Below are positions 1-64,000 of a stretch of 64,000 nt of DNA, piece after piece. This DNA comes from Neobacillus sp. PS2-9 (GTDB lineage: Bacteria; Bacillota; Bacilli; Bacillales; Cytobacillaceae): contig NZ_CP133269.1 of assembly GCF_030915525.1 (NCBI RefSeq), positions 4,420,501 through 4,484,500 of the forward strand, given 5' to 3'. How positions within the stretch are numbered: the stretch's first letter is position 1; every line of letters begins with the position of its first letter. A program made the translations under genes and the position numbers. A model generated the notes under the pieces. It was given only the letters and a program-made list of their open reading frames with translations, was not told where the DNA came from and made no database searches.

Positions 1-901
1 CATTAATCGTTAAGCCCGATTTTTCTAACGCCTTTTCTGTAGCTGGAATCGGCCCTGTCAGCATTAATGTTGGATCAGATCCCACAACCACACGTGTATG
101 AACGCGGAAGCGAGGCTTTAACCCTAACTCTTCTGCTTTTTCACGGGACATCAACAACAAGGCAGCTGCCCCATCACTAATTTGACTTGAGTTCCCCGCA
201 TGAATGACGCCATCTTCCTTAAAAGAAGTCCGCAGTCCTGCTAAAGCTTCCAAAGAGGTCCCTTTTCTCGGACCAGAATCATCCTTAACCACCGTAGTTG
301 TGCCATCTGGAAGTGTCACTTCAAGTGGGAAGATTTCTCTTGCGAAGTACCCTTCCTCTTGTGCCTTTAATGCTTTCTGATGGCTATCAAGCGAGAATTG
401 GTCGAGCTCCTCACGAGTAAATCCATAATTTTCAGCGATCCTCTCAGCGGACAGCCCCTGATGAATCATTTCGTATTTAGTTTTTAAAGTAGGACTAAAA
501 GGTTCTTCCGCCCCTTTGTAGTTGGAGCCCATCGGAACACGCGACATGCTTTCCACCCCACCAGCAATCACCACATCCATATCACCAGCGAGAATCGCCT
601 GTGCTGCAAAGTGGACAGCTTGCTGACTAGAACCGCATTGACGGTCAATCGTTGTCCCTGGAACTTCGATTGGGAAACCAGCAATTAACGCCGCAACTCT
701 AGCAATATCTCCCGCCTGTTCCCCCGCTTGAGTGACACAGCCTAAAATCACATCATCAACAATCGCAGGGTCAATTCCCGCCCGGTTCACAAGCTCCTTC
801 AATGTTAAACCCGCTAGGTCGTCTGGACGAATATCCTTTAACATTCCATTTCTTCTTCCAACTGGCGTACGTACGCCTTCCACAATAACAACTTCACGCA
901 T
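1..901 (-). CDS. Acetyl-CoA acyltransferase (thiolase), 3' end outside window
   Basis: Catalyses thiolytic cleavage of 3-ketoacyl-CoA, the last step of beta-oxidation, or the reverse condensation. The ATG at 901 opens a protein starting MREVVIVEGVRTPVG, a typical thiolase N-terminus. The nucleophile lies in DRQCGSSQQ (Cys89), followed by the family motif GGVESMSRVPMG. About 300 residues are visible and the frame is still open at base 1; the family is about 390 residues, so the C-terminal His and second Cys are outside the window. It begins 18 bp after the stop of the acyl-CoA dehydrogenase gene, so the two are surely co-transcribed. The catabolic neighbours (ligase, dehydrogenase) favour the degradative direction; exact chain-length preference cannot be read. 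Confidence 0.95.
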   Translation of the reverse strand, partial: MREVVIVEGVRTPVGRRNGMLKDIRPDDLAGLTLKELVNRAGIDPAIVDDVILGCVTQAGEQAGDIARVAALIAGFPIEVPGTTIDRQCGSSQQAVHFAAQAILAGDMDVVIAGGVESMSRVPMGSNYKGAEEPFSPTLKTKYEMIHQGLSAERIAENYGFTREELDQFSLDSHQKALKAQEEGYFAREIFPLEVTLPDGTTTVVKDDSGPRKGTSLEALAGLRTSFKEDGVIHAGNSSQISDGAAALLLMSREKAEELGLKPRFRVHTRVVVGSDPTLMLTGPIPATEKALEKSGLTIN

Positions 902-919
902 CGTTCTCGTCCCCTCTTT

Positions 920-2065
920 CTATAATCCTAAGTTTTTCGCAATAATGGTTTTCATAATTTCATTCGTACCGGCATAAATGCTGGAAACCGGGATATCACG
1001 GAATCGTCTCGCAATCTCATACTCTTCCATATATCCATAGCCACCGTGGAGCTGCATACATTCCGCAGCGATCCTTTTAGCAATATCAGTTAACTTCCAT
1101 TTCGCCATCGAGACCTTTGTCACCACGTTTTTCCCTTCAATATGTTCAGCAATTAACTGATCAAGGAAAGCTCTGCCCATTTCAATTTCCGTGGCCATCT
1201 CGACAATTTTAAACTGCGTATTTTGAAACTGGCTGACGGGTCTGCCGAAAGCTTCTCTACTTTTCACATAATCCATAGTCATTTTTAGCATTACTTCCGA
1301 TGCTGTTTGCGCCCCAATTGCTACAAGAAGTCGTTCCTGCTGAAGCTTTTCCATTAAATAAAGAAAGCCTTTGCCTTCCTCACCAAGCAGGTTTTCCTTT
1401 GGTACACGACAATCCTCAAAGATTAATTCCGCAGTATCCTGGCAATGGAGCCCGACTTTGTTTAACTTTCTTCCTCTTGAAAAACCAGGAGTATCTCGTT
1501 CGATAACAAGCAGGCTGACACCTTTATGCTTAGGAACGGCTTGTGTGTCGGTCTTCACAGCAACAACGACGAGGTCTGACTGGATACCATTTGTAATGAA
1601 CGTCTTTTGACCATTCACAATATAGTGGTCGCCGTCCAGCTTGGCAGTTGTTTTAATATTGGCTAGGTCTGAACCCGTACCTGGCTCGGTCATCGCAATA
1701 GCGGTAATGATTTCACCGGTGACACATTTAGGCAGCCAGCGCTGCTTTTGCTCCTCTGTTCCATAGGCTGTGATGTAGGGAACAACAATATCATTGTGAA
1801 GGCCAATTCCAATTAAACCGGAGCCTACTCGTTCCAATTCTTCATTAATAACAACCGCAAAGCCCCAGTCGACCTCACTGCCACCATATTTCTCATCGAT
1901 ATCTGGACATAGGAAGCCCTGCCCTCCCATCTTCTTCCAAAAAGATCGAGGAATCATCCTGTCTTCTTCCCACTGCTCATAAAAGGGATATGCTTCTTTT
2001 TCTAAAAACTTTCTTAATGATTGGCGAAATATTTCATGGTCATCAGTTAAATATGGATGTTTCAT
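920..2065 (-). CDS. Acyl-CoA dehydrogenase
   Basis: FAD-dependent alpha,beta-dehydrogenation of acyl-CoA, passing electrons to ETF. The 381 residues are full length for the family. Visible signatures are AMTEPGTGSDLANIKT near residue 127 (flavin-binding segment), QLHGGYGYMEEY, and the C-terminal AGTNEIMK that in short/medium-chain enzymes follows the acyl pocket. In many family members the catalytic Glu is the one in this C-terminal GTNEI motif. It lies between the acyl-CoA ligase (upstream, across a repeat-filled 232-bp gap) and thiolase (downstream, 18 bp). The set looks like an inducible fatty-acid or branched-acid degradation operon. No separate promoter was recognised in front of it, so transcription probably comes from the sigma-54 promoter before the ligase. 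Confidence 0.95.
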   Translation of the reverse strand: MKHPYLTDDHEIFRQSLRKFLEKEAYPFYEQWEEDRMIPRSFWKKMGGQGFLCPDIDEKYGGSEVDWGFAVVINEELERVGSGLIGIGLHNDIVVPYITAYGTEEQKQRWLPKCVTGEIITAIAMTEPGTGSDLANIKTTAKLDGDHYIVNGQKTFITNGIQSDLVVVAVKTDTQAVPKHKGVSLLVIERDTPGFSRGRKLNKVGLHCQDTAELIFEDCRVPKENLLGEEGKGFLYLMEKLQQERLLVAIGAQTASEVMLKMTMDYVKSREAFGRPVSQFQNTQFKIVEMATEIEMGRAFLDQLIAEHIEGKNVVTKVSMAKWKLTDIAKRIAAECMQLHGGYGYMEEYEIARRFRDIPVSSIYAGTNEIMKTIIAKNLGL

Positions 2066-2126
2066 TTAAAAAACCTCTCTTTCATTATGAGAACGCCTAC
2101 GTTTAATAGCGAGGGTTCATCGTTTT

Positions 2127-2280
2127 TCTACACGTTTCTTGATTATATCTACACACTTTTTCAATTTATCTACACGTTTTTGAAGTTTATCTACACACTT
2201 TTATAACTTTTCTACACACTTTTATAACTTTTCTACACACTTTTATCATTTATCTACACAAATTCATTACTTATCTACAA
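2127..2280. repeat. Exact 21-bp tandem array, seven units plus a partial
   Basis: Units begin TCTACA at 2127, 2148, 2169, 2190, 2211, 2232, 2253 and 2274 (last one partial), so the spacing is 21 bp every time. Each unit is TCTACACACTTTT-like followed by an AT-rich tail. It fills the gap between the ligase and dehydrogenase genes. Because it lies inside a presumed operon it may be transcribed. A shorter copy lies at 31929. The core TTATCTACA is one base from the DnaA box TTATCCACA. Confidence 0.95.
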
Positions 2281-2297
2281 TTTTCCGCCAGCCAACA

Positions 2298-3830
2298 CTA
2301 CTTCACATTACTCCCCGTCCGCATCTTCTGTCGCAGCTGATATTTTAATACTTTTCCAGAAGCATTTCTCGGCAGTTGCTCCTCGATAAAAATCCGTCTT
2401 GGCACCTTATAGCCTGCAAGCTTTTGACGACAGAAGCTTCGCAGTTCCTGCTCGTCAATCACAGCCCCCTCTTTCGGTACAACGATGGCGCAGACTGCCT
2501 CACCCCAGACTTCATCCGGCAACCCGATAATCGCGGCATCAAGAATACCCGGATGCTCAAAGAGAACGCTTTCAACTTCAACCGAATACACATTTTCCCC
2601 GCCGGAGATGATCATATCTTTCTTCCGGTCCACAAGCGTAATATAGCCTTCCTCGTCCATCGTTGCTAAATCCCCTGTATAAAGCCAGCCATCCTTCAGC
2701 GTGCTCTTTGTCTCCTCCGGCTTTTTATAATATTCCTTCATGACCATCGGACTGCGAACAATAAATTCCCCAATCACGCCGGGCAACACATCAATTCCTT
2801 CTTCATTCACCACCCGTGTTTCCGTTAAGAAGATAGGCTTTCCACCTTTTCCTAGATGATTCTTATGTCCCTCAGGATCGAGAAGAATGCCTCCAGGTCC
2901 GGCTTCAGTTAAACCGCACAGGTTGTAAAACTGGTCTGTTTTAAATAGCTGCATGCTTTTTTTGACCAACTCAGGTGCCATTGGTGCGGCACCATACCCG
3001 ACTCTCTTTATGGAAGATAGATCATAATCTGCTGCATTTGGTACTTGAAGAAGGAAGTTATACATAGCTGGGACAGCGAAAAGATGGGTAATTTTATGCT
3101 CTTGAATAGCTTGAAGTGTTTTTACTGGATGGAAATCTCGATGGATAATATGGGTCGCACCAAGTGCCACACCGGAAATCAAGAATAGGTTCAGCTGTGC
3201 TGAGTGGAACAGTGGTGCTAAATGCAGAATATGCTCATGTGGCCGGATTCCCATATTGATGATAACAGAAATGCCAACTTTAAAAATTTGGTCATGTGTA
3301 AATAATGCTCCCTTTGGCCGCCCCGTTGTCCCTGAGGTATAGAGGATTTCTAAGTCGTCCTGCTGAGATACTTCCACATTTGGTTCCTCTATGTTAGCGG
3401 ATAGAATTGTTTCATACGAATAGTAGCCTGTTGTTTCTGGTTCACCACCAACGGTAATCACCAACCGAACACCCGCACCTTGCTTCGCTTCTGCAATGAT
3501 TGACTCAAATTCCTGGTCACAAACAACAACCGCAGCGTCTGACTGCTGTAAAATATATTGAACCTCTGAAGCCGTCAGTCGGAAGTTAACTGGAACAGCA
3601 ACCGCACCAATTTTGGCAGCCGCAAAAAAAGTAAACACAAAGTGATCCGAATTCTTCATCATTAATGCAAGCTTGTCACCTTTTTTTACACCTTGTTCCA
3701 TTAAACCGTGTGCCAGTTGATTAACTTCCTCATTAAATTGACGATACGTATAGCTTCTACCTTCACATTCAATGGCCAGTAATTCAGGATATTTGCGTGC
3801 ATTTTGCGTTAATAGGCTGCCGATATTCAT
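2298..3830 (-). CDS. Acyl-CoA synthetase (AMP-forming, ANL superfamily)
   Basis: Activates a carboxylic (probably fatty) acid to its CoA thioester through an acyl-AMP intermediate. The 510 residues show the P-loop-like motif YTSGTTGRPKG at 164-174, the hinge region GWLYTGDLATMDEEGY, DRKKDMIISGGENVY, and the C-terminal catalytic lysine in PRNASGKVLK. The start is fixed by AAAGGAGGATCCC just upstream. A consensus sigma-54 promoter lies about 40 bp before the start, making this the first gene of the ligase/dehydrogenase/thiolase operon. The length fits medium- or long-chain ligases of the FadD/LcfA type, but the substrate is not certain; a branched or aromatic acid is possible. Confidence 0.93.
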   Translation of the reverse strand: MNIGSLLTQNARKYPELLAIECEGRSYTYRQFNEEVNQLAHGLMEQGVKKGDKLALMMKNSDHFVFTFFAAAKIGAVAVPVNFRLTASEVQYILQQSDAAVVVCDQEFESIIAEAKQGAGVRLVITVGGEPETTGYYSYETILSANIEEPNVEVSQQDDLEILYTSGTTGRPKGALFTHDQIFKVGISVIINMGIRPHEHILHLAPLFHSAQLNLFLISGVALGATHIIHRDFHPVKTLQAIQEHKITHLFAVPAMYNFLLQVPNAADYDLSSIKRVGYGAAPMAPELVKKSMQLFKTDQFYNLCGLTEAGPGGILLDPEGHKNHLGKGGKPIFLTETRVVNEEGIDVLPGVIGEFIVRSPMVMKEYYKKPEETKSTLKDGWLYTGDLATMDEEGYITLVDRKKDMIISGGENVYSVEVESVLFEHPGILDAAIIGLPDEVWGEAVCAIVVPKEGAVIDEQELRSFCRQKLAGYKVPRRIFIEEQLPRNASGKVLKYQLRQKMRTGSNVK

Positions 3831-3871
3831 TATTGGGATCCTCCTTTAATAAAAAGACTCAACCGTTATAT

Positions 3872-3888
3872 ATGCAATTTTTGTGCCA
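3872..3888 (-). promoter_or_regulatory. Sigma-54 (-24/-12) promoter of the acyl-CoA ligase operon
   Basis: On the minus strand the sequence reads TGGCAC-AAAAA-TTGCAT, a full match to the sigma-54 consensus TGGCAC-N5-TTGCW. The start site should fall near 3862, about 30 bases before the ATG at 3830. Confidence 0.9.
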
Positions 3889-3972
3889 ATATTCAGAAAA
3901 GTAGAATCAGAGGCCAATACAGGATTCTTCGACTATTAGTTGTATTTCAACCATACACAGACGACAATCTAA

Positions 3973-3989
3973 TGTCCAAAAACTGGACA
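3973..3989. promoter_or_regulatory. Candidate upstream activator site (perfect dyad)
   Basis: TGTCCA-AAAAC-TGGACA is a perfect 6-5-6 inverted repeat, about 95 bp upstream of the -24 element (roughly -120). This is the normal position for an enhancer bound by a sigma-54 activator. The activator gene itself begins on the far side of it. A degenerate copy with the same geometry lies at 8151. Confidence 0.6.
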
Positions 3990-3997
3990 CCATCAAA

Positions 3998-4034
3998 TGA
4001 GGGAGACGAAGTAATGTATTCACGTCTCCCCTCA
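3998..4034 (-). terminator. Terminator-like hairpin after the activator gene
   Basis: GGGAGACG (4001-4008) pairs with CGTCTCCC (4023-4030), and the outer bases extend the stem with one bulge. It follows the stop codon at 4048 on the minus strand. The T-tract is poor, so termination may be incomplete. Confidence 0.5.
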
Positions 4035-4047
4035 CCACTTGTTGTTC

Positions 4048-5793
4048 CTAAGTCGGCAATTTATATTTTTTTATTTTTTCATATAAACCAGACCGGCTAA
4101 TCCCTAGTAACCTAGCAGCCTTTACTTTATTTCCTTGAACTTGGACAAGTGCCTTTTTAATCGCTTCAAGCTCAGCATTTTCAACTAAGGAAACATTCAC
4201 CAATGGTTCGAAAATGGTCACCTTCTTTGTTACATAATCAGGTAGGTCCTCATATTTAATTTTTCCACTTTCAGCAAAGGTCATGGCCCGTTCCATCACG
4301 TTTCTTAGCTCACGGACATTCCCAGGCCAATCGTAACCTAGCAATGTTTCTCTTGCCCTTTCCTCTATACCCATTATGCTTGTGCCCAAAATTTGATTAA
4401 ATTCAATCATGAATTGTCCAATTAAATGGTCGACATCATAGAGGCGTTCCCTTAGAGGAGGAACGTTTAATGAAATCACATTGAGGCGGTAGTATAAATC
4501 CTCTCTAAACGTCCCTTCTTTGACCATTTCTTCAAGGTTACGGTTAGTAGCGGCGATAATTCTAACATCCACTTGAATTCTTACCGTTCCACCCACCCGA
4601 TAAAATTCTCTCTCTTGAAGGACACGCAATAGCTTTGCCTGGAGCGCTAACGACATATCTCCAATCTCATCGAGAAAAAGAGTCCCTCCATTGGCCAAAT
4701 CGAACTTACCCAGCTTCCCTTTTTGTCTCGCTCCTGTAAAAGCCCCTTCTTCATAGCCAAAAAACTCCGATTCTAGCAAATCCTCAGGAATGGCTGCGCA
4801 ATTGACAACAATGAACTTTCCCGTACTTCTCGCACTACTTTTATGAATGGCGTGTGCAAATAGTTCTTTGCCCGTACCACTTTCTCCGCGAATCAGAATG
4901 GTCGAACGGCCTTTTGCTGCTTTTGCCGCACTTTTCTTCAATTTTTCCATATAGGGGTCAACGGTTAATAGATGGTCCCATGTGAATCTCGCTGATTCCG
5001 ACTTCTGAAATTGTTGATGATAAAAGCTTGCCTTATTCTCTGCCTTCTGCAGCTTTTTGAATAGCTCGCTTACCTCGTTTAATTGCCGGAATACCACTTT
5101 GCCTATTGCCCCAATCACCCTTCCATCCTCTACAATCGGGATGCGATGAACGATATATTTAATGCCATTAATCTCTAAAAACCCGCTTACTTCAGCGGTT
5201 TCGGATTCATAAACCTTTTCTAAGTGAAGCTGTGGCAGTGCTTTCTCAGCTGGTTCGTGTAGCACCGCTTCGATTTGAAGATTGAATAATTCTAAAAGAG
5301 GAGGACTGACCATCTGAATCTTTTTCCTTTCATCCGTCATGACAATCCCGTCAAATGCATGGTCAATGGCTGTTTCCAATGTCCTTTTTAATGTTTTAAT
5401 CGTTTGTAATTCCTGTGAGGTTTGTAAAAGTGACATGACCATATCTGTCTTTGTTAAAATACCAACCACTTGGTCTTGTTCATCGATAATCACACCTGTT
5501 CCAACCTGACTGGTTTTTACAATTCTCTCAATCTGTTCATACGGGGTATTGATATCTAATGTTTCAACCTGTTTTATTATGTATTTTTTGATGGGAGTGT
5601 TAAGGGGACATTCAGCTATGACCATTTGATATAAACTGCTACGAGTAAAAACACCGAGAAGCGCTCTGTTTGAGTCAGTTACTGGCAACAGGTTCCACTT
5701 CTTTTCTTGCATAAGATCAAGGGCTTCTTTAAGTGTCGTTACTTCTGTTACCCTACAATCCACTGGCGTAATGATATCTTTAAATTCAGGCAT
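4048..5793 (-). CDS. Sigma-54-dependent activator: CBS pair, PAS, AAA+, Fis HTH
   Basis: Enhancer-binding protein that uses ATP to open sigma-54 RNA polymerase complexes. The 581 residues read in order as two CBS motifs (about 1-60 and 65-125), a PAS-like domain (about 140-235), an AAA+ module and a Fis-type helix-turn-helix (about 550-578). Walker A is GESGTGKE (303-310), the sigma-54 contact loop GAFTGA is intact (350-355), and Walker B is LFLDEIGD (372-379). There is no response-regulator receiver domain, so the input is probably a ligand sensed by the CBS or PAS part; adenylates or acyl-CoA would suit the neighbours, but this is inference. Both flanking acyl-CoA units carry sigma-54 promoters, making them the obvious targets. 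Confidence 0.93.
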   Translation of the reverse strand: MPEFKDIITPVDCRVTEVTTLKEALDLMQEKKWNLLPVTDSNRALLGVFTRSSLYQMVIAECPLNTPIKKYIIKQVETLDINTPYEQIERIVKTSQVGTGVIIDEQDQVVGILTKTDMVMSLLQTSQELQTIKTLKRTLETAIDHAFDGIVMTDERKKIQMVSPPLLELFNLQIEAVLHEPAEKALPQLHLEKVYESETAEVSGFLEINGIKYIVHRIPIVEDGRVIGAIGKVVFRQLNEVSELFKKLQKAENKASFYHQQFQKSESARFTWDHLLTVDPYMEKLKKSAAKAAKGRSTILIRGESGTGKELFAHAIHKSSARSTGKFIVVNCAAIPEDLLESEFFGYEEGAFTGARQKGKLGKFDLANGGTLFLDEIGDMSLALQAKLLRVLQEREFYRVGGTVRIQVDVRIIAATNRNLEEMVKEGTFREDLYYRLNVISLNVPPLRERLYDVDHLIGQFMIEFNQILGTSIMGIEERARETLLGYDWPGNVRELRNVMERAMTFAESGKIKYEDLPDYVTKKVTIFEPLVNVSLVENAELEAIKKALVQVQGNKVKAARLLGISRSGLYEKIKKYKLPT

Positions 5794-6072
5794 TTCGTCA
5801 CCACCCTCTTTACATAGCTTTATTGTACCAAAAAAGAGTGATTTTTTTGACTATTTTTACAATAGACATTCTTTCATTGAATCTTTAAACAGGTAACCAA
5901 AGATGAAGAAATCCATTATAATTCTTTTTCATTAGCGGTAAAGCAAGGAATACCTCAACTATTGTCGAATTTTTAGATAATAGGTTATATCCTAAATACT
6001 AGAAATCTTTATAATATAAACAAATGAGGAGCCTTCCATAGATTCACGTAAGGCTCAAATGGGGGACCAATT

Positions 6073-7173
6073 ATGAAAAAGTTGGATTACAAGCGGTTTG
6101 AAGAATTACTGTTTCGGGATTGCTGTAGAATGATTGAAGAATTTTCAAGTACTGAACACAACAGAGACGTCTATTCCTTCTGTATTTACACACAATTAGA
6201 CCACGGCAATATTGTCCTATTTATCAACACTTTGGATTCTTTTAATAAAAAAAGAAGTAGTGGCGCCTATTACACTATTGAAGATCCATTCTACGGGCTT
6301 AGAAATCTAAAATACAGCATGAATGACTTTGGATTTCCTTTTAAGTTCTCCAAAGATATAGAAGAATTCGCATCCCGCCATGCAACTCAAGAATTGGATG
6401 AGTTGGAAGGATGGGACCCCCTAATCAAAGGCGCTATCAATGTATGCATTCAATTGGATGAACAATTCAACTTATTGAACCTGACAGAGGATTTTATTGC
6501 TTTTAACATCATTCACGATATGGATTATGATGAACAGATCAACCTTATGAAAGAAACAGTCCCGTTGGAAAAATTGTATGCTTCCTTTCCGGAAATTGCG
6601 AGGTTCGAACAGCTGCAATTCAACCTTCACCAAATGAGCAAGGAGGAACAAATGAATTATTGGATATCTGCATATGAGGACTTTTCAACCGATACAGAGG
6701 GTGAGAAAGTCAACTATTTAAAGGCGTGCCGACGGAATAAGTATGATGTTATAAATATTATTAAAAGTTTTGGGAAAGACATTTCACCCAAATTATTATC
6801 ATTACTTCAGACGTACGGGAAAAGTGAGGAATTAAACCATGAGTTCGCCTCTTTACCAAAAGAGGAAAGGGTAAAAAGGGTAAAAGAAGATAAAAGTGGA
6901 ACTCTTAGTGTATGGACGAAGGAAGGAAAAATCACACACGAACTAATTGACCTAGTTAAATCAACGGGAGACGAAGAAATGATAAAGCCCTTGCACGAGA
7001 TACTACAATTTTGGTTTACCAAAACAATTGCCTATCCATATGACGGTATCGGTAGGAATGTTTCTCTTCTTGCAAGAGCGTTGAATTCCCTATCTCCTGG
7101 TCAATTTCCTTATCCTTCTATAGACAGTGGAGATCGATTGGAGAACTATCATCATTTTAACTTAAACCTATAA
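6073..7173 (+). CDS. DUF4303-like protein of unknown function
   Basis: A 366-residue soluble protein with an acidic, charged composition and no signal peptide or membrane segment. The N-terminal part (RFEELLFRDCCRMIEEF, then VYSFCIYTQLDHG) resembles DUF4303/immunity-type domains, but I place it there only tentatively. The C-terminal half is helical and contains KACRRNKYDVINIIKSFG. The start is supported by GGGGGA eight bases before the ATG. It stands alone between the activator gene (divergent) and the dehydrogenase gene (convergent). A Spo0A-box-like TTGTCGAA lies at 5962-5969. I cannot give a function. Confidence 0.7.
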   Translation: MKKLDYKRFEELLFRDCCRMIEEFSSTEHNRDVYSFCIYTQLDHGNIVLFINTLDSFNKKRSSGAYYTIEDPFYGLRNLKYSMNDFGFPFKFSKDIEEFASRHATQELDELEGWDPLIKGAINVCIQLDEQFNLLNLTEDFIAFNIIHDMDYDEQINLMKETVPLEKLYASFPEIARFEQLQFNLHQMSKEEQMNYWISAYEDFSTDTEGEKVNYLKACRRNKYDVINIIKSFGKDISPKLLSLLQTYGKSEELNHEFASLPKEERVKRVKEDKSGTLSVWTKEGKITHELIDLVKSTGDEEMIKPLHEILQFWFTKTIAYPYDGIGRNVSLLARALNSLSPGQFPYPSIDSGDRLENYHHFNLNL

Positions 7174-7204
7174 TTCTTGTCTTAATCTTGCCAATCTCTG
7201 AATA

Positions 7205-7245
7205 AAAAATGACTATCAAGCAGTTTAAATTTGATAGTCATTTTT
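7205..7245. terminator. Bidirectional terminator
   Basis: AAAAATGACTATCAA (7205-7219) pairs perfectly with TTGATAGTCATTTTT (7231-7245) around an 11-base loop. It separates two convergent genes and has A/T runs on both sides. Confidence 0.9.
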
Positions 7246-7276
7246 CTTTATATTTTTAATGAGAAACATCACTTTA

Positions 7277-8044
7277 TTATTTCGGCTGCATCCTAATCGC
7301 TCCATCTAGTCTGATGGTTTCACCGTTTAGCATTGGGTTTTCAATGATACTTTGGACGAGCTGGGCATACTCGGTTGGATAGCCAAGCCTTGGTGGGAAC
7401 GGCACCATTTTTCCAAGTGAATCTCTCGCTTCTTGAGGAAGAGTATCAAACATTGGTGTGTGGAAAAGCCCCGGTGCAATCGTCATCACACGAATTCCGT
7501 ATCGTGCTAGCTCTCTTGCAATTGGTAAGGTCATACCGACAATCCCACCTTTTGATGCACTATAGGCAGCCTGCCCGATTTGACCGTCAAAGGCAGCCAC
7601 AGAGGCAGTATTGATAATCACGCCTCTTTCGTTAGACTCATTCACTTCGTTGCTCGACATTTTCTCAGTAGCAATCCTAATCACATTGAAGGTCCCAATC
7701 AAATTGACATTGATGACCTTTGAAAAAAGAGCTAGGTTATGAGCTCCATTTCTGCCGATGACTTTCTCAGCAATCCCAATTCCCGCACAGTTTACAACCG
7801 TATTTACTTCTCCTAAAAAGTCAGCCGCTTTATTAACCGCTTCCTGGATGTCCTCTTCCTTCGTGACATCTGCCTTCAAAAATAAAACTGCTTCCCCTAA
7901 CTCATTTTTGAGCCGCTTCCCATTTTCTTCAGACTGGTCAAAAATAACCGCTTTTCCGCCTTTGCCTACAATGTTCCGCACAGTCGCTTCTCCAAGTCCT
8001 GAAGCCCCGCCTGTAACTATGGCACGACAAGCTTGCATATCCAT
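7277..8044 (-). CDS. Short-chain dehydrogenase, 3-hydroxyacyl-CoA dehydrogenase type
   Basis: NAD-dependent SDR of 255 residues, closest in pattern to type II 3-hydroxyacyl-CoA dehydrogenases (HSD10-like), which oxidise 3-hydroxyacyl-CoA in beta-oxidation or isoleucine breakdown. The cofactor motif is TGGASGLG (11-18), NCAG is at 85-88, and the catalytic residues are Ser148 (NTASVAAF) and Tyr161/Lys165 (YSASK). AAGGGGG nine bases upstream supports the ATG at 8044. A consensus sigma-54 promoter precedes it, matching the ligase operon across the activator gene. It therefore probably supplies the third beta-oxidation step of the same pathway, although substrate identity is inferred from context. 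Confidence 0.88.
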
Positions 8045-8081
8045 CCTAATAACCCCCTTAAAAGAATTCTATTTTGTTAAA

Positions 8082-8098
8082 TTGCAAGAATTGTGCCA
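8082..8098 (-). promoter_or_regulatory. Sigma-54 promoter of the SDR gene
   Basis: The minus strand reads TGGCAC-AATTC-TTGCAA, again a full TGGCAC-N5-TTGCW match, about 40 bp before the start codon. This is the same spacing to the gene as at 3872. Confidence 0.9.
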
Positions 8099-8150
8099 GT
8101 TGGATATCTTAAGGTTGGTAAAGCAGTTGTCTTATATTCATTTTTTTATA

Positions 8151-8167
8151 TGTATATCGTTTGGACA
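8151..8167. promoter_or_regulatory. Second candidate activator site (imperfect dyad)
   Basis: TGTATA-TCGTT-TGGACA keeps the 6-5-6 geometry of the perfect dyad at 3973, with one arm intact and two changes in the other. It lies about 63 bp upstream of the -24 element. The two sites differ in distance by about 32 bp, which is three helical turns. Confidence 0.4.
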
Positions 8168-8205
8168 GTTTTCACAAGAATATGACCGAAAATCGTACAG
8201 TTATA

Positions 8206-8245
8206 AAAAAGGTCAGGCCCCATTAATAGGAGGCTCTGACCTTTT
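8206..8245 (-). terminator. Terminator of the broken MFS gene
   Basis: AAAAAGGTCAG pairs with CTGACCTTTTT, followed on the minus strand by a T-run. The hairpin straddles the stop codon at 8223. Confidence 0.85.
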
Positions 8246-9488
8246 TCTTAGAAACGATATTTTCCTGTGACGCAACCCGTTTCTTTTTTTCCATAATAAG
8301 AACTAAGGCAATAGCAACTAGTAGAAAAAGACTCGCAATCCGGAAGATCGACGCCGTATCTACAAACTGTGCAAGGGCCCCAAAAATAACGCCGCTCAGC
8401 CCGATCCCTAAATCAATGGATGAAAAAATCATTCCATTAGCTACACCACGACGATTTGTTGGTGTCATTAATAATGCCCAAGACTGAAGCGTAGGGATTA
8501 AACAGCCAAAGCCCAAGCCAAAAAGTACGCCTGCAACAGCAATCAAGAGGCTTGAATGAGCATAGGAGAGTACCCACATGCCTACAAAAGTAAGGATGGT
8601 ACAGAAAAGAACCAGTCCGATAGGTCCCTTTTCATCAAACCATTTTCCCGCAATCGGCCTTGCAACTGTAGCCATCAACGCATTAAAAATATAAAATAAA
8701 AAGATTTGATCGATGCCTCTTTCTTGACCAAAGATGACAATAAACGTCACGATTTATCCGTAGCCAAGATTGATAATAATAGTAATAAACGCAGGAAACC
8801 AGCTTGACTTTTCAACTAATGACCCTACATAGGAAAACTTTAAGTCTTCCTTTTTCGTATGTAGGACAGCTTCAGGAGTTTGATACCGAACAATCATAAG
8901 CAAGACAATTGCAATAAGCCCTAATAGCGCAGAAATATATATGAGATTAGTAAATGTAGTAATTTTATATAAAAAGATTCCTAGACTTGGCGCAATAATC
9001 ATCCCAATCGTAATCGACAGGCCGTAATAGCCCATCCCCTCACCTAGCCGTGAATTAGGAATGACATCGACTGCTGCCGTCCCGTTCACCGTAGTTGACC
9101 AGCCCCAAGCTAATCCGTGGACCAAGCGGAATAATAGAAAAATCAGAACTACTTGTGAAATAGGGTAAAGAATGGTAATGAGTAAGAGCATAATTGCGCC
9201 AGATATTACCAGTGCTTTTCTCGGTTAATATTCAAGCATAAAACCGATAAAGGGCCGGCTAATGACTGCACCAATTGAAAACAATGCCGTTACTAACCCA
9301 ATCTCTAATCCAGATGCTCCAATTGACTTTATATATGGCGGTAGAGTCGGAATAAGCATTTGGAATGACATAAACACAAACAAGTTCCCTACCATGAGCA
9401 TAATAAATGACTTCGTCCACAAACGCTCCTTCATCCTACCACTTCCTTCCATCAAAAAAGAACCTTCTCCGAGAAGATTCACATTCAT
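8223..9488 (-). pseudogene. MFS drug/sugar transporter interrupted by two in-frame TAA codons
   Basis: Three pieces (9488-9225, 9191-8754, 8750-8223) lie in the same reading frame and together give about 420 codons, the normal size of a 12-helix MFS permease. The first piece has helices 1-2 (MLIPTLPPYIKSIGASG, then ISRPFIGFMLEY). TAA at 9227-9225 stops it, and the frame continues PRKALVISGAI. A second TAA at 8756-8754 follows INLGYG, and the frame continues IVTFIVIFGQERG. There is no frameshift, and the hydrophobic segments continue across both stops. Nonsense decay is the simplest explanation; two sequencing errors both giving TAA are less likely. The likely original start is the ATG of MEGSGRMKERLW rather than 9488. 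Confidence 0.85.
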
Positions 9489-9627
9489 TCATTTTATTTC
9501 GTATCGCTAAATAATAGCACAGAAGCTGGAAAAAGGAAACCAGAAAGATTATTCAAAAGAAGTTAATATTTCTACCTATTTACGTTATCATTAAATCAGA
9601 TATACATCATACGAACGGAGGATTCAT

Positions 9628-10590
9628 ATGCAAAAAAGGAAGCTAGTAATCACCCATAATTTAGATCAAGACCATATCAATCTACTGGAAAATATCTTAC
9701 CTGACTGGGAGTTACTCATCGGTAAGGACAAAGAAGTTTGGCAGGAACATTTGCAAGAGGCCGAAATTATCGCTGGCTGGAAAAAAGGATTGGAAGAAGA
9801 GATTCTTGCCCCGCAATCCAAGCTTAAATGGCTGCAAACCTGGAGTGCTGGTGTGAATAACTTGCCACTAGATGAATTAAACAATAGAAACATAACAGTT
9901 ACCAGTGCCAATGGTGTTCATGCGTATCCTATTTCCGAAACGATTTTCGCCCTGATGCTAGGCCTAACACGTAAGCTGCATACATATGTCAAAAACCAGC
10001 AAACAAAAACTTGGCACCATGCCCATATGGGACTAGAAATGCACGAAAAAACAGTGGGGATTATTGGCGTTGGTGAGATTGGCAAAGAAACAGCCAAGAT
10101 TGCCAAGGCCTTTGGAATGAACGTCCTTGGTGTCAGGCACTCAGGACAGCCAGCAGACTATGTTGATGAAATGTATACACCAGACCAATTAGACGTATTG
10201 CTCCCTAAGTGTGATTATGTGGTGGTGACGTTACCTCTTACGAACGAAACTCATCGGTTATTTAGTGCAGAACAATTTAAGCAAATGAAGTCTTCTGCCT
10301 TTTTCATTAATATTGGTCGAGGTGAAATTGTGGTGGAAGATGAGCTCATTCAGGCATTGAAGGATGGAATTATTGCCGGTGCTGGATTAGATGTATTTGA
10401 AAAAGAACCTCTCACAACAGAGAGCCCATTATGGGAAATGGAGAACGTCATCATTACCCCGCACACTTCCGGTTCTACTGAGCATTATAATAAGCGGGTC
10501 ATTGAAAATATCCTTATCCCTAACTTAAAGGAATATCTAGCAGGAAACATCCCGCCAATTAACCGGGTTGATTTTACAAAAGGATATTAA
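9628..10590 (+). CDS. D-2-hydroxyacid dehydrogenase (NAD-dependent)
   Basis: Reduces a 2-keto acid or oxidises a D-2-hydroxy acid (glyoxylate/hydroxypyruvate or phosphoglycerate type). The 320 residues contain the Rossmann motif GVGEIG (147-152) and the catalytic triad Arg231 (NIGRGE), Glu260 (DVFEKEPL) and His279 (ITPHTSG). There is no C-terminal ACT domain, which argues against biosynthetic SerA. The ATG has a good GGAGG site. It is followed after 15 bp by the glycerophosphodiesterase gene, so they are probably one operon, although no obvious pathway connects them. Substrate cannot be decided. Confidence 0.9.
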   Translation: MQKRKLVITHNLDQDHINLLENILPDWELLIGKDKEVWQEHLQEAEIIAGWKKGLEEEILAPQSKLKWLQTWSAGVNNLPLDELNNRNITVTSANGVHAYPISETIFALMLGLTRKLHTYVKNQQTKTWHHAHMGLEMHEKTVGIIGVGEIGKETAKIAKAFGMNVLGVRHSGQPADYVDEMYTPDQLDVLLPKCDYVVVTLPLTNETHRLFSAEQFKQMKSSAFFINIGRGEIVVEDELIQALKDGIIAGAGLDVFEKEPLTTESPLWEMENVIITPHTSGSTEHYNKRVIENILIPNLKEYLAGNIPPINRVDFTKGY

Positions 10591-10605
10591 CAAAGGAGCA
10601 ACAGC

Positions 10606-11538
10606 ATGCAGCAAGTTGTAATTGAAAAAACAACGAAAAAGAAAAAACGCAGTGTAAAAGTCTTAAAATATTTAATTCCAGCCATCCTTATTTTCCTTTT
10701 AGCCGTTAATTTCATACCGGTTAAGCAAATAAGCCAAAAGAGCTTTTTCAAAAATAACCGGCCGTTAGTGATTGCCCATCAAGGCGGTGAGTTACTCGCT
10801 CCATCTAATACGATGGCGGCGTTTACGAACGCAGCAAATATGGGTGTGGATGTAATTGAGACCGATCTCCATATTACAAAAGATGGATATTTGGTTGCTA
10901 TCCACGATCCGACAGTCGATCGGACAACGAACGGTCATGGATCGGTGGCAGACATGACATTGAAGGAAATCCAGAAGCTTGATGCTGGTTACCATTTTAA
11001 AGACCTTGAAGGCAACTATAGCTACCGTGGCAAAGGCGTCTATATCCCTACTGCTGAAGAAATGTTTCAGACGTTTGGTGATATGAGAATTGAAATGGAG
11101 ATTAAGGACGACAATCCGCCTGAACGAATGGAAGAAATGGCTGCAAAACTATGGGCACTTATCGAGAAATATCACATGCAGGATAAAATTCTGGTGGCTT
11201 CTTTTGACCAAGTTATTCTTGATACTTTTAACAAGTATGCGAAGGACAGGGTAGCCACTTGCGGTGGAAAACAAGAGGTAAAGAAATTCGTTGTCTTCCA
11301 TAAATTCTTCCTAAGGAACCTTTATCAGCCAAAAACCGATTCCTTTCAAATTCCCACCGCAGATAGCGGCTTTGATTTGACCGATCAGAAGTTAATTAAC
11401 GGGGCACACCGACGCGGACAAGACATAAGCTATTGGACCATCGATGATCCAATAGAAATGAAGAAACTCTTAGATGCAGGTGCAGATGGAATCTTAACCA
11501 ATCGTCCGGATTTACTTTTACAATTACTTGCTGAATAA
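10606..11538 (+). CDS. Membrane-anchored glycerophosphodiester phosphodiesterase
   Basis: Hydrolyses glycerophosphodiesters to glycerol-3-phosphate and alcohol. The 310 residues begin with a Lys-rich cytoplasmic stretch and one membrane helix (about 20-36); the catalytic domain is probably outside. The GDPD pattern is IAHQGGELLAPSNTMAAF with His58, then ETDLHITKDG (Glu85, Asp87) and AIHD (His100). Most relatives have HRGG at the first motif; here the Arg is Gln59. It ends with the family motif GADGILTNRPDLL. A strong terminator follows, so this is the last gene of the pair. Confidence 0.9.
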   Translation: MQQVVIEKTTKKKKRSVKVLKYLIPAILIFLLAVNFIPVKQISQKSFFKNNRPLVIAHQGGELLAPSNTMAAFTNAANMGVDVIETDLHITKDGYLVAIHDPTVDRTTNGHGSVADMTLKEIQKLDAGYHFKDLEGNYSYRGKGVYIPTAEEMFQTFGDMRIEMEIKDDNPPERMEEMAAKLWALIEKYHMQDKILVASFDQVILDTFNKYAKDRVATCGGKQEVKKFVVFHKFFLRNLYQPKTDSFQIPTADSGFDLTDQKLINGAHRRGQDISYWTIDDPIEMKKLLDAGADGILTNRPDLLLQLLAE

Positions 11539-11545
11539 TAAGGTT

Positions 11546-11577
11546 AAGGGCTGCACCACTATGGGCAGCCCTTTTAT
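11546..11577 (+). terminator. Rho-independent terminator
   Basis: AAGGGCTGC (11546-11554) pairs with GCAGCCCTT (11565-11573), followed by TTT. Confidence 0.9.
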
Positions 11578-11580
11578 AGT

Positions 11581-12288
11581 TTAATTAATATCCACCTTTT
11601 CAATATTTCTAAAGGATAAATAAGCGATTACGCAGCCAGCAAGAGCAAGGGCGATTGGTACGACAATGAACGAAAAAAGATTTATATTATCAGTATAAGA
11701 GCTCGAGATTGAAACCAAAACAATCGCTGATACTATCGTGGCTGGAACTGACTTTTTCTTCATTCCAAAATACAATGGAATTAATGCCATTCCTGTTGAG
11801 GCAACCGCGCCAAGGGTCATGCTAAGAAATCCATTCACTAAGACATCTGTTGTTAACGCCTTAGGTACAAAATGAAAATAGGAATCGGCTAAATAAAACA
11901 TGCTGCCAACTAAGAGGTTTGATAAGAAAATCGTTAGGAATGTGAAGCACGCAACAATAATCAACTTAGAAATGATGATTTTCTTTCGATTAATCGGATA
12001 CATAAACATCAAGGAAATAGAATTACTCTTATATTCATCAATAATGAGCCTAGAAATCAGCACGGCTGCAAAAATAATAAAGATGCTTCTAATAATACTA
12101 CCAAATGCCCCGAAGGCCATGTCATAGCTAGGAAATGCGATATTCCCATCACTTTTTTCAGCAAAATACAACATACAAAGTACGCCCATAACAACCACAT
12201 TAGCAATCAACACATTTTTTATATAAGAAATTAACTTAAACTTTTTTATTTCAAGACTGATTAATTTACGCACTAATACCGCCCCCAT
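11581..12288 (-). CDS. ABC-2 type permease of a peptide/antibiotic exporter
   Basis: A 235-residue protein with six hydrophobic helices (for example SIFIIFAAVLISRLIID and FLTIFLSNLLVGSMFYL), typical of the BcrB/YcbO class of ABC-2 permeases. It overlaps the end of the ATPase gene by 23 bp. The GTG at 12273 (MRKLISLEIKKF) overlaps the ATPase stop more tightly and has GGGGG in front, so it may be the true start. Operon order and overlap show that it pairs with the ATPase. Likely role: export or detoxification of a peptide antibiotic, or lipid movement, under control of the upstream two-component system. Confidence 0.88.
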   Translation of the reverse strand: MGAVLVRKLISLEIKKFKLISYIKNVLIANVVVMGVLCMLYFAEKSDGNIAFPSYDMAFGAFGSIIRSIFIIFAAVLISRLIIDEYKSNSISLMFMYPINRKKIIISKLIIVACFTFLTIFLSNLLVGSMFYLADSYFHFVPKALTTDVLVNGFLSMTLGAVASTGMALIPLYFGMKKKSVPATIVSAIVLVSISSSYTDNINLFSFIVVPIALALAGCVIAYLSFRNIEKVDIN

Positions 12289-13189
12289 TAATAATTGTTA
12301 AGAAATAATCTTCTAGTGAATGGTTCTTCTTACTAAGTTCTTCAATCATAACTCCATTTAAAATAAGCGTTTTAGAAATTTCTGCTTGAGAGATTCCTGT
12401 TTCATAGATGCGGAAACGTCCCTCTTCTACTACTTTAAAATTAGTAAACTTAAGGACTTCCTCCAATACATAAAGGGCTTTTTTCACATCATGAACGGCA
12501 AGCTCAAGATATTCTGTATTTTGCTCTTGAATTTCGGACATTGGAACCTCTTTAATTAACTTACCGTCACTAATTACCCCGATGGTATCGGCAATCTGTT
12601 CAATTTCACCGAGGATATGAGAAGAGATCAATAGAGTCATGCCATATTCACGGCATAGCATTTGAAAAAGATTACGTAGTTCTTTTATGCCGACTGGATC
12701 CATTCCGTTAATGGGTTCATCTAAGATTAACAATTCCGGTTTGGTAATAATGGCACGTGCGATTCCGAGACGCTGCTTCATACCAAGTGAGAAGTCTTTA
12801 ACTGGCTTATCCTCAATATTAGCTAATTTCACTAAGTCCAACGCTTGATCAATTGCCTTTTTGTCGTAGTAGCCCATATATTCGCAATGAAGCTCCAGGT
12901 TCTCTCTTGCTGTTAGTCGATCGTAGAAAACAGGATATTCAATAATGCTGCCCAACCGCTTTAGTACTTCATAGGACGTATTGGTAAGTTTCTCACCAAA
13001 GATTTCAATCTCACCGCTTGTCGGCTTCACTAGATTGGTGAGCATTTTCATAATCGTGGTTTTACCGGCACCATTTGGTCCGAGGAATCCGTAGATTTCT
13101 CCTTTTTTCACCTTCATATTGACATTTGATACAACGTCCTTGTCTTTATATGTTTTTGTTAGTTGATTCGTTTTGATGATGTAGCTCAT
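12266..13189 (-). CDS. ABC transporter ATPase, BcrA-like
   Basis: A 307-residue ATPase with Walker A (GPNGAGKT), signature FSLGMKQRLGIARA and Walker B (LLILDEPINGMDP), followed by an accessory C-terminal domain of about 90 residues, as in bacitracin-resistance BcrA and B. subtilis YcbN. It energises the permease encoded next to it. The gene follows the kinase gene after 129 bp containing a terminator and a candidate regulator site, so it probably has its own promoter (minus-strand TAGAAT at 13228-13223). Gene order RR-HK-ATPase-permease is the same as B. subtilis ycbLMNO as I recall it. The real substrate is unknown. Confidence 0.92.
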   Translation of the reverse strand: MSYIIKTNQLTKTYKDKDVVSNVNMKVKKGEIYGFLGPNGAGKTTIMKMLTNLVKPTSGEIEIFGEKLTNTSYEVLKRLGSIIEYPVFYDRLTARENLELHCEYMGYYDKKAIDQALDLVKLANIEDKPVKDFSLGMKQRLGIARAIITKPELLILDEPINGMDPVGIKELRNLFQMLCREYGMTLLISSHILGEIEQIADTIGVISDGKLIKEVPMSEIQEQNTEYLELAVHDVKKALYVLEEVLKFTNFKVVEEGRFRIYETGISQAEISKTLILNGVMIEELSKKNHSLEDYFLTIINGGGISA

Positions 13190-13259
13190 TTCATCAGCTC
13201 CCCTTCGTCTTTAACTACTTTTATTCTAGTCAGTAGAGTTTTCTTTTTTATTAATCAAA

Positions 13260-13275
13260 TCTTACGAAATTCTTA
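13260..13275 (-). promoter_or_regulatory. Possible OmpR-type direct repeat before the ABC genes
   Basis: TCTTA at 13260-13264 and 13271-13275 repeat with an 11-bp period. They lie about 52 bp upstream of the start predicted from a minus-strand TAGAAT -10 (13223-13228) that has no good -35. A one-turn direct repeat at this position suits a response regulator. Confidence 0.3.
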
Positions 13276-13282
13276 AGAAAGA

Positions 13283-13313
13283 AAAGGATGTCCCGGAATT
13301 CGAGGCACCCTTT
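13283..13313 (-). terminator. Terminator after the histidine kinase gene
   Basis: On the minus strand AAAGGGTG pairs with CATCCTTT around an inner stem, then TTCTTTCTT. It separates the two-component genes from the ABC genes. Confidence 0.65.
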
Positions 13314-13318
13314 GATGT

Positions 13319-14254
13319 TTAGTACATGATTCGATTGAGTTTTATAGTAAATGTAGTCTTTTCGTAAGGTTTACTGTTTAGAAAAATTTGTCCGTCCATT
13401 TTCTCTACTAGTCTCTTTGTAATCGTTAGACCAAGCCCGCTTCCTTGATACGATTTGTTTCGGGAATCTTCCAAGGTGTACATTCTTTCAAATACCAAAT
13501 CCTTATGGAGTGAACTAATGCCCTTTCCTTTATCCCATACATCTACATACACAGATTTTTCATCCGTTCTAAGTGTCAGACCAAGCACTTTCCCCTCACT
13601 ACCATATTGAATTGCATTAGAAATCAAATTATTTAAGATTCGGTCTAACTCCTCTTCGTTTCCAAGAGCATACAGATTTTCTTCTGGGATTTCGATTGCT
13701 ACCTCAAACCCCTTTGATGTGAGGGCCTCATAAAAGTTTAATATATTTTTCCGGCAAATCTCATTCATGTTCACTCTTGTGAGTGGAATGTCTTTATCCC
13801 CAGATTCAAGCTTAGACAAATCAAAGAACTTCTTAATAAGTTCTAAAACTTCCACCGTCTTCCCATGGACTTTTTGCAAAAGTTCAGCCGTTTCTTCCTG
13901 GCTTCTATTATAGTCATTTAACATAATCTCAATGTAGCCAAGCACAACTGTCAGTGGTGTTTTCAAATCATGTGAGATGTTAGAAAGCATTTTCCTCATA
14001 GATATTTCCGTCTTATTGTAGTTTGCCATGATTTTCTGATTATGTTCCAAAAGACGATTAATTTGGATTAATAACTGTTTCATATCTTCACGATCTGTAT
14101 GTAGTAGCAATTTTTCATCCGTTTGTTCATGGATGATTCGCTGCAGCTTTTTGTGGAGATACGTTAAATTAGACTGGTCATTTTTTTTCGACCGATATTG
14201 TAAAAAGTTTAGTGAAGCTAATCCTATTATGATAATGACTAAAAATATGACCAT
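13319..14254 (-). CDS. Sensor histidine kinase with a single N-terminal membrane helix
   Basis: A 311-residue kinase. The N-terminus is one membrane anchor (FLVIIIIGLASLNFL) with no extracellular sensor domain. The H-box is NISHDLKTPLTVVLGY, the N-box NLISNAIQYG, and the G-boxes WDKGKGIS and GSGLGLTI, so it should be catalytically intact. Such intramembrane kinases often sense through the partner ABC transporter. It begins 3 bp after the regulator stop. Size and order resemble B. subtilis YcbM. Confidence 0.93.
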   Translation of the reverse strand: MVIFLVIIIIGLASLNFLQYRSKKNDQSNLTYLHKKLQRIIHEQTDEKLLLHTDREDMKQLLIQINRLLEHNQKIMANYNKTEISMRKMLSNISHDLKTPLTVVLGYIEIMLNDYNRSQEETAELLQKVHGKTVEVLELIKKFFDLSKLESGDKDIPLTRVNMNEICRKNILNFYEALTSKGFEVAIEIPEENLYALGNEEELDRILNNLISNAIQYGSEGKVLGLTLRTDEKSVYVDVWDKGKGISSLHKDLVFERMYTLEDSRNKSYQGSGLGLTITKRLVEKMDGQIFLNSKPYEKTTFTIKLNRIMY

Positions 14255-14257
14255 TAT

Positions 14258-14956
14258 TTAAAATTCCCCGAGCTTGTAACCAATTCCCCATAAGGTTTTG
14301 ATGTAATTAGGTGAAGAAGGATCATCCTCAATTTTTTCACGTAATCTTCTCATATGGACGTTGATTACATTTTCATCCCCGTAGTACTCATCATCCCAAA
14401 CTAAGCTATAAATTTGTGCTTTTGTGTACACACGGCTAGGGTGTGAGATAAATAGTTTTAGAATATGAAATTCCTTTGATGTTAGTTTAATTTCGGTGCC
14501 ATTCTTATGTAAGGAGAAATTATCTAAATCAAGAGTTAAATCGCCAGCCGTCAATACCTTTTTCTGTTGCTCCCGTTCGGTACGCGAATAGTGTGTCGCT
14601 CTTCTGATCGCCGCCTTCACTCTTGCCGTCAGCTCAATCATCGAAAACGGCTTAGCAATATAATCATCGGCCCCAAAGCCTAATCCTAATGCTTTGTCTA
14701 AATCCCCATCCTTTGCCGACATGATTAATACAGGGATCATGCTCTTCTCCCTGATAATTTTTAAAAATTCCATTCCATCAAGCTTAGGCAACATTAAGTC
14801 CAGCATAATCAAATCAAATGTGTTGCGTGAAAATACCTCAAGGGCTTCTTCCCCGTCAAATGCAGGTACCACCTCATAGCCTTCTTTTATAAATTGGCCT
14901 TTTACCATATCACTGATGGATGTATCGTCTTCCACTAACAATATTTTGTGTTTCAT
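14258..14956 (-). CDS. OmpR-family response regulator
   Basis: A 232-residue regulator with a receiver domain (LVEDDTSISDM, phospho-acceptor Asp in LIMLDLMLPKLDG, Lys in DYIAKPF) and a winged-helix DNA-binding domain (about 135-232, ending IKTLWGIGYKLGEF). It is the first gene of the two-component pair and probably controls the ABC exporter genes downstream. The ATG is preceded by a GGTGGGGAT stretch. Confidence 0.94.
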   Translation of the reverse strand: MKHKILLVEDDTSISDMVKGQFIKEGYEVVPAFDGEEALEVFSRNTFDLIMLDLMLPKLDGMEFLKIIREKSMIPVLIMSAKDGDLDKALGLGFGADDYIAKPFSMIELTARVKAAIRRATHYSRTEREQQKKVLTAGDLTLDLDNFSLHKNGTEIKLTSKEFHILKLFISHPSRVYTKAQIYSLVWDDEYYGDENVINVHMRRLREKIEDDPSSPNYIKTLWGIGYKLGEF

Positions 14957-15043
14957 TTTATCCCCACCCGTTCATTCCATATGGTTTATTTCCATATTTT
15001 ATGTCGAAATTCCTTCATATGAATAATAAAAACAAATAAAATA

Positions 15044-15064
15044 GATCTAGTCTAAGACTAGATC
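15044..15064 (-). terminator. Terminator overlapping the stop of the 75-residue gene
   Basis: GATCTAGTC-TAA-GACTAGATC is a perfect 9-bp stem with a 3-base loop, followed on the minus strand by TATTTTATTTG. The TAG stop of the gene (15060-15058) lies inside the stem. Confidence 0.8.
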
Positions 15065-15285
15065 CGTTTTTCAACATCTTTTCTTATTGATTCAATTATA
15101 TTCTCTGGTAGGTCGGCCGGAAGCGACGAACCCTCTTTAAATACCCAGGCATTCACTACTTCCAGATCTGCCTTTTTAAACGTAATACTGTAGTCATGAT
15201 TTTGATAGGAAAAGTCCGCTGTTACAAATTCTTCATTATAAAAGTCATCATCAATAATCATATTACTAATTTCAAATGGCTTCAC
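15058..15285 (-). CDS. Small acidic protein of unknown function
   Basis: A 75-residue acidic protein (MKPFEISNMIIDDDFYNEEF at the N-terminus) with mixed beta/alpha pattern and no membrane segment or Cys. AGGAGCTAACTGTGA just upstream supports the start. It is flanked by its own terminator and lies 56 bp after the metallo-hydrolase gene in the same direction, so it could be co-transcribed with it. I do not recognise the family. Confidence 0.7.
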   Translation of the reverse strand: MKPFEISNMIIDDDFYNEEFVTADFSYQNHDYSITFKKADLEVVNAWVFKEGSSLPADLPENIIESIRKDVEKRI

Positions 15286-15341
15286 AGTTAGCTCCTTTTT
15301 GTCAATCGTTTATGTACTTAGAGTGAACCTTTTCCTCTTGT

Positions 15342-16058
15342 TTATTCAGTTAATTGAGCGGTCTCCAATAATTTTTCTCCCGCTTTCAATAACGCTAGAA
15401 TAAACTCATTTATCTCACCTGTCAGGACTCCTCCGTGACCAGAACACATTGCCTCAGGATTAAATCTAGACAAGATTTCTAACCCACTAAGAAACGGAGG
15501 AAGATGTTTGTCTAGCACCCCGCCATTTCGTAAATACATCAGCCATTCCTCTCGAAGCTCAGGTCCCGCAGAGACTAAACCATCTGGTGATAAGGGGTCT
15601 CCAAAGAAGCATAGAAAATCTCCCGTAAACAAAATCTTAGACGGTTTATGATAAAAAATAACTGAACCTGGGGTATGATAGCCAACCAACTGACAATCAA
15701 ACTCTCCATAATGTCCATCACTTGGCAATTCATATAAAAATTGATCAGGTTCAAGACATTCTATTGTTTCTTTCTCATTTAGATGAATCACTTTTTTTGC
15801 ATGTTTAAAAATTGAGGCTGCTTGTACATGATCCTCATGCCCATGTGTAGCCAAGCAAAGAATCACATCATCGACTGACTTTCCAATACTGTGTAATGCC
15901 TGCTCTATGAACACAGCGTGCTGTTGTTTCCCCGAATCAATCAACGTAACCGATTGTCCTTCTACTATAAAATAACAGTTATTATACGAGCGCCAGCTCT
16001 CATCCCAAACTGCTAGCACATATACATTATCTTTTACCACTTTAAAAATATACTCCAC
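15342..16058 (-). CDS. Metallo-beta-lactamase fold hydrolase
   Basis: A 238-residue MBL-fold protein. The zinc motif is THGHEDH (about residue 90), later ligands are the His of GYHTPGS, the Asp of LFTGD, and a C-terminal His in CSGHGG. This layout is that of glyoxalase II/lactonase-like hydrolases. No signal peptide is seen, so it is cytoplasmic. The substrate cannot be told. The ATG has GGAGG nine bases upstream. Confidence 0.9.
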   Translation of the reverse strand: MEYIFKVVKDNVYVLAVWDESWRSYNNCYFIVEGQSVTLIDSGKQQHAVFIEQALHSIGKSVDDVILCLATHGHEDHVQAASIFKHAKKVIHLNEKETIECLEPDQFLYELPSDGHYGEFDCQLVGYHTPGSVIFYHKPSKILFTGDFLCFFGDPLSPDGLVSAGPELREEWLMYLRNGGVLDKHLPPFLSGLEILSRFNPEAMCSGHGGVLTGEINEFILALLKAGEKLLETAQLTE

Positions 16059-16118
16059 CTTGTATCCTCCTAAAAATTCCTCCCTATTCTCTCTTATATA
16101 TATTCCATAAAACCTATT

Positions 16119-17135
16119 CTATTTCCTTTTATCCTTTGCCAACTCTCTTCGATTGGCAGCTAGTGGAGGTTGCTCTAACCATCCATTTGCGATCATAATA
16201 ATTGCTCCATCCTCCGAATACTTTAGAATCTCGGCATTTAAACGTGAATAATCAATGACCATGTCACTTCTCTGACTCTCAGCAATAGCGACTCCATAGT
16301 TTCCTATACCTGCATAAATCATCAGGTTAAAATGAAACATCATTAATTTATCAGAGAAAGGTGATTCAGTAGATTCCGTTACCTCATGGTCATAAGACAT
16401 AGGAGCAGGAAGGGAATCCATCTCCAAATAACTGGTAAACACTTTAATGTGTTTCATGGCAATCTCTTTTCCTCTTAGGAAATAATTACGGACCTTTTTC
16501 GATTCCGCCACCTGACTAAAGCCAGTAGTGATACTCGTACCAATATGGTTAGACTGGATATTCGCGTATAAATTGGTTACCTCTGTTCCAGTCAGCGGTT
16601 CCCGTCTGCCAAGCCCTTCTAAAATAAAGGATTGTTTATGAACAAACTCTACCTTTTGGGGATAGGGAATCATTGGTGGACGAACAACTAACCCTTTTTC
16701 TAGTAGGATCCTTACGGTTTCGGTGTCTAGCTCAAGGGTTGATGTTAAGCACTTGGCATAGAATGAACGAATATCATGGCGATAGACATTCTGTAATATC
16801 CTGCCATATGTAATCAGACCGCCTTTAGCCATATTTCTAATATATTTTAAGTAAAAAATATCTGAAAATAACCGCTTGGCCTTTAAGTTTACATCATGGT
16901 CAGTAAAGCCTTGTGGAACTTTTATATCCTCTTTTGTAAAAATGTCCCGAATATGTTCTACATGTTGTTGCGACAAATCCAAAGAGTGCACGGCAACTTT
17001 TTTTATATCCTCATCATCTATGTGTTGTAAAAAATACTTGATCATGCAAATGGACATACTATCCGCAAGATATGAAGTCCACAAATAGGACAATTCTGCT
17101 GCCGTTAACTTAATATGTTCGTGATTTGCGCTCAT
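16119..17135 (-). CDS. DUF3231 family protein (two ferritin-like repeats)
   Basis: A 338-residue protein made of two similar halves of about 165 residues. Both begin with a helix of the type LTAAELSYLWTSYLADSMS / LTGTEVTNLYANIQSNHIG and have MxSYDHE or PQGF-like turns. This is the tandem DUF3231 architecture, common in spore-forming Bacillaceae; function unknown. The start is supported by GAGGGTATTCG before the ATG. It lies alone between the hydrolase and the GTPase genes. Confidence 0.85.
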   Translation of the reverse strand: MSANHEHIKLTAAELSYLWTSYLADSMSICMIKYFLQHIDDEDIKKVAVHSLDLSQQHVEHIRDIFTKEDIKVPQGFTDHDVNLKAKRLFSDIFYLKYIRNMAKGGLITYGRILQNVYRHDIRSFYAKCLTSTLELDTETVRILLEKGLVVRPPMIPYPQKVEFVHKQSFILEGLGRREPLTGTEVTNLYANIQSNHIGTSITTGFSQVAESKKVRNYFLRGKEIAMKHIKVFTSYLEMDSLPAPMSYDHEVTESTESPFSDKLMMFHFNLMIYAGIGNYGVAIAESQRSDMVIDYSRLNAEILKYSEDGAIIMIANGWLEQPPLAANRRELAKDKRK

Positions 17136-17206
17136 CGAATACCCTCCTACATTTATCCATTAAGGAATAATATCTCCCAAATAGATAAATATATGAACAT
17201 GCTAAA

Positions 17207-17232
17207 AAGGAGATGCCCGTAGACATCTCCTT
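17207..17232 (-). terminator. Terminator after the GTPase gene
   Basis: AAGGAGATG (17207-17215) pairs with CATCTCCTT (17224-17232), with TTTTT following on the minus strand. Confidence 0.9.
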
Positions 17233-17238
17233 GAATGA

Positions 17239-19992
17239 TTAGTAAATCGTTTGCATCCCTTTTCCAGCCACGGTCATCCATTCGAATTGACGTAGTCTTG
17301 CTTCGAATAACGTCAATGGATCGCGGAACATTTCAGGATTGGTATTTAATTTGTTCAGCATTTCTTGGTTTGCGTGAATCTCGTTACGTGTTTCATCCAC
17401 AGAACCATTTAAAATGATGGCCGGACTTTTGAAGAATAACGTGACATCCCGTTCCAAGGATTTTTCAAACAACTCAAAGGATTGGAAGAACTGCTGATTA
17501 ATCGCCGTGATTGCTTCTGAATAATCCTCATTTTCTACAAAGGATTTATACTTATTGTAAAGTAATGCTTTGTTTTGAGAGATGGCTCCTAGTAGCTTTC
17601 CAGCACTTTTTAAAAGAAATTGCGACGGAGTCCGACGGAGGAGAATATTGACGGTTTCCAGCTGGAATCGACTTGTCATACGATCCGTATCGCGACGCCA
17701 ATCATCCAGTACCTTAAAATCACACTCCAACTTGAGTCTCTCTTCCCCATACATTTGATTAAACCCTTCACCCATCTCATTTAAATATTCCTGACTTTGA
17801 TTGAATTCCTCATGGCATGCCTCAATCCACTCTTGGAAGGAGAGATAAAAATTCGGCATCACCGTTTGTTCTAAATACTCTTGAATCCGTCGATTCATTT
17901 CTTCATTAAGCTCAAGGTGAATTTTACTAAAATTACTATCTTCCTTAATCAAAGAAGAACATTCCTGGAGCATTTTCGGAACAGTTGCTGAAATATCCTG
18001 CTGAATGGTTTCCTTAATCGCACGATAGGAACTCACAATAGCCTTCGTTTTCTGAACTTCAGTATCCCTCAGCTGATTTACGGCTCCATTTAACTTTATT
18101 AACATTTCTTCATTCCAGCGGATGGATTCAACTAGTTGATTCTCAACTTCAATCCGTTTTTGTAAAAGACTTGAAATCGTTGTCCGAATAAAATACAACA
18201 GCTTCGCCAAACGCTTATCTTCTATATTTCTAGTATATTTAATAGACTGAATAAATTTCGTTAAATCCTGTAGCTGTTGTTTTCGATCATATTGAGATGA
18301 AAAAGCAAAAACGTTTGCATCCGGTAGATATGAATGGATCAACGACCTGGTTTCATCAAAAATTTGAATAGCTTCCTGCTCATTGTCGATCGTATCCATC
18401 TTACTCAACAGAAAATGAACCGGTATGTCAGGTGCTAACTCTTGTATTTGGGTAAGGACTGTCCGTTCCTTCTCCGAAAACGGAGAATTAGCATCAAGTA
18501 CAAATAGAATTCTGTCTGCTACATGAAGATTTCTTAATACCTCAAACTGTTCATACTGGTTCCCTTTTAATCCAGGGGTATCGATGAATGCAATTCTATT
18601 TTCCTGTAAAAATTGATTTGGGTGCCTAAATTCAATAATAGATTCTAAGGCATTTCTGCGTCGATCCATGCGTTCTTGGAAATCTGTAAAACCAGGTAAG
18701 ATTGTGAACGTATTATCGGTAATTTCCAGAATTTCTTCTTCCTCTGCATCAGTAAACATAACCATAGAGGATGTTGGACCATCCTGTAACTCTTCTCCTA
18801 ACACCATGTTAATAAAAGCCGATTTTCCGCTACCACTTAATCCGGCGATGAATATATGCTGAGTATCAAAATCACTTAACTGTTCAACGATCCATTTCAC
18901 TCGATTATTTTCACCCATATCATGTGTCTCAGCCCAACTCAAGATGCTGTTAAGTAGCGATAGACACTCATCTTGCTCATCAAAATGTAATTCGGTTGTA
19001 CTTATTAAATTTTCTGCCTCACTCACAATCGACCTACTGATGCTTTCCGGAAAAAGTTCATTCCACGAAAGAACTGCTGCAGATGAAATTACCACAGTTG
19101 AGGGGTCAGCAAGTCTGAGCCAATTCGTTAATAGATCTGGAATAAAACCTTGTAGCATTTTAATGAAGTATCTTCCCTCAATTAAGCTTAAATAGGTTTC
19201 CTTATGAAGTTGAGAAAGGACAGACCAGTTACTACCTCGATCAATATCGAGATTTAATAACAAGTGATTGATTTCTGTAATCCATTTAAAATAAGATTCT
19301 TCATTCTGATAACTTTTCCACAGTGAGGTGATAAGCTGTTCAAACCTTTTCTGATCGAGGTTAAACAAGAGAATTAACGCTTGTGAAAAATAACTTGGTT
19401 GTTGATGTTTTGTTACACCTTTATCGACATACGTATTTAGCACATCAAACCATTCTACCGATTCTGTGCGTTTCGCTTCATTTACTGCTAATTCAATCGC
19501 ATTGGTCCAATCCTGCTGTTCCTCAAAAAAGGCGCGGGCAATTTCGGTCACATTTGGATAATCAGGATTGGCATTAACCGTCTTTTTAATGGTAGACACT
19601 GCTGCCTCTAATTTACCTCGTTCGATATAGAGTGAAAATAAATGTAAAGCAACCTCTGTATTTAAAGTAAGATTATCGGATTTTATGGCTGTATATATAT
19701 CTTCTGCTGTAGATATTAGACCAAGCTCATTGTATGCATCTGCTGTATTTTTCTTAGCCCATGGTTCAAGTTCATCGGTGATATTTTCCCATTTAAAAAT
19801 GGCTGCTTCGTAATCTTTATGTTGAAAATACACTTCACCCTGGGCAAAGCGAATCGATGATAAATCAGGAACATCCTTTTGCGCTTCCTCTTGAAATGCT
19901 TCACCCAGCACCTGAATCGGGTGAATATCCTCATGTTCATTAATGAACATTTTATAATAAGTCTTTTCTTTTAATTGCTTTTCTAACGTCAT
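17239..19992 (-). CDS. TPR plus dynamin-like GTPase
   Basis: A 917-residue protein using the ATG at 19992, which has GGAGGG at the right distance; upstream in-frame starts lack a site. The first 380 residues are helical with TPR-like spacing (for example FAQGEVYFQHKDYEAAIFKW). The GTPase follows: G1 GLSGSGKS near residue 385, G3 DTPGL, G4 variant SKMD instead of NKxD. The remaining 300 residues are long amphipathic helices as in bacterial dynamin-like proteins. Those proteins remodel or protect membranes, often under phage or antibiotic stress. No transmembrane segment is visible. It is monocistronic, with its own terminator. GTPase assignment is strong; membrane role is inferred. Confidence 0.85.
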   Translation of the reverse strand: MTLEKQLKEKTYYKMFINEHEDIHPIQVLGEAFQEEAQKDVPDLSSIRFAQGEVYFQHKDYEAAIFKWENITDELEPWAKKNTADAYNELGLISTAEDIYTAIKSDNLTLNTEVALHLFSLYIERGKLEAAVSTIKKTVNANPDYPNVTEIARAFFEEQQDWTNAIELAVNEAKRTESVEWFDVLNTYVDKGVTKHQQPSYFSQALILLFNLDQKRFEQLITSLWKSYQNEESYFKWITEINHLLLNLDIDRGSNWSVLSQLHKETYLSLIEGRYFIKMLQGFIPDLLTNWLRLADPSTVVISSAAVLSWNELFPESISRSIVSEAENLISTTELHFDEQDECLSLLNSILSWAETHDMGENNRVKWIVEQLSDFDTQHIFIAGLSGSGKSAFINMVLGEELQDGPTSSMVMFTDAEEEEILEITDNTFTILPGFTDFQERMDRRRNALESIIEFRHPNQFLQENRIAFIDTPGLKGNQYEQFEVLRNLHVADRILFVLDANSPFSEKERTVLTQIQELAPDIPVHFLLSKMDTIDNEQEAIQIFDETRSLIHSYLPDANVFAFSSQYDRKQQLQDLTKFIQSIKYTRNIEDKRLAKLLYFIRTTISSLLQKRIEVENQLVESIRWNEEMLIKLNGAVNQLRDTEVQKTKAIVSSYRAIKETIQQDISATVPKMLQECSSLIKEDSNFSKIHLELNEEMNRRIQEYLEQTVMPNFYLSFQEWIEACHEEFNQSQEYLNEMGEGFNQMYGEERLKLECDFKVLDDWRRDTDRMTSRFQLETVNILLRRTPSQFLLKSAGKLLGAISQNKALLYNKYKSFVENEDYSEAITAINQQFFQSFELFEKSLERDVTLFFKSPAIILNGSVDETRNEIHANQEMLNKLNTNPEMFRDPLTLFEARLRQFEWMTVAGKGMQTIY

Positions 19993-20266
19993 TATATTTC
20001 CCTCCAATTGCAACCACTCTATGTCATTCATATGAAAAAGAGGCACAATTATTCCATACAGTATTCGATGTAAGTTCAGAATTTAAGTCCTAATTATTAA
20101 GATTCTATCAGAGGTATTTTTTAAAAAGATGTCAGTTGTATGTCAATTTGGAGTCAAATGTAACTGAACATAAGAAGAATGGATTAATAAGACAGATGGG
20201 ACCTTCTTCCCTTTTATACCACGAGCAACGTATAATAAAACCAAAGAATAGAAGGAGAAGTTCACT

Positions 20267-20788
20267 TTGGAAAAGGAACAAGCGATAGTTTTATCCGATT
20301 GTATTGAAAATGCAAATCACTTTATTTTTGAAATAAAGAAGCTTGAAACAGTAGGCGGAGTCTTACCGCGATTCCATCAATGGACAAATGGAAAAAATAC
20401 ATTAGCTGGATATGAAGTAAACCGCCTTGATAGTGATACAGGCTATTATTTTTTATTCATAGATTGGCATCGCAATGAAAACTACTATTTAGTGATTTAT
20501 GCACATGATAAGTCCACCACCTGTGCCGAGATTCGGCACATTCAAGAAATTGATGGAGCACCACATTTTGTCTGGATGTATAAGCCGTTTAAACGTGACG
20601 GGAAAAACGACCAAAGAAAAGCCTTTTTTAAACAAATGTTTGGATCAACAACGGTTCAAATCAAACTTCCTTCCTCTCCGCATGAGGTGGATGACTTTTT
20701 GAACCAATTGTTTAAGCTCTGTCAAAACCGGATTAAAGCCGACAAGATTGTTGACGTATTTGACGTTGAAAAATTAGAAAAGGAATGA
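20267..20788 (+). CDS. Hypothetical protein
   Basis: A 173-residue soluble protein starting at a TTG with GAAGGAGAA upstream. It has aromatic-rich beta strands in the middle (TGYYFLFIDWHRNENYYLVIY) and a charged C-terminus. I do not recognise the family. It overlaps or abuts the zinc-ribbon gene that follows, so the two form a small operon. Confidence 0.75.
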   Translation: MEKEQAIVLSDCIENANHFIFEIKKLETVGGVLPRFHQWTNGKNTLAGYEVNRLDSDTGYYFLFIDWHRNENYYLVIYAHDKSTTCAEIRHIQEIDGAPHFVWMYKPFKRDGKNDQRKAFFKQMFGSTTVQIKLPSSPHEVDDFLNQLFKLCQNRIKADKIVDVFDVEKLEKE

Positions 20789-20793
20789 AAAAA

Positions 20794-21060
20794 ATGACTA
20801 CCTATAAAAACTGTCAAAGCTGTGGAATGCCTCTTGCAAAAGATGAACTTGGAGGGGGAACCGAAATAAATGGAGCCAAAAGCACCAAGTATTGCAGCCA
20901 TTGCTATATCGATGGAGAGTTCACTTTACCGAATATCACTGTCGAAGAAATGAAAGAACGAGTAAAACAGAAGATTGTTGAATTTGGAATGCCTAAATTT
21001 ATAGCGGGTATGTTTACGAGAAATATACATAAGTTGGAAAGATGGAATACTAATAAATAA
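20794..21060 (+). CDS. Small zinc-ribbon protein
   Basis: An 88-residue protein with the pattern CxxCGMPL near the start and YCSHCYxDGEF twenty-odd residues later: four cysteines fitting a zinc ribbon (the putative zinc ribbon family, Pfam zf-ribbon_2 type). The C-terminal half (VEEMKERVKQKI, then FTRNIHKLERW) is the conserved helical part of that family. ATG 20794 is preferred over 20785 because AGGA lies nine bases before it. Function unknown; members are often linked to transcription or antibiotic-related genes. Confidence 0.85.
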   Translation: MTTYKNCQSCGMPLAKDELGGGTEINGAKSTKYCSHCYIDGEFTLPNITVEEMKERVKQKIVEFGMPKFIAGMFTRNIHKLERWNTNK

Positions 21061-21063
21061 GCA

Positions 21064-21092
21064 GAAAAGGAGACCGTCTTGGCCTCCTTTTT
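21064..21092. terminator. Terminator between convergent genes
   Basis: AAAAGGAG-A-CC pairs with GG-C-CTCCTTTTT, with T-run downstream on the plus strand. Confidence 0.8.
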
Positions 21093-21099
21093 GTGATAA

Positions 21100-21822
21100 T
21101 TATAATACTTTACTTAAGAATGCTTTCGTCCGTTCTTCCTTTGGATGTTCGAATAATTCAATTGGGACATTTTCTTCAACAATTAAGCCGCCGTCCATGA
21201 AGATTACGCGATCGCCCACTTCTTTAGCAAAGCCCATTTCATGGGTGACCACGACCATTGTCATCCCTTCTTTAGCAAGCTGCTTCATGACTTCGAGTAC
21301 CTCACCGACCATTTCCGGGTCGAGGGCAGACGTTGGTTCATCAAACAGCATGATTTTCGGTTCCATTGCGAGCGCCCTTGCAATCGCTACCCGTTGCTTT
21401 TGCCCGCCGGATAAAGAATCAGGGTAGGCCTCGGCCTTGTCCTCTAATCCTACTTTCCGTAAAAGCTCTAATCCTTTTGCCCTTGCCTTTTCTGCTGGTA
21501 CATTCCTTACCTTCATAGGGGCAAGCATAATATTTTCAATCACCTTTTTATGCGGAAATAGATTGAATTGCTGAAACACCATTCCCACTTCGGTTCGGAC
21601 TTTGTTGATATCCGTTTGCTTGTCCGTTAAGTCAACACCTTCAATACATACATGGCCGCCAGTGATGGTCTCAAGCATATTTAGACAACGAAGGAAAGTG
21701 GATTTCCCTGAGCCTGAAGGTCCAATGACAACTACAACTTCTTGCGGCTTAACAGTAACATTGATGTCCTTCAGTACTTCATTACTACCAAATGACTTTT
21801 TCAAATTTCTTACTTCAATCAT
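21100..21822 (-). CDS. Polar amino acid ABC transporter ATPase (GlnQ/ArtM type)
   Basis: A 240-residue ATPase with Walker [10 protein letters not shown], the family-typical [13 protein letters not shown], signature [14 protein letters not shown] and Walker [15 protein letters not shown]. It energises uptake of an amino acid with the permease (4-bp overlap, ATGA type) and the lipoprotein upstream. It is the last gene of the operon. Glutamine, arginine or cystine would all be possible. Confidence 0.95.
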
Positions 21823-22478
21823 TCTGTTGCCAACCTCCTTTCAAGACGTGATAACAGGAAGCTTAAAGAGAGAGTTAACACGAGATAAATAACAGCAGCC
21901 GTTATATATGGCTCCCAAACCCGGAAATACTGTCCTTGCATAGCTCTTCCCCAATACATTAATTCTGGGGCGGCAATTAAAGCGGCCAGTGACGATTCCT
22001 TAATGAGTACAATAAATTCATTTCCTAAAGGTGGAATCATTCGTTTAAACGCTTGGGGCAGGATGATATTCCACATGGATTGGGCGTGAGTCATCCCTAA
22101 TGATCGAGCAGCTTCCATCTGCCCTCGATCAATAGACTGAATGCCAGCACGGAAAATCTCCGAAATATAGGCTGCAGCATTTAATGAAAGAGTGACAATG
22201 GCTGCAGCAATAGCGTTTGTACTCCCAGTGAATAAAGGTACGACTGCAAAATGAATTAATAGAATTTGCACGAGTAATGGAGTACCACGAAAAAAGGTGA
22301 TATAAATACTAAAAGGTAAGGCTAAAAGCTTGTTCCTCATCATTTTTCCTAGACCGATTAATAGCCCCAGGACCGTTCCAATTATTATACTGGCGATTGA
22401 AAGACCAATAGTTAGTAACGTCCCCTTTAGAAAAAAAGGAGCGTACTCAGCTAAAATATCCCAACGAAAATCCATCAT
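21819..22478 (-). CDS. Polar amino acid ABC transporter permease
   Basis: A 219-residue permease with about five membrane helices and the HEAT/EAA-type loop [22 protein letters not shown]. It belongs to the His/Glu/Gln/Arg/opine permease subfamily. Only one permease gene is present, so it probably works as a homodimer. A hairpin lies between it and the binding-protein gene. Confidence 0.95.
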
Positions 22479-22553
22479 TTGATCCCCCTATACAGACATG
22501 ATGCTCCCTATGCATCGAGTGCGGTTGTTAGACAGTGTTGCAAAAATAACCAA

Positions 22554-22592
22554 AAATTGCGTAACTGCTAGTTTTGAAGAGTTACGCAATTT
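22554..22592 (-). terminator. Attenuating hairpin between binding protein and permease genes
   Basis: AAATTGCGTAACT (22554-22566) pairs perfectly with AGTTACGCAATTT (22580-22592). It lies just after the binding-protein stop. Partial termination here would give the usual excess of binding protein over membrane parts. Confidence 0.75.
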
Positions 22593-22604
22593 TATCAGTT
22601 CTTA

Positions 22605-23408
22605 TTATTGTTGGTCTTTTAAAATTTGAGTATCTGGATCTACCTTAAACCATTTCTTGTAAATTTTCGCGTATGTTCCGTTATCAATAACTTCCTTAAT
22701 TGCTTTATCAAGGTCTGCCTTAAGCTTGCTTCCCTTTGGCATCATTAACCCGTAAAATTCTTTTGCAAATGCATTAGAATCTTCGATAACAACGAACTTA
22801 TCTTTCGGATTATTTTTCACATATTGTTCAACAACGGTATTATCAGCAACAACGGCGTCTGCCCCGCCACTCTTTAATTCAAGAATCGCTAGATTATTAT
22901 TTTCAAACTTTTTAATTTTCTCATTATTTTTACCTAGAAGCCCTTCAACTGCTTCTTGTCCAGTCGTTGCGTTTTGAACAGCAATTGTCTTACCATTCTT
23001 TAAATCTGCTGCACTCTTAATATCGCTGCCTTCTGGAACGAGGATCTTATTGGTAGATAAGAAGTACGGCACAGTAAAGTCATAGGATTGCTTCCGCTCA
23101 TCGTTAATTGTGATGGCAGAGATACCAAGATCAGCAGTCTTCTTGTCTAGCTCCACAAATAATGGATCCCAGCCTACATGTTCCACCTTGATCTTAAGAC
23201 CCGCTTCCTTAGCCACTGCGTTAATAAAATCAATATCAAATCCTACAACTTCTCCCTTATCCTGGTATTCAAAAGGTGCATAAGCTGCATCGGTAACGAC
23301 TCTTAATGTCTTTTCTCCCTCGCCTCCTGTTTTACTTGTCCCACAGGCTGATAGAATCAAGAGAAATGCCACCATGAAAACTGTTGAAACTAATTTTAAT
23401 TTCTTCAT
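22605..23408 (-). CDS. Amino acid-binding lipoprotein of the ABC importer
   Basis: A 267-residue extracellular receptor. The signal peptide ends in the lipobox LILSACG, so Cys22 is lipidated. The mature part starts TLRVVTDAAYAPFEYQDKGE and has the family signature GFDIDFINAVAKEAG. Residues typical of basic or polar amino acid sites (FEY, DLGISAITINDERKQSYDF) resemble ArtP/ArtJ-type arginine or GlnH-type receptors; I cannot choose. GGAGGT precedes the ATG. Confidence 0.94.
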   Translation of the reverse strand: MKKLKLVSTVFMVAFLLILSACGTSKTGGEGEKTLRVVTDAAYAPFEYQDKGEVVGFDIDFINAVAKEAGLKIKVEHVGWDPLFVELDKKTADLGISAITINDERKQSYDFTVPYFLSTNKILVPEGSDIKSAADLKNGKTIAVQNATTGQEAVEGLLGKNNEKIKKFENNNLAILELKSGGADAVVADNTVVEQYVKNNPKDKFVVIEDSNAFAKEFYGLMMPKGSKLKADLDKAIKEVIDNGTYAKIYKKWFKVDPDTQILKDQQ

Positions 23409-23585
23409 TTCTAGACCTCCATTATTTTTTTATAAAAACAATTTTACCAAATAATAATAATATTTTGAATATAAATGATTATAACTTTTTTTGTGTATAT
23501 ATTCAATCGTTATAATTTTCTTACTATAGTAATACACTAATGAACTACCGTAATAAAGTCTTCTTGAAATTAGGCATTCGCCGTT

Positions 23586-23612
23586 ACAGCCCGAAAGTCC
23601 CGGCATAATTTA
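23586..23612 (+). promoter_or_regulatory. Possible sigma-K/sigma-E type sporulation promoter
   Basis: CATAATTTA (23604-23612) fits the mother-cell -10 CATANNNTA, with AC 16 bp upstream (23586-23587) as sigma-K promoters need. A GGAGAG ribosome site and the coiled-coil gene follow. Confidence 0.4.
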
Positions 23613-23644
23613 TAGGGTATATATCATGTTAGGAGAGATGCCCA

Positions 23645-23983
23645 ATGAACCCTTATAGTTATTATCAACACCCACAAATGCCGATTGAGTATCATAGCTA
23701 TGTTCCAGCTGAGCAAATGACTTCTTATGTATCACACGATCCTTATGTAACACACGACCCTTATGCAACGCAAATTCAATATGACCCCAATCGCCAGCCT
23801 CAACAGCTTGAGCGTCGAGTCAATCAGCTTGAAAGACAAAATGAGCGTCAGGAAAGAGAGATTAACCAGCTTCAACGAGATGTTAATCAGCTTCAACGCC
23901 GTCTACAACGAGTGAATCAACGTGTTCGCATTCTCGAAAGAAGATTTAACATCCCATTCACTCCATTTGATGGAGAGTATTAA
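23645..23983 (+). CDS. Coiled-coil protein, possibly spore-associated
   Basis: A 112-residue protein. The first half is rich in Tyr, Pro and His (YSYYQHPQMP, repeated DPYVTHDPYAT), like spore coat proteins. The second half is a heptad-repeat coiled coil (LERRVNQLERQNERQERE, then INQLQRDVNQLQRRL) ending RRFNIPFTPFDGEY. No signal peptide. The sigma-K-like promoter and composition suggest a coat or spore surface protein, but no homologue is recognised with certainty. Confidence 0.7.
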   Translation: MNPYSYYQHPQMPIEYHSYVPAEQMTSYVSHDPYVTHDPYATQIQYDPNRQPQQLERRVNQLERQNERQEREINQLQRDVNQLQRRLQRVNQRVRILERRFNIPFTPFDGEY

Positions 23984-23995
23984 AGATATTAAAGG

Positions 23996-24030
23996 AGAAC
24001 TAGGCGTACGTTAAGCCTGGTTCTTTTTTA
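23996..24030 (+). terminator. Terminator of the coiled-coil gene
   Basis: AGAACTAGGC (23996-24005) pairs with GCCTGGTTCT (24015-24024) with one G:U, then TTTTTT. Confidence 0.85.
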
Positions 24031-24091
24031 ATATAAATCTTACATAGTTATAAGCGTTTCTCCCATTGATTATCACCCATTTGAGAAATCC

Positions 24092-24108
24092 TGTTACCTT
24101 TCCTTACA
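24092..24108. promoter_or_regulatory. TnrA/GlnR-type box before the small gene pair
   Basis: TGTTACCTTTCCTTACA matches the core TGTNA-N7-TNACA. It lies about 45-60 bp before possible -10 elements at 24135-24155, the usual place for TnrA activation. Confidence 0.6.
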
Positions 24109-24175
24109 CAGTTACTGACAAAGGGTACAAATTCAGATAAGTTTTTCAATATAAACACAGAGAGGAAGATCCTAT

Positions 24176-24313
24176 ATGTATCAAAGACAAGAGATTCAAT
24201 TAGCTGAAAAGATTCTTCAGTTAGATAGGTTACGAGATGAATTGTACGAAGAACTAATGAAGGTCATGGGCTCCCAAGCAAACGACCTATTAAGAAAACT
24301 ACAAAATTATTAG
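24176..24313 (+). CDS. 45-residue peptide, YkzB-like by position
   Basis: ATG with AGAGGAAGAT upstream; the product (MYQRQEIQLAEKILQLDRLR...) is a charged, helical 45-mer ending KLQNY. It is followed after 20 bp by a second small gene and then tnrA. In B. subtilis, as I recall, the TnrA- and PhoP-controlled ykzB-ykoL operon encodes two peptides of about 50-60 residues in the same neighbourhood. The TnrA box upstream fits that. Identity is by context and size, not sequence. Confidence 0.65.
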   Translation: MYQRQEIQLAEKILQLDRLRDELYEELMKVMGSQANDLLRKLQNY

Positions 24314-24333
24314 AATCATGAGGAGGGGAAAAA

Positions 24334-24498
24334 TTGGCCACTCATTTACGAAAAGGTCTCGAACGGCTAAAACATTTTTATATAAAAAAATTAATGGAGT
24401 CGGAACAACAAAGCGGCACACCCGCCAAGGAGCTTCATTCCCTTACCATCAGAGAACTCTCAAATCTTTATAAAAAAACATACCCCACTAATAAGTAG
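24334..24498 (+). CDS. 54-residue basic peptide, YkoL/Fur-regulated-basic-protein-like
   Basis: TTG start with a very strong GAGGAGGGG site. The product has LRKGLERLKHFYIKKLMES and a C-terminal LHSLTIRELSNLYKKTY, the pattern of small Fbp/YkoL-type basic proteins (Y-I-x-K-L, then L-T-x-x-E-L-x-x-x-Y). It forms an operon with the preceding 45-residue gene. Position before tnrA favours YkoL. No clear Fur box is present, only a TGATTATCA half-site at 24067-24075. Confidence 0.7.
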   Translation: MATHLRKGLERLKHFYIKKLMESEQQSGTPAKELHSLTIRELSNLYKKTYPTNK

Positions 24499-24564
24499 TA
24501 TCACTTCTACTCATATTACCTTTTCAAAATAAATTATGCATTATAGTACCAAAGTCCAGTCCGA

Positions 24565-24581
24565 TGTGAGAAAATCTAACA
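24565..24581. promoter_or_regulatory. TnrA box of tnrA
   Basis: TGTGAGAAAATCTAACA matches the full consensus TGTNANAWWWTMTNACA without a mismatch. Its centre is about 51 bp before the start expected from TATAAA at 24612-24617, the distance seen at TnrA-activated promoters, suggesting autoactivation. Confidence 0.85.
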
Positions 24582-24643
24582 TATAATGTAGTGTATATCG
24601 AATTTTCCAACTATAAAACGAACGGGTGTGGTGAGAGGCTAAA

Positions 24644-24970
24644 ATGGGAAAAGATTTGTCTTATAAAGATAAGAAGGTAATCACCATTGGAATTGTTAGA
24701 GATCTTACTGGTCTTTCAGAAAGACAAATAAGATATTACGAAGAGCGGAAACTTATTTTTCCTGAAAGATCAGCAGGAGGCAGCCGAAAATTCTCTTTTT
24801 CCGATGTTGAATTGTTAATGGAAATCGCCAATAAAATCGAAGACGGTATTCAAACTCATGAAATTAGAAAAGAAATGCTTCGCGATCAAAAGAAAATCAA
24901 CCAGGATGCGATTCGTCGGAAGATGATCCAAGGACAGTTGAATGCTCAATTTGGTATTCGGAAAAATTAA
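24644..24970 (+). CDS. tnrA: Nitrogen regulator TnrA
   Basis: MerR-superfamily regulator, 108 residues. The DNA-binding part is [20 protein letters not shown], with the wing [20 protein letters not shown]. The C-terminal tail [11 protein letters not shown] is the short glutamine-synthetase-binding end that distinguishes TnrA from the longer GlnR. In Bacillus it activates nitrogen-scavenging genes when feedback-inhibited glutamine synthetase is absent. Exact TnrA boxes before it and before amtB support the identity. A terminator follows. Confidence 0.92.
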
Positions 24971-24984
24971 ATCCCTATTTATTG

Positions 24985-25016
24985 CCTTGACTCCTTGTTA
25001 GGAGCAAGGTTTTTTT
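24985..25016 (+). terminator. Terminator of tnrA
   Basis: CCTTG-A-CTCC pairs with GGAG-C-AAGG, then seven T. Confidence 0.9.
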
Positions 25017-25068
25017 ATGCTTAGATTCCCCTATCAACCTACAAGAATAGCTCATCCTTCAAAAACTA

Positions 25069-25085
25069 TGTTAGATAACCTTACA
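25069..25085. promoter_or_regulatory. TnrA box upstream of amtB (activation position)
   Basis: TGTTAGATAACCTTACA matches TGTNA-N7-TNACA. It lies about 40 bp before a weak TGTAAA -10 at 25112-25117, so activation from about -50 is likely. Confidence 0.75.
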
Positions 25086-25134
25086 AACTTATAGATTCAA
25101 CCACTTATTCATGTAAAAATACAACTACACTAAA

Positions 25135-25151
25135 TGTTATAAAAATTAACA
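25135..25151. promoter_or_regulatory. Second TnrA/GlnR-type box next to the amtB start
   Basis: TGTTATAAAAATTAACA matches TGTNA-N7-TNACA and ends 21 bp before the amtB start codon. It is too close to the gene for activation and could be a repression site. Confidence 0.5.
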
Positions 25152-25172
25152 TTATTCTAAAGGGGGAGAAAA

Positions 25173-26435
25173 ATGGATACTTTATTTTTAATGAACAGTT
25201 TATGGGTAATGGTTAGTGCTGTACTCGTTATTTTAATGATCGGAGGGTTCATCCTTCTTGAAACCGGATCAACAAGAATGAAGAATGCAGGACATATTGC
25301 TGGGAAAACCATCCTTACCTTTGGAATAAGCTCCATTGTGTTTTGGGCAGTAGGGTATGGATTGATTTTTGGGAAAGGGAATCCCATCATTGGTTTTTCC
25401 GACTTCTTATATTCTGGGTATGATATCAAAGGCTTATCATTATCTGGCTCGGTTTTCTTTTTATTCCAATTAGCTTTTGCAGGAATTTCATTAACCATCG
25501 CATTTGGCGGATTTGCTGAACGTGCTAAATTGAGTGCCTACCTGGTCTTCGCCGTACTTTTCTCGGTTATCGTCTACCCTCCAATCGCTCACTGGATTTG
25601 GGGAGGCGGCTGGTTAGCTGAACATGGAAAGCAGGATTTTGCAGGTTCAACGGTTGTTCACTTAACAGGAGCAATGGCAGCTCTTGCGGCTACTATTCTC
25701 TTAAAACCTCGGATTGGGAAGTTTAATAAAGATGGTTCAGCCAATAACCTTTCTGGTCATAACCAAGTCTTCACTGCGTTAAGCGTATTACTTTTATGGG
25801 TAGGCTGGTTTGGATTTAATGCAGGTAGTACCCTATCGGTTGACAAAGGATTTTTCGGATTCGTAGCCATTAATACAAATCTAGCAGCTGCAGCTGGAAC
25901 GGTTGCTGCCATGATTATTTCTTGGATAGTATTGGGTAAAGCTGATGTACCTATGATGTTAAACGGCGCGTTAGCCGGTTTAGTTGCTATTACAGCCTCT
26001 TGTGCATTTGTTGATACATGGGCTGCTGTTCTTATCGGCTTTATTTCCGGCATTCTAGTTTTTTATAGCATTCGATTCTTTGAAAGCAGAGGAATTGATG
26101 ATCCGATAGCAGCCTTGTCTGTGCACGGAACGGCTGGTGTATGGGGGACCCTATCCACTGGGTTCTTTGCAACAAAAGAATTAGCTACTGTTGGAAAGCC
26201 AGGGTTATTTTACGGAGGAGGATTCCACCAGCTGGGCGTTCAAGCACTTGGCGTATTCACTTGTGCAGCCTTCGCCTTCATTGTTTCGTTTATCTTACTC
26301 GCCCTAATGAAAAAGTTTATGAATGGATTGCGTGTAACAGAGGAAGAGGAGATCATCGGCCTCGATATGAGCGAGCATGGCAGCTATGGATACCCAGAAT
26401 TGCTAACAACTGAGCAAAAGGTAAAAGCTCAATAA
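25173..26435 (+). CDS. amtB: Ammonium transporter AmtB (NrgA)
   Basis: A 420-residue Amt/Rh channel with eleven hydrophobic helices. The family signature is seen as DFAGSTVVHLTGAMAAL near residue 151, and the twin pore histidines lie in VHLTG and SVHGTAGVWGT. It carries NH3/NH4+ across the membrane at low ammonium. GGGGGAG precedes the ATG. In B. subtilis the next gene would be glnK (PII); here it is not present and a repeat plus a nucleotidyltransferase gene follow. TnrA boxes show nitrogen control. Confidence 0.96.
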   Translation: MDTLFLMNSLWVMVSAVLVILMIGGFILLETGSTRMKNAGHIAGKTILTFGISSIVFWAVGYGLIFGKGNPIIGFSDFLYSGYDIKGLSLSGSVFFLFQLAFAGISLTIAFGGFAERAKLSAYLVFAVLFSVIVYPPIAHWIWGGGWLAEHGKQDFAGSTVVHLTGAMAALAATILLKPRIGKFNKDGSANNLSGHNQVFTALSVLLLWVGWFGFNAGSTLSVDKGFFGFVAINTNLAAAAGTVAAMIISWIVLGKADVPMMLNGALAGLVAITASCAFVDTWAAVLIGFISGILVFYSIRFFESRGIDDPIAALSVHGTAGVWGTLSTGFFATKELATVGKPGLFYGGGFHQLGVQALGVFTCAAFAFIVSFILLALMKKFMNGLRVTEEEEIIGLDMSEHGSYGYPELLTTEQKVKAQ

Positions 26436-26557
26436 GAAAAGCGGAAGCGCCTTGATCAGCCCCGACAGGCAAATGTTCTTCGGCAAGAAAAGTCGTTCTT
26501 TGACTTTACTTGCCGAAGGTTATTTGACCCGAGGGGCTAGGCGCTGGAGCTAGACAA
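26435..26557. repeat. Dispersed Bacillaceae-type palindromic repeat after amtB
   Basis: Starts AGAAAAGCGGAAGCGCCTTG and ends GGGGCTAGGCGCTGGAGC. The ends pair (AGCGCC/GGCGCT, AGCCCC/GGGGCT) and the centre has a second hairpin, CTTCGGCAAG with CTTGCCGAAG. I know this as a common dispersed element in Bacillaceae. A degenerate left end occurs at 40401-40426. Confidence 0.75.
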
Positions 26558-26602
26558 TTCTCGAAGTAGAATTTTAAACTTTTGTTTTTAATTACTTCAG
26601 TT

Positions 26603-26645
26603 GGCGAGACTGATCCCCTTCTTGTGGGTCAGCCTCTGCCTTTTT
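26603..26645 (+). terminator. Terminator before the nucleotidyltransferase gene
   Basis: GGCGAGACTGATCCC pairs imperfectly with GGGTCAGCCTCTGCC, followed by TTTTT. Confidence 0.65.
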
Positions 26646-26669
26646 CATTTTTGAAAGGAGGTGGTAAGA

Positions 26670-27656
26670 ATGGATTCTACATCATACGAAAACATAGGAA
26701 ATTATAGAAAGTCTCATATACTACAAGTCTCACATGATCATTTTCAATTAAACAAACTACACCATCAAATTTTGACTAAAGTTTTAGAAACAGCCATCAA
26801 CCAAGTTTCTATTCGCTATGGCCCACCGCCCTCTCCCTTCTCTTTCTTTGTCATGGGCAGTGCTGGCCGCCAAGAGCAATCGATTTGGAGCGACCAGGAT
26901 CATGGAATCGTTTATCAGGATCTAAGTGAGGAGGGAAGGTCCTACTTTTTGACACTTGGAAAAGAAATCTCAAAAGGGCTTTATCAAGCTGGCTATCCTT
27001 ATTGTGACGGGGGAATCATGGCAGGTAATCCCTTTTGGTGTAAATCCATATTCGAATGGCAGGAACAACTTGCGAACTGGACATTGGAAGCCTCCTGGGA
27101 GTCCATCAGATATTTGCTGATTTTTCTTGATGCTCGGTCTGTTTATGGTGAAGGTGAGTATGTGAGAGTGTTAAAAAGCCAAATCTATCAAACGATTAAC
27201 AAAAATCATCTTCATACAAAATTACTCAACAATACATCGCATCTGAAAAAAGGAATAAATGTGTTAGGGCAGCTTTTAGTAGAGACACATGGCCCCCATA
27301 CAGGTTCATTAAACCTGAAAGAACTCGGCTTTCTACCCTATGTAAATGCCGTACGGTTGGCAGCTATTAAAGAGAAGGTGTTGGAAACATCCACTCTAGC
27401 GCGATTAGAAAAAATACATGCGATATGGATATCTAATAAAGAAAGAGAGTACTATATCAATCAATTTTCACAGTTGCTTAACTACCGGCTTTTATTTTGT
27501 CATTCAAGCGATTATGATTCCGGTCACTACTTGCCCATCAACCGTTTATCGAAGGATCAAACGAAAGAGATAAAAGAAATCATAAAGAGTGGAGCCACCC
27601 TCTATCATACCGTTAGAAAGTTACTAGAGAAGGAAGATGATTATGGGGATGAATGA
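26670..27656 (+). CDS. DUF294-type nucleotidyltransferase (GlnD-like)
   Basis: A 328-residue protein; ATG 26670 has AAAGGAGGTG at correct spacing. The nucleotidyltransferase motif is GSAGRQEQSIWSDQDHG, i.e. G-S-x-G-R followed by D-x-D, as in GlnD and DUF294 proteins. A helical substrate-binding domain follows (LKELGFLPYVNAVRLAA). CBS domains usual in longer relatives are missing. It overlaps the exonuclease gene downstream, a pairing also known from proteobacterial DUF294/DnaQ loci. Target of the nucleotidyl transfer is not known. Confidence 0.88.
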   Translation: MDSTSYENIGNYRKSHILQVSHDHFQLNKLHHQILTKVLETAINQVSIRYGPPPSPFSFFVMGSAGRQEQSIWSDQDHGIVYQDLSEEGRSYFLTLGKEISKGLYQAGYPYCDGGIMAGNPFWCKSIFEWQEQLANWTLEASWESIRYLLIFLDARSVYGEGEYVRVLKSQIYQTINKNHLHTKLLNNTSHLKKGINVLGQLLVETHGPHTGSLNLKELGFLPYVNAVRLAAIKEKVLETSTLARLEKIHAIWISNKEREYYINQFSQLLNYRLLFCHSSDYDSGHYLPINRLSKDQTKEIKEIIKSGATLYHTVRKLLEKEDDYGDE

Positions 27657-28377
27657 GATGATCCAATTTTTCAAACAAATATCGGGTAAGCTGAGTCCTA
27701 CTATTTATGCAGGGGTACAAGGGCAATCGACCCCACAGCAAATCGCTTTTCTTAGACAGTTACAAAGAGAAATGAAACAAAAAAGCACCTTAGACTCCCC
27801 TCTTAACGAATTGAAAGTAGTCGTGTTTGATTTAGAAACGACTGGATTTTATCCCGAAAAGGGGGATCAAGTGATTTCAATTGGGGCTGTGAAGATGGTG
27901 GGTTGCCAAATCAAAGAGAAAAACACATTCTATTCCTTAGTTCAATCGGACCTTCCGCTTTCAGAGGAAATTTCTACACTTACTAATATCCAAGAATCGG
28001 AGTTGCGAGTAGCACCGCCTGCATCAGATGTCTTAATCCAATTTATCCAATTTATTAATAGTGATATTTTGATCGCACACCATGCAAATCATGAACAATC
28101 CTTTATGCAAAAAATGACTTGGGACCTATTACGAACAAAATTTAATCACCGAATTATAGATACCTCGTTCTTAATTCGACTTTTTAACCCTTCTATCAAG
28201 TCTTTACCCCTTGAAGAGGTTTGTACTCAATGTGGAATTGAAGTAAGAAATCGGCATCACGCCCTCGGGGATGCGATGATGACGGCACAAATTTGGGGTT
28301 ATTTTTTGCAGCAGGCCCAAATAAAAGGATTTCGTAATTTACAGGAGGTTTATGAATACCTCGCTAAAATAGGTTAA
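27643..28377 (+). CDS. DnaQ-family 3'-5' exonuclease
   Basis: A 244-residue DEDDh exonuclease. Exo I is VVFDLETTG (Asp and Glu), Exo II lies around LIAHHANHEQSF, and Exo III is HHALGDAMMTA with the catalytic His and Asp. It is separate from a polymerase and has a 60-residue helical N-terminus. The start at 27643 has AGGA at eight bases; 27637 lacks room. It overlaps the nucleotidyltransferase gene, so translation is coupled and the products probably work together, perhaps in RNA or nucleotide-signal turnover (inference). Confidence 0.9.
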   Translation: MGMNEMIQFFKQISGKLSPTIYAGVQGQSTPQQIAFLRQLQREMKQKSTLDSPLNELKVVVFDLETTGFYPEKGDQVISIGAVKMVGCQIKEKNTFYSLVQSDLPLSEEISTLTNIQESELRVAPPASDVLIQFIQFINSDILIAHHANHEQSFMQKMTWDLLRTKFNHRIIDTSFLIRLFNPSIKSLPLEEVCTQCGIEVRNRHHALGDAMMTAQIWGYFLQQAQIKGFRNLQEVYEYLAKIG

Positions 28378-28379
28378 TA

Positions 28380-28408
28380 GAAAACACTATCCTAAAAGTG
28401 TTTTCTTC
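28380..28408 (+). terminator. Terminator after the exonuclease gene
   Basis: GAAAACACT pairs with AGTGTTTTC, then TTCT. Confidence 0.85.
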
Positions 28409-28485
28409 TATCATTATCATTAATATTTTTAATCATTTCAATCGCGACCCTCCTATATTTTTTCGCCCCTCCTCTCTATTTAAAA

Positions 28486-28500
28486 AATTTTTTCAAAATT
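28486..28500. promoter_or_regulatory. CodY-like box upstream of ilvE
   Basis: AATTTTTTCAAAATT differs from the CodY consensus AATTTTCWGAAAATT at two positions. It lies about 85 bp before the ilvE promoter -35. CodY is the normal BCAA/GTP-responsive repressor of these genes in Bacillus. Confidence 0.45.
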
Positions 28501-28582
28501 TTTTTCCCTCCTTTTTCCTATAAGAACAAGAATGAAAACGCTACCAATTATTTTGACTGTTTTGAATTGTCAGATTTTAATG

Positions 28583-28611
28583 TTGACCATGTTATCTTTT
28601 GGTTGTATGAT
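28583..28611 (+). promoter_or_regulatory. Sigma-A promoter of ilvE-ilvD
   Basis: TTGACC (28583-28588), 17-bp spacer, TATGAT (28606-28611). The leader to the TTG start is about 260 nt. Confidence 0.7.
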
Positions 28612-28627
28612 TATCGAAAATAATCAT
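28607..28627. promoter_or_regulatory. Operator-like dyad overlapping the ilvE promoter -10
   Basis: ATGATTAT-CGAAA-ATAATCAT is a perfect 8-5-8 inverted repeat covering the -10 and start site, where a repressor would act. Confidence 0.4.
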
Positions 28628-28723
28628 CTAAACATTTACACAGCCTTTGCACATCACGTTTTCAACGATGGGCAAGGGAATTCTTTTTAAAAAAATATTT
28701 AATCATTTAAAGCGGTTTATCCC

Positions 28724-28844
28724 GCATTAACGGGCAGTAAATTTTCATTATAATAATAAAACCAAGAAGCATAGATGAAATAACTGCCCGTAAATGCCCG
28801 ATTGGTTCAACTAACAATCATTGGGAAAAAGCCCCCAATGATTG
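28724..28844. repeat. Long imperfect inverted repeat in the ilvE leader
   Basis: GCATTAACGGGCAGT (28725-28739) pairs with ACTGCCCGTAAATGC (28783-28797), followed by a perfect hairpin CAATCATTGGG/CCCAATGATTG (28815-28844). The sequence resembles an intergenic repeat common in Bacillaceae. As it lies between promoter and ilvE it would be transcribed; no T-tract follows. Confidence 0.55.
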
Positions 28845-28879
28845 AAGTTTCACGTTATCACTAAAGAGGAGTGGTTAGG

Positions 28880-29788
28880 TTGGGAAGTCAATGGATATTC
28901 CTTGGCGGCGAGTTCGTCAAGAAAGAGGATGCTGTTATTTCAGTATATGATCATGGTTTTTTATATGGAGACGGAGTATTTGAAGGTATTCGCGTATACA
29001 GCGGAAACGTCTTTAGACTCGACGCCCACCTTAAAAGACTGTACGAATCAGCTCAATCCATTATGCTGAATATTCCATATACACAGGAGGAAATGACGCA
29101 ATTAGTTGTTGAGACCGTTAGAAAAAATCAGTTGGACAGCGCCTATATTCGTGTCGTTGTTTCACGTGGTAGAGGAAATTTAGGCCTGGACCCTTCATCC
29201 TGCTCCAATCCAAACGTAATCATTATTGCTGAGGAACTAACCATGTATCCAAAGGAATTTTACGAAAATGGAATTAAAATAGCCTCCGTAGCGAGCAGAA
29301 GGAATCGCCCAGATGTACTAAGTCCACAAATTAAATCGCTTAATTACTTAAATAATATCCTTGTTAAATTAGAAGCCAATCAAGTAGGGGTTCAGGAAGC
29401 CCTCATGTTGAATGACCAAGGTTATGTAACTGAAGGATCTGCTGACAATATCTTCATTGTAAAGAATGGTGTCATTTACACCCCTCCTGTCTATTTAGGA
29501 GCTTTAGAAGGAATTACCCGTAACGCCATCATTGATGTGGCAAGAGCCAAAGGGTACGAGGTGAGAGAATTACCGTTTACCAGACATGATGTGTATGTGG
29601 CCGATGAGGTGTTCTTAACGGGAACAGCAGTAGAAGTCATTGCCGTTATTGAAGTCGATCAACGGGTCATCAAAAATGGGATACCTGGTGAAGTTACAAA
29701 TGAACTATTAAAAGAATTTAGACGAATTGTCACAACAGACGGAGTGGCTTGTTACCCTGAAGGTGCAAACCATGCCATTGTCAGTTAG
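28880..29788 (+). CDS. ilvE: Branched-chain amino acid aminotransferase
   Basis: PLP enzyme (fold IV) that makes leucine, isoleucine and valine from their keto acids. The 302 residues use the TTG at 28880, eight bases after GAGGAG. The PLP lysine is in [14 protein letters not shown], and [18 protein letters not shown] near the N-terminus and [13 protein letters not shown] are class IV signatures. It is followed after 11 bp by ilvD and shares its promoter. D-amino acid aminotransferases are related, but context decides for IlvE. Confidence 0.95.
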
Positions 29789-29799
29789 GAGATAGATAC

Positions 29800-31470
29800 A
29801 TGCGAAGCGATATGATTAAAAAGGGAATTGACCGTGCCCCCCACCGCAGCCTTTTATATGCAACTGGGGTAAAAACGAGTGATTTAGAAAAACCGTTTAT
29901 CGGAGTTTGCAACTCGTTTATTGAAATTATTCCCGGACATAAACACCTTAATCATTTCGGTGAGATTGTAAAAGAGGCCATCCGTGAAGCTGGTGGAATT
30001 CCTTTTGAATTTAATACGATTGGCGTTGATGACGGAATAGCGATGGGACATATCGGCATGCGCTATTCCCTCCCAAGCCGTGAAATTATTGCCGATAGTG
30101 CCGAAACAGTGATTAATGCCCACTGGTTCGATGGTGTGTTTTACATTCCAAACTGTGACAAGATCACACCAGGAATGCTGATGGCTGCAGCAAGAACGAA
30201 TGTCCCATCTGTTTTTGTTTCAGGTGGTCCAATGGAAGCTGGCGTCTCTCCTTCCACAGGGAAAAACCTTTCCCTGACTTCTGTATTTGAGGGTGTTGGT
30301 GCCTACCATAACGGCACCATTAGTCAGCAGCAGCTTCTTGAAATTGAAACTGAAGCCTGCCCAACTTGTGGTTCTTGTTCTGGAATGTTTACAGCTAACT
30401 CCATGAACTGCCTCATGGAAGTGTTAGGAATGACGGTACCTGGAAACGGAACGATCGTGGCTACTTCTGAAGAAAGACACGAATTGATTCGTCAGGCAGC
30501 TAGACATTTAATTGACCTGGTGAAAAATGATATTCGTCCACGTGACATTATAACGAGAGAAGCCATTGATAATGCTTTTGCTTTAGATATGGCAATGGGT
30601 GGCTCAACGAACACTGTATTACACACATTAGCTATTGCCCATGAAGCCGGTATCGATTACGATCTTCGCGAGATTAATAAAATTGCTGAAAGAGTTCCTT
30701 ATCTTTCTAAGATTATGCCAGCATCCGATTATTCGATGGATGATGTTCACCGGGCCGGCGGGGTTAGCGCGATTATCAACGAGCTTTATAAAGTCGAAGG
30801 TGCGCTACATAAAGACTGCTTAACCATTACCGGAAAAACGCTTGAAGAAAATGTGAAAGATGCAACAATCACCAATGAAATGGTTATTCGTACGAAAGAT
30901 AATCCATATAGTCCTGTAGGGGGCCTTTCCATCCTATATGGAAACATTGCTCCAGATGGTGGCGTCATTAAGGTTGGTGCTGTTGATCCTTCGATTAAAA
31001 CATTCCTAGGAGAAGCAATCGTATTTGAATCCCAGGATGAAGCATTAGAAAGCATTCATAACGGAACGGTTAAAGCCGGCCATGTAGTGGTCATCCGCTA
31101 CGAAGGTCCAAAAGGTGGTCCAGGAATGCCGGAAATGTTAGCTCCTACCTCCGCTATTATGGGCCGAGGCTTAGGAAAAGAAGTTGCCCTCATCACAGAC
31201 GGTCGTTTCTCAGGTGCGAGCCGCGGAATTTCTATCGGTCATATCTCGCCTGAAGCAGCAGAAGGCGGACCGATTGGCCTTGTTGAAAATGGTGACAAAA
31301 TCTTAATTGATTTAGAAGCGCGTTCAATTGAACTACTTGTTGATGAAGAAGTGTTAACAGCTAGACTTGCTGCATGGGTGAAGCCAGAACCAAAAATTAA
31401 ATCTGGCTATCTAGCAAAATATGCAAAGCTTGTTACCTCTGCTAATACTGGCGGGGTTATGAAAATATAA
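29800..31470 (+). CDS. ilvD: Dihydroxy-acid dehydratase
   Basis: Fe-S dehydratase making 2-ketoisovalerate and 2-keto-3-methylvalerate. The 556 residues carry the cluster cysteines in [19 protein letters not shown] and [17 protein letters not shown], and the C-terminal [19 protein letters not shown]. It ends the ilvE-ilvD unit; a T-box leader for the rest of the pathway follows. Confidence 0.97.
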
Positions 31471-31577
31471 GATTTCGCAAAAGTTCTATAGATAAAAGGG
31501 ATTCTCTAGTACCCCTCCCCTTCCACAGAGAAGTAAAGGTACTAAACCATTCGTTCAATCCTTGACAACCAAATACG

Positions 31578-31903
31578 ATAAATCGATGACGGGAAAAAAG
31601 GAATAAGAATATGCATTTTCAGAGAGCTGGGGTTGCTGGAAGCCCAGTAATGCACCTTATTCCGACATCATCCCTGAGTATTGGGCTGAACGGTTACACT
31701 TAGTAGGCTCAATCAGGTGTTGTTTCTTAACACCTGTTACCAAAAGAAGCGTTATTCTATTTGTTGTCGCTTCATAAGGCGGTATTCGTGAGAATGCTGT
31801 AAAACCGGGTGGTACCGAGAAAAAGAAGGCCTTTTCTCCCCGATTATTCTGCTATTGATGTTCTTCATTGCAGTCTATTCGGGGAAAACAGGGCCTTTTT
31901 TAC
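31578..31903 (+). ncRNA. T-box leader (isoleucine-type) of the ilvB-leuD operon
   Basis: tRNA-sensing leader RNA. Stem I is formed by GGAATAAG (31600 region) with CTTATTCC and has the apical AGAGAGCTGGGG. The specifier bulge follows as CCGAC-ATC-ATCCCTGAG, which aligns with the family pattern CCGAA-codon-ATCCCTGAG and gives ATC, isoleucine. The antiterminator T-box AAAACCGGGTGGTACCGAG is at 31801-31819. Uncharged tRNA-Ile should allow read-through. No convincing promoter was found; TTGACA at 31562 has no -10 at the right distance. Confidence 0.93.
31824..31903 (+). terminator. T-box terminator
   Basis: AAGGCC-TTTT-C-TCCCCGA pairs with TCGGGGA-AAA-CAG-GGCCTT around a 30-base loop, then TTTTT. 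It competes with the antiterminator. Confidence 0.9.
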
Positions 31904-31928
31904 TATTTTTGAGAACATTTAATCTTTA

Positions 31929-31955
31929 TCTACACATTTTTGCAATTTATCTACA
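31929..31955. repeat. Short copy of the 21-bp TCTACA repeat
   Basis: TCTACA at 31929 and 31950, spaced exactly 21 bp and preceded by TTA, as in the array at 2127. It lies between the T-box terminator and ilvB. Confidence 0.7.
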
Positions 31956-32059
31956 AATCTTCCAAAGAGTTGAGAAACTCGACCTACTTTATTTTACAAA
32001 ACCACAGCCATACGCTGAGTTTTTCTAATATTCAAATATCCACAAGGAGGGATTACGAC

Positions 32060-33787
32060 GTGAAAGTAGAAGCAAAAAAGCTGGAATTCCAAACCAGTAC
32101 TGAACCCAAAACTGGTGCCGACCTTCTAATCGATTTATTGAAGCAGGAAGGTGTTGATACGTTATTTGGGTATCCGGGAGGTGCAGTCCTTCCGATCTAT
32201 GATGCCATCTATCGGGCAAAAGGAACCATCAACCACATCCTTTTCCGGCACGAGCAAGGTATGATTCATGCTGCTGAAGGATATGCCCGGATTACTGGAA
32301 GACCTGGAGTAGTCATTGCCACTTCAGGACCAGGAGCTACTAACCTGGTTACTGGAATTACAGATGCTATGATGGATTCCCTGCCACTCGTGGTATTTAC
32401 CGGGCAGGTTGCACGAAGTGTCATCGGAACAGATGCCTTCCAGGAAGCTGATGTGATGGCTATTACAACACCAATCACCAAACATAACTACCAAGTGCAA
32501 TCCATAGCCGATTTGCCAAGAATCGTGAAGGAAGCTTTCCATATTGCTTCTACCGGCCGACCAGGTCCAGTCTTAGTCGATATTCCAAAAGATATCTCAG
32601 CAGGAGTATTAACAGAAGAACCAAAAGAAGCGAGTATTCATTTACCAGGCTACCAGCCAACTACCAAACCAAATCCTTTGCAGATTAAAAAACTGGCCGA
32701 CTCTATTTCTAAAGCAAAGAAACCTGTTGTACTTGCTGGAGCTGGAGTTCTTCACGGAAAGGCTTCAGCTGAACTGACTGCATTTGCTGAAAAATACGAT
32801 CTTCCGGTGGTCACCACACTACTAGGATTAGGTGCCTTCCCTGCTGACAGCCCTCTCTCTTTAGGAATGGGTGGAATGCACGGAACGTATGCGGCAAACA
32901 TGGCTTTGCATGATTGTGATTTACTTATCAATTTTGGCGCACGGTTTGATGATCGCTTAACAGGCAATCTGAAACACTTTGCACCACATGCAAAGGTAGC
33001 TCATATCGACATTGATCCTGCCGAAATTGGAAAAAACATACCAACTCAAATTCCAATTGTTTCTGATACACGCGAGGCGTTAATGGAATTAGCACAGCAT
33101 GAAGTCGAACAACCGGAACACCAATCATGGCTTGCAACCCTCCAACAGTATAAACAGGAATATCCGCTTTGGTATAAGCATGATCCAAACGGAATGTGTC
33201 CACAGTGGGTCATTGAAGCCGTGCATAAGGTAACAAATGGAAACGCCATTGTTGCAACCGACGTAGGTCAGCATCAAATGTGGGCTGCACAGTATTACAC
33301 CTTTAAGCAACCGCATCGCTGGATTACATCAGGTGGACTTGGAACCATGGGATTTGGCTTCCCTGCAGCCATTGGAGCACAAATTGCCTCACCAGAAAGT
33401 ACAGTTGTTGCAATTGTAGGAGACGGCGGTTTCCAAATGACCCTTCAGGAATTATCGGTCATTTATGAAAGAAACCTTCCTGTAAAAATCATCATCGTTA
33501 ATAACGGGGCACTCGGAATGGTTCGCCAATGGCAAGAACTACTCCATGGAAACCGTATTTCTGAATCTATCCTTCATACCCAGCCTGATTTCGTCAAGCT
33601 GGCTGAAAGCTACTCGATTCGCGGTGTTAAGGTGAACACTCAGGAAGAACTCATTACTGTCTTACCAGAAGTTTTTGCACACAATGGCCCAGTTCTTGTT
33701 GATTGCCGCGTGCTTCAACAGGAAAAAGTGTTTCCAATGATTGCACCAGGCAAAGGAATCCATGAAATGATTGGGGTGAAACCATGA
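32060..33787 (+). CDS. ilvB: Acetolactate synthase large subunit
   Basis: ThDP enzyme joining pyruvate with pyruvate or 2-ketobutyrate. The GTG at 32060 is the start because AAGGAGGGA precedes it; 575 residues. The catalytic Glu is in [19 protein letters not shown]/substrate motifs follow, and the ThDP motif starts [12 protein letters not shown] and ends with NN 26 residues later. It belongs to the catabolite/biosynthetic IlvB group, with the small subunit overlapping by 4 bp. Under T-box control. Confidence 0.97.
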
Positions 33788-34305
33788 AACGGATCATAAC
33801 AGCCACTGTTCAAGACCGAAGCGGTGTACTAAACCGGGTCACTGGCCTCCTTCAAAGACGTCAATTCAATATTTCAAGCATCTCTGTTGGGCCGACTGAA
33901 ACAGAAGGCGTCTCCAAAATGACCTTAGTTGTCGAAGTCGAAGACGACCAACGTCTTGAACAAGTGACGAAACAATTAAACAAGCAAATTGATGTATTGA
34001 AAGTCTCTGATATTACGGAAAAAGCGATTGTTGCTAGAGAGCTCGCTCTCATTAAAGTAGCCAGCAGCAGTCAGCTCCGCAGCGAGATCAACGGAATTAT
34101 TGATCCGTTCCGTGCCTTAATTATTGATGTTAGCAAAGATAGTCTAGCCGTCCAGATCACTGGCCGTCCTGATAAAATCGATGCCTTGATAGAGCTGCTC
34201 CGTCCATACGGCATTAAAGAAATTGCTAGAACTGGACTGACCGCCCTCCAACGAGGTCATCAGCCACAAGTAAACGAACTAGCTACTTACTCACTATTAA
34301 AATAA
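33784..34305 (+). CDS. ilvN: Acetolactate synthase small (regulatory) subunit
   Basis: Valine-feedback subunit, 173 residues, with an N-terminal ACT domain ([20 protein letters not shown]) and the conserved C-terminal domain ([21 protein letters not shown]). ATGA overlap with ilvB ensures coupled synthesis. Also named ilvH. Confidence 0.96.
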
Positions 34306-34326
34306 AAACTATTCCTGAAAGGATGA

Positions 34327-36895
<2,569 letters not shown>

Positions 36896-36927
36896 GCTAT
36901 GTTAAGGAACAATGTTGACTTTTAAAC

Positions 36928-37061
36928 CCTGTTGATAGGAGTGGAAGGCACGAAGACTCCTGTGGGAGTATGGTTCAGGGGAGACCCCGCAGGCGCAAGC
37001 GCCGAGGAGGCTCGCCGAAACACCCACGGAAAGCGAAGTGCCTGGAGCGGAAATCAACAGG
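36928..37061. repeat. Bacillaceae-type repeat (MITE-like) inside the leu operon
   Basis: 134 bp bounded by perfect terminal inverted repeats CCTGTTGAT (36928-36936) and ATCAACAGG (37053-37061). The interior (GACTCCTGTGGGAGTATGG, then GACCCCGCAGGCGCAAGCGC) is GC-rich and foldable. I know this sequence type as a dispersed repeat in Bacillaceae genomes. It has no ORF and does not break a gene. Confidence 0.8.
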
Positions 37062-37141
37062 CCATTTTAACAAAGCTTTTTCTTAAAAGCTAGGGTGTAT
37101 TTCAATGCCCTTATCTTACAAAAATTGAGGAGGTTGCTCTA

Positions 37142-38248
37142 ATGAAAAAACATATTGTCTTACTTCCTGGTGATGGAATCGGTAAGGAAGTCATTCATTC
37201 AGCAAGAGAAGTATTAAGTGCCTTAGCAGAAGAATATAATCATTCATTCAGCTTTGAGACTCATGAAATCGGAGGAGCAGCCATTGATCTTTACGGCACT
37301 CCCCTTCCAGAATCAACTGTTGATGCCTGTAAACAGGCAGATGCTGTACTACTTGGAGCAGTAGGTGGGCCTAAATGGGATCAGAACCCTTCCCATCTAC
37401 GACCAGAACGTGGCTTGCTTGGCATTCGAAAGGCCCTTGATTTATATGCAAACTTACGGCCAATCAAGGGATTTAAAAATCTCCTCCATGCATCACCATT
37501 AAAGGAAGAAGTAGTATCTGGCAGCGACCTCCTTATTGTACGTGAATTAACTGGCGGCCTTTACTTCGGGACACCAAGTGAACGCCGTGACAACGGAAAC
37601 GCAGTAGTAGACACACTTGCTTACACACGTAAAGAGATTGAAAGAATTGTAGATAAAGGCTTCCAAGCTGCCCAGCAGCGGCGCGGTCACTTAACTTCTG
37701 TTGACAAGGCAAATGTCCTTGAATCAAGTAAGTTATGGCGCGAAGTGGTCGAGGAGAAAAAGGCTCAATATCCGGATGTTGCAGTTGAACATGTGTTAGT
37801 TGATGCAGCTGCAATGAAATTGATTACAAGCCCGACTCACTTTGACGTCATCGTTACTGAGAATCTATTCGGAGACATCTTAAGTGATGAAGCATCCGTC
37901 CTAACCGGTTCGCTCGGCATGCTTCCATCTGCCAGCTTACGTGAAGATGGGGTGGGCCTTTATGAACCTGTTCATGGCTCCGCACCTGATATCGCTGGAA
38001 AAGGAGTGGCTAATCCAGTTGCGATGATTTTATCAGCTGCTCTCATGCTACGTTATTCCTTCCAATTGGATGATGAAGCGAAGGTCATTGAAGACGCGGT
38101 TCAGTCTGTACTTGATGCTGGCTTCCATACGGGGGATCTCCAAGTGACAGATGGGCGCCTTGTAGGAACAGTAGAAATGACAAAACTGATTGTAGATTAC
38201 ATTAAATCGCAAAACGCATCCAAGTGTATCGCCAGCTGTTATTTTTAA
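37142..38248 (+). CDS. leuB: 3-isopropylmalate dehydrogenase
   Basis: NAD-dependent oxidative decarboxylation in leucine synthesis. The 368 residues have LLPGDGIGKEV at the start, LRPERGLLGIRK, the catalytic RELTGGLYFG and the NAD-site motif GSLGMLPSASL then EPVHGSAPDIAGKG. AGGAGGTTG precedes the ATG. The C-terminal tail KCIASCYF looks unlike the family end and may be a late extension by loss of the original stop. Confidence 0.96.
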   Translation: MKKHIVLLPGDGIGKEVIHSAREVLSALAEEYNHSFSFETHEIGGAAIDLYGTPLPESTVDACKQADAVLLGAVGGPKWDQNPSHLRPERGLLGIRKALDLYANLRPIKGFKNLLHASPLKEEVVSGSDLLIVRELTGGLYFGTPSERRDNGNAVVDTLAYTRKEIERIVDKGFQAAQQRRGHLTSVDKANVLESSKLWREVVEEKKAQYPDVAVEHVLVDAAAMKLITSPTHFDVIVTENLFGDILSDEASVLTGSLGMLPSASLREDGVGLYEPVHGSAPDIAGKGVANPVAMILSAALMLRYSFQLDDEAKVIEDAVQSVLDAGFHTGDLQVTDGRLVGTVEMTKLIVDYIKSQNASKCIASCYF

Positions 38249-38260
38249 TAGGTGAATCAG

Positions 38261-38300
38261 AATCCGTCAGGCTTGTTCTTTAACAATTGCCTGGCGGATT
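38261..38300 (+). terminator. Hairpin between leuB and leuC
   Basis: AATCCGTCAGGC (38261-38272) pairs with GCCTGGCGGATT (38289-38300). Only a short T-rich tract follows, so it may lower rather than stop downstream transcription, or stabilise the leuB mRNA end. Confidence 0.55.
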
Positions 38301-38350
38301 TCCTGCAAATTTTTCAATAGCAAAAATCTATGAACGTGAGGAAGGAAGCT

Positions 38351-39769
38351 ATGCAAACACCAAAAAATATTATCCAAAAAATTTGGGAACAGCATGTAGT
38401 CCATCAAGAGGAAGGAAAACCGGATTTATTATATATCGATTTACACCTCGTACATGAAGTGACCTCTCCTCAAGCATTTGAGGGCTTACGAATAAATGGA
38501 CGTAAAGTCCGCCGTCCGGATCTTACTTACGCAACGATGGACCATAATGTTCCTACCCGACAACGTCTTGTCATTAATGACCCAATCTCTAAAAAGCAAA
38601 TCGATACCTTACAGGAAAACTGTCAGGAATTCGGTATTACACTTGCTGATATTCATCATCCCGATAATGGTATTGTCCATGTCATTGGTCCTGAGCTTGG
38701 CCTCACCCAGCCTGGAAAAACGATTGTTTGCGGGGATAGTCACACCTCTACACATGGTGCATTTGGAGCCCTTGCCTTTGGAATTGGTACAAGTGAAGTA
38801 GAACATGTACTTGCCACTCAAACGCTTTGGCAGGCACCGCCAAAAACTCTTAATGTAAAAGTAAACGGCAAACTTGGGATTGGTGTAACAGCAAAGGACC
38901 TCATTCTAGCCATCATCGGCAAGTTCGGCGTCCAATTTGGAACGGGTTATGTGATGGAATACACAGGTGAAGCGATTCGCTCCTTATCCATGGAAGAGCG
39001 AATGACTGTCTGCAATATGTCAATTGAGGCTGGTGCGAGAGCGGGTCTGATCACTCCTGATGAAACTACGTTTGAGTATTTACGCGGACGCCGCCATGTG
39101 CCACAAGGAGAAGCATTTGAAGAAGCTGTTGCTAAGTGGCAATCACTTGCGACAGACGAAGGCGCAGCTTATGATGCTGTGGTTGAAATTGATGCAGCGG
39201 AAGTCGAGCCACAGGTGACGTGGGGAACAAACCCTGGCATGTGCATTCCTGTTACAGCTAACGTTCCAAGCCCAGATGATGTTGATAGACCAAGCGAGCA
39301 GGACGAAATTAACCGGGCTCTTGAATATATGGGACTTACGGCTGGAGAACCTATCTCCAACGTTAAAATTGACCATGTTTTCATTGGTTCGTGTACAAAC
39401 TCCAGGTTAAGCGACTTACGAAAAGCAGCTGAAGTCTTGCGCGGCAGAAAGGTTAGCCCTTCTGTTACCGCTATCGTGGTACCCGGTTCGTTTAGTATAA
39501 AACTGGCTGCAGAGAAGGAAGGCTTGGATGTCATCTTTAAAGAGGCAGGCTTTGAATGGCGAGAGGCCGGCTGCAGTATGTGTTTAGCAATGAATGATGA
39601 TATCGTTCCGGCAGGCGAGCGCTGTGCCTCCACTTCTAACCGAAACTTTGAAGGGCGACAAGGAAATGGCGCACGGACCCATTTGGTCAGTCCAGAAATG
39701 GCTGCAGCTGCTGCAGTTGCAGGTCATTTTGTTGATGTCCGTCAATTCACTGCTCAGGAGGTTATGTAG
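38351..39769 (+). CDS. leuC: 3-isopropylmalate dehydratase large subunit
   Basis: 4Fe-4S isomerase subunit, 472 residues from ATG 38351 (GAGGAAGGAAG upstream; the ATG at 38330 lacks a site). Cluster cysteines lie in [10 protein letters not shown] and [19 protein letters not shown] and [19 protein letters not shown] are family signatures. Works with LeuD, encoded 3 bp after its stop. Confidence 0.97.
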
Positions 39770-39772
39770 CAT

Positions 39773-40354
39773 ATGGAACCACTACGCATTCACCAAGGAC
39801 TTGTTTGCCCATTAAACAGGCCTAATGTAGATACAGATCAAATTATTCCGAAGCAATTTTTGAAGCGAATTGAACGCAGTGGCTTTGGTCAATACCTCTT
39901 TTATCATTGGCGCTTTGATGATGCGGGCAATTTACGGCCTGATTTCCCTTTGAATCTGCCAAAATATCAGGGTGCCTCCATCTTGGTTGCTGGTGAGAAC
40001 TTCGGTTGCGGCTCATCCCGTGAGCATGCACCATGGGCCGTGCAGGATTTTGGCTTTAAGGTAATCATCGCACCAAGCTACGCCGATATTTTTAAAAATA
40101 ACTGTGTAAAAAATGGAATTCTAGCCGTTCAAGCAAGTGAATCACAGGTACAAACCATTATGAAAAACGCTGAAGCCGAGGGCTACAAGCTAACAGTCAA
40201 TCTTGAGGAACAAAGAGTGTTTGACAACTCGGGATTCGAGATGACTTTTGATATCGCTCCGTATCCTAAACAAATGCTTCTTAACGGTTGGGATGAGATT
40301 GGGGTTACTTTAACCTATGAGGATAAAATCAAGCAATATGAATTAGAAAGATAA
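39773..40354 (+). CDS. leuD: 3-isopropylmalate dehydratase small subunit
   Basis: Swivelling domain subunit of the isomerase, 193 residues, with NVDTDQIIPKQFL and the active-site loop GCGSSREHAPWA. CAGGAGGTTAT inside the end of leuC serves as ribosome site. It is the last gene of the ilv-leu operon, before a clear terminator. Confidence 0.97.
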   Translation: MEPLRIHQGLVCPLNRPNVDTDQIIPKQFLKRIERSGFGQYLFYHWRFDDAGNLRPDFPLNLPKYQGASILVAGENFGCGSSREHAPWAVQDFGFKVIIAPSYADIFKNNCVKNGILAVQASESQVQTIMKNAEAEGYKLTVNLEEQRVFDNSGFEMTFDIAPYPKQMLLNGWDEIGVTLTYEDKIKQYELER

Positions 40355-40357
40355 GTT

Positions 40358-40388
40358 GAAATGAGCTTGGAAAACAAGCTCATTTTTC
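40358..40388 (+). terminator. Terminator of the ilv-leu operon
   Basis: AAATGAGCTTG (40359-40369) pairs with CAAGCTCATTT (40375-40385), then TTCTTT. Confidence 0.92.
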
Positions 40389-40526
40389 TTTACTCCACTA
40401 AGAAAAGCACAAGCTCCTTGGTCATCCAATTAAAAAGACGGGTTGATTTAGCGGAGCATAGAAAGACCTTGTCGCACTTAAGAGTACAAAAGTCCTTATC
40501 CTTTAGTAGCCAGTCAACCTTGTAAT

Positions 40527-41083
40527 GGGCATTAATCTGACTCCATTTACTGGTCGTGCTCTTTTTCTCTTTGCTCGGGCATTAGAAACTCCTTCTATTT
40601 ACCGGTCGAGAGCTTTTTCCACTACCATGGGCATAAGAACCTTCCCCTATTTACCAGTCGCTCTCTTTTTCCTTTACCACGGGCATTAGAACCTTCTTCT
40701 ATTTACCGGTCGCTCTCTTTTCCTTTACCACGGGCATTAGAAACTCCTTCTATTTACCGGTCGCTCTCTTTTCCTTTACCACGGGCATTAGAAACTTCTT
40801 CTATTTACCGATCGCGCTCCTTTCCTTTACCACGGGCATTAGAAACTTCCCCTATTTACCTGTCGCGCTCTTTTTCCTTTACCACGGGCATTAGAAACTC
40901 CTTCAATTTACCGCTAGCGCACTTTTTTTCTTAGCTCGGGCATTAGAACCTTCCCCTATTTACCGATCGTGCTCTTTTTCCCTTTGCTCGGGCATTAGAA
41001 CCTTCCCCTATTTACCGGTCGCGCTCTTTTTTTCTTAGCTCGGGCATTAGAACCTTCTTCTATTTACCGGTCAGGCTTCTTTC
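40527..41083. repeat. Minisatellite of eleven about 52-bp units
   Basis: Units begin GGGCAT at 40527, 40577, 40629, 40681, 40732, 40783, 40834, 40886, 40938, 40990 and 41042 (periods 50-52). Each has GGGCATTAGAAAC, then CTATTTACCGGTCGC and a T/C-rich tail. It occupies most of the 840-bp gap after leuD. Units drift gradually along the array. There is no open frame through it. Confidence 0.95.
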
Positions 41084-41161
41084 CATTGGATCGAGACATA
41101 AAATACCAAACTACACAGGACTATGGCTGCAAAATTTTATCTTTTATTACATTTAAAAAAA

Positions 41162-41186
41162 GCTTCACTCCATTCTGGAGCAAAGC
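41162..41186 (-). terminator. Terminator of the acetyltransferase gene
   Basis: GCTT-CA-CTCC pairs with GGAG-CA-AAGC, with a T-run on the minus strand. Confidence 0.75.
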
Positions 41187-41193
41187 ACTAATC

Positions 41194-41769
41194 TCAAAGC
41201 TTATCTAAAATATTTTTATTATCCGATTCCTCATCAAAGGAAAGTACATCCTCCACCGGCTGGTACGACTCACCATAGAAATGCTTATCCTTATAGGTGT
41301 GGATCATGTCATATGTTTTTTTCATCGCTTCAAAAATCATTTCTTCTGACTCATCATTTGGTGCCCAGTACAGGATTTCCATCCTGTTAATTTCATTTGT
41401 TGCCAAAGACCTTCTCTCATAACCAATCGACACAGCATGCTCGAATTTTTCCCGCTTATAAAAATGGAGCCTTTTTTCAGTATCGGTATCCCCATAATTA
41501 ACTGGTTCTACTTCAAGGATGATTGGCTTTCTTTTCTGTTTCAACTTTTCCAATAGTTTATGTCCTAGTCCCTCACCGCGGGCATTTTTGGATACAAATA
41601 AATAATCGATAAAAATAAAATTATCTAGTTCAACATACATCAAGACATGATTAGGCCCTTCATCTTTATGATAGATTTCGGAACGTTCTTTCAGCAGGGT
41701 CTCCATGTGCTCTCGTGATTTCATCTCTTCGAGAGGAAAATATTGATTCAACTTTTCATACCAATGCAT
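41194..41769 (-). CDS. GNAT family acetyltransferase
   Basis: A 191-residue protein; the GNAT core lies at about 50-130, with the acetyl-CoA motif SKNARGEGLGHKLLEKL. N- and C-terminal parts are extra helices. It acetylates an unknown amine. It lies 30 bp after the DUF3892 gene in the same direction. The ATG has AAAGGGGAATCCC upstream. Confidence 0.88.
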   Translation of the reverse strand: MHWYEKLNQYFPLEEMKSREHMETLLKERSEIYHKDEGPNHVLMYVELDNFIFIDYLFVSKNARGEGLGHKLLEKLKQKRKPIILEVEPVNYGDTDTEKRLHFYKREKFEHAVSIGYERRSLATNEINRMEILYWAPNDESEEMIFEAMKKTYDMIHTYKDKHFYGESYQPVEDVLSFDEESDNKNILDKL

Positions 41770-41798
41770 GGGATTCCCCTTTCATTCTTTCACTTACT

Positions 41799-42113
41799 CT
41801 AAAATTCAGGTAACTGATCGAGATTGTTTTCCTTGATACCATCAGGTTCACTTCGGATAATATCTCTACCATATTTATGAAAGACATCAACGTGCGCCAC
41901 TTTTCCAGCCTTCGCTTCATCCAAGGCTGTTACATAGTCCAATTCTCGACCAGTATTTGTTTTAAAAGCAATAATATCTCCATCCTCATTTTTTCTAACG
42001 GCAACAAACGCTTCCTTACCATCAGAATTACTCAGATTTGCCTCGAGCATGGCTTCTTGTTCACTTTGCTGCTTATATTCTTGATAAATCTTTTCAAAAT
42101 CCTGTTGTTCCAT
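41799..42113 (-). CDS. DUF3892 family protein
   Basis: A 104-residue protein from ATG 42113, with GGAGGTG six bases upstream. The core AFVAVRKNEDGDIIAFKTNTGRELDY and AKAGKVAHVDVFHKYG are the DUF3892 pattern, common in Bacillus, without known function. The N-terminus is a charged helix. Confidence 0.85.
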   Translation of the reverse strand: MEQQDFEKIYQEYKQQSEQEAMLEANLSNSDGKEAFVAVRKNEDGDIIAFKTNTGRELDYVTALDEAKAGKVAHVDVFHKYGRDIIRSEPDGIKENNLDQLPEF

Positions 42114-42264
42114 TGATTCCACCTCCGAACATTTGTTAGTATTTTTCCTTTATAAAAAATTATCCCTCGACCTGAAATTGTCAAAAACTGTTCATACTTG
42201 TATTCCCCTAATAAATTCCACCTCAAACCTCACGTGGTATAATTTACCTAATTGAGGTGATAAA

Positions 42265-43017
42265 ATGGAACCGTCAGAAGGAAATGCATGGTTTTACATT
42301 CGAGATCATCAACAACAGGGACCTGTAGGTACATTTGAATTAAAAAAATTGTTGGAACAAGGTATTTTAACAGCAGAATCGTTTATATGGACAAAGGAAT
42401 TAGAAGGTTGGCAAATGGTGAAAAGCCTTAACCTATTTCCTGACTCTATGGTGAATTCAAGAATGAAGGAAGAAACTCCACGTAGTACCTTAGCCGGTGA
42501 CTGGGAGGAAGTCAAAAAAGACACGTATCCCAATGGAAGACCGATTGTCCGTTACCTGGCACGATTTTTTGATCTTTCCTTGTTTTCATTGTTTCTCATT
42601 ACATTGGTATCCGTCTTTTCTCCAAGATTTATCGTTGAATCTTCAGGCATCGCCATTTTTATGTTCAGTCTGGTTCTCTATATTTTAGTAGAGGCCTCCA
42701 TTCTCTCTATTTTTGGAAATACCTTAGGTAAGACCATACTTCATGCAAGGCTGCGAATGGTCAATGGCGAACATATTGACTTTTTTACGGCTCTTAAGCG
42801 AAGTATCTTTGTAACAGCAGCCGGAATGGGGTTTGGAATCCCCTTAATAAATTTCATTTGCTTTTATTTTTCCTATTTCGATCTTAGAAAAAATGGAAGG
42901 TCCACATGGGACAATCAGATAGGTACAGTCGTTTTATACGGCAAAGTAAGTTTCGCACGGATCGTATTCGTCAGTTTGTTTCCGATTTCTCTACTAGTCG
43001 CTGGACTGATCATCTGA
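42265..43017 (+). CDS. GYF_2-RDD membrane protein
   Basis: A 250-residue protein. Residues 8-60 form a GYF_2 (DUF4339) domain: WFYIRDHQQQGPVGTFELKK and FIWTKELEGWQMV. The rest is an RDD family membrane domain with about four helices starting VRYLARFFDLSLFSLF. GYF_2 domains bind peptides; RDD proteins are sometimes transporters. No partner gene is adjacent. TGAGGTGA precedes the ATG. Confidence 0.88.
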   Translation: MEPSEGNAWFYIRDHQQQGPVGTFELKKLLEQGILTAESFIWTKELEGWQMVKSLNLFPDSMVNSRMKEETPRSTLAGDWEEVKKDTYPNGRPIVRYLARFFDLSLFSLFLITLVSVFSPRFIVESSGIAIFMFSLVLYILVEASILSIFGNTLGKTILHARLRMVNGEHIDFFTALKRSIFVTAAGMGFGIPLINFICFYFSYFDLRKNGRSTWDNQIGTVVLYGKVSFARIVFVSLFPISLLVAGLII

Positions 43018-43076
43018 AGTGAATAATTTTGTGAATGATTGAACAAAAAATTTAAGCCACCATAATTTCAAAAACA

Positions 43077-43110
43077 AAAGCCCTCCATAATCAAAAATGG
43101 AAGGGCTTTC
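43077..43110. terminator. Bidirectional terminator
   Basis: AAAGCCCT-CCAT pairs with ATGG-AAGGGCTTT between convergent genes. Confidence 0.8.
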
Positions 43111-43130
43111 AATTAAAATTAACGTCCACT

Positions 43131-43168
43131 TTAGACGGACATTTGTCCACGATTGGTACCTGACACCT
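43131..43168. repeat. Short GGACA/TGTCC palindromic repeat, copy 1
   Basis: On the minus strand AGGTGTCAGGTACCAATCG then GGACAAATGTCC. A second copy is at 47831. It forms the last codons (SGTNRGQMSV) of the membrane protein gene that ends here. Confidence 0.7.
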
Positions 43169-44039
43169 CTTTAACATTTTTCAAAATGAGAAACATGATA
43201 TAGATGATGATGATATTGAGTAGTAGAATCAGTTCCAACTCCACTGGGCTGACTTCTATTCCGTTGTACCTTTGTAGGATGATCATTGCTGAAAGAGCTG
43301 TAAGTAGGGTAAGTTCCTTGATTGTTATGATAGAAGCTAATAGGTAGCCAAACGGTTTTCGTTTGATTAATAGAACGCCCGCCAATATGCCTGTTGGAAC
43401 AACTAATCCTAAGTCTAATGCCTGAATGACAAGAGTTGTATATTGGTCAATTCCTTTTGGAGGAGTCTGGCTGAATAGTGGTGGAACTATTTTTCCGACC
43501 CACATAAACCCAAACATACAAGCAATAGCAATCAAGATGCTACCAATAAATTTTACTGGAAGTTTATCATGAAAATATAGAGGGACGGTTAAAATGTCAA
43601 ACGACATCAACGATAGGATAAAGGCAAAAAAACTTGCTGACATAATCATCACATAAATGAGAAACATCGAGTTATACATGGATAGAAAGGAATAGGAAGC
43701 ATAGGTGTATAAAAAATACCCTAGGGTTCCTGACAGGAGTAATTTGCCTCTAAAGAGCCCTTTCCAAGCCAAGAAAATGGAAATGAACAATAAAGGAACC
43801 CCTACAATCAAGGTAACGATGTCCTGTGCAATCGCTTGAATTGCCATGGCCGCGGAATCATGCTGATATAGTCCCTTTCCATAAATATTGATAGTTTCTC
43901 CAAATATGGACTTGTATTCGTACGTACCAGGGCCTTGACTTGAAAAGATTGCGTAAGATGTTGCTATAATTGAAAAAATGATGATAATGAGGACCAGAAT
44001 GCTAATGGGGCGATGATATATCATTTCACGCTTTTTCAT
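43131..44039 (-). CDS. Multi-pass membrane protein of unknown function
   Basis: A 302-residue protein with about eight hydrophobic helices (for example SILVLIIIIFSIIATSYAI and ILIAIACMFGFMWVG). It has an extracellular-like loop after the first helix with GPGTYEYKSIFGETINIYG. No recognised family. The last ten residues come from a dispersed repeat, so the native C-terminus has been replaced. GGAGG lies before the ATG. Confidence 0.78.
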   Translation of the reverse strand: MKKREMIYHRPISILVLIIIIFSIIATSYAIFSSQGPGTYEYKSIFGETINIYGKGLYQHDSAAMAIQAIAQDIVTLIVGVPLLFISIFLAWKGLFRGKLLLSGTLGYFLYTYASYSFLSMYNSMFLIYVMIMSASFFAFILSLMSFDILTVPLYFHDKLPVKFIGSILIAIACMFGFMWVGKIVPPLFSQTPPKGIDQYTTLVIQALDLGLVVPTGILAGVLLIKRKPFGYLLASIITIKELTLLTALSAMIILQRYNGIEVSPVELELILLLNIIIIYIMFLILKNVKEVSGTNRGQMSV

Positions 44040-44239
44040 TTTGAGACCTCCTTTCTCTTCTCAAGAAGATGATTCTCCTCAATACCCATCCTAAACCAAT
44101 TAGCGTGATTTCCCTATGCCGAACCCCCTAGTTCACAAAAAATTCAGATTCTCTCTTTGACCTGAAGAACAATATATACATTTGATTTTTTTCTCAGAGG
44201 GTATACTAATGAATATGGATTTCTTTAGGAGTGAGAGGA

Positions 44240-45742
44240 ATGATTTCCCTAGACAAATCGCACGACCCTCGAAATAATGGTGAGATGCTTGCACAAATCA
44301 CAGGAATACAACTGGATATTAAGCAGGCGGTCAGCGAAACAGAAGAATTATTTGATCAGCTTTTAAACGAAGCGGTTGCCCCTATAGCTACTAAGAAACC
44401 TTTCCAACCGTCACCCTTTTTTAAAAATGTAACAGAAGGCTTATTTCGTCTACTAGCAAAACCTTCACGTCTTTTAAAACCAACGAGAATCTTAGTTGAT
44501 GATGAAGGAATGGTATTCCCAGATTGGAAGGATACGCTTGATACAGAATACATGCGATTGAAAAAGCAGATAACCCGTGAAGTAAATGTCATGGATTTTG
44601 GTGCAGTTGGGGACGGTATCACAGATTGCAGTGCTGCTTTTCAAAAAGCAATTGGTAATGGACGGGTAAAAGTCATTGTCCCACCTGGAGTTTTTCTGAC
44701 AAAAGGGCTCAAACTGCCCTCATGGACATGGCTTGAGGGTTCCGGTAAAGGAGTTACTACGATTAAGCTCAATCAACAGGCTTCAAAAGGTACAAGACTA
44801 GTAACCAACGCTAACCATTGGCGGGGCAACCATCATCTTTTCATTAAGGGCTTAAGCTTAGACTGGAATGTTGAAAGGCTCGGGGAAGCAACAAAAACAA
44901 GTACATGGGGGAACCATTCGAGCTGCTTAACATACGCAAATGTGACCTATGGTTGGGTAAAGGATGTAGAAGGAATCAATCCTGGACTTCATTGCTTTGA
45001 TATCTCCTCCACCCTTTACAATTACGCCGGTGATGGATACCGTGCACGTGGCGGCAGTAAGTACGTTTGGCTAGACAATGTTACTGGCTATGGCTTTGGT
45101 GATGACGGAATCACCACTCATCATAGTGATTATATTTGGATTTCTCATTCGCATATGTGCGACCCGAGTGGACGAGCCCACCAAAAAGGCTATTCCAATT
45201 CAAATGGAATTGAAGTGGATGACGGATCAAGAAATGTGCTGTTAGTGAATAATTCATCTGCTAGATGCTTTGGCGGTGTAGAAATTAAAGCCCATCAAAA
45301 TTCCTCAGCAGCCTCAAATGTGGTAATCGCGGGTCATATCTCTGTCAATGATAACCGTTCCTTTAACTTCCGTCATATCGGTCACCATAAAGCTTCCGAT
45401 GCTGAATCACTGACTGCTTTTAACATTTTGGCATTGAATCTTGCTGCCATTGCACCTGTTTTTTCAACGTTATACGAAGATTCCACACCCCGCGGCATGG
45501 TGATTTCTGCTTATAAAAATGTGGTGATTAACCATTTTACTTTAATCGGAGAAGCTAATTACGACTATCAAGGAAATCCGGTAATAGCTGTTCAATACCG
45601 TGCTCGAAATGTGCTTCTAAATAACATTTCGTTTAAGGATTTTACTCATGCTGGATCAAATATAAAAGTTTATGGTGGCGAGAATCCTGCTAATTCTATC
45701 AAGCTGGAAAATATCAAAGTTTTACAGCCTTTGAATAAATAA
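44240..45742 (+). CDS. Pectate-lyase-superfamily beta-helix protein
   Basis: A 500-residue protein from ATG 44240 (TAGGAGTGAGAGGA upstream). After a 115-residue helical N-terminus, VNVMDFGAVGDGITDCSAAF is the hallmark of Pectate_lyase_3 proteins, followed by a right-handed parallel beta-helix with many Asn/Gly turns (GIEVDDGSRNVLLVNNSS). Similar folds occur in phage tail spikes and B. subtilis YobO-like proteins. There is no signal peptide, so export is unclear. Catalytic activity cannot be shown. Confidence 0.85.
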   Translation: MISLDKSHDPRNNGEMLAQITGIQLDIKQAVSETEELFDQLLNEAVAPIATKKPFQPSPFFKNVTEGLFRLLAKPSRLLKPTRILVDDEGMVFPDWKDTLDTEYMRLKKQITREVNVMDFGAVGDGITDCSAAFQKAIGNGRVKVIVPPGVFLTKGLKLPSWTWLEGSGKGVTTIKLNQQASKGTRLVTNANHWRGNHHLFIKGLSLDWNVERLGEATKTSTWGNHSSCLTYANVTYGWVKDVEGINPGLHCFDISSTLYNYAGDGYRARGGSKYVWLDNVTGYGFGDDGITTHHSDYIWISHSHMCDPSGRAHQKGYSNSNGIEVDDGSRNVLLVNNSSARCFGGVEIKAHQNSSAASNVVIAGHISVNDNRSFNFRHIGHHKASDAESLTAFNILALNLAAIAPVFSTLYEDSTPRGMVISAYKNVVINHFTLIGEANYDYQGNPVIAVQYRARNVLLNNISFKDFTHAGSNIKVYGGENPANSIKLENIKVLQPLNK

Positions 45743-45785
45743 ACAAATAATAAGCATTCTAAGATGTGTTTAGGAGGTGAAAATT

Positions 45786-45944
45786 TTGTCACATCAATCG
45801 AATGCAAATGAGAAGCAACAGGCTAAAAATAATCGTCAAGGCTCCGGATCAGAATATCACAGAGAGCATGCGGGTAATGTTGAAGGCTACGGCCAGCCGC
45901 ACCCAGTTAATGGTGAAAGTACTATGACCAATAACAAGGAATAA
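45786..45944 (+). CDS. 52-residue hydrophilic peptide, spore-protein-like
   Basis: TTG start behind AGGAGGTGA, an ideal site. The product is very hydrophilic and Gln/Asn/His-rich (NEKQQAKNNRQGSGSEY, then HAGNVEGYGQPHPVNGE) with no Cys or membrane segment. Composition resembles minor small acid-soluble spore proteins, but no family is recognised. It follows the beta-helix gene by 43 bp and ends before a strong terminator, so they may be one transcript. Confidence 0.65.
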   Translation: MSHQSNANEKQQAKNNRQGSGSEYHREHAGNVEGYGQPHPVNGESTMTNNKE

Positions 45945-45976
45945 TCTATTTATGAGTGAAAGAGATTAAATAAATA

Positions 45977-46007
45977 AAATGACGTGTACCCATTGTACAC
46001 GTCATTT
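45977..46007. terminator. Bidirectional terminator
   Basis: AAATGACGTGTAC pairs perfectly with GTACACGTCATTT around a 5-base loop. Confidence 0.92.
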
Positions 46008-46586
46008 CTTATGCCTTTTTTCAACCTCTAATTCATCGACAAGCTTTTCTGCCACTCTCCGGTATAAATTACTCATGTGAACTAGCGAAGAAATCATCAA
46101 CACTTGTTCCAGATAAGGAGAATCCTCACTCTGTAACGACGTAATTTCTCCTTTTACTTCCATTACCCTTTGCTCGATGTCCTCTTTAAAATCAACTGCG
46201 TTCTGGCTGGTTAAATGAAGATAGCTTGTATAAAAAGATTCAACATCCAACTCTTCTTTTACAATCATCTTATTAATCCCGTCAAGGGTTACCTTAATAT
46301 CATTGATTGAAAGTGCCCCTTTTAACTGGTAAATCAAACTAATTAGAATCAGATGCTCTTTGGAATATTTCTTATTTTGAATTGGAAAAATTAACTTCCC
46401 TTTTGCATAGTTATTGATCATTGTTTTGGTGAGAACCTTTTCGTCCTCATTCCGTTTTGTTTCGTTAAATTTACTTTCAAATAATTGAATGACCTGGTCC
46501 ATATATAAATCAATCTTTGGAATCTCATCCAAAGTTAAGTTCGTCTCTAAGCCAAGTTGGTTAATAATTTGGTTAATATGTTCCAT
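46002..46586 (-). CDS. DUF1836 protein
   Basis: A 194-residue protein if it starts at MEHINQII (ATG 46586, weak GCGGGG upstream); earlier in-frame ATGs up to 46634 have no better site. The pattern LTKTMINNYAKGKLIFPIQNKKYSKEHLILI is the DUF1836 core, a MerR-like helical domain that may bind DNA. It is divergent from the HlyIII gene, an association often seen in Firmicutes, so it could regulate it. Confidence 0.85.
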   Translation of the reverse strand: MEHINQIINQLGLETNLTLDEIPKIDLYMDQVIQLFESKFNETKRNEDEKVLTKTMINNYAKGKLIFPIQNKKYSKEHLILISLIYQLKGALSINDIKVTLDGINKMIVKEELDVESFYTSYLHLTSQNAVDFKEDIEQRVMEVKGEITSLQSEDSPYLEQVLMISSLVHMSNLYRRVAEKLVDELEVEKRHKK

Positions 46587-46717
46587 TCCAAAAACCCCGC
46601 TCATCTTCATTATATTTTCATTATACATAAACAAATAGTTGTTGACTAGGTGTAGTTACATAAGTATCATTATAAGTAGTTATTAAAACTACATGTTATG
46701 TTAGGAGGAATTAATAT

Positions 46718-47365
46718 ATGAACAATTATATTCGTGAACCCATTAATGGACTGACTCACTTAGCTGGAGCAGTTTTAGCCTTTGTTGGGCTCCTCGCAAT
46801 GGTCATCAAAACCGCAATGACGAATCCCTCCCCACTGGCTATTACAGCAGTCATTATCTTTGGGGTTAGCATGATCCTGCTTTATTCCGCTTCGGCCACC
46901 TATCATATGGTTATTGCTCATGACAAAGTAATTGCTTTTTTGAGACGGCTCGACCACTCAATGATATTTGTACTGATTGCTGGAACATATACCCCTTTCT
47001 GTTTTATCAGTTTGAACGGAAAAACTGGCGCCATTCTATTTTCGATTATCTCGAGTGTTGCGATTAGTGGGGTTGTTTTTAAAATGGTGTGGTTTACTTG
47101 CCCGCGCTGGATTTCTACTGCATTGTATATTGCCATGGGCTGGATGATTGTTTTTGTTTTTTCTCCGCTAACAGGTAGCTTAAACCCAATGGGGTTATTA
47201 TTACTAATTCTCGGGGGGATTTTTTATACAATCGGTGGGGTCATATACGGGGCAAAACCGAAGTTCTTAGAAACAAAATACCTAGGATTTCATGAGATCT
47301 TTCATATTTTCATTTTACTAGGAAGCCTGGCACATTTCTTCTCTGTGTTTTTGTACGTCATATAA
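46718..47365 (+). CDS. Hemolysin III family membrane protein
   Basis: A 215-residue protein with seven helices and the PAQR/HlyIII signature: INGLTHLAGAVLA, YSASATYHM, FLRRLDHSMIFVLIAGTYTP, and the C-terminal GFHEIFHIFILLGSLAHF. Its His residues (HL, H, LDH, HEIFH, H) form a zinc site in this superfamily. The cellular role in Bacillus is unknown. Start supported by TTAGGAGGAA. Confidence 0.93.
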   Translation: MNNYIREPINGLTHLAGAVLAFVGLLAMVIKTAMTNPSPLAITAVIIFGVSMILLYSASATYHMVIAHDKVIAFLRRLDHSMIFVLIAGTYTPFCFISLNGKTGAILFSIISSVAISGVVFKMVWFTCPRWISTALYIAMGWMIVFVFSPLTGSLNPMGLLLLILGGIFYTIGGVIYGAKPKFLETKYLGFHEIFHIFILLGSLAHFFSVFLYVI

Positions 47366-47377
47366 TAAAAAATTAAA

Positions 47378-47407
47378 AGGGCTGACCATTTTATATGTGT
47401 CAGCTCC
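47378..47407. terminator. Weak convergent terminator
   Basis: GGGCTGAC pairs imperfectly with GTCAGCTCC, with short T-runs. Confidence 0.5.
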
Positions 47408-47422
47408 ATTTGGTTTATTCTT

Positions 47423-47797
47423 TCAATTTTTCTGGTCTGCAATCCTCATTAATTCTTCGTACAAAACTACTCCATGATTATAAACAGGATCCTTTGCACC
47501 ATACAGAAGTGTAACCCTATCTTTCGTACTCAAATCAATGATTTGCTCAATCATCTGCAGCTTTTGTTCATCGCTACGCAGTTCATTTAGGTATTGCTTT
47601 CGAAACTCATCAAACAGTTCTGGCTTATGACAGAACCATTTCCGCAGCTCATTGCTTGGAGCGATATCCTTAAACCAAAACGACAATCTCGCACTCTCTT
47701 TAGATATCCCCCTAGGCCACAACCGGTCAATTAATATCCGACAGCCATCCATATCATCATACGGTTCATAAACTCTCTTAAGAAAAATATTACTCAA
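47423..47797 (-). CDS. DUF488 family protein
   Basis: A 124-residue protein of the YeaO-like DUF488 group: IFLKRVYEPYDDMDGCRILI, DRLWPRGISKE, WFKDIAPSNELRKWFCH and TLLYGAKDPVYNHGVVL are near family consensus. Function is unknown. It is monocistronic. Confidence 0.92.
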   Translation of the reverse strand: MSNIFLKRVYEPYDDMDGCRILIDRLWPRGISKESARLSFWFKDIAPSNELRKWFCHKPELFDEFRKQYLNELRSDEQKLQMIEQIIDLSTKDRVTLLYGAKDPVYNHGVVLYEELMRIADQKN

Positions 47798-47830
47798 CCT
47801 ACCACCTCATTAATAACAAAATTGTCCTCT

Positions 47831-47867
47831 CAAGACGGACAGTGTCCATGGATGGTGCCTGACACCT
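47831..47867. repeat. Short GGACA/TGTCC palindromic repeat, copy 2
   Basis: CAAGACGGACAGTGTCCATG followed by GATGGTGCCTGACACCT, about 80% like the copy at 43131. Its end supplies the TAG stop region of the HTH gene at 47866. Confidence 0.7.
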
Positions 47868-48096
47868 AATCCTCGTCTTTGACGTCGATGCTTTCTGGGA
47901 TGGGTTCGTTTAGGATTTCTTCGATTAGCTCCCTGTATTTTTCCAATTGTTTTAGATGGGTGCTGAACTGGTCTTTGTTGATCAGGTACTGCTCCCCATC
48001 AAAAACGGCACGTATTTTCTTTTGTTGAATGAGACCTTTAACGTTGGCCTCTGGCATCTCTAGATATTCTGCTGTTTCCTTTATAGTAAGATACAA
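47866..48096 (-). CDS. Excisionase-type helix-turn-helix protein
   Basis: A 76-residue protein: TTG start, GAGGAG upstream. MYLTIKETAEYLEMPEANVKGLIQ is the MerR/excisionase-type winged helix, with wing IRAVFDGEQYLINKDQF. The C-terminus is acidic (ESIDVKDED). It starts 5 bp after the DmpA gene, so it is in the peptidase operon rather than part of a prophage, and may regulate it. Confidence 0.85.
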   Translation of the reverse strand: MYLTIKETAEYLEMPEANVKGLIQQKKIRAVFDGEQYLINKDQFSTHLKQLEKYRELIEEILNEPIPESIDVKDED

Positions 48097-48101
48097 AGTT
48101 A

Positions 48102-49133
48102 CTACTCCTCTATTGAAAAATTAACCTGATTGACCATTCGTCCCAATCTCCCTTTTGTAGTGACAGCTTGAGACAGTGAATTTAGAATGGCTTCCTCTGC
48201 AGCCTCGGCAACAGCCATAAATAGTTGATTCATAATCGGATGTTCCTCACGAAGCTGGACTCGGGTTTCAAGAACATTCTCTGAAAAGTGAGCTATTTTT
48301 TGAGCCGTTGAAAAAGCAATGACAATATCACCACTGCCATGACTAAAATGACTGCCTGTACGACCAAGACCAATCCCGCAGCGTTTGGCTAGCCGTTGTA
48401 ATTGCCGGTCACTTAGCGGAGCATCTGTGGCCAATATAATGATAATGGAACCATCCGAAGTTTCAGATACTCCTTCTCCGCCAGCATAGCGATAACTCTG
48501 TAGCTCTTCTTTTTTTCCAAAGTTACTTAAAACAAGGCATCCGACCGTGTACTCTTCAACGATACGGGAGGACGAACCAATTCCTCCTTTGTAGCCAAAG
48601 CACACCATGCCCTTCCCTGCTCCAACTGCTCCTTCTACTGCCTGATTGATAGTTGCATTCTTGATGGCATTGACCGCATGCTCCGGTTTCACTGGAAAAC
48701 GCCTTATAGAATTCAGGTAGCTATCATTGCATTCACCAACCACAATGTTTATGGTCCCTGTGGTGTCGCCAATTTCAGGATTCTCACTAAGCATGTACTC
48801 CAGCACTCCCTGCGTTACAGCAGGTACTGAAAAGGTATTCGTTAACATAATGGGCGATTCGAGGACACCTAATTCATTCACCTGCACAAGTCCAGTCGTT
48901 TTCCCAAAACCATTAATGACGTAACTTGCTGCCGTTACCTTTTCCTTAAACAAATTTCCGTTATGCGGTAAAATAGCTGTTACTCCCGTACAGGCATATT
49001 CGGCTCCACTCTCTTCAAGCGGGTAATCCAACGTCACATGACCAACTAGGACTCCTTCTACATCAGTAATGCAGTTTTTTACACCCGTTGGCAGTTTCCC
49101 AACAGTCATGCCAGCCTCCCTTACCTTCATCAC
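48102..49133 (-). CDS. P1 family peptidase (DmpA-like)
   Basis: A 343-residue N-terminal-nucleophile aminopeptidase of the DmpA/BapA family, which self-cleaves before a Ser and releases N-terminal or beta-amino acids. The cleavage motif is KGGIGSSSRI, and NDSYLNSIRRFPVKPEHAV and the final RLGRMVNQV follow the family. It overlaps the dipeptidase gene by 4 bp. Both may process short peptides in the cytoplasm, since neither has a signal peptide. Confidence 0.92.
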   Translation of the reverse strand: MMKVREAGMTVGKLPTGVKNCITDVEGVLVGHVTLDYPLEESGAEYACTGVTAILPHNGNLFKEKVTAASYVINGFGKTTGLVQVNELGVLESPIMLTNTFSVPAVTQGVLEYMLSENPEIGDTTGTINIVVGECNDSYLNSIRRFPVKPEHAVNAIKNATINQAVEGAVGAGKGMVCFGYKGGIGSSSRIVEEYTVGCLVLSNFGKKEELQSYRYAGGEGVSETSDGSIIIILATDAPLSDRQLQRLAKRCGIGLGRTGSHFSHGSGDIVIAFSTAQKIAHFSENVLETRVQLREEHPIMNQLFMAVAEAAEEAILNSLSQAVTTKGRLGRMVNQVNFSIEE

Positions 49134-50062
49134 TTAATCCCTGGGCGGTGGTTAAGGAAGTTTTCATAAGCAAAGCCTTTCACTTCGTCCTCTGTATAAT
49201 GCTTTAATAGTTCATTAATCAGATTTTGGCTCTTAGAGGCATCTTCTAGGTTGGTAATAAACGTAGAGATTCCATCAAAATCGGAGCCTAAACCAATCTG
49301 TTTCACCCCGCCCAACGAGCAAAAATGATCAATATGCTTTACTAGGTCAGTTATTTTTACCTCACCAGATTCTTTTACAAACGGTGGATGGTACACAACA
49401 TGGATTAGTCCGCCCTTGGTAAACATCGCTTTCGCCTGTTCATCTGTTAAGTTACGTGGGTGATGGCAAAGTGCTCTTGCATTAGAATGGCTCGCAATTG
49501 GATACTTGGCCAGCTCAATGACCTCCCATATCCCCTTATCACTTAAATGGGAAACATCTGTAAGGATCTGATGCTCGTTATTAAACTCAACGATTTCTTT
49601 TCCAAAAAGAGTCAGTCCCGCTCCGCGCGGTTCTCCTGCTCCATCTGCTGCTAGGTTTGCCTGATTCCAGGTCAGCCCTACTGACCGGACCCCTAACCTG
49701 TAAAGAATATGCAGTTTGGCTAAATCGTTGCCAATGGCGTCTACCCCTTCGAGTGTCAGCATGGCTCCAATTTGGCCAATTTTTAAGCGGTCAAAATCAG
49801 ACCATTCCTTGATATGTACCATGTCCGGGTTTCTTCCCAGCACTTCTTTGTAAAAATAATCAATTTGTTCAAGTGCCACCTGAAATTTCTGGTCTCCTTT
49901 AATTTCGGGTTCTATAAAAATAGCAAAGCACTGAACCTTTATTTGTCCTTGCTGTAATCGGGCTTTATTGGTTTGTAATTCCGGTGCATCTGCAAATCGA
50001 AGGGCCCCTTTGGCTTCTTGAAGTTTCATTAATGCGTCACAGTGTAAATCTATAATATTCAT
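49130..50062 (-). CDS. Membrane dipeptidase-like M19 peptidase
   Basis: A 310-residue zinc dipeptidase (renal dipeptidase family). Zinc ligands are seen in IIDLHCDAL near the start, the Glu of LTLEGVDAIG, TDVSHLSDKG and SHSNARALCHHPRNLT; GLGSDFDGI is the C-terminal ligand motif. It is the first gene of a three-gene operon with DmpA and the HTH protein. Confidence 0.95.
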   Translation of the reverse strand: MNIIDLHCDALMKLQEAKGALRFADAPELQTNKARLQQGQIKVQCFAIFIEPEIKGDQKFQVALEQIDYFYKEVLGRNPDMVHIKEWSDFDRLKIGQIGAMLTLEGVDAIGNDLAKLHILYRLGVRSVGLTWNQANLAADGAGEPRGAGLTLFGKEIVEFNNEHQILTDVSHLSDKGIWEVIELAKYPIASHSNARALCHHPRNLTDEQAKAMFTKGGLIHVVYHPPFVKESGEVKITDLVKHIDHFCSLGGVKQIGLGSDFDGISTFITNLEDASKSQNLINELLKHYTEDEVKGFAYENFLNHRPGIK

Positions 50063-50114
50063 TTAGAATAGTCTCCTCGTACGTGCTTTTACTAAGATTT
50101 TATCATATCAAAAA

Positions 50115-50140
50115 GAGCTAGGTGGAAAATGTCCTAGCTC
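50115..50140 (-). terminator. Terminator after the SRPBCC gene
   Basis: GAGCTAGG pairs with CCTAGCTC, then TTTTT on the minus strand. Confidence 0.85.
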
Positions 50141-50167
50141 AAATAAATTTTAATTTTTAATAGGAGC

Positions 50168-50626
50168 TTAGTTAGTTTGCTCCGCCATCTCTTTTACCTT
50201 TGGCAGTACCTTGTCCCAAATATCCGCACTTAAATCTCGATATTTTTCCCCATCCGTCATCACAGAGAAATCCCCTTGTAAAATATGAAGGGTTGTCTTA
50301 CCTGCCTCCTCCATCAGTCGAAAAGTAATCCCGTTTTCCTCTGTCACTGCAGGCCGCTCAGGACTTCGAACGTCAAATACCGTAAAGCGGAGCAGCTTGT
50401 TTGGCTCCAAAGCTGTTACATTACCTTCCACAATAACAGTCCCATCTTGGCCTTTCCAAAGGACCGGACTACCCAGTTCCCAAGTCGATTCAAGGTGAAA
50501 CTCTGGGCCGCCACTTGAGAATTCTTTCGCCCACTCAGCATTTTTATCACTGATCGTTAGGACTTCCCATACTTTTGCTGCAGGGGTAGTTATTTCAATC
50601 GCTTTATCGACGAAAAGCTTGCTCAT
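50168..50626 (-). CDS. SRPBCC/AHSA1-type lipid-binding fold protein
   Basis: A 152-residue protein from ATG 50626, behind GAGGAGGAT. The helix-grip pattern begins VDKAIEITTPAAKVWEVLT and ends SADIWDKVLPKVKEMAE, typical of AHSA1/polyketide-cyclase-like proteins that bind hydrophobic ligands. Ligand is unknown. Confidence 0.88.
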   Translation of the reverse strand: MSKLFVDKAIEITTPAAKVWEVLTISDKNAEWAKEFSSGGPEFHLESTWELGSPVLWKGQDGTVIVEGNVTALEPNKLLRFTVFDVRSPERPAVTEENGITFRLMEEAGKTTLHILQGDFSVMTDGEKYRDLSADIWDKVLPKVKEMAEQTN

Positions 50627-50712
50627 AAGAATCCTCCTCAAAATAGGCATAATCGTTCATTATTCCTATTATACTTCAAACAAAAACCTATTTTCAAAAA
50701 AGGATGTTGATG

Positions 50713-52455
50713 ATGGAGAGAAATCAGTTAGCAAGGAGAATCTCTGTTGCATCTGGGAAAGAGCCTGCAGATACGGTCATTAAAAATGGGAAAATAATAG
50801 ATGTTTTCAATGGTGAAATTATCCAAGCAGATATCGCCATTGTAGATGGCTATTTTGCAGGGATCGGACAATACGAAGGGAACCATACAATCGATGCTAA
50901 AGACTGTTATATTTCACCTGCTTTCATCGAAGGCCATGTTCATATAGAGTCATCTATGGTAACTGCCAGTGAATTTGCCAAAGTTCTCCTTCAGCACGGG
51001 GTAACCACCGTAATTGCCGACCCTCATGAAATCGCCAATGTGTGCGGTGCAGCAGGAATACAATATATGCTAGATTCCTCCGAAAACCTCCCTTTTGATT
51101 TTTACTTTATGCTGCCTTCGTGTGTGCCAGCCACTGCATTCGAGCATGCAGGAGCCATTTTAAAAGCGGACGATTTAAAACCTTTTTATCATCATCCCCG
51201 TGTGCTCGGTTTAGCAGAAGTAATGAATTTCCCCGCCGTATTACATGCAGATCCTGACATGCTTACAAAAATCTGTGATAGTAAGCAAGTCGGGAAAAAA
51301 ATCGACGGTCATGCTGCCGGATTAACGGCTAATGATCTGAATGTGTATATGTCTGCTGGCATACGTACAGATCACGAGAGCACTACCGCGGCGGAAGCAA
51401 AAGAGCGTCTAACAAGAGGAATGTACCTAATGATTCGGGAAGGCACCGTGGCGAAGGATTTACAGCAGTTGATTCCCGTCGTGAATGAACGGAATGCTCG
51501 TCGCTGTTTATTTGTGACAGATGATAAGCATTTAGATGACTTGATTTGTGAGGGCAGTATTGATCACAATGTGCGTCTGGCCATTTCCTCAGGTCTCTCC
51601 CCCATTACCGCTATTCAAATGGCGACGATCAATGCCGCCGAGTGCTTTGGGCTTGCTGAAAAAGGGGCCATTGCTCCCGGATACAAAGCAGATTTTATTC
51701 TTATGGATGACCTTGAGAAAATTAAGATTGTTGATGTATATAAGGATGGGAATCCAGTCATTGAAAATGGAGTATTTTTAAATAAGGCAGAAAATAAGAG
51801 TGGAACAGGAACGGAGCTGCTAAGGAATTCAGTCCGTTTTCATGACATTACTGAAAAAAGCTTTGATATCCCTTTATTAAGCAAAAAAGCCCATGTTATT
51901 GAGATTATCCCCAATAGTCTCGTAACAAGACATGTAATTGAGGAAGTGGAAACCTGCGAACGAGGCACTTTCCAAACTTCTATTCCTAATGACCACTTAA
52001 AATTAGCTGTGATTGAACGTCATAATCTGACCAAAGAGATTGGCTTAGGTATCGTGAAAGGATTAGGCCTAAAGGACGGGGCAATCGCTACAACCATCGC
52101 CCATGATTCGCACAATCTTATTATCGCAGGTACCAATAATCTTGATATGGTTGTCGCAGCTAATACTCTTAAGGAAATGCAAGGCGGTATGATTGTTGTT
52201 AATCAAGGGGAAGTTCTTGCCTTTTTGGAGCTTCCAATCGCTGGGTTAATGTCTGATCGTCCCTATCAGGAGGTTTATTCTAACCTAAATGAGATCAATC
52301 TTGCGCTTAAAAAATTAGGGGCATGCGGTGAATTTAATCCATTTTTGACTCTATCTTTCCTGGCTCTTCCCGTCATACCTGAACTCAAAATGACAGACCA
52401 AGGGTTGTTTCAGGTTTCTACTTTTAAGCATATTCCCATCGATGCATCCATGTAA
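50713..52455 (+). CDS. adeC: Adenine deaminase
   Basis: Converts adenine to hypoxanthine for purine salvage. The 580 residues use ATG 50713, eight bases after AGGA; 50704 overlaps the site. Metal motifs are EGHVHIESSM (two His), ADPHEIANVCG and the VMNFPAVL segment; the C-terminal domain ends with GMIVVNQGEVLAFLELPIAGLMS. The gene converges on an NCS2 purine-type permease, consistent with use of external purines. Confidence 0.96.
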   Translation: MERNQLARRISVASGKEPADTVIKNGKIIDVFNGEIIQADIAIVDGYFAGIGQYEGNHTIDAKDCYISPAFIEGHVHIESSMVTASEFAKVLLQHGVTTVIADPHEIANVCGAAGIQYMLDSSENLPFDFYFMLPSCVPATAFEHAGAILKADDLKPFYHHPRVLGLAEVMNFPAVLHADPDMLTKICDSKQVGKKIDGHAAGLTANDLNVYMSAGIRTDHESTTAAEAKERLTRGMYLMIREGTVAKDLQQLIPVVNERNARRCLFVTDDKHLDDLICEGSIDHNVRLAISSGLSPITAIQMATINAAECFGLAEKGAIAPGYKADFILMDDLEKIKIVDVYKDGNPVIENGVFLNKAENKSGTGTELLRNSVRFHDITEKSFDIPLLSKKAHVIEIIPNSLVTRHVIEEVETCERGTFQTSIPNDHLKLAVIERHNLTKEIGLGIVKGLGLKDGAIATTIAHDSHNLIIAGTNNLDMVVAANTLKEMQGGMIVVNQGEVLAFLELPIAGLMSDRPYQEVYSNLNEINLALKKLGACGEFNPFLTLSFLALPVIPELKMTDQGLFQVSTFKHIPIDASM

Positions 52456-52482
52456 AAAGCCAGTCTTATCGACTGGCTTTTT
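52454..52482. terminator. Bidirectional terminator
   Basis: AAAAAGCCAGTC-TTATC-GACTGGCTTTTT between adeC and the permease gene; it overlaps both stops. Confidence 0.95.
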
Positions 52483-53791
52483 CATTGAGGTTATGAACCT
52501 TCTTCTCCCGAAATACTACATGTTCAAGCAATAAACAAAATATCAATCCAACGAGCAAACCGTTCGCGATGATGTTTCGAAGCCATGGCGCTACACTTTC
52601 GAAGGCAGCAGGCGGCATGAACATCATCCCAATTCCAACCATCAAGGAAAGTCCAATCACTAATAAATTTCGTGAAGATGGCTTCTGACCCATTAAGTCA
52701 CGGATTCCAAACCCCATCATCTGAGAGAATGGAATGAACAAGGAAGCGTAAGCAACCTCTAACGGTAGAGTAGATAAAAATTCGCCAATATAGGGGAAAA
52801 ATCCAATACCCATAATAACTAATGCCCCAATCACCAGCGGGCGTTTTGCTTTAATCCCTGTTGTAGTAATAAACCCAGCTGAAACAGACAAAGGTACCAC
52901 TCCAACAACTGAAAATATTCCCGAAACAAGCAAGTTTACTCCATTACCGAAGATTCCCTTTTGATACTGCTTAGGCTGGATCTCTTTTTCAAGAGCTATT
53001 CCTACTACTAAAATACTGGCAATCACATTCGAGATTAACACAATCGAAGTAATCACGGATGTTAGTACGATCCCTACATCAAACTTTGGAGCTCCCCAGC
53101 TGAATACTTGCGGCAAAGCAAACCAGCTACTAGGTTCATAGACTTGACCAGTATGGAGTAAACCAAAGAAATGAAAGAGGCTCCAACCGACCATAATCCC
53201 AACGAGCGGCCCCATGCTTTTCCAAATCCCTTTTGCTTTTAATGAAAACAGAAGGATAATGATAATTTCAATTAAACAAATCAGTGTGATTTTTCCATTA
53301 AGTTGACCGGTCGCTGTCATTCCAAGGATACTTTTAAAAAACGAACCACTCAACTGGCTTACAAGAAGAATTAAATAAACCCCTGTGACGATTGGAGTGA
53401 ATAATAACCGTATTTTTTCAATAATAGGCAAGAAGCTTACGATTGCTAAAAATAAACCAGCAATAATAAGACCCATTTCAAGCTGTTGTAGTAAAAGCCC
53501 CTGGCCTCCAGGCGCACTCATGGTCCCCAGCAAAATAAAGATTGCCCACCACATTCCAGCAGCTCCTTCAACTACAGGAAGGCGGTGCCCAATAAACACT
53601 TGGATCAATGTTGCTGCCCCCGAAACCAATAGCATCCTTTGCATGAAAGTGGAAATTTCTGCAGGGGACATGTGAAAGGCTGCACCTACTACAACAGGAA
53701 CAGCAATGATATTCGTTAACATAAAGACAGCCCACTGGATGCCTTGCACTCCTGATAAAAGACTGCTTTCTTTTTTCAATATGTCGTTCAT
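52466..53791 (-). CDS. NCS2 family purine/xanthine permease
   Basis: A 441-residue transporter with about 14 hydrophobic segments and the nucleobase:cation symporter-2 layout (MLTNIIAVPVVVGAAFHMS, GAAGMWWAIFILLG, FSVVGVVPLSVSAGFITTTG). It imports a nucleobase with protons. It is the third gene of the rhodanese/BASS/NCS2 operon; adeC on the other strand suggests adenine or xanthine. Confidence 0.88.
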   Translation of the reverse strand: MNDILKKESSLLSGVQGIQWAVFMLTNIIAVPVVVGAAFHMSPAEISTFMQRMLLVSGAATLIQVFIGHRLPVVEGAAGMWWAIFILLGTMSAPGGQGLLLQQLEMGLIIAGLFLAIVSFLPIIEKIRLLFTPIVTGVYLILLVSQLSGSFFKSILGMTATGQLNGKITLICLIEIIIILLFSLKAKGIWKSMGPLVGIMVGWSLFHFFGLLHTGQVYEPSSWFALPQVFSWGAPKFDVGIVLTSVITSIVLISNVIASILVVGIALEKEIQPKQYQKGIFGNGVNLLVSGIFSVVGVVPLSVSAGFITTTGIKAKRPLVIGALVIMGIGFFPYIGEFLSTLPLEVAYASLFIPFSQMMGFGIRDLMGQKPSSRNLLVIGLSLMVGIGMMFMPPAAFESVAPWLRNIIANGLLVGLIFCLLLEHVVFREKKVHNLNEKASR

Positions 53792-53812
53792 CTTTTAGAA
53801 ACACCTACTCAT

Positions 53813-54781
53813 TTATAAAACTAATGACTCTTGTTTATCGACCTTTCTAGTATAATACCGGTCGAGAAAATAACCATTGGTTGAAGCTAGAACTTGTTGG
53901 AAAAGCATCCCAACAACTACAGGAACTGCCACCGCAGCTGGGAAAAAGGAAACAGCTAATACTGCGCCAGCACTGATATTCCTCATTCCACCGGTAAATG
54001 TGAGAGTAATAACAGTATTCCGATCCCTCTTCATCAATCTACCCAAAAGGAAGGAAAATAAATATCCAGAGAAGGCAATGCAAAAGACAGTTACTGTTAT
54101 ACCTACAAGCTTAAAATTAATGTCTTTTAAATAAGGAGCAACAATTGCCCCGTTTAGCATCACCACAATGCCGATGCATATTTTTGAAAATGGAGCAAGA
54201 CGTGAACCTAATTTTTCTTTAATTTTACCCTTTGTTACTTGATTCAGGAACATTCCGATTAAGGATGGAATGACAACCATCCCTAGGAGCCCTTTCATTA
54301 TATTCAAGAAGTCCATTTCCACTTTTTGACCGATAAATAAGGAAAGTGAAAGCGGAACAATAATGGGGGAAAGCAAGGTATCTATTAAGATAAGAGATAA
54401 AACCAAGGGAATGTTCCCTTTGTAGATTGAAACCCAAATAAAACTCGTCACTCCTGTTGGGATGACCATACCTAAAATGAGACCAGTAATGGTGTATACA
54501 TCACCAGAAAAGGCGACATGGCCTACTCCCCATGCCCAAGCTGGCATGAGAACATGTAATATCAACATCGCCATAAAAATGGGAAAGGGATGAGCCATTA
54601 CCTCTTTTAATGAACGAAAATTAGAGCTTAAACTTCCTGCGAAGGTCATAAAGGCAAAGATCCAAGGAATCAGATAGGAAAAGTCCGTTAGATGGACACT
54701 AAAAATCACCCCAGTTACAACGCCCACAGGAGTAATTAAGGGCATAATTTTTTCTAGTTGTCTATTTAATTTATGCAGCAT
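53813..54781 (-). CDS. BASS family (bile acid:sodium symporter-like) transporter
   Basis: A 322-residue membrane protein with nine or ten helices and BASS motifs (MVIPTGVTSFIWVSIYKGN, then TFTGGMRNISAGAVLAVSFF). Bacterial BASS proteins move organic anions such as pantoate, 2-keto acids or sulfonates with sodium. AGGAGAGAG precedes the ATG; 9 bp separate it from the rhodanese gene and 21 bp from NCS2. Confidence 0.9.
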   Translation of the reverse strand: MLHKLNRQLEKIMPLITPVGVVTGVIFSVHLTDFSYLIPWIFAFMTFAGSLSSNFRSLKEVMAHPFPIFMAMLILHVLMPAWAWGVGHVAFSGDVYTITGLILGMVIPTGVTSFIWVSIYKGNIPLVLSLILIDTLLSPIIVPLSLSLFIGQKVEMDFLNIMKGLLGMVVIPSLIGMFLNQVTKGKIKEKLGSRLAPFSKICIGIVVMLNGAIVAPYLKDINFKLVGITVTVFCIAFSGYLFSFLLGRLMKRDRNTVITLTFTGGMRNISAGAVLAVSFFPAAVAVPVVVGMLFQQVLASTNGYFLDRYYTRKVDKQESLVL

Positions 54782-54790
54782 AACTCTCTC

Positions 54791-55129
54791 CTATTTGTCT
54801 TCCAGCGAATGTAAATAGGCCTTCCAGGCTGTAAGCCCACCATCTAAAACTGCTACGTTGTAATTGTGAGCATCAAGAATCTTCGCACATTTAGCTGCGG
54901 AATTCCCCGTGGTACAGGTTACGATGACTTCTCTGTCTCGTGGTAATGATAATGGCGGATTTCCTTCCTTTTCTTCCATACCAAAAATAATCGTCTTTGG
55001 GATATTCCGGCTTTCCTCTATATGAAATTCATTGTATTTTTCTTCTGCACGTACATCGAGAACGACTGTCTTGTCCTCTCCAAGCAGCTTTTCATGCAGT
55101 TCTTTCGGTGTCAATTTTTTGATTGTCAT
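54791..55129 (-). CDS. Rhodanese-domain protein
   Basis: A 112-residue single rhodanese domain; start at ATG 55129 behind AAGGAGGTG. The active Cys is in VIVTCTTGNSAAKCA, with CH2 motif VVLDVRAEEKY. Usually sulfurtransferase or persulfide-handling. It leads the operon with the BASS and NCS2 transporters; a sulfur-containing substrate is possible but unproved. Confidence 0.9.
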   Translation of the reverse strand: MTIKKLTPKELHEKLLGEDKTVVLDVRAEEKYNEFHIEESRNIPKTIIFGMEEKEGNPPLSLPRDREVIVTCTTGNSAAKCAKILDAHNYNVAVLDGGLTAWKAYLHSLEDK

Positions 55130-55313
55130 TGTGTGCACCTCCTTTACAAAGAATACCATAAATTCTTTTCCTGGATGAAAAAAATCCTTCGGTAAACGAA
55201 AAAAATAATTACGTCTTAGGTCTTAGATAGAAATAAATCCCAAGTTCATTGAAGAAAACTAGAGGAATTATTATGCTTTATATAGAAGTTATGAAAAAAG
55301 GGGATGGAAAAAA

Positions 55314-56180
55314 ATGAAAAGAATTTTAATTCTACTATTAGTTATTACTGGATTATATATTATCTTCAATCAAGGGTTACAAATGGATTGGTCTCAAGCA
55401 GAAACCAAGAATACTCAAGCCACCATAACAAGTGATACAGACTTAATTGAAATCAATGTTTCTAGTGTAAGTACCACTATTATTCCGGAAGATCGGGACG
55501 ATTTAGAAGCCGTTTATAATGGAAAAGAAAAACTAACGGTGAACGACTCAGGGGATAAGGTTGAAGTTTCGATTAAAAACAAATGGTTTGATTGGTTTAA
55601 CTGGGCACCTTTCTCCAAAAAGAAGGAACTGAAAATCTATATACCAGAAAATTATGACCGCAATATGAGTATCGATTTAGGCTCAGGTAATTTACACTTC
55701 TCCGGCATATCCAAAAATAAGCCTTTGAAATTAGATGAGTTAACCGTTGATATTGGCTCTGGAAACCTAAACCTTACTAATCTGGTAGTCAAACATTTTG
55801 TCCAGGACGTTTCTTCAGGGAACGTGAATATAGATTCACTAAAGGCGGAAACAGGTTCCTTTGATATTAGTTCTGGTAACCTGGAAATTAAGCACTATAC
55901 AGGACCAATCGAGGCAGATGTATCATCCGGAAGACTCAGCATTCAAGTCGATCAACTGTTAGATGCGATTACTATTGATGTTAGTTCTGGTGATGTCAGC
56001 CTTGATTTACCTGATAATGCTGATTTTTCGATTGATGGTGATGTAAGCAGCGGGAATATTTCTAGTACCTTCCCTTTGACTTCCAAAGACCAAAGTAAAC
56101 ACAGTATCCAAGGGAAGCATGGGTCAGGGAAATTCCCTATCAACCTTGATGTCTCTAGTGGAAATATAAGAATTCATTAA
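55314..56180 (+). CDS. LiaG-like DUF4097 protein
   Basis: A 288-residue protein with an N-terminal membrane anchor (ILILLLVITGLYIIF) and a DUF4097 beta-solenoid built of SSGNV/GSGNL repeats about every 20 residues (DLGSGNLHF, DIGSGNLNL, DVSSGNVNI, DISSGNLEI, DVSSGRLSI). This is the layout of LiaG, encoded next to the cell-envelope-stress system LiaRS in B. subtilis. No lia genes are adjacent here, so it acts alone or its partners are elsewhere. Confidence 0.85.
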   Translation: MKRILILLLVITGLYIIFNQGLQMDWSQAETKNTQATITSDTDLIEINVSSVSTTIIPEDRDDLEAVYNGKEKLTVNDSGDKVEVSIKNKWFDWFNWAPFSKKKELKIYIPENYDRNMSIDLGSGNLHFSGISKNKPLKLDELTVDIGSGNLNLTNLVVKHFVQDVSSGNVNIDSLKAETGSFDISSGNLEIKHYTGPIEADVSSGRLSIQVDQLLDAITIDVSSGDVSLDLPDNADFSIDGDVSSGNISSTFPLTSKDQSKHSIQGKHGSGKFPINLDVSSGNIRIH

Positions 56181-56185
56181 AGCAA

Positions 56186-56218
56186 AAAGCGGCTGTCATT
56201 TGATTAGACAGCCGCTTT
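56186..56218. terminator. Bidirectional terminator
   Basis: AAAGCGGCTGTC pairs with GACAGCCGCTTT between convergent genes. Confidence 0.92.
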
Positions 56219-56224
56219 CGTTGT

Positions 56225-57169
56225 TTATTTCTCCAGACTTCTTCGACCACTATGCCAGCTTCGGCTTGGAGCAACACTCTTATTAGATTTCATCAAGGCA
56301 TTCCCCGTATATACTCTTGTTTCGCTAACCAAAGCGAATAATCCGGTTCCGATAGCCAGGTGAAAAACCGCCGATGAAAGATCCAGGAATGTCATGACTA
56401 CCACGGCCCCAATAATTAATTGAAAAAGAACTGCCAACATACATAGGACAAGTCTCCTTTGAATGCTCCTACCCCATCCTTTTGTAAAAGACCAGAGCGT
56501 AAGTATGAGAATATACAGAGTAGAAACAACGGCAAGTCCACGATGAATGGTTTGGAGAAGTTCTGGAATAGTCGTTGGATAGAAGGTTTGTCTACACCCT
56601 AACCATCCACAAGCCAATCCATAAATCTGATGCTTAATATATGCACCAAAAGCCATTGTACACAAGAGGAGAATGAGTACCATATTTAAATGGCGAATGA
56701 CCGACCTTTGATTCCCTTTCGTTAAATATGCTTTGTATTTTCTATCCTCAACCTCCAGATGTCTCCAAATCCAAATCAAACAGAAAAGAAAGAGCATGGC
56801 GATGATTAAATGGACGGAAATCACAATAGAAGGCAAATCAAGGACAACAACAACTGCCCCAAGGAGGACTTGAATCACTAGGAGGACTAACATGGCAAAT
56901 GCCACCTGATGTACTTTACGCCCATTTCTCTTCCTCATAAGAGTAAAAAATAACACGGCAGAGAGTAAACCAAGGGTTGCTCCAATGACTCGATGCAGAT
57001 ATTCAATTAATGTAGCCCCCTTTAACGTGGGAATAACTTCACCGTTACACATTGGCCATTCAGGTCCACACCCCATGCCAGAATTAGAGGAGGCTACATA
57101 TCCCCCAAAAACAATTAAAAAATAGGTCAGTAATACTCCAACAAGTGCCAAGTGTTTATTCCTCACCAT
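56225..57169 (-). CDS. ctaA: Heme A synthase CtaA
   Basis: Oxidises the heme O methyl group to make heme A for cytochrome oxidases. The 314 residues have eight helices. Conserved residues are visible: Cys34 and Cys41 (SGMGCGPEWPMCNG), Glu56 and His59 (EYLHR), later His in VSVHLI, TIHRG and AVFHL. A second Cys pair is in GLACGWLGC. ctaB or oxidase genes are not next to it. The C-terminal tail (SRSWHSGRRSLEK) is basic. Confidence 0.95.
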   Translation of the reverse strand: MVRNKHLALVGVLLTYFLIVFGGYVASSNSGMGCGPEWPMCNGEVIPTLKGATLIEYLHRVIGATLGLLSAVLFFTLMRKRNGRKVHQVAFAMLVLLVIQVLLGAVVVVLDLPSIVISVHLIIAMLFLFCLIWIWRHLEVEDRKYKAYLTKGNQRSVIRHLNMVLILLLCTMAFGAYIKHQIYGLACGWLGCRQTFYPTTIPELLQTIHRGLAVVSTLYILILTLWSFTKGWGRSIQRRLVLCMLAVLFQLIIGAVVVMTFLDLSSAVFHLAIGTGLFALVSETRVYTGNALMKSNKSVAPSRSWHSGRRSLEK

Positions 57170-57342
57170 TCAACCCCCTTGATTTTTTATGAATATTTTG
57201 AATCAATTAATAATTTAACAGAATTATACAAGCCTTTCGGTGATATGTATCACGAAAACCTAAAAATAGTGGGTAACCAAATCCAACAATTTATCATAGG
57301 GTACTATTGCCTTGTGTTTTTACTCATGGAAGGAGAATTAAG

Positions 57343-57732
57343 ATGTATTACAACCCTTTTCATTATCCTGTTTATCCTCCCATTCCTGCTTATTACACCT
57401 ATTCAGTGAATTCTTCATATCCTCGGAGCTATCCACCAGTAGATACAAAAATATTTGTCAAGTCCGTCAAATCGTTCCGTTTACTAATGGAACAAGGAAG
57501 TATTTTACTAGATAGATTGAGCGATCCAGGCTTTGCCCATAAAATAATGAGTGCCGCCCAACAAGGGAAACATAGTGAAGTGGACGCGATGATTAAGTCT
57601 ATCGGATTAAAAGTTCCTGTCATCACGAAGTTTACACCGTCAGGAATTAACTTCATCCTCACTACCCAAGCAGATCAAAATAACCCAATGAGTTGCTGTA
57701 CATTATCGGTAGCTATGAAATGGGGAAGGTAG
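57343..57732 (+). CDS. Conserved hypothetical, spore-coat-like
   Basis: A 129-residue protein from ATG 57343, behind AAGGAGAA. The first 35 residues are Tyr/Pro-rich (YYNPFHYPVYPPIPAYY), the rest is helical then beta (FRLLMEQGSILLDRLSDPGF, then MSAAQQGKHSEVDAMIKS), ending NPMSCCTLSVAMKWGR. The pattern is conserved in Bacillus hypotheticals. Two adjacent Cys near the end. A spore coat role is suggested by composition only. Confidence 0.75.
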   Translation: MYYNPFHYPVYPPIPAYYTYSVNSSYPRSYPPVDTKIFVKSVKSFRLLMEQGSILLDRLSDPGFAHKIMSAAQQGKHSEVDAMIKSIGLKVPVITKFTPSGINFILTTQADQNNPMSCCTLSVAMKWGR

Positions 57733-57850
57733 CATATTTAGGTGTTATGTAATACAGCCACTACAAATGATACCTACCGCAAATAATCGTAATAGGTTTA
57801 CTTACAAACTTTCTCGTCAATTAATTCATAGGAAAAACCACATTAGGATT

Positions 57851-58020
57851 TGTCCTTTATAACCTGGATGAAGGACATTTTCCTTGTTATCTAACTGAAT
57901 TTTGTCCTTCATAACCTGAATGAAGGACATTTTCCTTGTTATCTAACTGAATTTTGTCCTTCATAACCCGGATGAAGGACATTTTCCTTGTTATCCAACT
58001 GAATTTTGTCCTTCATAACA
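57851..58020. repeat. Tandem array A, 52-bp period
   Basis: TGTCCTT starts at 57851, 57903, 57955 and 58007 (exactly 52 bp apart, the last partial). Each unit contains the hairpin TGTCCTTCAT with ATGAAGGACA, then a CTTGTTATCTAACTG tail. It lies in the 965-bp gap before the MATE gene. Confidence 0.92.
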
Positions 58021-58183
58021 ATCAAGTCCATTTAATTGTGTAAAAGTGTCAACAATGGTTTCGACTAATAAAAAAATTAAGTAAGGTGAATTACATTTAT
58101 TTTGAGTTTACATTGAGAGGCTCACATAATTGCCTAGAGGTGGAGGGCAAGAAAGGTGTTTTTGTTCCTCCATTAGGCAGTTT

Positions 58184-58420
58184 GGCTCGTAGAACCCTTC
58201 TATGCGACCGTAACCCTTCTACATCAAGCAATTCGGGCTCAAAGAACCCTTCTATGCGACCTTAATCCTTCTACATCAAGCAATTCGGGCTCATAGAACC
58301 CTTCTATGCGACCGTAATCCTTCTACTTCAAGTAATTAGGGCTCATAGAGTCTGTCTATGCGACCGTAATCCTTCTACTTCAAGTAATTCGGGCTCATAG
58401 AGTCTATCTATGCGACCGTA
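58184..58420. repeat. Tandem array B, 52-bp period
   Basis: GGCTC starts at 58184, 58236, 58288, 58340 and 58392, exactly 52 bp apart. Units read GGGCTCATAGAACCCTTCT, then ATGCGACCGTAATCC and a CTACTTCAAGTAATTC end. The beginning is related to the array after leuD (GGGC, TAGAACC, TTCTAT, ACCG in order). Confidence 0.92.
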
Positions 58421-58490
58421 GTCCTTCATAACCCCCAGATGAAGGGCATTTATCTTGATGCACAACCAAGTTTGTTCTTCATAACCCACA
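58421..58490. repeat. Diverged array A units after array B
   Basis: GTCCTTCATAACCC at 58421 and GTTCTTCATAACCC at 58474, 53 bp apart; these are array A units returning after array B. Confidence 0.7.
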
Positions 58491-58696
58491 TTTACACATT
58501 TTTCATCTAGGTTAATGCGTTTATATTCACGATTTCCTTATTTGCACTTTCAAGTAAACCGTTTAAATATTCGGTAGGTATTCTAATTTCACCCACAATT
58601 ACATAAGATGGAATTTATCCTAGGCTTCAATCTCAAATAGGTGTACAATGGAGATTATATTTTATTAAGTTAATAGGATAAAGGAGTATTGCACCA

Positions 58697-60058
58697 TTGA
58701 AAGAACACACAAATAAGTTTCAGGAACAATCACTGTTTAGTATTTCGTGGCCACTTTTTATTGAGCTGGCTCTTCATATGGGTATGGGAATTATCGCAAC
58801 ATTTATGTTAAGCCACTATTCGGATACAGCGGCGGCAGGGGTAGGAGTAGCGAACCAACTATTAAACATCTTTATCCTAGTCTTTACCGTGACCTCCATT
58901 GGAGCTACCGTCTTAATCAGTCAGAACCTCGGTGCAGGCCGGCTTAAGAATGCAAGACAATTATCTCGTTCTGTATTTGGACTCAATTTTTGGTTTGGGA
59001 TTACCATTTCTATCATCGTCTTTCTTTTTGGAGAACATCTTTTACTCTTATTCGATATTCACGGGAAAGTTTTCGATTATGGTCATACTTTTGTTCGGAT
59101 TTGCGGGATCTCCCTCTTTTTTGAATCTATTTCACTCGCATTAAGTGCCGTTTTACGTAGTCACGGCTATACAAAAGAATCCATGTTTGTCACTGTCGCC
59201 ATGGATCTGATAAGTATCGGGGGGAATATTGCGGCCCTTTCGGGGATTTTCGGTTTACCAATCACGGGTGTAACCGGTGTGTCTTGGGCCATCGTTGCAG
59301 CAAGATTTTATGCTGTTTGTGCACTGATATATCTTGTCTATAACCGACTTTCTTTAAAGCTAGAAATACGAGATATTTTTCATGCGAAAAAAGAGGACAT
59401 AAAAGGACTCCTATCCATTGGTATTCCCTCAGCTGGTGAGAACTTGTCCTATCAATTATCCCAGCTGATCATTACTAGTTTTGTAGTTTCAATGGGAACT
59501 TCCTCTTTGGCCGCACGTGTCTATATTTTAAATATTAATATGGTTTGTTTTTTATTTACGTTAGCGATTGCTCAAGGCACACAGCTTCTAGTGGCACGCT
59601 ACATTGGCGGTAAGCAGTTTAACCGTGCACTCCAGCGCGGCATTCGGACATTAAAAATTGCCATGGTCGCCTCACTCGTTACATCATTAGTAATTGCCTT
59701 AATTGGATCCCCTATATTAGAGTCTTTTACAAAAGATTCAAGCATCATAGCGGTAGGTCTGCCTGTTTTATGGGCCATTGTGTTTGTTGAACCAGGAAGA
59801 GCGATGAATATAGTCTTGATGAGTTCATTAAAATCTGCTGGGGATGTCCGATTTCCTGTCATCATCGGAATGCTTTCTATGTGGGGAATTGCCGTTTCAC
59901 TTAGCTACCTGTTTGGAGTTCATTATGGTTTAGGTCTCTTAGGCATTTGGCTTGCTCAAGGAACAGACGAATGGCTGCGCGGTTGTTTTGCTTTAAGGCG
60001 ATGGCTCATGAAACCGTGGGAGCATAAGCTAATGAGAAGAGTTCCTGTTCAAAGCTAA
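58697..60058 (+). CDS. MATE family efflux transporter
   Basis: A 453-residue, twelve-helix exporter of the MatE (NorM/DinF) family. TTG start with AAGGAG upstream. Two homologous halves begin SWPLFIELALHMGMGIIATFML and SIGIPSAGENLSYQLSQL. QNLGAGRLKNAR and ARYIGGKQFNRA are the loops after helices 2 and 8. It uses cation gradients to export drugs or metabolites. Monocistronic; the tandem arrays lie directly upstream. Confidence 0.94.
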   Translation: MKEHTNKFQEQSLFSISWPLFIELALHMGMGIIATFMLSHYSDTAAAGVGVANQLLNIFILVFTVTSIGATVLISQNLGAGRLKNARQLSRSVFGLNFWFGITISIIVFLFGEHLLLLFDIHGKVFDYGHTFVRICGISLFFESISLALSAVLRSHGYTKESMFVTVAMDLISIGGNIAALSGIFGLPITGVTGVSWAIVAARFYAVCALIYLVYNRLSLKLEIRDIFHAKKEDIKGLLSIGIPSAGENLSYQLSQLIITSFVVSMGTSSLAARVYILNINMVCFLFTLAIAQGTQLLVARYIGGKQFNRALQRGIRTLKIAMVASLVTSLVIALIGSPILESFTKDSSIIAVGLPVLWAIVFVEPGRAMNIVLMSSLKSAGDVRFPVIIGMLSMWGIAVSLSYLFGVHYGLGLLGIWLAQGTDEWLRGCFALRRWLMKPWEHKLMRRVPVQS

Positions 60059-60097
60059 AAAAGTGGCATCCGATTAAATCGTGATGCCACTTTTTTT
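60057..60097. terminator. Bidirectional terminator
   Basis: AAAAAAGTGGCATC pairs with GATGCCACTTTTTT between convergent genes. Confidence 0.95.
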
Positions 60098-62308
60098 ATT
60101 GCCTATGATTAAATATTGCTCCAAATTGTCAGCTGGTACCGGCCTGCTGAATAAATATCCTTGTCCAATTTCACATGCATTGTTCTTTAAAAACGAAAGC
60201 TGTTCTTCCGTTTCAATGCCCTCAGCAATGACGATAAAATTTAAATTCATTCCCATATCAATAATCGTTTTTACCATCATTCCTTGATTTGAATGATAAA
60301 TGATGTCATCGACAAACGATTTATCGATTTTAATCTTATCGATTGGAAGATGCTTTAAATAACTTAGTGACGAATAACCTGTTCCAAAGTCATCCATCGA
60401 TAAAAGAACCCCTAGCTCTTTTAATTGATTTAAAATAATCGTAGAGTTCTCTAAATTTTGCATGATACTTTCGGTGATTTCTAATTCTAAATGGTTCGCT
60501 TGAAGTCCCACTTCTACTAGGATTGTTGAGATGTATTCAATAAAATGGTCATCCTCAAACTGTCGGACGGAAACATTTACCGCAATAGGGAATTCTTTAA
60601 AGCCCGCATTTTCCCAGGCTTTCCTTTGTTTACAGGCCTCCCATAATACCCACTTTCCAATTGGAACAATCAACCCAGTTTCCTCTGCTAATGGAATAAA
60701 TTCTGAAGGCGCAATAAATCCATGCTCAGGATGATTCCAACGTACTAATGCTTCAATCCCTACAATTTCTCCAGTTGCTAAAGACACTTGCGGTTGATAA
60801 TGAAGTGTTAATTGGTTCTTCTCCAAAGCTTTTCGTAACCCATTTTCTAACTCCATTTTTCGAATGGAATTCCCATTCAAATTGGAGGAATAGAAACGGA
60901 AATTATTTTTTCCACGTTCTTTTGCTTGATACATGGCTGTATCGGCATTTTTAATTAATGTTTCCTCATCTAAACCATCGGAAGGGTAAAGACTGATTCC
61001 GATACTAGGAGTAACAAAAAACTCCTGGTTATTTACCTCGATAGGCTTAGAAAACTCATAAAGAATCCGTTGCGCCACTAGTGCAGCCCGCTCTTTATCA
61101 ATATCTTCAAGTAGGATAATAAATTCATCTCCACCTTGCCTAGAGACCATTCCTTCTTGTTTAACCGTCATCTCTAACCGGTCCGCTACTCTTTGCAGCA
61201 CAATATCTCCGGTGTTATGTCCCTTTGTGTCATTAATAATCTTAAATCGATCTAAATCTAAAAACAAAACGGCTAGCATCTTATTTTCTTCCTGCTTGTT
61301 TAATGCATCGTTAAGATGATGTCTAAACCTATTTCGATTTGGCAGCCCTGTTAGCGTATCATAAAAGGCCATATTTTGGATCGTTGCCTCCGCTCTCTTA
61401 CGCTCCGTAATATCTCTACCAACTACTTGAACAGCAAACCTACCTTCATAGGAAATCGGAGTCGACGCCATTTCTACATCAATGGTCTCTCCATTCAGTT
61501 TTTTTACTTTAAACTCGAGTCTAACCTTTTGCTGTTCGTGTGGATTGCCTCGTACTTTAAAAGCTTCCACAATTTGTGGAGGGACAAACTTTAATGGGGA
61601 ATGACCAACTAAATCCTCAGGATGCTGGGCACCCACTAACTTCCAACCCGCTTCATTAATATATTCAATTTTTTCATGGTTAACGACAGCAATAATATCT
61701 GGAGACATTTCAACTAAACTACGATAACGGTCTTCACTTTCTTTTCGATCTGTTATATCAAATAAAACACTCGTAAAGTCAACAAACTCACCTTTACTAT
61801 CCATTGTCGGAAACCCTCTGTCCTGAATCCAGCGGACTTCTCCATCTGGGCGAATAATCCGATACACACTTGTAACCGTTTCTCCTAAGGCCAGTTTCTT
61901 TCCTCTGTCTTCAATTACCTCTAAATCTTCGGGATAAATGACCTTTCTCCACAGATTTAAATCTTTATAAAAATCAATATATGAATATCCATACAATTTT
62001 TCAATACCTGGAGTGATTAGTAGCGTGTCTGATTTTAAATCATGCGACCAAATAGCAACATCAAGTGTATCAAAGATATTTTTTAATTTAAGTTTATTTT
62101 GTCGAAGCTCTTCGTCCTTTTTCTCTATTCCTTTTAATGAAAGGAGAAAAATCGGCAGTGCTCCGATGAGGATAATAATAGAAATAATCTTTAGGAATTT
62201 AATAGATGGATAGAAAAAAGAAACTGCAATGTCAAGCAGCTCTGAAAAAACGATCAAACTAAAAATGAGTTTCCAATAAGTTGGATCATTTAATTTCCTT
62301 GTCCCCAA
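60074..62308 (-). CDS. PAS-PAS-GGDEF-EAL cyclic-di-GMP protein
   Basis: A 744-residue protein from TTG 62308, which has AAGGGAG at nine bases; upstream starts lack a site. Two N-terminal membrane helices are followed by two PAS domains (about 75-195 and 200-310), GGDEF (VSRQGGDEFIIL, intact) and EAL (GIEALVRW; NVSVRQ; DDFGTGYSS; EGIET). Both the cyclase and the phosphodiesterase motifs look complete, so it could make or break c-di-GMP depending on the PAS signal. Confidence 0.93.
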   Translation of the reverse strand: MGTRKLNDPTYWKLIFSLIVFSELLDIAVSFFYPSIKFLKIISIIILIGALPIFLLSLKGIEKKDEELRQNKLKLKNIFDTLDVAIWSHDLKSDTLLITPGIEKLYGYSYIDFYKDLNLWRKVIYPEDLEVIEDRGKKLALGETVTSVYRIIRPDGEVRWIQDRGFPTMDSKGEFVDFTSVLFDITDRKESEDRYRSLVEMSPDIIAVVNHEKIEYINEAGWKLVGAQHPEDLVGHSPLKFVPPQIVEAFKVRGNPHEQQKVRLEFKVKKLNGETIDVEMASTPISYEGRFAVQVVGRDITERKRAEATIQNMAFYDTLTGLPNRNRFRHHLNDALNKQEENKMLAVLFLDLDRFKIINDTKGHNTGDIVLQRVADRLEMTVKQEGMVSRQGGDEFIILLEDIDKERAALVAQRILYEFSKPIEVNNQEFFVTPSIGISLYPSDGLDEETLIKNADTAMYQAKERGKNNFRFYSSNLNGNSIRKMELENGLRKALEKNQLTLHYQPQVSLATGEIVGIEALVRWNHPEHGFIAPSEFIPLAEETGLIVPIGKWVLWEACKQRKAWENAGFKEFPIAVNVSVRQFEDDHFIEYISTILVEVGLQANHLELEITESIMQNLENSTIILNQLKELGVLLSMDDFGTGYSSLSYLKHLPIDKIKIDKSFVDDIIYHSNQGMMVKTIIDMGMNLNFIVIAEGIETEEQLSFLKNNACEIGQGYLFSRPVPADNLEQYLIIGNKKSGITI

Positions 62309-62627
62309 GTTTGTTCTCTCCCTTATACCATGCGATGGGTCGGAGCCACATGACAATAAATTTAGCCTTTATCTATAAAATAACAAAAATCGACTTATTT
62401 AACAATGAAATATCAAATAAAACTGGAAGCGTTTACATTTTTTGTATATAAAAAAAGCTCGATATGGAAATATTTCCTCTTAAACTTGCTGGTTAGGGCT
62501 GTTCAACTGTTTGTCATAACATTTCTAACAAACTGTGAACTTATCACTATAGCCATGTTATTTAAATAAAAATGTAATATATTGTAACTATAAAGAACAA
62601 AACAAAAAATGAAAGAAGGAATCATTT
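62309..62627. other. 319-bp intergenic region, no clear element
   Basis: AT-rich divergent promoter region. It has a palindrome GGAAATATTTCC at 62466-62477, but no repeat, RNA gene or clear operator was recognised. AAAGAAGGAAT before 62628 is the doxX-like gene's ribosome site. Confidence 0.4.
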
Positions 62628-63143
62628 ATGTTTAACAAATTTTTAAGAGAAAACAAAATTGCATCTGTTATCTTAACAGTCTTACGTTTATACCTCGGTT
62701 ACTCTTGGTTTACTGCAGGATTCCATAAATTAACTGGCGGATTTGACGCTGCTGGATTCTTAAAAGGAGCCATTGCTAACCCGGTAAAAGGTCCAGATGG
62801 CGCAGTCGTTTTTGGCTGGTACGTTGACTTCTTGAAACACTTTGCTCTTCCAAACGTCGATGTCTTCAACGTTCTTGTTCCTTGGGGCGAAACATTAATT
62901 GGTTTAGGCTTAATCCTTGGATGCTTAACAACTGCCGCTATGTTCTTTGGTCTCGTCATGAACTTCAGCTTCTTCTTAGCTGGCACTGTATCTCACAACC
63001 CTAGAGACATCTTCCTTGGCTTCATTATCTTAACAGCTGGCTACAACGCTGGTAAAATCGGTTTAGACCGTTGGGTTGTACCTTTCTTTAGAAAAATGAG
63101 TAACAAAACAGCCGCTACTGAAAAATCAAAAGCTACAGTCTAA
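62628..63143 (+). CDS. DoxX family membrane protein
   Basis: A 171-residue protein with four helices and the DoxX pattern (LTVLRLYLGYSWFTAGFHKL, then VPWGETLIGLGLILG). Related proteins are quinone- or thiosulfate-linked oxidoreductase subunits, or thiol/quinone stress proteins such as MhqP/CatD in Bacillus. The gene uses highly biased codons and strong signals, suggesting high expression. Precise role is unknown. Confidence 0.88.
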   Translation: MFNKFLRENKIASVILTVLRLYLGYSWFTAGFHKLTGGFDAAGFLKGAIANPVKGPDGAVVFGWYVDFLKHFALPNVDVFNVLVPWGETLIGLGLILGCLTTAAMFFGLVMNFSFFLAGTVSHNPRDIFLGFIILTAGYNAGKIGLDRWVVPFFRKMSNKTAATEKSKATV

Positions 63144-63149
63144 CTGAAT

Positions 63150-63186
63150 AAAAAAGACGATTCGGTATTCGAATCGTCTTTTTTAC
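63150..63186. terminator. Bidirectional terminator
   Basis: AAAAAGACGATTCG-GTATT-CGAATCGTCTTTTTT between convergent genes. Confidence 0.95.
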
Positions 63187-63192
63187 ATCGTT

Positions 63193-64000
63193 TTATTTCA
63201 TTCGGTACACTCTTGCCTCATAAGGCTTTAATGTAAATTTTTGATGTGGTTCATGTGGTGATACTTCATAATTGTTTAGCAGCAAGTTATGGTAGTCGAG
63301 GGAAACGCCCTGCATCTCTGCAGGCTGTGTAGAAAGATTAGTTATAACTATAATCTTTTCCTCATTTAACGTCCTTGTATAAGCAAAAATTTGAGGATCA
63401 TCCTTCAAAAGCAATTCATACGTACCATAGGTAAATACTTCGTTGGCTTTCTTTAGATCAATCATCTTCTTATAGAAGTTTAAAACAGAATGTTCGTCGT
63501 TTTGTTGCGACACGACATTGATGTCTTTAAAATTCGGATTAACCTTCAACCATGGATTCCCTGTGCTGAAACCAGCATTCTCTGCCGTTGACCATTGCAT
63601 CGGAGTTCGTGAGTTATCACGGCCAGAGGCCCAAATAATCTCCATGATCTCCTCGTGCGGAACACCCTCTGCCCGCTTGATACGGTACATATTCTTTGCC
63701 GACACATCGTCATAATCCTCTATGGAATCAAATTGGACATTAGTCATGCCAATCTCTTGCCCCTGATAGATGAACGGAGTACCCTGCATGAGAAAATACA
63801 TGGCTCCGAACGCTGTTGCACTCTCACGCCAATATTCCTTATCATTTCCCCAAGTCGAGACTACACGCGGCTTGTCGTGGTTCTCGATGAACAAAGCGTT
63901 CCATCCTTTATTTTCTAATCCTTTTTGCCATCGAGACAATACATCCTTAAGCTCTACAATATCCAACTGTTTTTTCGCTTCGGCATCCCATAATGCTAGA
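63193..64000 (-). CDS. GH13 alpha-glucosidase, N-terminal part outside window
   Basis: C-terminal 269 residues of a GH13 enzyme; the frame is open at base 64000 (LALWDAEAKKQL continues into LDIVELKD). The fourth conserved region is FIENHDKPRVVSTWGND, then YQGQEIGMTN and RDNSRTPMQWS, all typical of oligo-1,6-glucosidase/alpha-glucosidase (GH13 subfamily 31 or trehalose-6-phosphate hydrolase). The C-terminal domain ends YEARVYRMK. It cleaves alpha-glucosides in the cytoplasm. The nucleophile region is outside. Confidence 0.93.
   Translation of the reverse strand, partial: LALWDAEAKKQLDIVELKDVLSRWQKGLENKGWNALFIENHDKPRVVSTWGNDKEYWRESATAFGAMYFLMQGTPFIYQGQEIGMTNVQFDSIEDYDDVSAKNMYRIKRAEGVPHEEIMEIIWASGRDNSRTPMQWSTAENAGFSTGNPWLKVNPNFKDINVVSQQNDEHSVLNFYKKMIDLKKANEVFTYGTYELLLKDDPQIFAYTRTLNEEKIIVITNLSTQPAEMQGVSLDYHNLLLNNYEVSPHEPHQKFTLKPYEARVYRMK

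Follow-up and report, generated by a model that had tools for sequence, protein, structure and literature searches.

The regulons of the GabR, BkdR, AcoR and RocR type in Bacillus share with the locus described here the sigma factor, the type of promoter and the layout in which an activator gene lies beside its operon, but they differ in their dyads, e.g., TATGCA-N4-TGCATA in GabR-like promoters, and in the pathways they serve; the available literature passages describe no fatty-acid regulon of this type. On the side of the enzymes, in silico surveys reported sigma-54 promoters to be enriched in the Bacilli at genes for acyl-CoA dehydrogenases, acyl-CoA synthetases, thiolases and SDRs, though the available passages of the survey name no activator, binding site or locus for this enrichment (PMC12316311). 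Respective to the protein, the best NCBIfam match of the activator is PrdR, i.e., the proline reductase regulator of Clostridioides difficile (NF041552; 5-578 on 9-577, 496.5 bits), a sigma-54 activator with a site likewise described, in the passages available, as a TGT/ACA inverted repeat. The score nonetheless falls below the equivalog cut-off of 795, so the protein is not a PrdR equivalog, and its gene is linked to beta-oxidation-type genes instead of prd genes. Another activator of the same genome reaches 436 bits against NF041552, but only over 242-693. Judged by title or start of abstract, no PMC paper was found to describe this regulon or a quantisation of sigma-54 enhancer distances; the kind of regulon is already known, and the regulon proposed here would be a new one.

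Organisation of the locus

The window, i.e., the whole analysed stretch of 64,000 nucleotides from the soil bacterium Neobacillus sp. PS2-9, a relative of Bacillus, carries the following features:

1..903, minus strand: N-terminal part of a thiolase that runs on beyond the window (full length 385 aa)
920..2065, minus strand: acyl-CoA dehydrogenase (matches 2pg0 at E 3e-192 and the mitochondrial long-chain enzyme at E 3.6e-103)
2298..3830, minus strand: AMP-forming acyl-CoA ligase, fadD-like, first gene of operon 1
3874..3888, minus strand: -24/-12 sigma-54 promoter of the fadD-ACAD-thiolase operon, exact match to TGGCAC-N5-TTGC
3888..3902, minus strand: CodY-like box ACTTTTCTGAATATT, two mismatches to AATTTTCWGAAAATT, abutting the -24 element and overlapping its first base
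3973..3989, no strand assigned: perfect dyad TGTCC-N7-GGACA, candidate activator binding site by pattern match and conservation
4048..5793, minus strand: sigma-54 enhancer-binding protein, 581 aa, with CBS pair (about 1-120), PAS (about 127-235), AAA+ with GAFTGA, and Fis-type HTH
5823..5831, minus strand: extended -10-like element TGGTACAAT upstream of the activator gene, a weak candidate for a housekeeping promoter
7277..8044, minus strand: HSD10-like SDR (3-hydroxyacyl-CoA dehydrogenase type II), operon 2
8084..8098, minus strand: -24/-12 sigma-54 promoter of the SDR gene, exact match to TGGCAC-N5-TTGC
8151..8167, no strand assigned: first of two imperfect SDR dyads, with two mismatches and 52 bp away from the -24 element
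8183..8199, no strand assigned: second imperfect SDR dyad, likewise with two mismatches and 84 bp away from the -24 element

The first-pass annotation had reported exact promoters at 3888-3872 and 8098-8082, about 40 bp before a start codon; both are exact, at 3888-3874 and 8098-8084 (each end had been set two bases too far), and they end 44 bp 5' of the fadD start and 39 bp 5' of the SDR start, respectively. The dyad at 3973, annotated as perfect, does read TGTCCA-N5-TGGACA at 3973-3989, 84 bp from the -24 element, and is the sole exact copy in the 5.19 Mb genome. As for the imperfect dyad reported at 8151, it is present with two mismatches, but a second such dyad at 8183-8199 had been overlooked; the two are spaced 32 bp apart (about 3 turns), and tandem dyads 29-34 bp apart occur in 15 of 44 SDR promoters.

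Counted over the whole genome, which possesses a sigma-54 gene, TGGCAC-N5-TTGC has 19 sites vs 5 for the reversed pattern and TGGCAT-N5-TTGC 15 vs 9 in the control; a single hexamer pair alone is therefore only modestly above chance. Within the window, the promoter pattern with one mismatch allowed gives 3 matches vs 2.98 expected, and the dyad with up to three mismatches 31 vs 24.8, so that the SDR dyad at 8151-8167 alone is not significant. Significance from the window alone was rejected, since both counts lie at chance level, and conservation was therefore taken as evidence instead. A dyad lies upstream of three of the 34 TGGCAY-N5-TTGC sites in the genome, namely the two promoters of the window and a site inside an 859-codon open reading frame (L137), where the dyad has two mismatches. 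Copies of the dyad with one mismatch elsewhere in the genome (16 vs 15 in the control) are not enriched, which rules the dyad out as a genome-wide regulon motif, and the scan for dyad plus promoter found no third operon of the regulon in this genome.

Conservation and identity of the binding site

Related loci were taken as the best 80 of 219 confirmed, i.e., 81 with the window, of which 59 were kept as having the activator followed by fadD at more than 65% identity, matched from the fadD start. An exact TGGCAY-N5-TTGC is found in 58 of the 59 (window included), and 57 of these 58 also have a dyad that deviates at no more than one position (43 perfect and 14 with one mismatch), against 0.15% of shuffled controls. 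In 151 genomes of the family, all 32 matches to the composite of dyad plus promoter fall at this cluster, the reversed composite giving none, and the activator gene adjoins 30 of them (upstream of the promoter in 28, behind the SDR gene in two). The first-pass annotation, which had proposed an activator of a small beta-oxidation regulon and named absence of the dyads from orthologous loci as counter-evidence, is borne out by this phylogenetic footprinting: the dyads are conserved. Conservation of promoter and dyad, together with composites confined to the cluster, supports a putative regulon of two operons of sigma-54 type for beta-oxidation-type enzymes; it is also because of conservation across loci that the SDR dyad at 8151-8167 becomes credible.

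From these patterns, we infer that TGTCC-N7-GGACA would be the binding site of the 4048-5793 activator. It is improbable that the dyad is the site of some other transcription factor, e.g., a repressor of fatty-acid genes, with the activator using other sites; palindromes are bound by many families, binding by the activator is a prediction, and the SDR dyads of the window are imperfect, but such an assignment fits poorly with a composite restricted to this cluster with the activator gene alongside, with the TGT-N11-ACA form, described as usual for sites of such activators in the passages available (PMC6615313), with the fixed helical phase of the dyad to the -24 element, and with the loci of related activators that have another recognition-helix residue and lack this dyad. 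In the 15 scanned loci of group-2 activators, no common palindrome was found upstream of the sigma-54 sites, except in L108, which carries the dyad of the main group.

At the same offset, the CodY-like box recurs with at most three mismatches in 27 of 58 fadD promoters (shuffles 1.5%) and in none of 44 SDR promoters, and a CodY gene is present in the genome. Before the activator gene, such a box in the window has four mismatches, not above chance; with at most three, one is seen there in 24 of 51 loci. An extended -10-like element of the type seen upstream of the activator gene occurs in 14 of 51 scanned loci and is absent by pattern in 37. A terminator hairpin 3' of the activator gene was unconvincing (fold z -1.56), and a scan for promoter- and terminator-like sites returned chance numbers.

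Helical phasing of the dyad

For the phase test, loci L056 (TGGTAC) and L103 (dyad with two mismatches) were dropped, leaving 57. The distances between dyad and promoter cluster by helical turns, at 51-53, 60-64, 70-75, 82-85 and 94-96 bp, a quantisation that is new here. Since the raw phase statistic is inflated by phylogenetic relatedness, a relatedness-corrected test was applied, giving p 0.001 vs uniform steps from only 8 informative pairs. Relatives share distances and many pairs of loci differ by 0-2 bp, as they would if the steps stemmed from a handful of insertions inherited from common ancestors rather than from selection for helical phase. This is nevertheless improbable, given that the turn class changed 12 times or more on a quickly built tree (no bootstrap, L126 left out), that the 19 distinct distances still give an R of 0.66, a value reached by none of 50,000 random draws, and that control distances on the same loci exhibit no phase. 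Also against shared insertions, 58 of 59 dyads of the SDR promoters fall within 2.5 bp of the ladder, where about half would be expected, and promoters of a second, GabR-like activator follow a similar ladder with one outlier at 87 bp, uncorrected for relatedness (control distance from dyad to start, R 0.31). More than 2.5 bp off the ladder are one of 59 SDR dyads (L098, 100 bp) and one of 57 fadD dyads (L081, 70 bp). A third activator pattern has three matches in the 151 genomes, with distances of 53, 54 and 56 by place length (provisional at L207), too few to inform.

Selection for helical phase being preferred, the near-restriction of dyad shifts to whole turns suggests a requirement that the bound protein face the promoter. 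The dependence of sigma-54 enhancers on the face of the helix is a reviewed (PMC7408454) but rarely tested property. The chances are judged even that a general rule holds, whereby single-dyad sigma-54 enhancers would drift by whole turns only, at a similar angle across activators and both promoters of the regulon, and short loops would hence be torsionally stiff in these IHF-poor Bacillaceae, as recorded in DNA across genomes.

Domains of the activator and possible signals

The reading of 4048-5793 as a CBS-PAS enhancer-binding protein stands: CBS, Sigma54_activat (PF00158, E 7.5e-73, 244 bits) and HTH_8 (Fis-type, PF02954, E 3.8e-13) are found by Pfam, Walker A GESGTGKE and the GAFTGA loop are read in the sequence, and the PAS, weak by Pfam (E 0.005, below cut-off), is clear by fold. 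The CBS pair does take the place of a receiver domain, as had been noted, in an architecture already known from PrdR. In an AlphaFold model and fold search, the pair matches AcuB bound to AMP, ADP, ATP or Ap4A; AcuB, by contrast, carries a C-terminal ACT domain and acts as inhibitor of a deacetylase, according to the available passages (PMC13121692, PMC13039410), and one of its two ribose Asp lacks a counterpart in the activator.

Adenylate sensing by the CBS domains is plausible from model and sequence, this support concerning adenylates and not the acyl-CoA also proposed earlier. CBS2 keeps GxLTKTD, with G111 and T114 in 32/32 rows, K115 in 31/32 and D117 as 27 D and 5 E of 32, and on the tree the CBS pair is lost in 0/42 rows, against at least 5 losses of PAS-A. 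Both points speak against a merely structural CBS pair with PAS-B alone sensing the signal, which is judged rather unlikely; in its favour, the position of the CBS1 ribose Asp is S53 (S 15, G 8, R 5 of 32 rows), for which reason nucleotide binding may be reduced or absent, and Arg33/His34 of AcuB appear to match Trp33/Asn34 by position alone.

Substrate of the pathway

The enzyme types fit the beta-oxidation reading of the first-pass annotation, the actual substrate acid being a separate matter. Beyond the window, 3' of the thiolase, lie a second acyl-CoA ligase and then a CaiB/BaiF-type CoA transferase (types from sequence), with relatives in 44/57 and 48/57 loci, respectively. HSD10-type enzymes accept branched substrates. 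Along with the two ligases and the CoA transferase of the operon, and a fadD-like ligase that resembles feruloyl-CoA synthetase 8wev as closely as fatty-acyl-CoA synthase 8weu, this makes it a tentative but realistic possibility that a different carboxylic acid, whether branched, aromatic or of another type, is what the regulon handles in place of long-chain fatty acids. The latter are favoured by the ligase scoring 545 bits against a cut-off of 476 for the NCBIfam subfamily PRK06187 (long-chain-fatty-acid--CoA ligase), and by the acyl-CoA dehydrogenase being near a Bacillaceae-type enzyme and next to the mitochondrial long-chain dehydrogenase.

Proposed mechanism

Taken as one model, with its looping, phasing, ligand and CodY steps, the 4048-5793 protein is quite probably a sigma-54 activator of the one-component type, governing a catabolic regulon of two operons. 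It would bind as a dimer to TGTCC-N7-GGACA, i.e., one strong dyad at fadD and two weak tandem dyads at the SDR gene; the AAA+ ring would form at the dyad, a DNA loop of 50-110 bp would reach the promoter, and the activator would drive opening of TGGCAC-N5-TTGC by SigL polymerase. As the loop would be short and stiff, the dyad must presumably sit on one helix face, moving almost only by whole turns. Operon 1 would deliver ligase, acyl-CoA dehydrogenase and thiolase, and the second promoter the 3-hydroxyacyl-CoA dehydrogenase. Input may come via (i) the retained PAS-B, probably from a pathway metabolite, and (ii) the CBS pair, probably from adenine nucleotide state, AMP also being a product of the ligase reaction, while the CodY-like box at the -24 element would add nutrient repression of operon 1.

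As counterpoints, the promoters of both operons could be read by another activator, and two mismatches are carried by each SDR dyad of the window.

Significance

An activator, a candidate site and two target operons are hereby offered for the enrichment that came without a regulator in the available passages of the survey (PMC12316311). The losses of PAS-A at a constant DNA target constitute a natural series that helps find the domain reading the inducer. Likewise, the dyad distances form a natural series in which evolution would have tried helix-face dependence at least a dozen times, in a system simple enough for reporters.

Gene organisation of the cluster

In minus-strand order, the cluster comprises the following genes:

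8044-7277, minus strand, SDR, first in order
5793-4048, minus strand, activator, after the SDR
3830-2298, minus strand, acyl-CoA ligase (fadD), after the activator
2065-920, minus strand, acyl-CoA dehydrogenase, after the ligase
from 903 past the window edge, minus strand, thiolase (385 aa), after the dehydrogenase

Outside the window, operon 1 also encodes another acyl-CoA ligase and a CoA transferase of the CaiB/BaiF type (L179). The SDR belongs to the 3-hydroxyacyl-CoA dehydrogenase type II kind. The cluster's open frames that were inspected did not include an enoyl-CoA hydratase. The genome possesses the sigma-54 gene and nine strong sigma-54 activator domains, each above 200 bits.

Between SDR and activator lies, on the plus strand, a DUF4303-domain gene (6073-7173), found at this place in the window alone (1 of 57 main loci). 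Across relatives, the SDR-activator gap can be as short as about 130 bp or as long as several kb, which suggests an insertion hot spot. Upstream of the SDR, in-frame stops divide an MFS transporter gene (8223-9488, minus strand) into three open frames of 175, 145 and 87 aa; the match is undivided beside the SDR in several Neobacillus loci. The fadD-dehydrogenase gap contains, at 2123-2279, tandem units of about 21 bp (GTGTAGATAA... on the coding strand); elsewhere it holds other, diverged repeat-like sequence in some relatives and spans just 42-75 bp in some.

Promoters, dyads and their conservation

Both sigma-54 promoters, called perfect in the first-pass annotation, indeed match exactly, and the fadD dyad, likewise described, is exact and the sole such copy in the 5.19 Mb genome. 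When the 220 bp upstream of all 34 genomic TGGCAY-N5-TTGC sites were scanned with up to two mismatches, a TGTCC-N7-GGACA dyad appeared at only three, namely (i) fadD, where a perfect dyad lies 84 bp upstream of the -24 element, (ii) the SDR, with two dyads of two mismatches each, at 52 and 84 bp, and (iii) L137, a site within a long reading frame where the combination is probably due to chance.

Among 81 loci (the window and the best 80 of 219 activator relatives), activator, ligase, dehydrogenase and thiolase follow in order in 56, and the SDR lies upstream on the same strand in 47. The exact promoter occurs in 58 of the 59 loci where fadD follows the activator, with a dyad that is perfect in 43, has one mismatch in 14 and two in 1; the dyad is thus kept at orthologous loci (57/58 with at most one mismatch, a level reached in 0.15% of shuffled sequence). 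The search of other genomes that had been proposed, for dyad plus promoter, gave 32 matches in 31 of 151 family genomes, split 23 and 9 over two distance ranges, and the reversed control pattern gave none. All 32 fall at this cluster, i.e., 28 ahead of the fadD start, 2 ahead of the SDR, one ahead of the dehydrogenase (L150) and one where the contig stops after the match, leaving just a short piece of fadD (L156); the activator is at most 1.5 kb away in 30.

For the SDR, 44 promoters with an exact -24/-12 site were compared: a dyad is present, once or more, in 41 when two mismatches are allowed and in 26 when one is allowed, and 15, the window included, have two dyads spaced 29-34 bp.

Outside the main group, seven of the eight aligned activator relatives compared either differ in their targets or lack this dyad. 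Recognition helix position 569 is Val in all eight vs Gly or Ser in the main group. At loci L107-L119, related CBS-PAS activators have genes for a thiolase, an SDR and an acyl-CoA dehydrogenase as neighbours; the TGTCC dyad was not found there, L108 excepted, and these loci probably form a sister regulon with a different site.

Helical phase of the dyad-promoter distance

At 57 fadD promoters, the dyad lies 51-53, 60-64, 70-75, 82-85 or 94-96 bp from the -24 element, with a resultant of 0.82 at a 10.5 bp period; at the same period, controls gave 0.04 (dyad to fadD start), 0.25 (-12 to start) and 0.02 (activator stop to dyad, n=36). With each distinct distance used once, the resultant is 0.66, a value as high being reached in 0 of 50,000 random draws. 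The tree requires at least 12 turn-class changes, and among 28 path-disjoint pairs the difference is 0-2 bp in 20, 8-12 bp in 6 and 20 bp in 2, but never 3-7 or 13-19 bp (p 0.001 for the eight larger steps vs uniform steps). The 32 whole-genome matches, whose promoters are partly shared with the fadD set, give 0.80. SDR dyads follow the fadD distance ladder: their deviation from 31+10.5k is at most 2.5 bp in 58 of 59, against about half expected by chance.

Generality was assessed with a second activator of this genome (dyad TATGCA-N4-TGCATA), presumably GabR-like as judged from its targets. Its dyad was observed at three own-genome promoters (G000:C1:1196785, 1198443 and 1202777), ahead of genes resembling, by sequence, a permease, a glutamate dehydrogenase and an aldehyde dehydrogenase. 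Over 26 family promoters, distances are 40-42, 50-52, 60-62, 69-72, 81 and, once, 87 bp, with a resultant of 0.80 (distinct values, p 0.002; controls 0.18 and 0.31). Mean phases are -2.6 (fadD), -2.9 (SDR) and -4.4 bp (GabR-like). A third activator pattern gave no information on phase. Passages of a review (PMC7408454) report experiments where sigma-54 activation depends on the face of the helix; the literature searched yielded no description of such an imprint in natural dyad-promoter distances.

Other control elements

Directly 5' of TGGCA, a 15-bp CodY-like box (at most three mismatches) occupies a constant place in 27 of 58 fadD promoters, vs 1.5% of shuffles and 0/44 SDR promoters; the window fadD box has two mismatches, and the genome carries a CodY gene. 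Before the dehydrogenase, the window has a cre-like (CcpA) site with two mismatches (2088-2101, minus strand). In 17 of 54 relatives, such a site with at most one mismatch sits at a near-constant 29-37 bp 5' of that gene (shuffles, 0.6%).

Proposed mechanism

Most likely, activator dimers would occupy the dyads and assemble into a ring contacting the SigL polymerase across a loop too short for free twisting, and therefore only whole-turn dyad shifts would survive; binding, ligand and regulation are all predicted. Where the SDR directly precedes the activator gene, as at loci L051 (148 bp) and L052 (133 bp), read-through from the SDR could add autoregulation; in the window, the opposite-strand gene parts the two. 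Both promoters would serve one pathway, the first providing activation, dehydrogenation and thiolysis, and the second hydroxyacyl oxidation.
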